Assembly: GCA_026991225.1 (NCBI GenBank)
Contig: JALXCB010000187.1
Coordinates: 1 to 33,878 of the forward strand
Origin: Anaerolineae bacterium
Lineage (GTDB): Bacteria; Chloroflexota; Anaerolineae; J102
DNA: 33,878 nt
Direction: 5' to 3'
Positions 1-33,878 of the stretch are shown piece by piece (position 1 is the first letter of the stretch; each line of letters begins with the position of its first letter). A program made the translations under genes and the position numbers. Under the pieces are notes generated by a model that searched no databases, was not told the origin of the DNA, and saw only the letters and a list, made by a program, of their open reading frames with translations.

Positions 1-113
1 TTCGCGCCTGTGGTCGACCTTCGTCGACCTGATTTCCATCATGAACATGGACGGCGGAGGCCGTCCACTGGCCGCAGGCCTGGAATGGTACGACTTCAGT
101 CGACAGCATAGGC
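1..113 (+). repeat. Family B repeat core, copy 1 (cut by window edge)
   Basis: This stretch matches the core of the family B element at 23818-23920. Shared blocks are TTCGCGCC, GGACGGCG.AGGCCGTCC, CTGGCCGCAGGCCTG and CGACTTCAGTCG. It contains several short hairpins. Similarity fades after about position 113 and no terminal inverted repeat is visible on the right. The left part lies outside the window. The first 412 bases contain no gene: they hold this copy, a family D copy and a family C element. Confidence 0.7.
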
Positions 114-150
114 GACCACAGCAGACCTAAACGCGTTTTGTCAGTCAATC

Positions 151-239
151 AGCGTCAAGCGTCATGCGTCATGAGCTGACGTTTGACGCCCGTTGCAGGC
201 TCGGCCAACCTCGGCTTGACGAATTTCAATCCTAATCCT
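151..239 (+). repeat. Family D heptamer repeat, copy 1
   Basis: A GCGTCAN/GCGTCAT heptamer tract turns into its inverse (CTGACGTTTGACG). The CGCCCGTTGC block and a GGCTCGGCCAACC.CGGCTTG arm shared with the copies at 14163, 17882, 19439, 22098 and 30432 follow. The arm appears to continue on the far side of the family C element at 248-402, where the downstream text resumes as GATCCGAATCCTATTTC. This suggests the C element jumped into an older D copy. Confidence 0.55.
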
Positions 240-247
240 GATCCGAA

Positions 248-402
248 GTAACTGCTAACGTACTTGACTTTAGACCGCCAAAAGCCACGAAGGCTCGAAG
301 TTTTTTCGAAGACACGAAGGAAAAATAATGAAAAATACGTCGTGCCTTCGATTTTCTTCGTGTCTTCGTGGCAAAAAGTGGTAGCGATACCTTAGTAGTT
401 AC
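248..402 (+). mobile_element. Family C MITE-like element, copy 1, with 8-bp TSD
   Basis: This is a 155-bp non-coding element. Its ends are inverted repeats: GTAACTGCTAACGTAC on the left, and GTAACTACTAAGGTAT when the right end is read inward. It is flanked by a perfect 8-bp direct repeat, GATCCGAA at 240-247 and 403-410. The interior is an A/T-rich palindrome built from GAAGACACGAAGG-type units. The GTAA ends and 8-bp duplication match what is reported for the IS66 family, so an IS66-mobilised MITE is inferred. No transposase lies in the window. Related copies are at 20821 and 32569. Confidence 0.8.
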
Positions 403-412
403 GATCCGAATC

Positions 413-2014
413 CTATTTCAGTTTGTAGATGAAGGTAGTGCGGTTGGGGTCGGAGAATGAGGCCATGAATTCGACTTCGGGCGGGGCGGCGGCGGGATGG
501 GCCAGGAAGGCCAGTTGCGGGCGCACGGTTTTCATTTCCCAGTCGTCGATGACCAGATAGCGGGCGTTTCGGGCCCGGCCATAAGCCAGGATCTGCGGCC
601 AGGCGGCGTTGGGCAGGGGGATGACGGGACGGTCGGCGTAGACGCCGATCTCGGCGTTGCGGGTCATGACCACGGCGCCGGGCGGCGCGTTTTCGGCCAG
701 CCATTGCGCGGCCTGGTTGTGGGAGAAGCTGTACGCGCGCTGGCCCGCCTGCGCCATCGCAACCTGGCCCCTGACCTGGAGCAGAATCACTGTCAGGAGC
801 ACGAGGCCGGCCCAAAGCAGGCCCAAAGGCCGCAGTCGGGGCCAGGGCCGCAGGGTGTCGCCCGCCCAACGCATGAGCGCATCCAGGCCGCGGGCGGCCC
901 AGATGAGGGCGACGGGAACCCAGGGAACGAGGAGTCGGGTCTGGACATGAAACAGGGGGACGACGGCCAGGGGCAGCAACGCGGCCAGAAGAAAGCCTTC
1001 CGCGGGGATGCGTTCTCGCGGCCAGGGGCGGGCCCACAGGCCAAAGGCCAGCAATCCCGCCAGGGCCAGCCCCAACAGGGGATCGAGCAGGAGCCGGGCG
1101 GCTTTCTTGAGGTTGACGACGATGCGCCGGAATGCGCCCGCAGGATCGGAACGGATGACGCCCAACATGCTGATCTGGAAGCGTTCGGGGGAGAACCACA
1201 GGATCTCCTGGCCCGTGCTGTCGAGCAGGGAGCCATAGTCGTTGCCCAGGGCGTTGCCCTCCTCCACGATCTGCACGCTCATGGCCGCGGTGAGGCCCGT
1301 CTTGCCGCTGAGGATGATGTGGCCCGTATGCTGGTAGAGATAGGCGAGATAGGGGAGGGCCAGGATCAGGAAGAGCGCCAGGTAGAGGAGAAAGGGCCGC
1401 CAGGAGCGGCGCTTGTACAGGGTGACGCCCGCCAGGATGACCGCGAACCAGGCCCACCAGATGAGCCCTTCGGGCCGGACGAGGTAGCTGAAGCCGAGCA
1501 GGAGGCCCGCCAGGGCCGCGTGCCGCCAACTTGCGGCCCGGAGCGCCCGCCACATGGCCCACAGTCCGGCGAAGAGGAAGCCCATGAACAGGGATTCGGT
1601 CATGCTGCCCCAGTAGAGGGGCTGCACCGCCAGGGCGCTGGACAAGGCCGCCAGGAGCGCCGCCAGCAGGCCGATGCGGCGTCCGGCCAGGTCCCGGGCC
1701 AGGGCGTAGATGACGCCCACCAGGACCACGCCCGCGATGACATGCCAGACCAACATGCCTTCCTCCAGGGGCGCGCCCAGTCTCACGGCCAGCGCGGCCA
1801 GGTAAGGGCCGAGGGGCGGGGTGTGAAGCTCGGGCAGGTTGTTGAGACGGTAGCCTGTTCCCCGCAGGATGGAGCGGGCCAGGAGCAGGTAGTCGGGTTC
1901 GTCCCAGCGGATGGAGCGGGGCTGGAACGCCCACGCCACGCGCGCCAGCAGGGCCAGAAGGAGGATGGCGGCCAGGGTGAGGGCGGGGAGGCGGGCGCGG
2001 AGGCGGGAGAGCAT
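413..2014 (-). CDS. GT39-type membrane glycosyltransferase (ArnT/PMT-like)
   Basis: This 533-residue polytopic membrane protein resembles the dolichyl/undecaprenyl-phosphate-sugar glycosyltransferases (GT-C fold, GT39/ArnT/PMT-like), which move a sugar from a lipid carrier to an acceptor outside the membrane. A first hydrophobic helix (about residues 12-30) is followed by the acidic pair Asp38-Glu39 in RWDEPDYL, the expected first-loop catalytic acid site of GT-C enzymes. About ten further hydrophobic segments follow, with a soluble C-terminal part from about residue 420. Donor and acceptor cannot be read from sequence. It starts only 20 bp after the glnS stop, so co-transcription with glnS is likely. 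No Shine-Dalgarno is visible; the start is preceded by ACTGATN heptamers. Its stop codon lies next to the family C element. Confidence 0.75.
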   Translation of the reverse strand: MLSRLRARLPALTLAAILLLALLARVAWAFQPRSIRWDEPDYLLLARSILRGTGYRLNNLPELHTPPLGPYLAALAVRLGAPLEEGMLVWHVIAGVVLVGVIYALARDLAGRRIGLLAALLAALSSALAVQPLYWGSMTESLFMGFLFAGLWAMWRALRAASWRHAALAGLLLGFSYLVRPEGLIWWAWFAVILAGVTLYKRRSWRPFLLYLALFLILALPYLAYLYQHTGHIILSGKTGLTAAMSVQIVEEGNALGNDYGSLLDSTGQEILWFSPERFQISMLGVIRSDPAGAFRRIVVNLKKAARLLLDPLLGLALAGLLAFGLWARPWPRERIPAEGFLLAALLPLAVVPLFHVQTRLLVPWVPVALIWAARGLDALMRWAGDTLRPWPRLRPLGLLWAGLVLLTVILLQVRGQVAMAQAGQRAYSFSHNQAAQWLAENAPPGAVVMTRNAEIGVYADRPVIPLPNAAWPQILAYGRARNARYLVIDDWEMKTVRPQLAFLAHPAAAPPEVEFMASFSDPNRTTFIYKLK

Positions 2015-2019
2015 AGGAG

Positions 2020-2041
2020 GTCAGTGATCAGTAATCAGTGG
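2020..2041 (-). repeat. ACTGATN heptamer tract (family F) at the glycosyltransferase start
   Basis: Read on the minus strand, the tract is three ACTGATN-type heptamers (ACTGATT, ACTGATC, ACTGACC) ending a few bases before the ATG at 2014. It overlaps the stop codon of glnS. Matching tracts in the same sense precede the genes at 17829 (minus) and 24057 (plus). Confidence 0.7.
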
Positions 2042-4362
2042 TCGGCGTGGAGCGCTTCTTCGAGCAGGCGTTTGGCGACCTGGGGATCGGCCTGGCCGCG
2101 GGTGGCCCGCATGACCTGGCCCATGAAGAAACCGAACAGGCCCGTTTTGCCCGCGCGGTAGGCGGCCACCTTGTCGGGATGGGCGGCCAGCGCGTCGGCG
2201 ATGACCGCGCGCAGCGCGGCTTCGTCGCTGAGTTTGCTCATGCCGCGGGCTTCGACGATGGCTTCGGGAGCCTCGCCCGTGGCGATCATGGCGTCCAGCA
2301 CTTGCTGGCCCTGCCGCGTGTTGATGACGCCATCCTCCACCAGCTTCACCAGCCGGGCGAAGTCAGCGCCTCCAAAGGGCAGTTCGCTGACGGGGCGGTC
2401 CTTCCACGCGGCCAGCAGGCGGTTGATGAACCAGTTGGCCAGGGCCGGGCCGTTGGGATAGACTTCCATGGCCTGGTGGAAGAAGCGCACCTGGCCCAGA
2501 TCGCCGGTGATGATGTCGGCCTGCTGTTCGCTGAGGCCGGCGCGGGCCTGCAGGGTTTCGTAGGCGGCCTGGAGCTGAGGATTTTGGGCCCGAGCCCGAT
2601 TGCGGGCTTCCGAGGCGGTTTCTTTGACGGCGGGGGCGGAAACAGGTTTGGAAACCTGTTTGGAATCGGGCTTCGAGCCCGATGGTTTCTCCGCGGCGCG
2701 AGTGCGCTTCGCCCAGCTATCCCGCAGGGTGATGATGCGGTTGAAGACCAGGGCGTCGGGGCGGCTGTCCTCGCTGTCCTGGATGAAATAGCCCAGGCGC
2801 TCGAACTGATAGCGCGTCTCGGGCGGGTCGTCCAGCACGCTGGGCTCGACGCGGGCGTTGGGCATGATCTGGAGGCTCTCCGGGTTGAGATTGTCGAAGA
2901 GCGAGCCGCCTTCGGGGAAATCGTAGGGGTCGGGCGTGTTGAAGAGGCGGTCGTAGAGCCGCGCCTCCGCGGGGATGGAGCGGGCCGCGTCCACCCAATG
3001 GATGGCGGCCCACACTTTGACGCCCTCGGGCCGGGCGCCCAGGGAATCGGGCAGATAGGAGCAGCGCAGTTCGATCACCTCGCCCGTATCCGGGTCTTGC
3101 ACCGCCTCATCGCAGGTGATGACGTAGGCGTGGCGCAGGCGCACGCTGCGGCCCGGAGCCAGCCGTTTGAAGCCCTTGGGCGGGGCCAGGCTGAAGTCCT
3201 CCCGCTCGATGAAAAGCTCGCGAGAGAAGGGCACGGGCCGAGAGCCCTCCTTGGGGATGTCCCGGGGCCAGTAGCTGGCCTCGATCATCTCGCTGCGCCC
3301 TTCGGGATAGTTGGTGATGACCACCTTGAGCGGGTCCAGCACGGCCATTACCCGCGGCGCCCGATAGTTCAGGTCATCGCGAATCGTATGCTCGAACAGC
3401 GCGATCTCCACCCGGCTGTTGGTCTTGGCCACGCCCACCCGCTCCACGAACGCGCGGATGGCCTCGGGCGTGACCCCGCGGCGGCGCAGGCCCGAGATGG
3501 TGGGCATGCGCGGATCATCCCAGCCGCTGACAATCCCCTCCTCCACGAACTGGCGCAGATAGCGTTTGCTCAGCACGGTGTAATCCAGCTCCAGCCGGGC
3601 GAATTCATACTGCCGGGGCTGGGGCGGCGGGATGAGATGATCCACCAGCCAGTCGTAAATGGCCCGATTGTTCTCGAACTCCAGGGTGCAGAGGGAGTGG
3701 GTGATGCGTTCGATGCCATCGGAGAGGGGATGGGCGAAGTCGTACATGGGATAGATGCACCACGCATCGCCCGTGCGGTAGTGGGTGGCGTGCTTGATGC
3801 GATAGAGGATGGGGTCGCGCAGGAGCATGTTGGGGCTGCTCATGTCGATCTTGGCCCGCAGCACATGCGCGCCATCGGGGAACTCGCCCGCGCGCATCCG
3901 CCGGAACAGGTCGAGATTCTCCTCCACCGACCGATTCCGGTAAGGGCTCTCCCTCCCCGGCTCGGTGACCGTGCCCCGATACTCGCGGATCGCCTCCTCG
4001 CTGAGGCTGTCCACATAGGCAAGCCCCTGCTTGATGAGCTCCTCCGCGAACTGGTAGAGCTGCTCATAGTAGTCGGAGGCGAAGTAAAGATGCTCGCCCC
4101 AGTCGTATCCCAGCCAGCGGATATCGCGCTGGATGGATTCGACGAACAGCATGTCCTCGGTTTCCGGATTCGTGTCGTCGAAACGGAGGTGGCACACGCC
4201 CCCGAACTCCTCGGCGATGCTGAAGTTCAGGTTGATGGATTTGGCGTGGCCGATGTGGAGGAAGCCGTTGGGCTCGGGAGGGAAGCGGGTGGTGATGGGG
4301 CGGTCGTAGACGCCGTTTTCGATGTCTCGGGCGATGATGTCGCGGATGAAGTCTTTGGGCAT
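2035..4362 (-). CDS. glnS: Glutaminyl-tRNA synthetase with C-terminal YqeY/GatB-tail domain
   Basis: This cytoplasmic class I synthetase charges tRNA-Gln with glutamine. Residues 1-550 are the GlnRS body, with the HIGH signature at 36-39 inside PPEPNGFLHIGHAK and the KMSKS-equivalent VLSKR at 263-267. The beta-barrel anticodon-binding part follows. A low-complexity Lys/Ser/Pro linker (about 554-590) then leads to a roughly 185-residue GatB/YqeY-type helical domain, which ends in a KTGLFGFFMGQVM block typical of GatB tails. Such a fusion is established for Deinococcus GlnRS. I chose the ATG at 4362 because conserved GlnRS sequence begins there. An upstream in-frame ATG at 4455 would only add a repetitive NPNPNPDP stretch. 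No clear ribosome-binding site is visible. The linker DNA carries two perfect hairpins (see 2583-2683). Confidence 0.95.
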   Translation of the reverse strand: MPKDFIRDIIARDIENGVYDRPITTRFPPEPNGFLHIGHAKSINLNFSIAEEFGGVCHLRFDDTNPETEDMLFVESIQRDIRWLGYDWGEHLYFASDYYEQLYQFAEELIKQGLAYVDSLSEEAIREYRGTVTEPGRESPYRNRSVEENLDLFRRMRAGEFPDGAHVLRAKIDMSSPNMLLRDPILYRIKHATHYRTGDAWCIYPMYDFAHPLSDGIERITHSLCTLEFENNRAIYDWLVDHLIPPPQPRQYEFARLELDYTVLSKRYLRQFVEEGIVSGWDDPRMPTISGLRRRGVTPEAIRAFVERVGVAKTNSRVEIALFEHTIRDDLNYRAPRVMAVLDPLKVVITNYPEGRSEMIEASYWPRDIPKEGSRPVPFSRELFIEREDFSLAPPKGFKRLAPGRSVRLRHAYVITCDEAVQDPDTGEVIELRCSYLPDSLGARPEGVKVWAAIHWVDAARSIPAEARLYDRLFNTPDPYDFPEGGSLFDNLNPESLQIMPNARVEPSVLDDPPETRYQFERLGYFIQDSEDSRPDALVFNRIITLRDSWAKRTRAAEKPSGSKPDSKQVSKPVSAPAVKETASEARNRARAQNPQLQAAYETLQARAGLSEQQADIITGDLGQVRFFHQAMEVYPNGPALANWFINRLLAAWKDRPVSELPFGGADFARLVKLVEDGVINTRQGQQVLDAMIATGEAPEAIVEARGMSKLSDEAALRAVIADALAAHPDKVAAYRAGKTGLFGFFMGQVMRATRGQADPQVAKRLLEEALHADH
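2583..2683. repeat. Adjacent hairpins inside the glnS interdomain linker
   Basis: The linker codons contain two neighbouring palindromes. One is AACAGGTTT/AAACCTGTT (2641-2660, 2-nt loop) and the other is ATCGGGCT/AGCCCGAT (2665-2683, 3-nt loop). A shorter AGCCCG/CGGGCT stem lies near 2592-2610. They look like small palindromic repeats inserted in frame between the synthetase and YqeY-like domains. Confidence 0.7.
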
Positions 4363-4473
4363 GATGGGATCAGGATTGGGATTGGGATTGAGGGTTGGGA
4401 TGATGGGAATGCTGATGGCGCGGGCGTTTCGAAATGGCGCAGGTGGCGGCTGCACTTGCCACTTGCGACTTGC

Positions 4474-4721
4474 TAAACTAAACGCATTTTGAAATCAGGT
4501 TTTTTCGGCCTCGGCCACCCGGAGCTGAAGCGCCGGGCTACGAAACGACGCCGGGTGAACCCGGCTTCCTGCGGCGCGCAGCATGCGCCGTAGCCCCATT
4601 TATGGGGCGTCGCTTTTAGCCCGCAGGTTCACCTGCGGGCGGCGGCGCGGCCAGAGAATCGCCTTTCATGGATGATCCAATGCGAACCAAAAAGCCTTGG
4701 TTTCAATTTGCTTTTAGTTTA
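4474..4721 (+). mobile_element. Family A multi-hairpin element, copy 1 (248 bp)
   Basis: The ends are imperfect inverted repeats about 22 bp long: TAAACTAAACGCATTTTGA on the left, TAAACTAAAAGCAAATTGA reading in from the right. The interior has four strong stems at 4518-4537, 4550-4565 (GCCGGGT/ACCCGGC), 4594-4607 (CCCCAT/ATGGGG) and 4619-4640 (GCCCGCAGGT/ACCTGCGGGC). TA occurs at both tips, which would fit a TA target duplication. Other copies are at 13136 (inverted) and 32300. It ends 17 nt below the rodA stop and fills most of the non-coding gap 4363-4737. The rest of that gap is a TTGCNAC heptamer tract at about 4453-4474 and the 5' leader of glnS. It may also terminate rodA transcription. 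Confidence 0.8.
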
Positions 4722-4737
4722 ACCTGTTACTTTTTCC

Positions 4738-5820
4738 TCATGTTCTCCTCATGGCCACGCTTTGGGCGAGGCCGATGAAGATCATCAGGGAGAGCATGGC
4801 GTTGCCGCCGTAGCTGACGAAGGGCAGGGGCAGGCCGGTGACGGGCAGCAGGCCCATGTTCATACCCACCACCACCAGGGTCTGAAAGAGGATGACGCCG
4901 GTGAGGCCGGCCACCAGCAGCTTGCCAAAGGGCTCGTCCGCGCGGTCGGCGATGCGCCACAGCCGCCAGATGATGAAGAACAGCAAGAAAAGCAGGATGG
5001 CCGCGCCCACGAAACCCAGCTCTTCGGCCACCACCGAAAAAATGAAGTCGGTGTGGCGGACGCGCAGAAAGTGGAGCTGGCTCTGGGTGCCCTGGCCGTA
5101 ACCCTTCCCCAGCAGTCCGCCCGACCCCACGCCCACCAGGGCCTGCTTCACGTTGAAATAGGCGTCGGGATCGGCGGTGGGGTCGATGAAGATGAGGATG
5201 CGGGTGCGCTGGTGCTCGGCCAGCATGTTCCAGGCCAGGGGGGCGCTGAGCACAGCCAGGAACGCGGCCGCCAGGATATAGCGGAAGTAGAGGCCCGCCA
5301 CGAAGAAGATGAACGCGGCCTCCACAGCCAGCACGATGGCGGTGCCCAGGTCGGGCTGGATGGCCACCAGGAGCAGGATGGGCAGGGTGATGAGGATGCC
5401 GGTGAGCACCACGCGGATATCGCCGATACGATCCAACCGCGGGGCCAGATAGCCGCTCAAAGCCATGGCCAGGACCACCTTGGCCAGCTCGGAAGGCTGG
5501 ATGGGGAAAAGACCGAAGAAATCGAGCCAGCTTTGGGCGCCGAAGATGGTCTGGCCCAACGCGCCCACCAGCGCCAACAAGGCCATCACAAATACATAGA
5601 AGGGGATGGTGAACGTGCGCAGGATCTGATAATTGAATGCAGCGACGATGAACATGAGGGCGACGCCCACGGCCACGTAGACAGCCTGGCGCTTGGGAAA
5701 ATCCACCAGTTCCGGGTCGCCCTTGACCGCGCTGTGGATCATGATCACGCCAAAGATAGAAACCAGGAGGATGGCCAGGAACAGCAGCCAGTCGAACTGT
5801 CGCCAGTTCTGCCGGGTCAT
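4738..5820 (-). CDS. rodA: Rod-shape peptidoglycan polymerase RodA (SEDS family)
   Basis: This 360-residue integral membrane protein of the SEDS family polymerises glycan strands from lipid II during cell elongation, in partnership with the transpeptidase PBP2. About ten hydrophobic segments are visible, starting with WLLFLAILLVSIFGVIMI. The family blocks IQPSELAKVVLAMALS, PDLGTAIVL and the C-terminal PFVSYGGNAMLSLMIFIGL are present. Its ATG overlaps the mrdA stop as ATGA, which implies translational coupling. It is the last gene of the mreBCD-mrdA-rodA operon, and position next to PBP2 argues for RodA rather than FtsW. A family A element follows directly. Confidence 0.93.
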   Translation of the reverse strand: MTRQNWRQFDWLLFLAILLVSIFGVIMIHSAVKGDPELVDFPKRQAVYVAVGVALMFIVAAFNYQILRTFTIPFYVFVMALLALVGALGQTIFGAQSWLDFFGLFPIQPSELAKVVLAMALSGYLAPRLDRIGDIRVVLTGILITLPILLLVAIQPDLGTAIVLAVEAAFIFFVAGLYFRYILAAAFLAVLSAPLAWNMLAEHQRTRILIFIDPTADPDAYFNVKQALVGVGSGGLLGKGYGQGTQSQLHFLRVRHTDFIFSVVAEELGFVGAAILLFLLFFIIWRLWRIADRADEPFGKLLVAGLTGVILFQTLVVVGMNMGLLPVTGLPLPFVSYGGNAMLSLMIFIGLAQSVAMRRT

Positions 5821-7892
5821 GGCGCGATTTCCTCCAATTGATCCAGCAAGGTCTTGGCGCCCGCAGCCTCATCTCGGGCTTTGAGCTCGAAGTATTTGCT
5901 CAGGATCTCTTTGGCGATAGGCGCCGCCACCAGCGAACCTTCGCCGCCATTGTAGACGAAGACCGTGATCGCTATCTCCGGGTCTTCGTAAGGCGCGAAC
6001 GCGGTGAACCAGGCGTGGGTGGGCAGATTGCCCGTCAGGTCCCGGCCAAGTTGAGGATCGAAGAACTCGGCGGTGCCGGTCTTGCCCGCCACTTCCACAT
6101 TGGGCAGGGCCACCTCGGGCGCGGTGCCGAAGTCGGCGTTGACTGCATACCACATGCCCTGGCGCACCGTCTCCAGATGTTTGGAATCGATGGGCAACTC
6201 GCGGCGCGCGACCGGGCGGTTGAACTGCACCAGATGGTTTTCTGCATCCGTCACCGCGGCGACGACTTGGGGTTGATAGAGGATGCCGTCATTGGCCACA
6301 GCCGCGGTCATCATGGTCACCTGGAGGGGCGTGGCCAGCACATCGCCCTGGCCAATGGCCATGTTGTAGGTGTCGCCCGTCACCCAGCGCTCGCCCTTGG
6401 CGATGCGCTTCCACTTGGGATCAGGCACCAGACCCGCGTTTTCGCCAGGCAGGTCGATGCCGCTGAGTTCGCCAAAACCGAAAAGTCGGGCGTAATCGGC
6501 CAGGGTCTGCACGCCCAGACCGTCGAAATCCGCCGGAGGATAGCCGCCGCCCACCTTGTAGAAGAAGATATCACAGGAGACGGCCAGGGCCTGCACCACG
6601 TTGATATCGCCATGTTCCCCACCCGACTTGTGAATCCAGCACACGAAGGGCTGGGCCAGGTTGGGATTGTCGGGGAAATTGCGGTTGGGGAGATAGATGA
6701 TGCCGGGCGCGTTGAGGATGGTCTTACGGGTGATGACCTTCTCCTGAAGGCCCGCGGAGGCGGTCACCAGCTTGAAGGTAGAGCCAGGAGGGTAGATGCC
6801 GCTGATAGCGTGATCCAGCAGGGGATACCCCGGGGAATCGACGATGGTGCGATATTCCTCCTCGGTGATGCCATCCGCGAAGACATTGTTGTCGTAGCTG
6901 GGCAAACTGACCATGCCCAGCACATAGCCCGTGCGCGGGTCTACGGCCACGGCCGCGGCGCTGTTAGAGCGCTTGGGATTCACGCCCGCGACCAGTGCAT
7001 CGAACATGATTTTCTGCAGCTCCAGGTCCAGGCTGAGGATGAGATTGTGGCCTGGCACGGGCTGCGTAGGCTCATCCACAACCCGCTGTTCATTGCCCTT
7101 GACGTCCACTTCCAACACGCGCACGCCTGGTTGACCGTGAAGCGTGTCCTCATACTGATACTCCAGGTCGCTCCACCCCACCCAGGCGTCGGGTGCATAC
7201 CCCTTCTCAGCATAGGCCTTCTCCTCCTCTTCGGGGATAGGCCCCATATAGCCGATGATATGGGAGGTATACAGCCCGGAAGGGTACTCGCGGCGGGGCT
7301 GCAATTGCAGATATACGCCCGGCAGGCGATAGGTCTCCTCATCCACAGCCAACGCCACCTCGCGCGGCAAATTCAAAGCCACGACCACAGGCAAAAACGC
7401 GCTTCCCAGCTCCCGCTCCAATACGAGCTGATCCATTTCATCCACCGTGAGCACGGAGGGCTGGGGCGGACGGCTGGCGTCGATGACCAGTCGGGTGATT
7501 TTGGGATCGGGTGGAGGTGGCGTGGGCGCGGGCGTGGGTTGTAGCTCTCTGAGTTTCTCGTAGATGATGTCGTAAACGTCCTGATAGAGCGCCCGCCGCT
7601 TCTGCTGAGAAATGGCGTAATCGGGGTCATCGGGCAGCTCGGCCGGGATGAGCACCACATTGTAAGCGGCTGTATTGCGGGCGAGAATGCGACCATCCCG
7701 GTCGTAGATGATCCCGCGGGGGGCCTTGACCCGCACGACCCGGGTGCGGTTCACCACCGCCTCCTGCTGATAGCCCACGCCCTGGAAAAACTGCAAGCGC
7801 GCCAATTGCCCGAGAAGCAGCACGAAAATGATGATGGTGATGATTCTCAGGACCCACAATCGGGAGGATGAACTTGGCGTTCGGGTTGTCAT
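5817..7892 (-). CDS. mrdA: Penicillin-binding protein 2, elongation transpeptidase
   Basis: This class B PBP of 691 residues cross-links peptidoglycan of the side wall. A cytoplasmic N-terminus and one membrane anchor (about 12-36) lead to a pedestal domain opening with RVKAPRGIIYDRDGRILA. The transpeptidase domain has Ser371 and Lys374 in GSTFK, Ser439-Cys-Asp441 as the SxN/SxD motif and Lys604-Thr-Gly in AGKTGTAEF. A Pro/Thr-rich insert (about residues 115-130, PTPAPTPPPPDP) interrupts the pedestal and is unusual for PBP2. Both ends overlap their neighbours by ATGA (mreD upstream, rodA downstream), so the three genes are coupled. Confidence 0.94.
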   Translation of the reverse strand: MTTRTPSSSSRLWVLRIITIIIFVLLLGQLARLQFFQGVGYQQEAVVNRTRVVRVKAPRGIIYDRDGRILARNTAAYNVVLIPAELPDDPDYAISQQKRRALYQDVYDIIYEKLRELQPTPAPTPPPPDPKITRLVIDASRPPQPSVLTVDEMDQLVLERELGSAFLPVVVALNLPREVALAVDEETYRLPGVYLQLQPRREYPSGLYTSHIIGYMGPIPEEEEKAYAEKGYAPDAWVGWSDLEYQYEDTLHGQPGVRVLEVDVKGNEQRVVDEPTQPVPGHNLILSLDLELQKIMFDALVAGVNPKRSNSAAAVAVDPRTGYVLGMVSLPSYDNNVFADGITEEEYRTIVDSPGYPLLDHAISGIYPPGSTFKLVTASAGLQEKVITRKTILNAPGIIYLPNRNFPDNPNLAQPFVCWIHKSGGEHGDINVVQALAVSCDIFFYKVGGGYPPADFDGLGVQTLADYARLFGFGELSGIDLPGENAGLVPDPKWKRIAKGERWVTGDTYNMAIGQGDVLATPLQVTMMTAAVANDGILYQPQVVAAVTDAENHLVQFNRPVARRELPIDSKHLETVRQGMWYAVNADFGTAPEVALPNVEVAGKTGTAEFFDPQLGRDLTGNLPTHAWFTAFAPYEDPEIAITVFVYNGGEGSLVAAPIAKEILSKYFELKARDEAAGAKTLLDQLEEIAP

Positions 7893-8386
7893 TCCAGATG
7901 ATATTCCTGGCGTTCACCGATGAGGACAATGGGCAGGTAAATCAGCAGGGCGGCGAAGCCGTTGAGAAAAGCGGAAGGGATCAGCCGTCGCAAGATAAGT
8001 TCATCCCAGGGCAGATCCCAACCCAGGATATACAATTCGAAAATCGTGATCAGGCCAGCGATGAGCACGCCCAGGAAGATCACAAGGATGGGCCAGCCCA
8101 GGCGGGTGCCGAAGATGGTCTTGCCGCCCCAATGGGCCAGCAGAACGATGCTGAGCATGGGGATGATGGAGACGCCGATGGGCAGACCGGAGATGGCGTC
8201 TACGATGGGGGCCATGACCAGGAGGGAGATGAGGGCCAGCTCATAACTGCCGTAAAGGGTGAGAAATACCAGGAAAATAATGAGGATATCGAAATGCCCG
8301 CCTGCGATCGTGATCTGATTCAACACGGTCGACTGAAAGGCGACGAGGACGAGGGCCAGGGGGATGAAGAGAAGGAAGTAAACCAT
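7889..8386 (-). CDS. mreD: Rod shape-determining membrane protein MreD
   Basis: This small hydrophobic protein (165 residues, about five membrane segments) has the usual MreD length. MreD joins MreC, PBP2 and RodA in the elongation complex. The assignment rests on size, hydrophobicity and strict position between mreC and mrdA, because MreD sequences are poorly conserved. Visible features are a first helix MVYFLLFIPLALVLVAF and repeated Leu/Ile-rich helices. It ends in ATGA overlap with mrdA. The 81-nt gap to mreC holds overlapping inverted repeats, in contrast to the tight spacing elsewhere in the operon. Confidence 0.82.
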   Translation of the reverse strand: MVYFLLFIPLALVLVAFQSTVLNQITIAGGHFDILIIFLVFLTLYGSYELALISLLVMAPIVDAISGLPIGVSIIPMLSIVLLAHWGGKTIFGTRLGWPILVIFLGVLIAGLITIFELYILGWDLPWDELILRRLIPSAFLNGFAALLIYLPIVLIGERQEYHLE

Positions 8387-8467
8387 AGAGGTTTGGCGTT
8401 TTTACGCTGGTCGTTGCCTCGCCCAGCGTCGGTCTGGTGGGCCTTTCGCACCCGACGCCAACGCGAT
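8387..8467. other. Structured spacer between mreC and mreD with competing stems
   Basis: The spacer carries TTGGCGT (8393-8399) paired with ACGCCAA (8455-8461), ACGCTGG (8404-8410) paired with CCAGCGT (8433-8439), and CGTCGG (8437-8442) paired with CCGACG (8452-8457). The last pair overlaps arms of the other two, so the stems are partly mutually exclusive. It may tune read-through or translation of mreD, but it may equally be a relic repeat. Confidence 0.5.
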
Positions 8468-9346
8468 TTACGGAGCAGAGGGCGTGGCCTCCGTTTCCGG
8501 CGTGGGGGCAGCGGGTTCGGGCTCCTCGGGCGGGAAGTTGGTGATGACCAGCACCAGCTCCATCCGGTCGAAGTCCACGGTGGGCTGGATCACGGCGCTT
8601 TGGAACATGAGATTGTCATTGTGAATGACCTCCACCACCTGGCCCACGACCAGGCCCTTGGGGAAGTGCCCCCCCAGGCCCGAAGTCATGATGATCTCTC
8701 CCTCGGAAATCTCGATCTCGGGGGAGATGAGTTCCATGATGGGGAGCTGGCCCACCCGGCCCCGGAGCACACCCTGCGCCCGCGAGGTCTGGGTCATGAC
8801 CGTCACATTGCTGCGGGGATCGGTGATGAGCAGGATGTCGCTGGATCGGGGATAGACATTGGCGATGCGTCCCACCAGCCCTCGATCGGTGACCACGGGC
8901 ATGCCCTGGCGGATGCCATGCGTCTCACCCAGGTCGATCTGGATGGGATGGGTGAGCAGGTTGGCGCTGTCGCCGATGGGCCGGGCGATGATCTGGCCGC
9001 CGCGGATATCGAAGAAGGGGTTCGTCTGGGCGAAGTTCAGCAGCGCCCGCAGTTGGGCGTTTTCGGTCTCCACCTCGGCCAGACGCAAATTCTCGACCGT
9101 GAGCTGGTTGACCCGGGCCTCCAGTTCGAGATTGCGCTGCTTCAACTCGCCGATCTCGCGCAGAGTTGCGAACCCGGAGCCCACCACGCGTTTGGCTTCG
9201 GAGAAGAAGATGGCGGGGGGTTTGATAGCGGTGTGGATGACGTCGTTGACAGGCCCCAACAACCCCGCCATATCCAGACCGATGATCACAATCGCCCCCA
9301 CGATCACCAGGGGTAGGATGAGGGGGCGGAGTCGGATGCGTTGCAT
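8468..9346 (-). CDS. mreC: Rod shape-determining protein MreC
   Basis: This 292-residue scaffold of the elongasome has one N-terminal membrane anchor (about 10-30), a coiled coil (about 60-105, KQRNLELEARVNQLTVENLRLAEVETENAQLRALL) and a beta-rich domain. The beta-rich domain contains the typical VVTDRGLVGRI and SDILLITDPRSNVTVM blocks. The C-terminus is a short Pro/Glu/Thr tail. MreC links cytoplasmic MreB to periplasmic PBP2. It begins 10 bp after the mreB stop, consistent with a single operon. Confidence 0.94.
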   Translation of the reverse strand: MQRIRLRPLILPLVIVGAIVIIGLDMAGLLGPVNDVIHTAIKPPAIFFSEAKRVVGSGFATLREIGELKQRNLELEARVNQLTVENLRLAEVETENAQLRALLNFAQTNPFFDIRGGQIIARPIGDSANLLTHPIQIDLGETHGIRQGMPVVTDRGLVGRIANVYPRSSDILLITDPRSNVTVMTQTSRAQGVLRGRVGQLPIMELISPEIEISEGEIIMTSGLGGHFPKGLVVGQVVEVIHNDNLMFQSAVIQPTVDFDRMELVLVITNFPPEEPEPAAPTPETEATPSAP

Positions 9347-9356
9347 GGCGGCGTGG

Positions 9357-10418
9357 TTACATCACTGGCGCCCGAGCGTGAGCGTCGGCGAGGACTTTCT
9401 GCAGGACGGGCAGATTTTCAAGGACGGCCTGGGCTCCTTTGGCCACACAGCTCATGGGATCGTCGGCCACGTAAACCTTCATCCGGGTTTCCTCAGACAG
9501 ACGCTCGGGCAGGCCCTTGAGCAAGGCGCCGCCCCCCGCCAGCACGATGCCGCGCTCCATGAGGTCCGCGATGAGCTCGGGCGGCGTCTCGTCCAGCACG
9601 CTGCGCACCGTATCCACGATGATGTTGACCGAGTTGCTCAGGGCCTCGCGCACTTCCACGGAGCTGATCAGCACTTCCTCGGGCAGACCGGTGATCAAAT
9701 TGCGCCCGCGCAGCGGGAAGAGCTGCTCCTCTTCCAGGGGATAGGCGGAGCCGATGGCGATCTTGGCCTGCTCCGCCATGCGTTCGCCAATGACGAGATT
9801 GTACTTTTGCCGGGCGTAGTTGATGATATCCTCATCCATTTCATCGCCCGCCACCCGCACCGAGCGGGAGACGACGATGCCGCGCAGGGAGACGACGATG
9901 ACCTCGGTGGTGCCGCCCCCGATATCCACCAGCATGTTGCCGCTGGAGCTGGTCACGTCCAGGCCCGCGCCGATGGCCGCGGCCATGGGCTCTTCAATAA
10001 GATACACCTCCCGGGCACCTGCGTTGACCGCGGCATCATAGACGGCGCGCTTTTCCACTTCGGTGACGCCGGAGGGCAGCCCCACCACAACGCGGGGGCG
10101 GGGAACAAGCATGAAGATGCTGTCGTGCACCTTCGTGATGAAGTACTCCAGCATCTTCTCAGTGACGTCGAAATCGGAGATGACGCCATCGCGCAGGGGG
10201 CGGATGGCGATGATATTGGCGGGCGTGCGCCCCACCATTTCTTTCGCATCCCGGCCAATGGCCAGGACCTTTTTCGAATCTTTTTCGATGGCGACGACGG
10301 AAGGCTCGTTGATGATGATGCCTTTGTTGCGGACGGCAACCAGGGTGTTGGCTGTGCCCAGGTCGATGCCGATATCAAGGGAAAACAGGCCAAGTAGCCA
10401 ATCGAGGGGGTTGATCAC
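9357..10418 (-). CDS. mreB: Actin-like rod shape-determining protein MreB
   Basis: This cytoskeletal actin homologue of 353 residues places the wall-elongation machinery. The nucleotide-binding signatures are visible: phosphate-1 GIDLGTANTLV near the N-terminus, connect/phosphate-2 MLVDIGGGTTEVIVVSL, and the adenosine motif GIVLAGGGALLKGL. It starts with GTG at 10418, preceded by AGGAGA about eight bases away. A strong extended -10 promoter lies 60 bases upstream (10480-10485). It is the first gene of mreB-mreC-mreD-mrdA-rodA. Confidence 0.97.
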   Translation of the reverse strand: MINPLDWLLGLFSLDIGIDLGTANTLVAVRNKGIIINEPSVVAIEKDSKKVLAIGRDAKEMVGRTPANIIAIRPLRDGVISDFDVTEKMLEYFITKVHDSIFMLVPRPRVVVGLPSGVTEVEKRAVYDAAVNAGAREVYLIEEPMAAAIGAGLDVTSSSGNMLVDIGGGTTEVIVVSLRGIVVSRSVRVAGDEMDEDIINYARQKYNLVIGERMAEQAKIAIGSAYPLEEEQLFPLRGRNLITGLPEEVLISSVEVREALSNSVNIIVDTVRSVLDETPPELIADLMERGIVLAGGGALLKGLPERLSEETRMKVYVADDPMSCVAKGAQAVLENLPVLQKVLADAHARAPVM

Positions 10419-10448
10419 GCGGGGATTCTCCTAAAACCGGGCTGAAGC

Positions 10449-10469
10449 GCATACATTGAGTCTGTATGC
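10449..10469. promoter_or_regulatory. Hairpin/operator-like palindrome at the mreB transcript start
   Basis: GCATACA (10449-10455) and TGTATGC (10463-10469) form a perfect 7-bp inverted repeat with a 7-nt spacer. It sits a few bases downstream of the predicted mreB start point. It could be a repressor site or a 5' RNA stem. Confidence 0.5.
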
Positions 10470-10479
10470 ACAGCAGAGG

Positions 10480-10509
10480 ATTATAACATAGGAGGGACGG
10501 GGTAAGGCA
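10480..10509 (-). promoter_or_regulatory. Predicted promoter of the mreB operon (extended -10)
   Basis: On the minus strand, TATAAT (10480-10485) is preceded by TGT, giving the extended -10 form TGNTATAAT. A weak -35-like TTGCCT lies 19 bases further upstream. The predicted start is near 10473, leaving a leader of about 55 nt before the GTG codon. Confidence 0.65.
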
Positions 10510-10707
10510 AAAGCGCTTTTTGAAGAAATCGTGATTGCCTTGAGAAGAAGAATGACCGCCTGTTGCGTTCGATTCCATCGCCCCGTGCGGGATTCTCCCA
10601 TGACTCGTCCACGCAATGCGTGCATTTTACGTTTCCATCGATTTCCGGTACTATTATCCCGTCCAGATCATCATCCGCACCACCCCACTATCCCGGAGGA
10701 AGGTATC

Positions 10708-11169
10708 ATGTGGCAGGAATTCAAGGAATTTTTGAAACGCGGCAATGTCATGGACATGGCCGTAGGCATTATCATCGGCGCCGCGTTTGGCGCGGTGGTG
10801 AAATCGTTGGTGGATAATGTGATCATGCCTCCCATCGGTCTCTTGCTAGGGGGCGTGGATTTCGCCAACATCATGACGGTGCTGAAACCGGGCGACCCGC
10901 CGGGCCCCTACGCCACCCTGGCCCAGGCCCAGGACGCGGGCGCGGTGGTCATCGCCTGGGGAACGTTCATCAACGCGGTGATCAGCTTCATCATCGTGGC
11001 GTTTGTCGTCTTTCTGCTGGTACGCTACTATAACCGTCTTCAGCAGGAGCCCGAACCAGCGCCTGCTGAGCCCACCACCAAGGAATGTCCCTATTGCCAT
11101 ATGGAGATTCCCATTCCCGCGGTGCGCTGCCCCTACTGCACCGCGGAGCTGGCTGAAACCGACGTCTGA
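10708..11169 (+). CDS. mscL: Large-conductance mechanosensitive channel with C-terminal zinc ribbon
   Basis: MscL opens under membrane tension to release solutes during osmotic downshock. This 153-residue protein has the N-terminal amphipathic stretch EFKEFLKRGNVMDMAVG, TM1 (about 16-42) and TM2 (about 84-107, INAVISFIIVAFVVFLLVRYYNRL). Instead of the usual short cytoplasmic helix, it ends in a Pro-rich linker and a CPYC-x10-CPYC ribbon (Cys127, 130, 141, 144). I chose the ATG at 10708 because GGAGGAAGG lies just before it and MscL homology begins there. It is followed 23 bp later by the formate dehydrogenase genes, so it may be in their transcript. A possible -10 (TATTAT) is at 10652-10657. 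Confidence 0.93.
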   Translation: MWQEFKEFLKRGNVMDMAVGIIIGAAFGAVVKSLVDNVIMPPIGLLLGGVDFANIMTVLKPGDPPGPYATLAQAQDAGAVVIAWGTFINAVISFIIVAFVVFLLVRYYNRLQQEPEPAPAEPTTKECPYCHMEIPIPAVRCPYCTAELAETDV

Positions 11170-11192
11170 CGCTGCCAAATCGAGGTCTTACA

Positions 11193-11687
11193 ATGACGTC
11201 CGACCAGACATTGGCGCTCGAACCCGATCAGGAACGAGCGCTGCAAACCCTCATGCGCCGATATCGGGGACGGGGACAATCGGCGCTGCTGCCCATGCTC
11301 CACGAAGTGCAGGCCATCACCGGCTGGGTGGATGAACCCACCGCCCGAGCCGTGGCCCACACCCTGGGCATCCCCGAAATCGAAGTGCACAACGTCCTCA
11401 CTTTCTACACGCTGTTCTACACCGAACCGGTGGGAAAGCGCGTTATCCGGGTGTGCAATGATATTGCCTGCGTGCTGGCGGGCAATGGGGAATTGATCCA
11501 ACGGCTGGCTGAGGAACTGGGGGTGGATCCCGAAACGGGCGGGACCAGCGCAGATAGCCGCTTTACCCTGGAACTGCATCCCTGTCTGGGCCATTGTGAG
11601 CGTGCACCCTTCCTCATGCTCGACGAAGAACCCATGGGCCCGGTCGCGCCTGACCAGGTCCCCGACCTGCTGGGAGGCGTCTCATGA
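11193..11687 (+). CDS. NuoE-like [2Fe-2S] subunit of NAD-dependent formate dehydrogenase
   Basis: This thioredoxin-fold [2Fe-2S] protein of 164 residues is homologous to NuoE, HoxE and FdsG. Cluster ligands are Cys88 and Cys93 (CNDIAC) and Cys131 and Cys135 (CLGHC). The N-terminal helical part contains LLPMLHEVQAITGW and NVLTFYTLFY, as in the family. It accepts or relays electrons next to the FMN subunit. Its stop overlaps the start of the NuoF-like gene as ATGA. No other complex I genes are nearby, and a formate dehydrogenase catalytic gene follows, so the FdsG role is inferred over complex I. Confidence 0.9.
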   Translation: MTSDQTLALEPDQERALQTLMRRYRGRGQSALLPMLHEVQAITGWVDEPTARAVAHTLGIPEIEVHNVLTFYTLFYTEPVGKRVIRVCNDIACVLAGNGELIQRLAEELGVDPETGGTSADSRFTLELHPCLGHCERAPFLMLDEEPMGPVAPDQVPDLLGGVS

Positions 11688-12904
11688 ACTACGAGCCTGT
11701 TCTCACCGCCCGCATCGGCGTCGTCGACCCCGCCTGCCTGCACGATTACGAAGCCCACGGCGGTTTCCAGGCCCTGGCCCGAGCCGTCGAATTGGGTCCG
11801 GACCGCACCGTCGCCCAGGTGGAGGCAGCGAAGCTGCTGGGACGAGGCGGCGCGGCTTTCCCGGCGGGGATCAAATGGCGAGCGGTCCATAACGCCGAAG
11901 GCCCCAAGTTCGTCGTGGCCAATGCGGATGAATCGGAGCCGGGCACCTTCAAAGACCGCATCCTCATGGAAAAGGACCCCTACGCGCTCATCGAGGCGGT
12001 GATTTTGGCCGGATACGCCACGGGCGCGGGCAAGGGGTTTATTTATGTGCGGGGGGAGTATCCGCGAGCCTATCAGCGTCTGCGCCAGGCCGTGGCCCGT
12101 TGCTACGAAGCGGGTTATCTGGGCAAAGATATCCTGGGCTCGGGCCACGAATTTCATCTGGAATTGCGGCGGGGCGCGGGGGCCTACATCTGCGGCGAGG
12201 AAACCGCGCTGTTCGAGAGCATCGAAGGCAAGCGGGGCTACCCCCGCCTGAAACCGCCCTTCCCCACCGAAGCGGGCCTGTTCGGACGCCCCACTCTCAT
12301 CAACAACGTGGAAAGCCTCGTCAGCGTGCTGCCCATCGTCCTGCGCGGGCCCGACTGGTTCAACAGCATCGGCCCAGCCAACTCCCCCGGCCCCAAGCTC
12401 TACTCCCTCTCCGGCCGGGTGCGCAAACCGGGCCTGGTGGAAGCGCCCATGGGCGTCACCCTGCGGGAACTCATCGAAGCGCACGGCGGCGGGGTGAGCG
12501 GATCGGGCGAGTTCCAGGCCGCGTTGGTGGGCGGCGCCGCGGGCACGTTCCTGGGCCCCGACCAGCTCGACACGCCCCTGGACTTCCACTCCCTGGCGAA
12601 GATGGGAGCGGCCCTGGGCTCGGGCGCGGTCATCGTCTTCGACACCTCGGTGGACATGATGCAAGTCCTGGAGCGCATCGCCGCCTTCTTCGCCCATGAA
12701 TCCTGCGGCAAATGTTATCCCTGCCAATTGGGAACCATGCGCCAGCGGGACATCATCCAGCGCATGGTCGCAGGCCAGGGCCGACCGGGCGACCTGCAAC
12801 TGCTGCGCGATATCGGCCAGACCATGCGCGACGCCAGCATCTGCGGCCTGGGCCAGACGGCCTCCAGTGCCATCCTGTCCGCTTTTGAACTCCAATTAAC
12901 CTAG
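11684..12904 (+). CDS. NuoF-like FMN/NADH-binding subunit of formate dehydrogenase
   Basis: This 406-residue diaphorase subunit (NuoF/HoxF/FdsB family) reduces NAD+ with electrons from formate. The FMN/NADH-binding glycine-rich LLGRGGAAFPAGIKW is at about residues 49-63, ANADESEPGTFKDR follows, and GAGAYICGEETALFESIEGKRG contributes to the nucleotide site. The [4Fe-4S] ligands are Cys341, Cys344, Cys347 (SCGKCYPC) and Cys387. The protein is compact and lacks the N-terminal NuoE-like fusion seen in some relatives. Its TAG stop is made of a TA dinucleotide plus the first base of the inverted-repeat element at 12904. The next gene of the set lies 597 bp away, across inserted repeats. Confidence 0.92.
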   Translation: MNYEPVLTARIGVVDPACLHDYEAHGGFQALARAVELGPDRTVAQVEAAKLLGRGGAAFPAGIKWRAVHNAEGPKFVVANADESEPGTFKDRILMEKDPYALIEAVILAGYATGAGKGFIYVRGEYPRAYQRLRQAVARCYEAGYLGKDILGSGHEFHLELRRGAGAYICGEETALFESIEGKRGYPRLKPPFPTEAGLFGRPTLINNVESLVSVLPIVLRGPDWFNSIGPANSPGPKLYSLSGRVRKPGLVEAPMGVTLRELIEAHGGGVSGSGEFQAALVGGAAGTFLGPDQLDTPLDFHSLAKMGAALGSGAVIVFDTSVDMMQVLERIAAFFAHESCGKCYPCQLGTMRQRDIIQRMVAGQGRPGDLQLLRDIGQTMRDASICGLGQTASSAILSAFELQLT

Positions 12905-13135
12905 AGGCTGTTATGCACTTTTCCGCCCTCAAAGGTCAGGATCGCCGCATCGGAGGTTGAAATTCGCCGCAGATAACGCGGATAAAGCAGGTTTCCGCGG
13001 ATTTTTTCAAAAGGATGCCATCTTTTTTCCGTAACAATCCGTGTTGATCCGTCGCATCAGCCTCATCCGTGGCGAATTGAAACGCACGTCACCCACAAAA
13101 TCACGCCAAATTGGCGATAAGTTCATAACAGGCTC
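12904..13135 (+). mobile_element. Family E inverted-repeat element downstream of the NuoF-like gene
   Basis: The left end GAGGCTGTTATGCACTT (12904 on) and the right end, read inward as GAGCCTGTTATGAACTT (13135 back), form an imperfect terminal inverted repeat of about 22 bp. TA flanks both tips (12902-12903 and 13136-13137), suggesting a TA target duplication. Inside is a second, looser inverted pair, AATTCGCC...GGCGAATT (about 12961-13078), enclosing CGCAGATAA/CGCGGATAA and ATCCGTG-type short repeats. No ORF is seen. Only one copy is in the window. Together with the family A copy abutting it and weak heptamer sequence at about 13405-13500, it accounts for the non-coding gap 12905-13501. Confidence 0.65.
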
Positions 13136-13381
13136 TAAACTGGAAGCAAAATGAAAACCAAGTTTTTGGCTCGACTTCCATGCGAATATGACGCTGTTCT
13201 AAAGGCCATGCGGCCACCCGCAGGTGAACCTGCGGGCTAAGAACGACGCCCCATGAATGGGGCTTTTCTGCCGTGGCCGCATTCAAGCCGGGTTTACCCG
13301 GCGTCGTTTCGTAGCCCGGTGGCTTCAGCGCCGGGCGGGCGTGGCCCAAAAAATACCGAGTTTCAAAATGATTTCAGTTTA
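13136..13381 (-). mobile_element. Family A multi-hairpin element, copy 2 (inverted, 246 bp)
   Basis: This is the inverted relative of the elements at 4474 and 32300. The ends read TAAACTGGAAGC (left) and TAAACTGAAATC (right, inward). The interior keeps the stems GCCCGCAGGT.../...ACCTGCGGGC, CCCCATgaATGGGG and GCCGGGT/ACCCGGC and the GTAGCCCG block, in reversed order. It directly abuts family E and shares its TA. It is more diverged than the other two copies. Confidence 0.75.
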
Positions 13382-13501
13382 AGCGAATCCCGTTTTTTCC
13401 AAACGTAAAACGCCACTTCGTTACGCATCACGTTTCACTCATCACCTCTTGCATCCATCTCTCCCGAAGAAGCTCGTTTTTTTCAAAACCGAGTCAATAC
13501 C

Positions 13502-14158
13502 ATGAATCCAACCATCTCCCTCACCATCGACGGCCAACCCGTGGAAGCCCCCGCGGATGCCACTGTGCTCGAAGCCGCGAAGGCCGTGGGCATCACCATC
13601 CCCACCCTATGCCATCACCCCAACCTCACCCCGCCCGCGGTCTGTCGCCTGTGCGTGGTGGAATGGGAGGGACGCCGCACCCTGCAGCCCGCCTGCGCCA
13701 CCCAGGTCGCGGCCGACGCGGTCATCCACACCCGATCCGAACGCGTGGACCTGGCCCGCCGCACCATCCTGGAGATGCTGGCCACGACCGTCGATCTCAG
13801 CGACGCGCCCGAGCTTCGGGCCATGATGGCCGACTACGACGCCCATCCCGAACGCTTCGGCGAGGACCTCACCCGCCGGGAGCACGACCCCATCATCGAC
13901 AACAGTTTCTTCGTGCGGGATTATGACAAGTGCGTGCTCTGCTGGCGCTGTGTGGAAGCCTGCGGTACGGACATGGAGCACGCGTTCGCGCTGGGCTTCA
14001 GTGGTCGCGGGTTCGAGACCTCCATAGCCACCTTTTTCGAAAACCCTATGCCCGAGACCACCTGCGTCTTCTGCGGCAACTGCGTGGGCGTGTGCCCCAC
14101 GGGCGCGCTCAAAGACCGCCGTGTGTTCGAGTTGGAGATGGCATTGGCAACGTCATAG
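13502..14158 (+). CDS. NuoG-N-like [2Fe-2S]/2x[4Fe-4S] protein, electron-relay module of formate dehydrogenase
   Basis: This 218-residue protein corresponds to the N-terminal quarter of NuoG, HoxU and the FdsA/FdhA chain. A plant-type [2Fe-2S] ferredoxin domain uses Cys37, Cys48, Cys51 and Cys65. A two-cluster ferredoxin domain follows ([16 protein letters not shown] and [18 protein letters not shown]). Between them, the usual His-Cys3 cluster motif (HPLDCxxC type) is replaced by a Cys-free stretch, [16 protein letters not shown], so one cluster appears absent. The chain stops just after [15 protein letters not shown], exactly where fused enzymes run on into the molybdopterin domain. That domain is encoded by the next gene, 164 bp downstream, in another frame. 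Weak heptamer-repeat sequence (about 13405-13500) precedes the ATG, without a clear ribosome-binding site. Confidence 0.9.
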
Positions 14159-14162
14159 CTGG

Positions 14163-14322
14163 ATCGCGGACGCGGAAAGCCAGGAGCGTAAAACGTGATA
14201 CGTAATGCGTGATGCGTAATGAACTCACGCTTCACGCATCACGCCCGCTGCAGCTTCGCCCAACATGGGCTTCGGGTTCTTTTGCAAACCAACGCAACGC
14301 TATTTTCGGAACAGGATTTCCT
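14163..14322 (+). repeat. Family D heptamer repeat, copy 2, between the two formate dehydrogenase modules
   Basis: GTGATAC-GTAATGC-GTGATGC-GTAATGA heptamers are followed by their inverse (CACGCTTCACGCATCACGCCCG). A GCTTCGCCCAACATGGGCTTC arm and a TTTTGCAAACCAACGCAACGC tail lead to the fdhA start. The tail is clearly related to the sequence in front of ugpA (30432 on). The element fills the whole gap between the FeS-protein stop and the catalytic-subunit ATG. Confidence 0.75.
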
Positions 14323-16464
14323 ATGCTTACCTTCGACCGCATCGTCCCCACCACCTGCCCCTTCTGCGGCGTGGGATGCCAGATCAACCTCCATATCAAA
14401 GAAAACCGCATCGTGCAGGTGAGCGCGGATTTCGACAAGCGCCCCAATTACGGCGAACTCTGCGTCAAAGGCCGCTTCGGCACGGACTTCGTGCATCATC
14501 CCACCCGCCTGACCAAACCCCTCATCCGCAAGGACATCGTCCTGGGCCAGCCTTTCGGCAAGGCCCGACAGGCAGCCTCCGTGGCCGAAGCCTACCGCGA
14601 AGCCACCTGGGAGGAGGCGTTGACCCTGGTGGCGGACCAATTCGCGCGCATCGCCCAGGAATCGGGCGGGGACGCCATCGGCGCATTCGCCAGCGCCAAG
14701 CTCACCAATGAAGACAACTACCTGTTCCAGAAGCTCGCCCGCGCGGTGCTAAAGACCAACAATGTGGACCACTGCGCCCGATTGTGTCACGCAGGGTCGG
14801 TGGTGGGCCTCATGCGCACCATCGGCTCCGCGGCCATGTCCAACAGCATCACCGAGATGGAGCATCTGCACACCTTTCTGGTCACGGGCTCCAACACCAC
14901 CTACGCACACCCCGTCATCGCTCTGAAGATGCTTAAGGCCGTGGACAAGGGCGCGCGGCTGATCGTGGTGGATCCGCGGCGCATCGAGATGGCGGATCAC
15001 GCCACCCTGTGGCTGCAACAACGACCGGGCACGGACGTGGCCGTGTTCCAGGCCATGGCCCACGTCATCGTGGACGAGGGACTGTATGATAAGGATTATG
15101 TGGCCAGCCAGACCGAGGGCTTCGAGGAGTACGCGACCCACATCCAGCGATTCACCCCGGAATGGGCGGAGGACGTGTCGGGCGTCCCGGCCTGGAAGAT
15201 TCGGGAGGCCGCTCGCATGTATGCCACCGCCCCCTCAGCCGCTATCTACTGGGGAATGGGCATCAGCCAGAGCACCCACGGCTCGGACAATGCCAGCGCC
15301 CTGGTGAATCTGGCCATGCTGGCCGGGCATCTGGGCAAGTATGGCGGGGGATTGAATCCGCTGCGGGGACAGAACAACGTGCAGGGGTGTTCCGACATGG
15401 GTGGACTGCCTAACGTCTACCCCGGCTATCAGCCCGTCAGCGACCCCGCGGCCAAGGCCAAATTCGAAAAGCTGTGGGGAACCGAGCTGCACGATAAGCC
15501 CGGTCTGACGGTGGTGGAGATGGCGCATGCCGCGGGCGAGGGACGCATCCGGGCCATGTACATCATGGGAGAGAACCCGGCCACCTCGGACCCCAACTTG
15601 CATGCGGTGTACGAACATTTCTCCAACCTCGATTTCATGGTGGTGCAGGATATTTTCCCCACCGAAACCGCCCGCTTCGCCCACGTCATCCTGCCCGCGG
15701 CCAGTTGGGCGGAGAAGGATGGCACCTTCACCAATACGGAGCGCCGGGTGCAACGCATTCGTGCGGCGCTGCCCGCGCCGGGCGAAGCCCGTCCCGATCT
15801 GGAGATCCTGCAAGACCTGGCCCGACGGCTAGAGGCCCGGTTGGGCGTGCACACCACGCCCGGCTGGAACTACGCGGGGCCGGAAGAGGTCTGGCACGAA
15901 GTGGGCCAGGCCGCGTCCGAGTTCGCGGGCATTACCTATGAGCGCATCGAACATGAGGGGATTCAATATCCCTGCTACACCGAGGACGATCCGGGGACCA
16001 TGTATCTGTTCGAAGATGGCGTGCCCCGGGGCAAGGGCAAATTCTGGTTGATGGATTTCCGCCCGCCTGTGGAGCTGCCCGACGAGGATTATCCCTTCAA
16101 CCTCTCCACCGGGCGCCTGCTCTATCACTGGCATGGCGGCGCGCTCACCCGCCGTTCCCGCCTGAACGACGCTGCGCCTGAGCCCGTGGTGGAGATCCAT
16201 CCCCTGGACGCGAAGAAGCTGGGGCTGGTCTCGGGCGATCTGGCCCGCATTCGCTCCCGCCGGGGCGAAGTGGTGGCCCGGGTGCGCGTCACCGACCGCT
16301 CCCCCATCGGCACGGTCTTCCTGCCCATGCACTACGCCGAGGCCGCGGCCAACCTGCTCACCCTGGACGCGCTGGACCCCGCCGCCAAGATCCCCGACTA
16401 CAAGAACACCGCCGTGGCTGTGGAAAAGGCGGAGGCGGCGGATTGGCAATTGGTGTTGGCTTGA
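14323..16464 (+). CDS. fdhA: Formate dehydrogenase catalytic subunit (Mo/W-bis-PGD), Cys form
   Basis: This cytoplasmic molybdopterin oxidoreductase of 713 residues oxidises formate to CO2. The N-terminal [4Fe-4S] domain uses Cys12, Cys15, Cys19 and Cys47. The metal ligand is Cys155 followed by His156 in NVDHCARLCHAGSVVGL, the place of selenocysteine in E. coli FdhF, so this is the Cys version. The bis-PGD binding blocks GxNTTxxHP and MGENPATSDPN are present, as is the C-terminal cap domain (NLSTGRLLYHWHGGALTRRS). The ATG at 14323 is chosen because homology starts at once. The frame stays open upstream to 14209, through repeat DNA. In FdsA-type enzymes this chain is fused to the module encoded at 13502. 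No fdhD or mob gene is in the window. Confidence 0.94.
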   Translation: MLTFDRIVPTTCPFCGVGCQINLHIKENRIVQVSADFDKRPNYGELCVKGRFGTDFVHHPTRLTKPLIRKDIVLGQPFGKARQAASVAEAYREATWEEALTLVADQFARIAQESGGDAIGAFASAKLTNEDNYLFQKLARAVLKTNNVDHCARLCHAGSVVGLMRTIGSAAMSNSITEMEHLHTFLVTGSNTTYAHPVIALKMLKAVDKGARLIVVDPRRIEMADHATLWLQQRPGTDVAVFQAMAHVIVDEGLYDKDYVASQTEGFEEYATHIQRFTPEWAEDVSGVPAWKIREAARMYATAPSAAIYWGMGISQSTHGSDNASALVNLAMLAGHLGKYGGGLNPLRGQNNVQGCSDMGGLPNVYPGYQPVSDPAAKAKFEKLWGTELHDKPGLTVVEMAHAAGEGRIRAMYIMGENPATSDPNLHAVYEHFSNLDFMVVQDIFPTETARFAHVILPAASWAEKDGTFTNTERRVQRIRAALPAPGEARPDLEILQDLARRLEARLGVHTTPGWNYAGPEEVWHEVGQAASEFAGITYERIEHEGIQYPCYTEDDPGTMYLFEDGVPRGKGKFWLMDFRPPVELPDEDYPFNLSTGRLLYHWHGGALTRRSRLNDAAPEPVVEIHPLDAKKLGLVSGDLARIRSRRGEVVARVRVTDRSPIGTVFLPMHYAEAAANLLTLDALDPAAKIPDYKNTAVAVEKAEAADWQLVLA

Positions 16465-16566
16465 AAAGACCACTCGAAGATTAACACGGATAAGGGGACA
16501 CGGATGCGATGAAACATGTCAATGCTTCATCCGTGTTGACATGAAAAACCTCCATTGAAAGGTTTT

Positions 16567-16679
16567 CAACACGGAGACACGGAGGACACTGAGAAAAAAT
16601 AAGGGGATTCACGGAGAAAATCCTCTCCAAACCTTACCTTTTTCCTTACTCCGCGCTCTCTGTGTCTCCGTGGTTAAGT
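16567..16679. repeat. Inverted repeat between convergent genes, possible bidirectional terminator
   Basis: An AACACGGAGACACGGAG arm (about 16568-16584) faces the inverse CTCTGTGTCTCCGTGGTT arm (about 16658-16675), with further CACGGAG units between them. It lies between the convergent fdhA and FHA genes. Upstream (16470-16545) is a similar ACACGGATAAGG/ATCCGTGTTGAC pair. It may end transcription from both sides. Confidence 0.5.
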
Positions 16680-16683
16680 CACT

Positions 16684-17829
16684 TCACCCTCCCGTCACCC
16701 ACAGGGGGCGGGCCAGGTTGATGGGGCGGATGCTGTTGGCGAATCCGCTCTTCCCGGCCGCGTCCGGGCCCGGATACAACCCCACCAGCCGCCCGCTTTC
16801 ATCCAGCACAGGCGCGCCGATATTGCTCAGGCTCAGGGCGATGTCGGTGGTGATCCAGCCCCGCTCGACCTGGATGGCCGGGTCGGGCAAAAAGCCCACG
16901 GCCCGGCCTTCGCCCAGGGCCAACGCCTTGCCGATGCTCGGGCCTACGCCCTCGCCCCCGGCCGGGAAGCTAATGACTGCGATGCCCGCGCCCGCTTCCA
17001 GCGCGTCCGAATCCCCCAGGGGCATGGGAGGCAGCGCGAAGCTGTTGGGCAGGGGGGAGCCATCCTTTTGGGCGAAAATCTGGATCACGGCCATGTCCCG
17101 CCCCCGGTCGGCCCGCACCACATGCGCCCGATACCAGTCCAGCGTGTTGGGCTGCTCCCGGCTGAACACGCCCACCATGACCTGATTCTTGCGGTTGTAC
17201 GAGCGCCCGGTGGCGGGGTTGATGACCACGCTGTACGCGGTGAGGATGCGCCCCTTTTCTGTGAGGATGACGCCCGTGCCCGCCTGGCCGTTGGGGCCGT
17301 CGCCTGCGGGCGTGAGGACGAAGACGGTGGCGGGGATCGCGCCCGCGTAGCGGGCGTAGGGCGAGGGCGTGGCCGTGGGCTGAGCCGGCGCGCGCAGGGT
17401 TGGGGCCAGGGCGAAGGCCACCGCGGCCACCCCCAGCAGGCCCAGCACGACCCCCAGCAGGGCGTAAGGCAGGTAGGAAGGGCGGGAGGAGGCGGCCGCG
17501 GGCGCGGAGGGCGGAGGCGCGGGCGTCTCCACCTCGGGCGGCAGATAGGCCATCTCCAGGGTCACATTCCCCACCTGGATGCGGTCTCCCGGCTTCAGCA
17601 GCCGCGGCTCGGTGATGCGTTCGCCGTTGAGCCAGGTGCCATTGGCGCTGCCCCGGTCATAAAGCCAGGCTTCTTGTCCGCGCACGCGAATGTACGCATG
17701 ATGCCGCGACACGCCCGGGTCGGTGAGGATGACGTCGTTGTCGGGCGTGCGGCCGATGCTCAGTCCTTCCTCTTCGTTCTCGCTGATGGGATAGCGGTAA
17801 CCGGAGGGCTCGATGAGAAACCAGGGCAT
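16684..17829 (-). CDS. FHA domain - transmembrane - degenerate trypsin-like (HtrA-type) protein
   Basis: This is a 381-residue one-pass membrane protein. Residues 1-96 form an FHA phosphothreonine-binding domain (SIGRTPDNDVIL, Arg27; SRHHA, Ser41-Arg-His; NGTWLNG). A Pro/Ala-rich linker and one membrane helix (about 119-142) lead to a Thr/Pro spacer and a trypsin-fold domain. In that domain GTGVILTEKGRILTAYSVV has Ser200 where the catalytic His belongs. Asp245 is kept in GRDMAVIQI, but the GNSGGP serine loop reads SNIGAP (335-340), with Ile337 in place of the nucleophile. It is therefore probably a binding or sensing pseudoprotease, outside the membrane, coupled to FHA recognition of a phosphoprotein inside. 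No kinase gene lies in the window. ACTGATN-type heptamers precede the ATG. Confidence 0.85.
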   Translation of the reverse strand: MPWFLIEPSGYRYPISENEEEGLSIGRTPDNDVILTDPGVSRHHAYIRVRGQEAWLYDRGSANGTWLNGERITEPRLLKPGDRIQVGNVTLEMAYLPPEVETPAPPPSAPAAASSRPSYLPYALLGVVLGLLGVAAVAFALAPTLRAPAQPTATPSPYARYAGAIPATVFVLTPAGDGPNGQAGTGVILTEKGRILTAYSVVINPATGRSYNRKNQVMVGVFSREQPNTLDWYRAHVVRADRGRDMAVIQIFAQKDGSPLPNSFALPPMPLGDSDALEAGAGIAVISFPAGGEGVGPSIGKALALGEGRAVGFLPDPAIQVERGWITTDIALSLSNIGAPVLDESGRLVGLYPGPDAAGKSGFANSIRPINLARPLWVTGG

Positions 17830-17831
17830 GG

Positions 17832-17867
17832 TTCAGTTAGCAGTATTCAGTGATCAGTCAACAGTGG
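17832..17867 (-). repeat. ACTGATN-type heptamer tract (family F) before the FHA gene
   Basis: Read on the minus strand, five ACTGNNN units (ACTGTTG, ACTGATC, ACTGAAT, ACTGCTA, ACTGAAC) end just before the ATG at 17829. The spacing is exactly seven bases, as in the tracts at 2020 and 24019. Confidence 0.65.
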
Positions 17868-17881
17868 AGGGTGAGGCGGAG

Positions 17882-18023
17882 TTGGCGCGGGAAGCCGAAT
17901 TCGTGATACGTAATGCGTGATGCGTAAGGACATAACGTTTGACGTTTCACGCCCGTTGCCGCCTCGGCCCACGCGGGCCTGGCGATCCTTCCGCAACCGA
18001 CGATCATCCTATTTTCATAGCAG
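17882..18023 (+). repeat. Family D heptamer repeat, copy 3
   Basis: GGCGCGGGAAGCCGAATTC precedes the GTGATAC-GTAATGC-GTGATGC-GTAAGGA heptamers and their inverse. CGCCCGTTGC, a GCCTCGGCCCACGCGGGC arm and a CCTTCCGCAACC tail follow. The heptamer part is nearly the exact inverse of the copy at 19439-19580, so the amidohydrolase gene is bracketed by inverted repeats. A 15-bp direct repeat (CTATTTTCATAGCAG at 18009-18023 and 18163-18177) marks a further small insertion between here and the gene. No gene is seen in the gap 17830-18193. Confidence 0.75.
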
Positions 18024-18193
18024 GCGCCACGCGCGGCGGCGCGCCGATACCGATGAAAATGAGAACGCAGATGACGCAGATGCAACGCTGATTTCCGCAG
18101 ATAATCTTTAGTCTTCAGTCTTTTTTCTTCGTGCCTTCGCTTTCCTTCGCGCCTTCGTGGCTCTATTTTCATAGCAGACGTCCGGGGCCGCGT

Positions 18194-19378
18194 TCAGGTT
18201 CCCCGGCGCAAATAAGCGACTGCGATTTGGCTCATGACGGCCGCGGCCAGGGGCAGGGCGTCCTCGTGGATGTCGAAGCGGGGGTTGTGATGCGGCCCGC
18301 GGGCGCCGCCTTCCGGCTCCGCGCCCAGCAGCACATAGCACCCCGGCACGCGGTTCAATATCTCCGACATATCCTCCGCCACCATGATGGGCCGGATCTG
18401 CACAATCTGCGTTTCGGGCAGGATGGCCAGCGCGGCCTCGCGGGCGATGGCGGCCATCTCGGGGTCGTTGATGACGGCGGGCGTGTATTCGTCCTCCCGA
18501 ATCTCCAGCGTATAGCTGGCTCCATGCGCCCGCGTCACCCCGTCCAGCATCTCTTCCATGCGGCGGATGAGCAAGGCCCGCACGGCGGGGTCGAAGGTGC
18601 GCAGCGTGCCCTCCATGCGGGCCTCCTCGGCAATGACATTGAACGCATCACCCGCATGCAGGCTGCCGATGCTCAGCACCGCAGCGTCGTGGGGCGAAAC
18701 GTTGCGGCTGACGATATGATGCAGCATGTTGACCGCCTCCGACGCCGCCAGCACGGCGTCGATAGTGTCTTCGGGCACGGCCCCATGCCCGCCCCGGCCG
18801 GTAATCGCGATGTCGAAGCGGTCGGCCGCGGCCATGAGGGGGCCGGGCTGCACCACCAGCTTTCCCAGGGGAAACTGATTCCACAGGTGCAGGGCGAAGG
18901 CCGCGTCGGGCGCGGGGTTATCCAGCACGCCGTCGCGGATCGTGGCTCGTGCTCCGCCCAGGCCTTCTTCCGCCGGCTGGAAGAGCAGTTTGACCGCGCC
19001 GGGCCATTGATCGCGGGTTTGGGTCAGCAGCTCGGCCACGCCCATGCCGATGGCGGTATGCCCGTCATGCCCGCACGCGTGCATCAACCCCGGCTGCTGG
19101 CTGGCCCAGGGCAGGCCCGTGGCCTCGGTCACGGGCAGCGCGTCCATATCGAAACGCAGCAGGACCACCGGGCCGGGGCCGTTGCCTTCGATGATCCCCA
19201 CGACGCCCGTCTCCCCCACGCCGGTGGTCACCTCCAACCCCAGCGATTGGAGATGCTCGGCCACGATGGCCGCAGTGCGGAATTCCTGGAAGCCCAGTTC
19301 GGGATGCTGATGGAAATCGCGCCGCCAGGCGATGAGTTTGGGGGTGAGTTGGTTGGCGAGGATGAGGTAGTCGGGCAT
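18194..19378 (-). CDS. M20D-family amidohydrolase / aminoacylase
   Basis: This cytoplasmic metal-dependent amidohydrolase of 394 residues belongs to the M20D group (hippurate hydrolase, IAA-amino acid hydrolase, N-acyl amino acid deacylase types). It cleaves N-acyl or peptide amide bonds. Signatures are RRDFHQHPELG near residue 19, the metal-binding Cys102-x-His104 in HACGHDGHT, the catalytic acidic pair in QPAEEG, the dimerisation lid domain opening with GRGGHGAVPEDTIDAV, and HHNPRFDIHEDAL near the end. The substrate is not deducible. I start at the ATG at 19378, where family homology begins. The frame continues upstream into repeat DNA that should not be translated. Confidence 0.9.
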   Translation of the reverse strand: MPDYLILANQLTPKLIAWRRDFHQHPELGFQEFRTAAIVAEHLQSLGLEVTTGVGETGVVGIIEGNGPGPVVLLRFDMDALPVTEATGLPWASQQPGLMHACGHDGHTAIGMGVAELLTQTRDQWPGAVKLLFQPAEEGLGGARATIRDGVLDNPAPDAAFALHLWNQFPLGKLVVQPGPLMAAADRFDIAITGRGGHGAVPEDTIDAVLAASEAVNMLHHIVSRNVSPHDAAVLSIGSLHAGDAFNVIAEEARMEGTLRTFDPAVRALLIRRMEEMLDGVTRAHGASYTLEIREDEYTPAVINDPEMAAIAREAALAILPETQIVQIRPIMVAEDMSEILNRVPGCYVLLGAEPEGGARGPHHNPRFDIHEDALPLAAAVMSQIAVAYLRRGT

Positions 19379-19438
19379 GGAGATTGAAGATGGATTCTGA
19401 TTTTTGTGTTCTTCGTGCCTTTGTGGCCTTTTTTTCAG

Positions 19439-19580
19439 GAAAACCAGCGTTGGCGTCGTTTGCAAAGGTTCGCCAGGCCGAAGTCGGGCGAGATGGCGAT
19501 CAGCGTAAAACGTGAAACGTGAAACGTTATGTCCTTACGCATCACGCATTACGGATCACGATCTTGGTTGCCCGCGCCAC
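19439..19580 (-). repeat. Family D heptamer repeat, copy 4, upstream of the amidohydrolase
   Basis: On the minus strand: GTGATCC-GTAATGC-GTGATGC-GTAAGGA heptamers, the inverse tract, a GACTTCGGCCTGGCGA arm and a CCTTTGCAAACGACGCCAACGC tail running toward the gene start at 19378. It has the same sense relative to its gene as the copies before fdhA, the 22083 gene and ugpA. Confidence 0.7.
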
Positions 19581-19629
19581 AGGAGCTGCGAGTATATTCA
19601 TCGGTATTGGCGAACCGCTGCTCGTAAAG

Positions 19630-19680
19630 AAAAAGGACGGACTTCGCCCGCATGATCATGCAGGTTCATCCGTCCTTTTT
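19630..19680 (-). terminator. Rho-independent-type terminator after lipA
   Basis: AAAAAGGACGGA (19630-19641) and TCCGTCCTTTTT (19669-19680) form a perfect 12-bp stem. Its 27-nt loop contains the palindrome GCATGATCATGC. On the minus strand the stem ends in a T-rich run, about 85 nt after the lipA stop. The A/T symmetry would allow it to work in both directions. Confidence 0.75.
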
Positions 19681-19763
19681 GACGCCGCCCTTGGGCGAGA
19701 GCGGCGTCGGCTCAGGAGGTCATCATGTTCGGGCGGCATCTTAACCGAAAGCGCGGGCATTTG

Positions 19764-20738
19764 TCAAACCGCCGCGGGCGCAGGGAGATCGTCGCGCGCG
19801 ATGAGCCGGGCCTGGCCATCCGCGTGGTAGGAGGAGCGCACCAGCGGGCCCGATTCCACCCATCGGAAGCCGATCTCCTCCTCGCCGATGCGGCGCAATT
19901 CCTTGAATTCGTCGGGATGCCAGTAGCGCTCGATGGGAAGATGGTAGCGGGTAGGTTGCAGATATTGCCCGATGGTGACGATATCCACGCCCGCCTCGCG
20001 CAAATCCTCCATCACCTGGATCACCTCCTCCCAGCGCTCGCCCAGGCCTACCATCAGGCCCGATTTCGTCAGCGTCTGCGGGTCCATTTCCTTGGCCTTA
20101 CGCAGCACCTCCAGCGACCGGCGATATTTGGCCTGCGGCCGCACCCGTCGATAGAGACGGGGCACGGTTTCCACGTTGTGATTCAGGATCTCCGGCTTCT
20201 CCCGCATCACCGTCCACAGCGCCTTCTCGTCCCCCTGGAAGTCGGGGATGAGGACCTCGATGGTGCAGCCGGGCAGAAATTCCCGGATCTTGCGGATGGT
20301 GGCGGCGAAGATGAAGGCGCCGCCGTCGGGCAGCTCGTCCCGGTTTACCGAGGTGAGCACCGCGTGACGCAGGTTCATCTGCTGGACGGTGCGGGCGACG
20401 CGGATGGGTTCGAGGATATCCACTTTTTCGGGCCGTCCCACCTTGATTTTGCAGAAGCCGCAGGAGCGGGTGCAGGTGTCGCCCAGCAGGAGGAAGGTGG
20501 CCGTGCCCCGGCCCCAGCACTCGCCCAGGTTGGGGCAGCCCGCCTCCTCGCAGACGGTGTTGAGATGCTCCTCGCGGATGAGATGGTTGACCTGGAAGAA
20601 GGTTTCGCCCGCGGGCGAGGTGACGCGCAGCCAGTCGGGCCGGCGCCCGCGGGTGAGCTGCGGCTTGCTCCAGTCGTGTTTGGGCGGGTTGGGGTCGAGT
20701 TCGATGGGGAGAGAGAGAGAGGAAGTATCGTTGGACAT
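19764..20738 (-). CDS. lipA: Lipoyl synthase (radical SAM)
   Basis: This cytoplasmic enzyme of 324 residues inserts two sulfur atoms into protein-bound octanoyl chains to make lipoate. The auxiliary cluster is bound by Cys63, Cys68 and Cys74 ([12 protein letters not shown]). The radical-SAM cluster is bound by Cys89, Cys93 and Cys96 (CTRSCGFC), and the C-terminal RSSY serine ligand is at 301-304. All hallmark residues are intact. The start at 20738 is chosen because upstream in-frame sequence to 20912 is translated from a family C element and has no LipA similarity. lpdA, whose product works on lipoylated complexes, lies 1.5 kb upstream on the same strand. No Shine-Dalgarno is visible. Confidence 0.95.
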
Positions 20739-20820
20739 GAATGGAAGGTTTTTGAGAGGTATGCGGAGGGAGCAGATGCGTAATCCGTAAAACGTAACAG
20801 GTTGATGCGAGATACAGACT

Positions 20821-21062
20821 GTAACTGCTAAGGTCGCACCGCCGCTTTTTGCCACGAAGACACGAAGAAAACGAAGGCACGACGTATTTTCTTTATTTTT
20901 CCTTCGTGTCATCGAAAAACTTCGAGCCTTCGTGGCTTTTGGCGGCCTAAAGTCAAGTACGTTAGCAGTTACAATTTTTCTTTATTTTCCCCTTCGTGTC
21001 TTCGAAAAACTTCGAGCCTTCGTGGCTTCTTGTGGCCTGAAATCGAGTACGTTAGCAGTTAC
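20821..21062 (-). mobile_element. Family C element, copy 2, with internal duplication and 8-bp TSD
   Basis: The outer ends are GTAACTGCTAAGGT (left) and GTAACTGCTAACGTACT (right, inward). The whole 242-bp block is flanked by a perfect 8-bp direct repeat, TACAGACT (20813-20820 and 21063-21070). A complete 152-bp element occupies 20821-20972, and its right-hand 90 bp is repeated in tandem at 20973-21062. The duplication therefore lies inside the target duplication. It accounts for most of the gap between lipA and the 21073-22083 gene, and ends 10 bp past that gene's stop. Confidence 0.82.
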
Positions 21063-21072
21063 TACAGACTTC

Positions 21073-22083
21073 TCACGTTTCACGTGTTGGCCGCGGGACC
21101 AGAGGCGCGGAGAGCATGGTTTGCAGGCCCGCGGGCATGGCCGGGACGCGTATAGCCTGGTTGACGATGATGGCGGCGGTGGCTTTGTCGCCGTGGACGC
21201 CTGTGATCTTCATGTGCAGCGTCTGGTCGCCGGTGATGAAGGTCTCATCCCGGCTGCCGCCCGCCACCCCGGCCTCCATCACCAGCTCCATGGTGATGCG
21301 GGGCTCGCCCGCGATGAGGCCCTGGGCTTCCTGGCGGACGCCTTTGCACTGGCCCGGTTCGATCCAGCCCAGGCCCGATTCGATGGCCTCCTTCGCCACA
21401 ATGGGCTTGCTCTCCACCGCCACCACGTCCAGGTCCCAACCCAGGCCCGCGGCCAGCATGTACAGGCTGTCCTTCAGGCCCACATGGCCGATCGCGCCCC
21501 GGTCGAGCTGTTCCTGCACCCAGGCCGGGTCCTTGCCCAGGCCGTTTTTCTCTTGCAAGGGGATGCGCCGCTCCAGCACGTCTACGAACCGGGCCACGTG
21601 GATGCTTTCGATATCGCTGGTGAGGCGACTGAGCAGCGCGGGCAGCGCGTCCATGATCATGCCGGGATTGACGCCCACGCCCAGCAGGGTGACGCCCGCC
21701 TTCTTCGCGGCCTCGTCCAGCTCCCGGGCCAGATCGGGGTGATCCTCCCACGGCCACACCAGCTCCTCGCAGGTGGAGACGACGTTGTACCCGCGGGCGA
21801 TGGCCTCCAAGAGCTGGCCCCGGGCCTGGGTCAGCTTGGAGACGGTGGCCTGGAGCACGACCGCGCCGGGGGGAGCCTGCACCTGGGCCAGGGAGGAGAC
21901 GATGGGCAGGTCGGGCAGGTCCGCGTCGCAGACCTGATTCAGGGTGAATTCTTGCAGCTCGGGATTGATATCCACCGCGCCTACCGAAACCAGACGCGGC
22001 TCGCTGGCCGCGGTGCGGCCGATCTGCTGGCCAATGGGGCCAAGTCCGAAGTGGATGACGGGGATGGGGTTCATGATAGTCAT
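21073..22083 (-). CDS. Dihydrodipicolinate-reductase-like NAD(P)-dependent dehydrogenase
   Basis: This 336-residue Rossmann-fold protein has HFGLGPIGQQIGR at its N-terminus as the dinucleotide-binding loop and a later GVGVNPGMIMDALP block. It resembles the dihydrodipicolinate reductase-like group that includes 2,4-diaminopentanoate dehydrogenase of clostridial ornithine degradation. It lacks the diagnostic DapB HH..KxDxPSGTA motif, so it is unlikely to be the lysine-pathway DapB. The true substrate is unknown, and no other ornithine-degradation gene is in the window. Two possible starts exist, ATG at 22083 and ATG at 22074. Neither has a Shine-Dalgarno. A family D repeat lies directly upstream. 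Confidence 0.75.
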   Translation of the reverse strand: MTIMNPIPVIHFGLGPIGQQIGRTAASEPRLVSVGAVDINPELQEFTLNQVCDADLPDLPIVSSLAQVQAPPGAVVLQATVSKLTQARGQLLEAIARGYNVVSTCEELVWPWEDHPDLARELDEAAKKAGVTLLGVGVNPGMIMDALPALLSRLTSDIESIHVARFVDVLERRIPLQEKNGLGKDPAWVQEQLDRGAIGHVGLKDSLYMLAAGLGWDLDVVAVESKPIVAKEAIESGLGWIEPGQCKGVRQEAQGLIAGEPRITMELVMEAGVAGGSRDETFITGDQTLHMKITGVHGDKATAAIIVNQAIRVPAMPAGLQTMLSAPLVPRPTRET

Positions 22084-22097
22084 CAGTGTGTTGGGTG

Positions 22098-22223
22098 TGA
22101 TTGCGGAAGGAACAGGGGGATAAGGTTGGGTAAGGCGGCAACGGACGTAATGCGTAATCCGTAATCCGTGAGGTCGTCACGCATCACGTATTACGGATTA
22201 CGAGATCGGCTTCTCGCGCCAAT
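22098..22223 (-). repeat. Family D heptamer repeat, copy 5
   Basis: On the minus strand: TTGGCGCGAGAAGCCGATCTC, then CGTAATC/CGTAATA/CGTGATG heptamers and their inverse, GTCCGTTGCCGCCTTACCC, and a TTCCTTCCGCAATC tail reaching to within 15 bases of the ATG at 22083. The sense relative to the gene is the same as in copies 2, 4 and 6. Confidence 0.7.
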
Positions 22224-22265
22224 GCGGCCGGATGCTGATCGGATTCCACAAAAGGGCCGTTGCCC

Positions 22266-23663
22266 TCAAATGTGAATGGCGTGGCCCAGGACGGCGTGGG
22301 CCGCTTCCATGATGGTTTCGGAGAGGGTGGGGTGGGCGTGGACGTTGCGCCCGATCTCCTCGGGCGTCAGCTCCAGCATCCGGGCCAGACTCAGTTCGGG
22401 CAGCAGCTCCGTCACCTCGGGCCCGACCATGTGCACGCCCAGAATCTCGTGATATTTGGCGTCCATGATGATCTTGACGAAGCCCTCCTTCTCGCCCAGG
22501 CCCAAAGCCTTGCCATTGGCCTGGAAGGGGAAACTGCCCGCGGCCACCTCATAGCCCTGCTCCCGGGCCTGCGCCTCGGTAAGACCGATGCTGGCCACCT
22601 GGGGATGGCAGTAGGTGCAGCGGGGCATGTTGCTGTAATCGTCGATGGGGACAGTCTCCACGCCCGCAATGGCCTCCGCAGCCACGATGCCCTGGGCGCT
22701 GGCCACATGGGCCAGGGGCAGCCTGCCGTTGAGGTCGCCGATGGCGTAAATGTGGGGAACATTCGTCTGCATCACCTCATTGACAGGGACCCAGCCCCGC
22801 TCATTCACCTGCACTCCCGCGGCTTCCAGGCCGATGCCGCGGCTGTTGGGCTTCACGCCGATGGCGATGAGCGCCTGATCCGCGTCCAGGGTCTCCTCCT
22901 CGCCTGAATCCAGATGCTTCACCCGCACGCTCACGCCCCCATCGGTGACCTGGATCTTCTCCGTGCGCGCGCCCTCCAACAGCCTGACGCCATACTTACG
23001 GAAGGCTTTGGCCACCACCGCGGCCACCTCGGGCTCCTCATTGGGCAACACATGGGGCAGCATCTCCACCACCGTCACGTCCACGCCATAGGCATTGTAC
23101 ACATAGGCGAACTCCATGCCGATGGGCCCGGCCCCCACGATGACGATGCGTTCGGGCAGCTCCTGTTGCACGATGGCCTGGCGGTAGGTGATGATGCGTT
23201 CCCCGTCCGCCTGGACGCCGGGCAACAGGGCCGGGCTCGCGCCCGTGGCCAGGATGATATGCGCTGCGGAGATGGACTTGCCCCCCACATCCAGCGTATG
23301 CGGGCCGGTGAGCTGACCAAAACCGTCGATGACCTCGATTTTGTTCTTGCGCATGAGAAAGCCCACGCCCTTGACCAGACGCTTGGACACCTGGCGGCTG
23401 CGCTTCACCGCCACCTTATAATCGAACTCCAGGCCCGTCACCTTGAATCCGAACTCCTTGCCCCGGCTGAACAGGTGCACGATATCCGCATTGCGGATCA
23501 GAGATTTGGTGGGAATGCAGCCCCAATTGAGGCAAATGCCGCCCAGATGCTCTTTCTCGACCAGGGCGGTCTTCAGGCCCAGTTGGGACGCGCGGATGGC
23601 TGCGACATAGCCGCCGGGCCCCCCGCCCAAAACTACGACGTCGTAGTCGAATTGATTACTCAT
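22266..23663 (-). CDS. lpdA: Dihydrolipoyl dehydrogenase (E3)
   Basis: This 465-residue FAD flavoenzyme reoxidises dihydrolipoyl groups of 2-oxoacid dehydrogenase or glycine-cleavage complexes with NAD+. The FAD-binding GGGPGGY is at 13-19 and the redox disulfide is Cys44/Cys49 in GGICLNWGCIPTKS. The NAD-binding GAGPIGMEFA and the FAD motif YAIGDLNG are present. The catalytic base pair is His444 and Glu449 (HPTLSE). The ATG at 23663 is chosen because the Rossmann fold begins within a few residues, GGAG lies 10 bases upstream and a promoter precedes it. The longer in-frame reading to 23858 runs through a MITE. Confidence 0.96.
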   Translation of the reverse strand: MSNQFDYDVVVLGGGPGGYVAAIRASQLGLKTALVEKEHLGGICLNWGCIPTKSLIRNADIVHLFSRGKEFGFKVTGLEFDYKVAVKRSRQVSKRLVKGVGFLMRKNKIEVIDGFGQLTGPHTLDVGGKSISAAHIILATGASPALLPGVQADGERIITYRQAIVQQELPERIVIVGAGPIGMEFAYVYNAYGVDVTVVEMLPHVLPNEEPEVAAVVAKAFRKYGVRLLEGARTEKIQVTDGGVSVRVKHLDSGEEETLDADQALIAIGVKPNSRGIGLEAAGVQVNERGWVPVNEVMQTNVPHIYAIGDLNGRLPLAHVASAQGIVAAEAIAGVETVPIDDYSNMPRCTYCHPQVASIGLTEAQAREQGYEVAAGSFPFQANGKALGLGEKEGFVKIIMDAKYHEILGVHMVGPEVTELLPELSLARMLELTPEEIGRNVHAHPTLSETIMEAAHAVLGHAIHI

Positions 23664-23715
23664 GGATTGTGTTCTCCGTATCGTTGAAGGGAAAGCGAGT
23701 GTCGAAGCGCTCTCC

Positions 23716-23744
23716 ATTATACCACGACCTCTTCCAAACGCGGC
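23716..23744 (-). promoter_or_regulatory. Predicted lpdA promoter (extended -10)
   Basis: On the minus strand, TGGTATAAT places a perfect TATAAT at 23716-23721 with an extended TG. No good -35 is seen at 17 bp. The leader would be about 45 nt. The family B element begins about 40 bp upstream of the -10, so the insertion abuts the -35 region. Confidence 0.6.
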
Positions 23745-23759
23745 AGACGCCTTGCCATT

Positions 23760-23949
23760 GGGTGCGTCCCAAATTATTGGCAGACATTTGCCGAGTAAAC
23801 TCGGGCTCTTTAGGCGCTTCGCGCCGGTGGTCGCCCTTCGGCGACCATTTGTTGGCATGATTTTGGACGGCGTAGGCCGTCCACTGGCCGCAGGCCTGAA
23901 GAGTTCGACTTCAGTCGGCTGGATGACGCCAAATTTCTGGGACGCACCC
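23760..23949 (+). mobile_element. Family B MITE-like element, complete copy, with 8-bp TSD
   Basis: This 190-bp non-coding element has perfect 12-bp inverted ends, GGGTGCGTCCCA. They are followed by near-matching AAATT/GAAATT, and the element is flanked by a perfect direct repeat TTGCCATT (23752-23759 and 23950-23957). The interior is a chain of small hairpins (GGCGCTTCGCGCC, GGTCGCCCTTCGGCGACC, GGACGGCGTAGGCCGTCC, CGACTTCAGTCG). No transposase gene is present. Partial copies are at 1-113 and, inverted, at 32803-32975. Outside it, the gap 23664-24056 holds the lpdA promoter and a heptamer tract, and no gene. Confidence 0.85.
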
Positions 23950-24018
23950 TTGCCATTCGTGGGGAATCATACTAAACTGAATCGAAACCAACATGGACTT
24001 TGCCTGTATAAAATCCGT

Positions 24019-24045
24019 CACTGATGACTGATCACTGATTACTGG
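24019..24045 (+). repeat. ACTGATN heptamer tract (family F) before the GH13-like gene
   Basis: Four units (CACTGAT, GACTGAT, CACTGAT, TACTGGA) at seven-base spacing end 11 nt before the ATG at 24057. There is no Shine-Dalgarno between tract and start. It is in the same sense and position as the tracts before the genes starting at 2014 and 17829. Confidence 0.7.
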
Positions 24046-24056
24046 ACGCCCCTCCC

Positions 24057-27000
24057 ATGATCCTCGTTTCCCGCGACGCCCGCGAACGCTATCACTTCGA
24101 CGACGACCTCTTCTCCTACGACGGCGTGGCCGTCATCGCCGACTACGGCGCCGCGCAGCGCTTCGCCCACCGCATGAACCAGGCCCGCCGCGCAGACGAG
24201 CCCGCCGCCCGCGCCTCCGATATCTACGCCCTCAGTCTCCTGGGCGAGATCATGCGCCTCCTCATCCAACGCTATCGCCGGCAGGCGGACCCCGCCCTCT
24301 TCCAGCGGGCCCTGGCCGACCTGCGCGCCCGCCTCGGCGACGACGCGCTGGAAGCCGCGCTGCGCGCCTTTCTCCAACACTTCCCCCCTCAGGCCGTCTA
24401 TCGGGGCGAGATGAGCGTGGAACAGTGGCTGGAAGGGTGGAGCGACGGGCTTTCGCATCGGGAAACTGCGCTGGAGGAACTCATCCTCCTCTGGATCGCC
24501 AACCAGAACCCCGCGGCCTCCCCCTACCGCGACCTCTTCGACGACGCCCCTCTCGCCCGATCCACCGCCTACCTGCCCGTCCTCCAGGGCCTGCGCGGCT
24601 TCTTCGACCAGCAGCCCGGCTTCGCCCATACCGGCAAAAGCCTGATCGACGTGTTGTTGGAACCCATCCTCGCCTCTCCCGACTCCCTGGAAGGCCAGCT
24701 CCGCTACATCCGGGAGCACTGGGCGCCCTGGCTGGGCGATCTGTCCCTGAAACTGCTCCTCGGCCTCGACTTCATCGCCGAAGAAACCCGGCCGCGGGCC
24801 TTCGGCCCGCCCGGGCCCACCCCGCCCCCCGACCTGAGCTGGCTGGAAGAGGAGCCCGAAAACTATACCCCCGACACCGACTGGATGCCCCGGGTCGTCC
24901 TTCTGGCCAAAAACACCTACGTCTGGCTGTGGCAGCTCTCCCGCCAGTATGGCCGCCCCATCACCCGCCTGGACCAGATCCCCGATGAGGAGCTGGATGC
25001 GCTGGCCGACCGCGGCATTACGGGCCTATGGCTCATCGGCCTGTGGAAACGCAGCCGCGCCTCCCAGCGCATCAAACAGATGATGGGCAATCCCGAGGCC
25101 GTCGCCTCCGCCTACGCCATCGACGACTACATCATCGCTGACGACTTCGGGGGCGAGGCCGCGCTGGCCGACTTGCGGGAACGGGCGTGGCGGCGGGGCA
25201 TCCGCCTGGCCTCCGACATGGTCCCCAACCACATGGCCATCGACTCCCGATGGGTCATCGAACACCCCGACCGTTTCCTCAGCCTGCCCCACAGCCCCTT
25301 CCCCAACTACACCTTCCACGGGCCCGACCTCTGCGACGACCCCCGCGTCGGCGTCTTCCTGGAAGACCACTACTACGACCACAGCGACGCCGCGGTCGTC
25401 TTCAAGCGGGTGGACTACGCCACGGGCGAGGAGCGCTACATCTACCACGGCAACGACGGCACCTCCATGCCCTGGAACGACACGGCCCAGCTCGACTACC
25501 TCAACCCCGACACCCGCGAGGCCGTCATCCAGACCATCCTCCACGTCGCCCGCCAATTCCCCATCATCCGCTTCGACGCGGCCATGACCCTGGCCAAACG
25601 CCACATTCAGCGCCTGTGGTGGCCCGAACCGGGCCAGGGCGGCGCCATCCCCTCCCGCGCCGCCTTCGCCATGACCCGCGAGGAATTCAACCGCCGCATG
25701 CCCAAGGAATTCTGGCGGGAAGTGGTGGATCGCATTGCGGCCGAAGCCCCCGACACCCTGCTCCTGGCCGAAGCCTTCTGGCTCATGGAAGGCTACTTCG
25801 TGCGCACCTTGGGGATGCACCGCGTCTACAACAGCGCCTTCATGCACATGATGCGGGATGAGGACAACGCCAAATACCGGGGCCAGATCAAAGAAACCCT
25901 GGCCTTCGATCCCGAAATCCTCAAACGCTACGTCAACTTCATGACCAACCCCGACGAAGAGCCCGCGGCGCTGCAATTCGGCAAGGGCGACAAATACTTC
26001 GGCGTGTTCACCGTCATGGCCACCGTGCCCGGCCTGCCCATGATCGGCCACGGTCAATTCGAGGGGTTCGAAGAGAAGTACGGGATGGAGTACCATCGGG
26101 CCTATTGGGACGAGCAGCCCGACCTGGCGCTGTTGCAGCGCCATCAGCGGGAGATCGTCCCCCTGCTCAAACGCCGCTATCTCTTCGCGGACGTGGCCAA
26201 CTTCCGTCTCTACGACTTCGAGACCGACGCCGGGGTAAACGAAGACGTGCTGGCCTACTCCAACCGCGTGGGCGACCAACGGGCGCTGATCCTCTATCAC
26301 AACAAATTTGCAGACGCCCGCGGTCATCTTCGCCTCTCCGTTCCCTTCAAAGGCCCGGACAAGACCCTACGCCAGGAAACCCTCGCCCAGGGCCTGGCCC
26401 TGCCCGACGACCCCGCCGCGTTCATCATCTTCCGCGAGCTGATCTCGGGCCTGGAATACATCCACAGCGCGGCGCAACTGACCCGCGAAGGCTTTTACGC
26501 CGAACTGCACGCCTATGAGCGCCGGGTTTATCTCGACTGGCGCATCGTCTTCGACAGCGACGGGCGCTACGCCCAACTCGCAGCCGAACTCCATGGCCGC
26601 GGCGTCCCCAGCATCGACGCCTATCTGCGCCGCCGGGCCTTGCGCCCGCTGCACGACGCGTTCCGCGCCATCTTCTCCCCCGACCTCCTGCGCCAGATCC
26701 TGGCCCAACGTAGCGACCAGACGCCCCTGGCCCCCGCGGCCGAACGGGCGTGGGACGAGGACTACCTGGCCCGGCTGACGACCTTCTTCGACCTGGCGCA
26801 GCGCTTCGCCCAACCCGCGGCCGAACCGGACGACGACCTGGACGAAGACATCCTCCTCCGACGCCTGGAGCGTATCCAGGATCAGGATCCAGACGACCAT
26901 CCGACCGCGCGACCGCCCGACCGCGCGACCGCCCGACTGCACGACCGCGCGACTGCGCGACTGCACGACCGCGCGACTGCACGACTGCGCGACCGCGCGA

Positions 27001-27686
27001 CTGCGCGACCGCCCGACCTCGCCCTCCAGACTCTGGTGGAGCTGCGGGCCGCATTGCGTCTGCCCCACATCGCCCGCCACTTCCCCTGGCCTCGCTCCCG
27101 AAAATACCGGGATGCAGTGGCCTATCTGCTAGACGGACTGCAAGCCGATGATGAGGGCGTGTGGCTGGCGCTCATCGGCTACGCCCTGCTCCATTCCCTG
27201 GGCGAACTGACTCCGACCGATGAGCCCGCGGCCCGGGCCCGGGCCTTCTACCGCGACTGGATGCTGGATCAAGAGCTTCGCGTCGTCTTACAGGACATGG
27301 GCCTCTCCCCCCACCGCGCGGACCAACTCGCCGCGTTGGTGGGCGCGCTCATCGGCTGGCAGAACTGGCATCTCGATAGCGAGATCATGGCCCGGCCCTA
27401 CTCCGCTCGTCCCCGACGCTTGCTCGAAGGCCTGCTCGCGGATGAGGACGTGCGCCGCTTCCTGGGCGTCAACCTCTACCAGGGCGTCGAGTGGTACAAC
27501 AAAGAGGCCATGGAAGCTCTGCTCCACGGCCTGTTCACCATCGCCGCGCTGGAACTGATCACCGCGCCCGCGGACGACCGCCAGGTGGCCCGCACCCTGG
27601 TGCAATGCTACGACATCATCCGCATCCTCACCGCCGCCCACAACCTCTCCGGCTACCGTGTGGATAAATTATTGGAGCTGGTCTAA
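24057..27686 (+). CDS. Large GH13-like alpha-amylase-fold protein with unassigned flanking regions
   Basis: This 1209-residue protein has no signal peptide and is presumably cytoplasmic. The middle (about 290-760) is an alpha-amylase (GH13) barrel: region I DMVPNH (Asp387), region II IRFDAAM with candidate nucleophile Asp507, region III LLAEAFW with candidate acid Glu572, and a region IV-like FMTNPDEE with Asp633. The usual His of NHD is Pro, but the Asp/Glu/Asp triad is kept. A role in alpha-glucan or trehalose-type sugar metabolism is plausible but the substrate is unknown. Residues 1-290 and 780-1209 are mostly helical and I recognise no domain in them. An octanucleotide array (26903-27014) encodes an Arg/Asp/Ala/Thr-rich low-complexity stretch (about residues 950-986). 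Neighbours give no pathway. No Shine-Dalgarno is seen; heptamers precede the start. Confidence 0.8.
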   Translation: MILVSRDARERYHFDDDLFSYDGVAVIADYGAAQRFAHRMNQARRADEPAARASDIYALSLLGEIMRLLIQRYRRQADPALFQRALADLRARLGDDALEAALRAFLQHFPPQAVYRGEMSVEQWLEGWSDGLSHRETALEELILLWIANQNPAASPYRDLFDDAPLARSTAYLPVLQGLRGFFDQQPGFAHTGKSLIDVLLEPILASPDSLEGQLRYIREHWAPWLGDLSLKLLLGLDFIAEETRPRAFGPPGPTPPPDLSWLEEEPENYTPDTDWMPRVVLLAKNTYVWLWQLSRQYGRPITRLDQIPDEELDALADRGITGLWLIGLWKRSRASQRIKQMMGNPEAVASAYAIDDYIIADDFGGEAALADLRERAWRRGIRLASDMVPNHMAIDSRWVIEHPDRFLSLPHSPFPNYTFHGPDLCDDPRVGVFLEDHYYDHSDAAVVFKRVDYATGEERYIYHGNDGTSMPWNDTAQLDYLNPDTREAVIQTILHVARQFPIIRFDAAMTLAKRHIQRLWWPEPGQGGAIPSRAAFAMTREEFNRRMPKEFWREVVDRIAAEAPDTLLLAEAFWLMEGYFVRTLGMHRVYNSAFMHMMRDEDNAKYRGQIKETLAFDPEILKRYVNFMTNPDEEPAALQFGKGDKYFGVFTVMATVPGLPMIGHGQFEGFEEKYGMEYHRAYWDEQPDLALLQRHQREIVPLLKRRYLFADVANFRLYDFETDAGVNEDVLAYSNRVGDQRALILYHNKFADARGHLRLSVPFKGPDKTLRQETLAQGLALPDDPAAFIIFRELISGLEYIHSAAQLTREGFYAELHAYERRVYLDWRIVFDSDGRYAQLAAELHGRGVPSIDAYLRRRALRPLHDAFRAIFSPDLLRQILAQRSDQTPLAPAAERAWDEDYLARLTTFFDLAQRFAQPAAEPDDDLDEDILLRRLERIQDQDPDDHPTARPPDRATARLHDRATARLHDRATARLRDRATARPPDLALQTLVELRAALRLPHIARHFPWPRSRKYRDAVAYLLDGLQADDEGVWLALIGYALLHSLGELTPTDEPAARARAFYRDWMLDQELRVVLQDMGLSPHRADQLAALVGALIGWQNWHLDSEIMARPYSARPRRLLEGLLADEDVRRFLGVNLYQGVEWYNKEAMEALLHGLFTIAALELITAPADDRQVARTLVQCYDIIRILTAAHNLSGYRVDKLLELV
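26903..27014 (+). repeat. In-frame octanucleotide array, 14 units of GACYGCNC
   Basis: Fourteen consecutive 8-bp units occur, of four types (GACCGCGC, GACCGCCC, GACTGCGC, GACTGCAC), with degenerate units on both sides. Three units make 24 nt, so the protein shows an eight-residue period (DRATARLH-like). A change of one or two units would shift the frame and truncate about 220 residues. Confidence 0.9.
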
Positions 27687-27840
27687 TGCACATATCGTAA
27701 CGATCCAGGCATCCCCCCCATTAAAATCATAATGGCGCGAGGAAAAAATGAAAATGGTAAGTGACAGGTTGCCAGTAGTAGCGGGTTGCCAGTCATGATC
27801 GCTCGACCTTATACCTTGATTTGACGTGACGCCTCGGTCC

Positions 27841-28680
27841 TCAGCCCTGTAGCAGCGCTGTGACCAGTTCCCACAAATTTGCCACGATGAAGTCGGGCGG
27901 GGGTTGCAAACGCTCCGCGTCCGCGCGGCCTGATGCACCCGTCAGCGTCACCGCCGTCCACATGCCAGCCTGCTGGCCCATGCGGATATCCGTCTCCAGA
28001 CGGTCGCCCACCATGAGACAGCGTTCGGGCGGCAGGCCCAGCCGCTCCAGCGCCACTTCCACGATGATGGGCGAGGGTTTGCCCGCCAACGCTTCCACCT
28101 TTCGCCCGGTGATGTGTTTCAGAGCAGCGATGGTAGCCCCGGCGTCGGGGATGAACCCGCCGGGCATGGGGCAGGCTTTATCGGCGTTGGTAGCGTAGAA
28201 ATGAGCGCCTCTCATCAGGGCCTGGTAAGCAATATTGAGCTTGCGATAGTCCAGAGTGCGGTCAAAGGCGACGACCACGCCATCTACGCCCGAGATATCC
28301 ATCACCTCCCGGGCGTCGCCCGGCAGATCGCTGATGACATCCAACCCCTGATTGCGCATTTCCGCGAGCAGAGGCGGCTCGCCGATGACGAACAGGCGTT
28401 GGTCCGGCGCAGTGCGAGCCAGATGCCGGGCCAGCACATAGCCCGAGGTGATGACGTCGTCGGGCTCGGCGGGGATGCCCAAACGGACAAGCTTGGCCGC
28501 ATAATTCTCGCGTGGGTAAAGAGGCTTATTGCTGACAAAGAGAATACGCTTACCCGCAGTCCGCAGCGCGGCAATGGCCTTAGGGGCGGCGGGCAACGCG
28601 GCCTCGCCTAAATACACCGTGCCATCCAGGTCGAGGATGACGCCCTGGATATCGGCGGGCGTGAGGTTATTTTTCCTCAT
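27841..28680 (-). CDS. HAD superfamily IIA phosphatase (NagD / glycerol-3-phosphate phosphatase type)
   Basis: This 279-residue cytoplasmic phosphatase has Asp17 and Asp19 in ILDLDGTVYLG as nucleophile and acid/base. The FVSNKP motif II is present, as is the type C2 cap of the NagD group, Lys in the GKPSP motif and MVGDRLETDIRMG as the acidic motif IV. The start overlaps the 3' end of ugpE by 14 bp, so it belongs to the ugp operon. Members of this subgroup include phosphoglycolate and glycerol-3-phosphate phosphatases (for example mycobacterial Rv1692). Given the context, dephosphorylation of imported glycerol-3-phosphate is a reasonable inference but is not shown by sequence. The 154-bp gap to the convergent GH13-like gene shows nothing recognisable. 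Confidence 0.88.
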   Translation of the reverse strand: MRKNNLTPADIQGVILDLDGTVYLGEAALPAAPKAIAALRTAGKRILFVSNKPLYPRENYAAKLVRLGIPAEPDDVITSGYVLARHLARTAPDQRLFVIGEPPLLAEMRNQGLDVISDLPGDAREVMDISGVDGVVVAFDRTLDYRKLNIAYQALMRGAHFYATNADKACPMPGGFIPDAGATIAALKHITGRKVEALAGKPSPIIVEVALERLGLPPERCLMVGDRLETDIRMGQQAGMWTAVTLTGASGRADAERLQPPPDFIVANLWELVTALLQG

Positions 28681-29551
28681 AAAAAGACATTCCTTCGATG
28701 AGGCTGCGCTGCATGATGATGAGCAGAATCAATGGCGGTAGCGTAGCGATGAGCGCTCCAGCCATGACGATATGCCAATCCACCGCGGCGTCTGTATCCA
28801 CCAACTGCTTCAGACCGATTTGCACCACCCTGGTGCGGTCTGCGTTGGCGATGATCAACGGCCACAGATATTGATTCCACATATAGATGAACTCGATGAG
28901 GAATAGGGCGGCCATGTTAGTCTTGGAAAGAGGAATAACGATGGACCAAAAAAATTGCAGCGGACCAGCACCGTCGATGCGGGCAGCATCGGCTAGGCTG
29001 GGCGGGATGGTGCGATAGAGCTGGCGGAAGAGCAGCACGCCCGTGGCGCTGGCGAAGAAGGGGATAGTCAGGCCCTTGAAGGTGTTGATCCAGTTAAACT
29101 GATCAATAAGCTCGAAGGTGGGGACGATGCGTACGGGCAGGGGCAACATGTGAGTGATAAGGATAGTGATGAAGAAAAACGCCTTGCCCTTGAAGTTGAA
29201 ATAGACGAACGCAAACGCGGCAGTGACGCTAAGGATAATCTTGCCGATGGCCACGCTGATCGCAACCACGCAGGTGTTGAACAATAGCCGTCCCAGATTG
29301 ATACGATCCCACGCCGTATGGATGTTTTCGAAGAATGAGGAGCCGGGTAAAAATCGGGGTGGGAACTGATAGTACTGGGCGGGCGTCTGCGTGGCGATGA
29401 GAAATGCGTAAATCATCGGGAAAAGGAGGATGATCATCACGGACAGCATCGCCAGATGGGAGAAGGCTGGGGTGAGTATCCTGTTCCTCACCCTATCCCA
29501 ATTCCACGATGGTTGATGCTCTTGGGGAGAGGTCTGGATTTGTACGCTCAT
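28667..29551 (-). CDS. ugpE: Glycerol-3-phosphate ABC transporter permease UgpE
   Basis: This 294-residue inner-membrane permease has about six hydrophobic segments. The EAA loop reads DAARIDGAGPLQFFWSIVIPL, the contact site for the ATPase. It belongs to the MalG/UgpE group of carbohydrate-uptake (CUT1) permeases. Identity as UgpE rests on its partners: an UgpA-like permease, overlapping by ATGA, and a clear UgpB. No ATPase gene (ugpC) is present here, so the permeases would have to use a shared MsmK/UgpC-type ATPase encoded elsewhere. Confidence 0.88.
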   Translation of the reverse strand: MSVQIQTSPQEHQPSWNWDRVRNRILTPAFSHLAMLSVMIILLFPMIYAFLIATQTPAQYYQFPPRFLPGSSFFENIHTAWDRINLGRLLFNTCVVAISVAIGKIILSVTAAFAFVYFNFKGKAFFFITILITHMLPLPVRIVPTFELIDQFNWINTFKGLTIPFFASATGVLLFRQLYRTIPPSLADAARIDGAGPLQFFWSIVIPLSKTNMAALFLIEFIYMWNQYLWPLIIANADRTRVVQIGLKQLVDTDAAVDWHIVMAGALIATLPPLILLIIMQRSLIEGMSFYEEK

Positions 29552-30429
29552 TGATAATGCACCCTCGAGCCGGCGTAGCGGAATTGGAGAATGGTCAACG
29601 TAGCGACCATGATCAGTAGGATAATGGATTGGGCTGAGGCGTAGCCTGTATTCATGCCCTCGAAACCATCTCGGTAGAGCTTGTAGACCATGATGTCGGT
29701 GGCCCGGCCCGGGCCCCCTTCGGTGGTGATATGCACCAGACCGAAGACCTGAAAGAAGGCGTAGAGAGTGTTCATGATGAACAGGAAGAAGGTGGTGGGC
29801 GAAAGCATGGGAAAGGTGATCTTCCAGAATCGTCGCCAGGCTCCAGCGCCATCGATAGCAGCAGCTTCCAGCAGTTCCACAGGCAGGCTTTGCAGGCCCG
29901 CCAGGAAGAAGATGATGTTGTACCCTAGCATCTTCCAGGCTGCGGCCACCGAGATGAAAAATAGCGCCTGCTGTCCGTTGGTCTGATAGTTGAAGTGAAC
30001 GCCGAACAGGGTTTTGAGCAGGTGGGAAGTCAGACCGATGTTCGGGTCCATCATCTGCGCCCAGATGAGCCCGGCGATGGCGGGCGAGAGCGCATAGGGC
30101 CAGATGAGCAGGGTGCGATAGGCTCCGAATCCCCGCAATCGCTGATTCGCAACCACGGCTACGCCCATGCTCACCGCCAGCCCCAAAGCCACCACAAAGA
30201 TAGCGAATTTGAAGCTGGTGACAATGGAATTTAGATAACCGGGATCATGAAAAAGCCGGATGAAATTTTGCAGCCCAATGAAAATCTTCTTGTTGCCCAG
30301 GGGGCTGACCCGATAAAAGCTGAGATAAAGGCTTTGAATGGAGGGGATGACAAAAAAGATGAAGACAATGATAACGCTGGGGGCCAGCAGCAGATAGGGC
30401 AGCGTCTTGTTGGGAAAACGTGTCTGCAT
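29548..30429 (-). CDS. ugpA: Glycerol-3-phosphate ABC transporter permease UgpA
   Basis: This 293-residue permease has six hydrophobic segments, an EAA loop (EAAAIDGAGAWRRFWKITFPML) and a C-terminal AQSIILLIMV..LQFRYAGSRVHYQ closely resembling E. coli UgpA. It pairs with UgpE to form the membrane channel. The ATG at 30429 is preferred over an in-frame one at 30483 because the first 18 codons of the longer form translate a family D repeat tail. Its stop overlaps the ugpE start (ATGA). A 221-bp gap containing that repeat separates it from ugpB. Confidence 0.9.
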   Translation of the reverse strand: MQTRFPNKTLPYLLLAPSVIIVFIFFVIPSIQSLYLSFYRVSPLGNKKIFIGLQNFIRLFHDPGYLNSIVTSFKFAIFVVALGLAVSMGVAVVANQRLRGFGAYRTLLIWPYALSPAIAGLIWAQMMDPNIGLTSHLLKTLFGVHFNYQTNGQQALFFISVAAAWKMLGYNIIFFLAGLQSLPVELLEAAAIDGAGAWRRFWKITFPMLSPTTFFLFIMNTLYAFFQVFGLVHITTEGGPGRATDIMVYKLYRDGFEGMNTGYASAQSIILLIMVATLTILQFRYAGSRVHYQ

Positions 30430-30431
30430 AA

Positions 30432-30570
30432 ACGTAAATCCTGGATCGAAGATGGCGTCGCGTGGGTTTGTCAAAATGACCACAAGCCAGCGTCGGGTGA
30501 GTTTGCAACGGGCGTGATGCGTAATCCGTGAGGTCGTTACGCATTAGGGGCTTGGATTCCCGCGCCGTCT
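30432..30570 (-). repeat. Family D heptamer repeat, copy 6, between ugpB and ugpA
   Basis: On the minus strand: GGCGCGGGAATCCAAGC, CTAATGC-GTAACGA heptamers, the inverse GGATTACGCATCACGCCCGTTGC, and the arm ACTCACCCGACGCTGG. The tail TTTTGACAAACCCACGCGACG ends at the ugpA ATG. The tail parallels the one before fdhA (14281-14322) base for base over most of its length. Confidence 0.75.
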
Positions 30571-30650
30571 TTGCCGCGAGGTAATTTCATCGGTGACGAA
30601 AGAAAGCGGACGACGCCCGCAAGCGCCGCCCGCATTATCAAACGAACGGT

Positions 30651-32051
30651 TTACTTGCCGTGAAGCTGAGCGTAATCAGCCAAAAGCTGGTTGGATTCAG
30701 CCGCGGCGTTGTCCAAGGTCTTGCCCACGTCCTGTCCGTTGACCACAGCCTCCTCGATGGCCGTGCCCATGACATCGCGTATCTGGACGAAGGGGCCCAG
30801 AAGCACGCCCCGGGAGGCGGGGGTGTCGTTGCCGCTGAGAATCTGATTGAATGCGGTGGCGAAGTTGGGCTCCTTCTCGAACCAACCTTCCTCCTTCAGC
30901 ATCTCATAGGCGGTGTTGCTGGTGGGGAAGTAGCCGGTGCCCTTGTGCCAGATGACCGCGCGTTCGGGCGAGAAGGTGTATTTGAGGAACTCCCAGGCGG
31001 CCTCCTGCTGCGCGGGCGTGGCGGTGTCCATCACCCACAGACAGCCGCCGCCGACCACGCTGTTGCCCTTCTCATAATCGCCATCGAAGCGAGGCAGGAA
31101 CGCGGTGCCCACATTGAAATCCGCCTTCTTCAAAATGCCGCCCAGGCTGGACGTGCTCTGGAAAAGGAAGGGGAACTGCTGGGCCAGGAAGGGATCGTTA
31201 GCCTTGTATTTGCGGCCGCCATAGACCAGCACGCCTTCTTTGGCCATGCGTTGCCATTCGCCCAACACCATCTTGCCGAAGTCGCTGTTGACATAGAGCT
31301 CGGTGGCCAGGCCCGAACGGCCATTGTCATTGTTGGCGTAAAGCTGATTGTGCCACGCGTACATCTGCTCGAAGATCCAGGCGGGCCAGCCCATGGAGAA
31401 GCCGCCCTCCGCTACGCCGGCATCCATGATCTTCTTGCTGTACTCTTCCACCTCAGCCCAAGTCGTGGGCGGCTTTTCAGGGTCCAGCCCCGCTTTCTCG
31501 AACATATCCTTGTTGTAGTACAGCATGGCAGTGGAGCTGTTGAAAGGCATGCAGTACAGATTGCCGTCCACCGAATAGTACTTGCGGATGGGCTCCACCA
31601 CCTCGTTCCAGTCCACTTCCCCCTTGTTCATGGTGTAAACCGGGATGATGGCATCAGAATCGAGCATAGTGCGGGTGCCGACTTCGTACACCTGAACGAT
31701 GGTGGGGGCTTCTCCCGCCTTGTACGCTGCCAGCGCCTTGGTCAGGGTCTCAGCGTAGCTGCCGGTGTATTCGGCCTCGACCTTGTATTTGGGATATTTC
31801 TCATTGAACGTATCCACTAGGTCTTTGACCACCTCACCCCGGCTGCCGCTCATGGCGTTCCAGAACGTGATGGTGACAGGCTCCTCGCTGGCCGCGGGTT
31901 CGGCCGGTTTTTCCTCCGCGGGCGCGGCGGTGGCCTCTGCGGGCGCTTCCTGTTTTGGCGTTTCAGTGGCTGGCGGCTGTGCGCAGGCGCTCAGAACGAA
32001 GGCCATTGCCAAAACGATTGCCAGAAGAATGAAGATACGGCGGTGATTCAT
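30651..32051 (-). CDS. ugpB: Glycerol-3-phosphate-binding lipoprotein UgpB
   Basis: This 466-residue extracytoplasmic solute-binding protein has a signal peptide with a lipobox (LSAC, Cys at about 23) and a Pro/Ala/Glu-rich tether to about residue 58. Family 1 substrate-binding blocks follow: TITFWNAMSGSRGEVV, IVQVYEVGTRTMLDSDAIIPVY, PFNSSTAMLYYNKDMFEKAG, GWPAWI, VVGGGCLWVM and WHKGTGYFPTSNTAYE. The order and wording follow E. coli UgpB closely, so glycerol-3-phosphate or glycerophosphodiesters are the likely ligands. AAAGGAG sits just before the ATG. It is the first gene of the ugp set, the usual place for the binding protein. Confidence 0.92.
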   Translation of the reverse strand: MNHRRIFILLAIVLAMAFVLSACAQPPATETPKQEAPAEATAAPAEEKPAEPAASEEPVTITFWNAMSGSRGEVVKDLVDTFNEKYPKYKVEAEYTGSYAETLTKALAAYKAGEAPTIVQVYEVGTRTMLDSDAIIPVYTMNKGEVDWNEVVEPIRKYYSVDGNLYCMPFNSSTAMLYYNKDMFEKAGLDPEKPPTTWAEVEEYSKKIMDAGVAEGGFSMGWPAWIFEQMYAWHNQLYANNDNGRSGLATELYVNSDFGKMVLGEWQRMAKEGVLVYGGRKYKANDPFLAQQFPFLFQSTSSLGGILKKADFNVGTAFLPRFDGDYEKGNSVVGGGCLWVMDTATPAQQEAAWEFLKYTFSPERAVIWHKGTGYFPTSNTAYEMLKEEGWFEKEPNFATAFNQILSGNDTPASRGVLLGPFVQIRDVMGTAIEEAVVNGQDVGKTLDNAAAESNQLLADYAQLHGK

Positions 32052-32228
32052 GATAAACTCCTTTGAAATAGTGTAAAGAAGAATATATGGAAGCTTGAAG
32101 TGACGGTGGCGAGAGTTCTCTTAGATCGACTCCTCCCTGAAAAAAGTATGGGATTGGCCATGGCGTTGTAACTTCATGGATAGTCCGCCAAAGACGAAAG
32201 AATAGACGCTTGTAAGGATGCCTCCTGT

Positions 32229-32256
32229 ATGATAGCATGAAGTGACCGGACGCCAA
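32229..32256 (-). promoter_or_regulatory. Possible ugpB promoter
   Basis: On the minus strand, TTGGCG (32251-32256) and TATCAT (32229-32234) are 16 bp apart. This would give a leader of about 170 nt before the ugpB ATG. Sequence match only; no operator or pho box was recognised. Confidence 0.35.
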
Positions 32257-32299
32257 AAACGATTGTCAGCCGGGCCAATTTAAGTGCGCGTCCAGAAAT

Positions 32300-32546
32300 T
32301 AAACTAAACGCATTTTGAAATCAGGTGTTTTCGGCCTCGGCCACCCGGAGCTGAAGCTCCGGGCTACGAAACGACGCCGGGTGAACCCGGCTTCCCGCGG
32401 CGCGCGACATGCGCCATAGCCCCATTTATGGGGCGTCGTTTTTAGCCCGCAGGTTCACCTGCGGGCGGCGGCGCGGCCAGAGAATCGCCTTTCATGGATG
32501 ATCCAATGCAAACCAAAAGCCTTGGTTTCAATTTGCTTTCAGTTCA
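32300..32546 (+). mobile_element. Family A multi-hairpin element, copy 3 (247 bp)
   Basis: This copy is nearly identical to the one at 4474-4721 along its whole length, including the stems CCCGGAGC/GCTCCGGG, GCCGGGT/ACCCGGC, CCCCAT/ATGGGG and GCCCGCAGGT/ACCTGCGGGC. The left end is TAAACTAAACGC. The right end reads inward TGAACTGAAAGC, so the TA has become CA. It begins about 250 bp upstream of ugpB. The 32052-33207 gap has no gene: it holds the ugpB leader, this element, a family C element, a family B core and about 230 bp of A/T-richer sequence (32976-33207) in which I see nothing definite. Confidence 0.82.
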
Positions 32547-32568
32547 GCTCCCGTTTTTGTGCTCACCG

Positions 32569-32794
32569 GTAACTGCTAAGGTAGCCTGGTTCGGCATCGA
32601 AAATGCCTTGCCCCGAAGGCTCGAAGGGACGAAGACAATGCAGGTCTGCAAGTTTGCAGGTCGCAAGTGGCAAGTCCTTCTGGCTGCGAGGTTTTTCACC
32701 TGCTACTTGCTACCTGCCACCTGCCACTTTTCCTCTTCGCGCCTTCGTGTCATCGTGTCTTCGTGATTTTCGACCTTGCTACGTTCGTAGTTAC
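32569..32794 (+). mobile_element. Family C element, copy 3, with 8-bp TSD
   Basis: The ends are GTAACTGCTAAGGTAGC and, inward from the right, GTAACTACGAACGTAGC. The flanks are a perfect direct repeat GCTCACCG (32561-32568 and 32795-32802). This 226-bp version carries an extra interior block of seven-base GCAAGT/TGCAGGT-type repeats and their inverse (about 32640-32735) that copy 1 lacks. It separates the family A element from the family B core. Confidence 0.82.
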
Positions 32795-32802
32795 GCTCAC
32801 CG

Positions 32803-32975
32803 ACTCAAGTCGTGCGCTTCAGGCCTGCGGCCAGCCCCCCTCTTCATCTCCCCCGCAAGCGGGGAAGAACAGCGGAAGGGGATCAGATGACGGCCTCCGC
32901 CGTCCAAAACGACAACAAACAAAAGGGTCGCCGCAGGACGACCTCCGGCGCGAAGCGCCTAAAAAGCCCGAGTTA
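32803..32975 (-). repeat. Family B core, copy 3 (inverted, with an insert)
   Basis: Read on the minus strand it follows the family B core: ACTCGGGCTTTTTAGGCGC, TTCGCGCCGGAGGTCG, GGACGGCGGAGGCCGTC, CTGGCCGCAGGCCTGAAG and CGACTTGAGTCGG. An extra segment of about 50 bp with a CCCCGC/GCGGGG stem is inserted between the last blocks. The GGGTGCGTCCCA termini are missing, so this is a core relic or a related hairpin cassette. Confidence 0.7.
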
Positions 32976-33207
32976 TGAACGTTTACAAAATAATCTGGCG
33001 ATAGGATGAAGCCTATGACCTATTTAATTTGTAAAACTCTATCACTCGGCCAGTGTTGCGGCGAAAAAGGGAAGTAATTTTCAAACGCTCACTAAGCGGT
33101 AAGAATGGCAATGCGAGCAAGCGTCAACCTCGGACTTCCCAGCATTCATCTATGATACGAAGCATCTGCGCTATGAACATTCCACTTTTTCTCCGGCTCA
33201 CCGACGC

Positions 33208-33639
33208 ATGATCCATTACCTCGACTTCACCGAAGACATCACGCCCGAACAGCTTCAGGGCTTCTTTCAGGGCTGGCCCAATCCACCCTCGCCTGAAACC
33301 CACCTGCGCATCCTGCAAAACAGCGACGAGGTCGTGCTGGCCTGGGACGAGGACGCGGGCCGGGTGGTTGGCTTCATCACCGCCATCACCGACGGCGTCC
33401 TCGCCGCCTACATCCCACTGCTGGAAGTCCTGCCCGCCTACCAGGGCCAGGGCGTCGGCAGCGAGCTCATGCGCCGCATGTTGGCCCGCCTGGAAGCTTA
33501 CTACATGGTCGATCTGCTGTGCGACGCGGACTTGCAACCCTTCTACGCCCGCTTTGGCATGACGCCCGCGACGGGCATGATCATCCGTCGCTATGACCGC
33601 CAATCCGGGCGCCAAATCCGATCCACCAGTCCGGGCTAA
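33208..33639 (+). CDS. GNAT-family N-acetyltransferase
   Basis: This 143-residue cytoplasmic acetyltransferase uses acetyl-CoA. Motif A is clear: LLEVLPAYQGQGVGSELMRRML, with the pyrophosphate-binding loop Gln79-Gly-Gln-Gly-Val-Gly84. The following LQPFYARFGMTPATGMIIRRY forms motif B. The acceptor cannot be told from sequence. It stands alone behind a repeat-filled region without a clear Shine-Dalgarno. The lipoprotein gene downstream starts 58 bp after its stop, with its own strong ribosome-binding site. Confidence 0.88.
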   Translation: MIHYLDFTEDITPEQLQGFFQGWPNPPSPETHLRILQNSDEVVLAWDEDAGRVVGFITAITDGVLAAYIPLLEVLPAYQGQGVGSELMRRMLARLEAYYMVDLLCDADLQPFYARFGMTPATGMIIRRYDRQSGRQIRSTSPG

Positions 33640-33697
33640 AACCTCATTGTTAAGGCGCTAATCCGGCCCTCTTTCATTTCCCAAGGAGGCGTTTCTC

Positions 33698-33878
33698 ATG
33701 CGCAAGGCATTCCTCTGGCCCATACTCATCTTCACGACCATTGTCCTGGCCGCATGCGGCGTCCCGCCAGAACTTGCTTCCACGGGCGCCACCGCCCCAA
33801 CCACGGTCGTTTTAACCTCCACGCCCACCATCCCGCCCTCACCCTCGCCCGAGCCGACGGCGACGCCCACCCCCGAAC
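33698..33878 (+). CDS. Lipoprotein, N-terminal part (runs off the window)
   Basis: The ATG at 33698 follows AAGGAGG with eight bases spacing. The first 60 residues are visible: a signal peptide MRKAFLWPILIFTTIVLAAC with a lipobox (LAAC, Cys20), then a Thr/Pro/Ala-rich tether (TATPTPE-like) as found in many Chloroflexota surface lipoproteins. The functional domain lies outside the window, so no role can be given. Confidence 0.8.
   Translation, partial: MRKAFLWPILIFTTIVLAACGVPPELASTGATAPTTVVLTSTPTIPPSPSPEPTATPTPE

What the first reader, a model, noticed from the sequence alone, without database searches (positions are those of the whole stretch)
248..402. Family C: three MITE-like elements, each with its own perfect 8-bp target duplication
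Elements at 248-402, 20821-21062 and 32569-32794 share GTAACT-starting inverted ends. They are flanked by GATCCGAA, TACAGACT and GCTCACCG respectively, each perfectly duplicated. Three unrelated perfect duplications make transposition nearly certain. GTAA ends with 8-bp duplications are a published trait of IS66-family elements, so the inferred mobiliser is an IS66-type transposase. The unmutated duplications suggest recent movement.
Basis: partly seen in the sequence, partly recalled or inferred. Interest (0 to 1): 0.75.

Follow-up and report, generated by a model that had tools for sequence, protein, structure and literature searches.

The report
Abundant IS66-type miniature jumping DNA
Three short stretches of DNA in this uncultured Chloroflexota genome are copies of a tiny jumping element that lacks its own transposase; about 260 copies are scattered through the genome, they appear to have spread recently (also between related species), and their ends match a broken IS66-type (ISBst12-group) insertion sequence found in the same genome.

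Summary
All three elements have GTAACT inverted ends and perfect 8-bp duplications. They belong to a large MITE population: ends GTAACTNCTAASGT occur ~280 times per strand in this 3.87-Mb Chloroflexota genome against ~5 for the reversed control. In a 434-kb stretch sample, 21 of 29 elements have a perfect 8-bp duplication; 0 of 812 mismatched flank pairs reach even 7/8. Extrapolated: ~260 copies, ~1% of the genome. The IS66 guess is supported and sharpened: the mobiliser is most likely a TnpC-only, ISBst12-group IS66. A broken tnpC in the same genome ends in exactly GTAACTACTAAGGT, a tnpC fragment of another genus carries the same 14 bp at its other end, and the nearest intact relatives end in GTAACTACTAAGCC with 8-bp duplications. 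Element 3 matches both IS ends past the inverted repeat. The three are not one sequence family: 1 and 2 are one subfamily, 3 another; 2 is a composite. Identical copies at many sites, absence from orthologous spacers, and 98-100% identity between species with ~80% identical genes indicate recent movement and exchange. No intact cognate transposase was found in this genus. New member of a known kind.

The parts
240..247 (.). left target duplication GATCCGAA of element 1
   Evidence: perfect copy at 403-410
248..402 (+). element 1: 155-bp MITE, subfamily 0; ends GTAACTGCTAACGT / GTAACTACTAAGGT; folds end to end (-64 kcal/mol, z -8.9); an identical copy lies at another site (G000:C149) with a different duplication
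403..410 (.). right target duplication GATCCGAA of element 1; ends 2 bp before the stop codon (413-415) of a minus-strand PMT_2-type glycosyltransferase gene
20813..20820 (.). left target duplication TACAGACT of element 2
20821..21062 (+). element 2: 242-bp composite; whole subfamily-0 copy (20821-20972) followed by the right 90 bp of a second, 85% identical copy (20973-21062); junction found once in the genome
21063..21070 (.). right target duplication TACAGACT of element 2; ends 2 bp before the stop codon (21073-21075) of a minus-strand diaminopentanoate-dehydrogenase-like gene
32561..32568 (.). left target duplication GCTCACCG of element 3
32569..32794 (+). element 3: 226-bp MITE of another subfamily; left end matches the 5' end of the broken IS66 (22/26), right end matches the 3' end of the related IS66 fragment in G010 (18/20); folds end to end (z -6.2)
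32795..32802 (.). right target duplication GCTCACCG of element 3

Best explanation
These are non-autonomous miniature transposable elements (MITEs), mostly 128-300 bp. Shown: they have imperfect ~14-bp inverted ends GTAACTRCTAASGT, are flanked by 8-bp target duplications with no strict target sequence, exist in about 260 copies in this genome in several subfamilies that share little but the ends, and differ in position between congeners. Inferred: a DDE transposase of the ISBst12 group of the IS66 family (a single tnpC-type gene) binds the ends and inserts the element at a new site with an 8-bp stagger, whose repair makes the duplication. The element-3 subfamily is most likely an internally deleted descendant of that insertion sequence, because each of its ends continues the corresponding IS end beyond the inverted repeat; the commoner subfamilies keep only the ends around unrelated fold-back DNA. 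The partner gene is now broken in this genome, so present-day movement would need an intact copy missing from the draft assembly or supplied by transfer from a neighbour.
For: 8-bp duplications: 3/3 in the window, 21/29 in a 434-kb stretch sample, 0/812 in cross-paired controls. Copy number ~280 ends per strand vs ~5 control. The only IS66 genes in the genome are broken pieces; one (L064) ends 60 bp upstream of its tnpC start in GTAACTACTAAGGT, zero mismatches to the MITE consensus. Its pieces match Pfam DDE_Tnp_IS66, zf-IS66, DUF6444 and NCBIfam IS66 transposase. A tnpC fragment in G010 (another genus of the family; 66-74% identical to L064 over short stretches) carries GTAACTACTAAGGTAGCAAG at its 3' side. 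Element-3 ends: left 22/26 to the IS 5' end, right 18/20 (19/20 in L282) to the IS 3' end, each better than to the other IS end. Nearest intact TnpC-only IS66s (~1.55 kb) end in GTAACTACTAAGCC with perfect 8-bp duplications in L188 and L194, 7/8 in L189. The published ISBst12-group ISDge4 has ends GTGACTACTCAGCA/GTAACTGCTCAGCA and an 8-bp repeat (PMC12898284). Recent movement: 10 identical copies at 10 sites with different duplications; site 2 lacks the element in all eight congeners, and G001 has its own insertion in that spacer. Exchange: a G005 element is 98% identical to a G000 element while its flanking gene is 81%.
Against: No intact cognate IS66 in G000, and no tnpC relative at all in G006 (~300 ends per strand) or G008 (~120) by the same searches; these are draft metagenome assemblies, in which repeated 1.5-kb elements are often lost. 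Ends of the intact relatives differ at positions 13-14 (CC instead of GT). The commonest subfamily (element 1) shares with the IS only the inverted repeat. About a quarter of paired ends have no duplication, mostly composites, mispairings or truncated copies. Transposition was not observed.
Confidence: 0.9

Rival explanations
1. A transposase of a different family moves the elements; IS66 merely shares the GTAACT tips.
For: No intact cognate IS66 is found in the high-copy genomes G000, G006 and G008. Eight-bp duplications also occur in other families (IS6 and IS21 members in PMC3281130; IS256 in PMC3189936).
Against: The exact 14-bp end is found on two separate IS66 relics, and element 3 continues each IS end beyond the repeat; published and local ISBst12-group elements have GTAACT(A/G)CT(A/C)AG-type ends with 8-bp duplications. 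In the G000 stretches held, only two longer pairs of such ends with duplications were found (861 and 497 bp), too short to hold a usual transposase element.
Confidence: 0.07
2. Not mobile: repeated fold-back intergenic sequences (REP/ERIC-like) spread by recombination, with duplications by chance or as part of the repeat.
For: Elements fold end to end very stably, and the three in the window lie between genes.
Against: Duplications differ from copy to copy and are perfect in 21/29 against 0/812 controls; orthologous site 2 is unoccupied in congeners; a copy lies inside another copy that has its own outer duplication (L233).
Confidence: 0.01
3. The near-identity between species reflects contamination of metagenome bins rather than transfer of the element between species (this concerns the exchange claim only, not the MITE identification).
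For: The genomes are draft assemblies with 1-5% estimated contamination; the flanking coding DNA of the 100% identical G001 copy has no match in congeners.
Against: For the G005 copy (98% identical) the flanking gene is 81% identical to G000 and 76-82% to other congeners, so that contig is ordinary congeneric DNA. Duplications differ between the species' copies; species are interspersed in the element tree.
Confidence: 0.15

Closest known systems
ISBst12 group of the IS66 family (e.g. ISDge4, PMC12898284)
   Same: GTAACT-type imperfect ends (ISDge4: GTGACTACTCAGCA / GTAACTGCTCAGCA), 8-bp duplications, single transposase gene in the broken relative
   Different: The elements here carry no transposase and are mostly 128-300 bp; ends read ...AAGGT/AACGT
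MITECca01 of Cardinium (IS982-derived, 169 copies, 3.5% of the chromosome; PMC9769881)
   Same: High-copy MITE derived from one IS, with bases past the inverted repeat shared with the parent
   Different: Different IS family; there the parent IS is still intact, here only broken pieces were found; here several subfamilies share one end type and occur across a genus
Other bacterial MITEs (Correia >120 copies, ERIC up to 711 copies; review PMC10969869)
   Same: Short elements with high and very variable copy number between relatives
   Different: Different elements; the review does not mention IS66

Membership tests
MITE | short element without a transposase gene, bounded by terminal inverted repeats | tested here: met
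   mostly 128-300 bp, GTAACTRCTAASGT ends
MITE | target duplication of constant length | tested here: met
   8 bp, 21/29 perfect, 0/812 controls
MITE | ends shared with an autonomous element | tested here: met
   exact 14-bp match to IS66 relics L064 and L273; but only broken partners were found in the family
MITE | mobilisation in trans by that transposase | not testable with these tools
   needs an assay
IS66 family, ISBst12 group (as the mobiliser) | DDE_Tnp_IS66 transposase with zf-IS66 | tested here: met
   relic and intact relative L188 match PF03050 and PF13005; NCBIfam IS66 transposase
IS66 family, ISBst12 group (as the mobiliser) | single tnpC-type gene, no tnpA/tnpB | tested here: met
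   intact relatives are ~1.54-1.57 kb between ends and hold one 495-aa gene; in the relic tnpC starts 60 bp from the end
IS66 family, ISBst12 group (as the mobiliser) | ends beginning GTAA/GTGA with 8-bp duplications | tested here: met
   L188, L194 perfect; L189 7/8
REP/ERIC-type repeats not moved by an IS66 transposase | no 8-bp target duplication | tested here: not met
   duplications present

The most novel reading that the evidence does not exclude
A genus-wide population of MITEs (up to ~300 copies per genome) moved by an ISBst12-group transposase that no longer exists intact in its hosts, kept active by being passed between species together with a transient transposase source: near-identical MITE copies in species whose genes are only ~80% identical, without a resident transposase.
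Probability: 0.2. Interest if true: 0.55.

Novelty: new member of a known kind. Interest (0 to 1): 0.38.

Why it matters
In the papers held here I found no description of MITEs of the IS66 family, nor of such a family in Chloroflexota, and the ISBst12 group has hardly been studied experimentally (PMC12898284 calls its observation the first active transposition of that group). A set of hundreds of copies with intact duplications, very different copy numbers among congeners (about 3 to 300) and near-identical copies across species would make the spread of a non-autonomous element without a resident transposase testable. It also warns that many intergenic repeats in these genomes are mobile DNA, not regulatory motifs.

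Tried and rejected
G001's IS66 was considered as the mobiliser and rejected: its ends are GTAACTATACAGGTA. Open-frame analysis of empty sites was uninformative because long spurious frames cover this genome. Carriers were sought in phages, plasmids and viral contigs without a match. Site 3 could not be compared because in G002 and G004 the syntenic blocks on either side of about 27.7-33.2 kb lie next to each other; site 1 was not compared. An exact pre-insertion site could not be read at site 2, as the spacers have diverged. An 861-bp pair in L063 with an 8/8 duplication was not pursued.

Full report
Observation. The three elements and their duplications are exactly as described: GATCCGAA around 248-402, TACAGACT around 20821-21062, GCTCACCG around 32569-32794. 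The common inverted repeat is GTAACTRCTAASGT (about 14 bp, imperfect). The genome (G000, 3.87 Mb, 201 contigs) belongs to the Chloroflexota: the best matches of a 1209-aa window protein are Caldilineae/Anaerolineae metagenome assemblies at 74-80% identity.

Genome-wide test. The pattern GTAACTNCTAASGT with one mismatch occurs 282 and 285 times on the two strands of G000, against 5 and 4 for the reversed control. Pairing the left flank of one with the right flank of another never gave 7 or 8 matches in 812 tries. This extrapolates to about 260 copies, about 1% of the genome. Among the first loci fetched, 41 of 53 candidate pairs had 8/8 (my count of the list). The duplicated 8-mers have no fixed sequence; positions 2-3 favour A/T.

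Anatomy. Clustering 80 elements from five species gives several subfamilies that share the ends but little else: subfamily 0 (154 bp; window elements 1 and 2), subfamily 1 (142 bp), subfamily 2 (144 bp), and the element-3 type (226-256 bp in G000; 161 bp in G006). Many interiors are fold-back DNA rich in CACGAAG units; element 1 folds end to end with -64 kcal/mol (z -8.9), element 3 with z -6.2. Element 2 is a composite: a whole copy (20821-20972) followed by the right 90 bp of a second copy 85% identical to the matching part. The duplication brackets only the whole, and the junction occurs once in the genome, so it most likely arose in place by recombination between copies (inference). One element sits inside another (L233, 10733-10875 within 10667-10960, outer duplication GATTCCGA).

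Mobiliser. IS66 transposase sequences in G000 are broken pieces on three contigs. The best, on contig C180 (L064), is frame-broken; its start lies 60 bp inside the end GTAACTACTAAGGT, which fits the MITE consensus without a mismatch. Its pieces match DDE_Tnp_IS66, zf-IS66, DUF6444 and the NCBIfam IS66 transposase. In G010, another genus of the family, a tnpC fragment with 66-74% identity to L064 over short stretches has GTAACTACTAAGGTAGCAAG on its 3' side. Element 3 continues these ends in the right order: its left end matches the 5' end of L064 in 22 of 26 bases (9/12 beyond the repeat; about 0.07% of random 12-mers of the genome reach that), its right end matches the 3' end of the G010 piece in 18 of 20, and each end fits the other IS end less well. 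Element 3's subfamily is therefore most simply an internal-deletion derivative of this IS66 lineage (inference); subfamily 0 keeps the ends only. The nearest intact relatives in the class have one 495-aa gene, ~1.55 kb between ends, ends GTAACTACTAAGCC, and 8-bp duplications (L188 and L194 perfect, L189 7/8). A single-gene IS66 is the hallmark of the ISBst12 group; the published ISDge4 has almost the same ends and an 8-bp repeat (PMC12898284).

Movement and age. In G000, ten copies are identical over 154 bp at ten sites with ten different duplications (one of them 7/8), and element 1 has an identical copy elsewhere. The spacer that holds element 2 lacks it in all eight congeners; G001 has a different insertion in the same spacer with its own duplication (GTTTTATC, read on the other strand as GATAAAAC). 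End counts per strand among congeners: G006 ~298, G008 ~122, G001 ~66, G005 ~24, G007 ~16, and 3-8 in G002, G003 and G004. Copies in other species reach 98% (G005), 99% (G008) and 100% (G001) identity with G000 copies, although the matched orthologous stretches of genes are about 73-90% identical. For the G005 copy the flanking gene is 81% identical to G000, so that contig is not stray G000 DNA. Species are interspersed in the tree of subfamily 0. The simplest reading is exchange of the elements between species followed by local bursts; for G001 and G008 bin contamination is not excluded.

Open point. No intact cognate transposase was found in any genome of the family held (20 genomes), including G006 with ~300 ends. 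Draft assemblies lose repeated insertion sequences, so this may be an artefact; otherwise the elements are orphans after a burst or depend on a transposase arriving from outside.

Neighbourhood. Elements 1 and 2 with their duplications end 2 bp before the stop codons of the adjacent genes (a glycosyltransferase-like gene and a diaminopentanoate-dehydrogenase-like gene, both on the minus strand), and element 3 lies about 500 bp upstream of a ugpB-like transporter gene. No effect on these genes is claimed.

Noticed in passing
window 32300-32547: A ~248-bp repeat with at least 30 copies 95-99% identical in this genome, just left of element 3; in L280 (contig C52) a copy lies inside a 497-bp GTAACT-ended element with a 7/8 duplication, as if captured by a MITE.
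   Followed up: partly
window 32795-32974: A ~180-bp sequence right of element 3 matches many copies in congener G005 at 85-88% identity.
   Followed up: no
L263 about 400-700 (G001:C569): Another ~130-bp palindromic repeat (CTCACGCAAAGACGC...CTTTGCGTGAGA), with many copies in G001, G008 and G006, carries a family-C insertion.
   Followed up: no
L154/L155 (G001:C116, C114): An IS66 with an open tnpC (468 aa) and different ends, GTAACTATACAGGTA; a second ISBst12-like lineage in the genus.
   Followed up: partly
window about 27700-33200: In G002 and G004 the syntenic blocks on either side of this region (which holds a ugp-like transporter operon) lie next to each other, so it looks like a large insertion or relocation.
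   Followed up: no
L065 about 2040-4455 (G000:C100): A tnpC C-terminal fragment with a degenerate end TTAACTACTGAGG and, ~2.4 kb away, an end GTAACTGCTAACCT behind a DNA-glycosylase-like gene; no shared duplication was seen, so a passenger-carrying derivative is only a possibility.
   Followed up: partly
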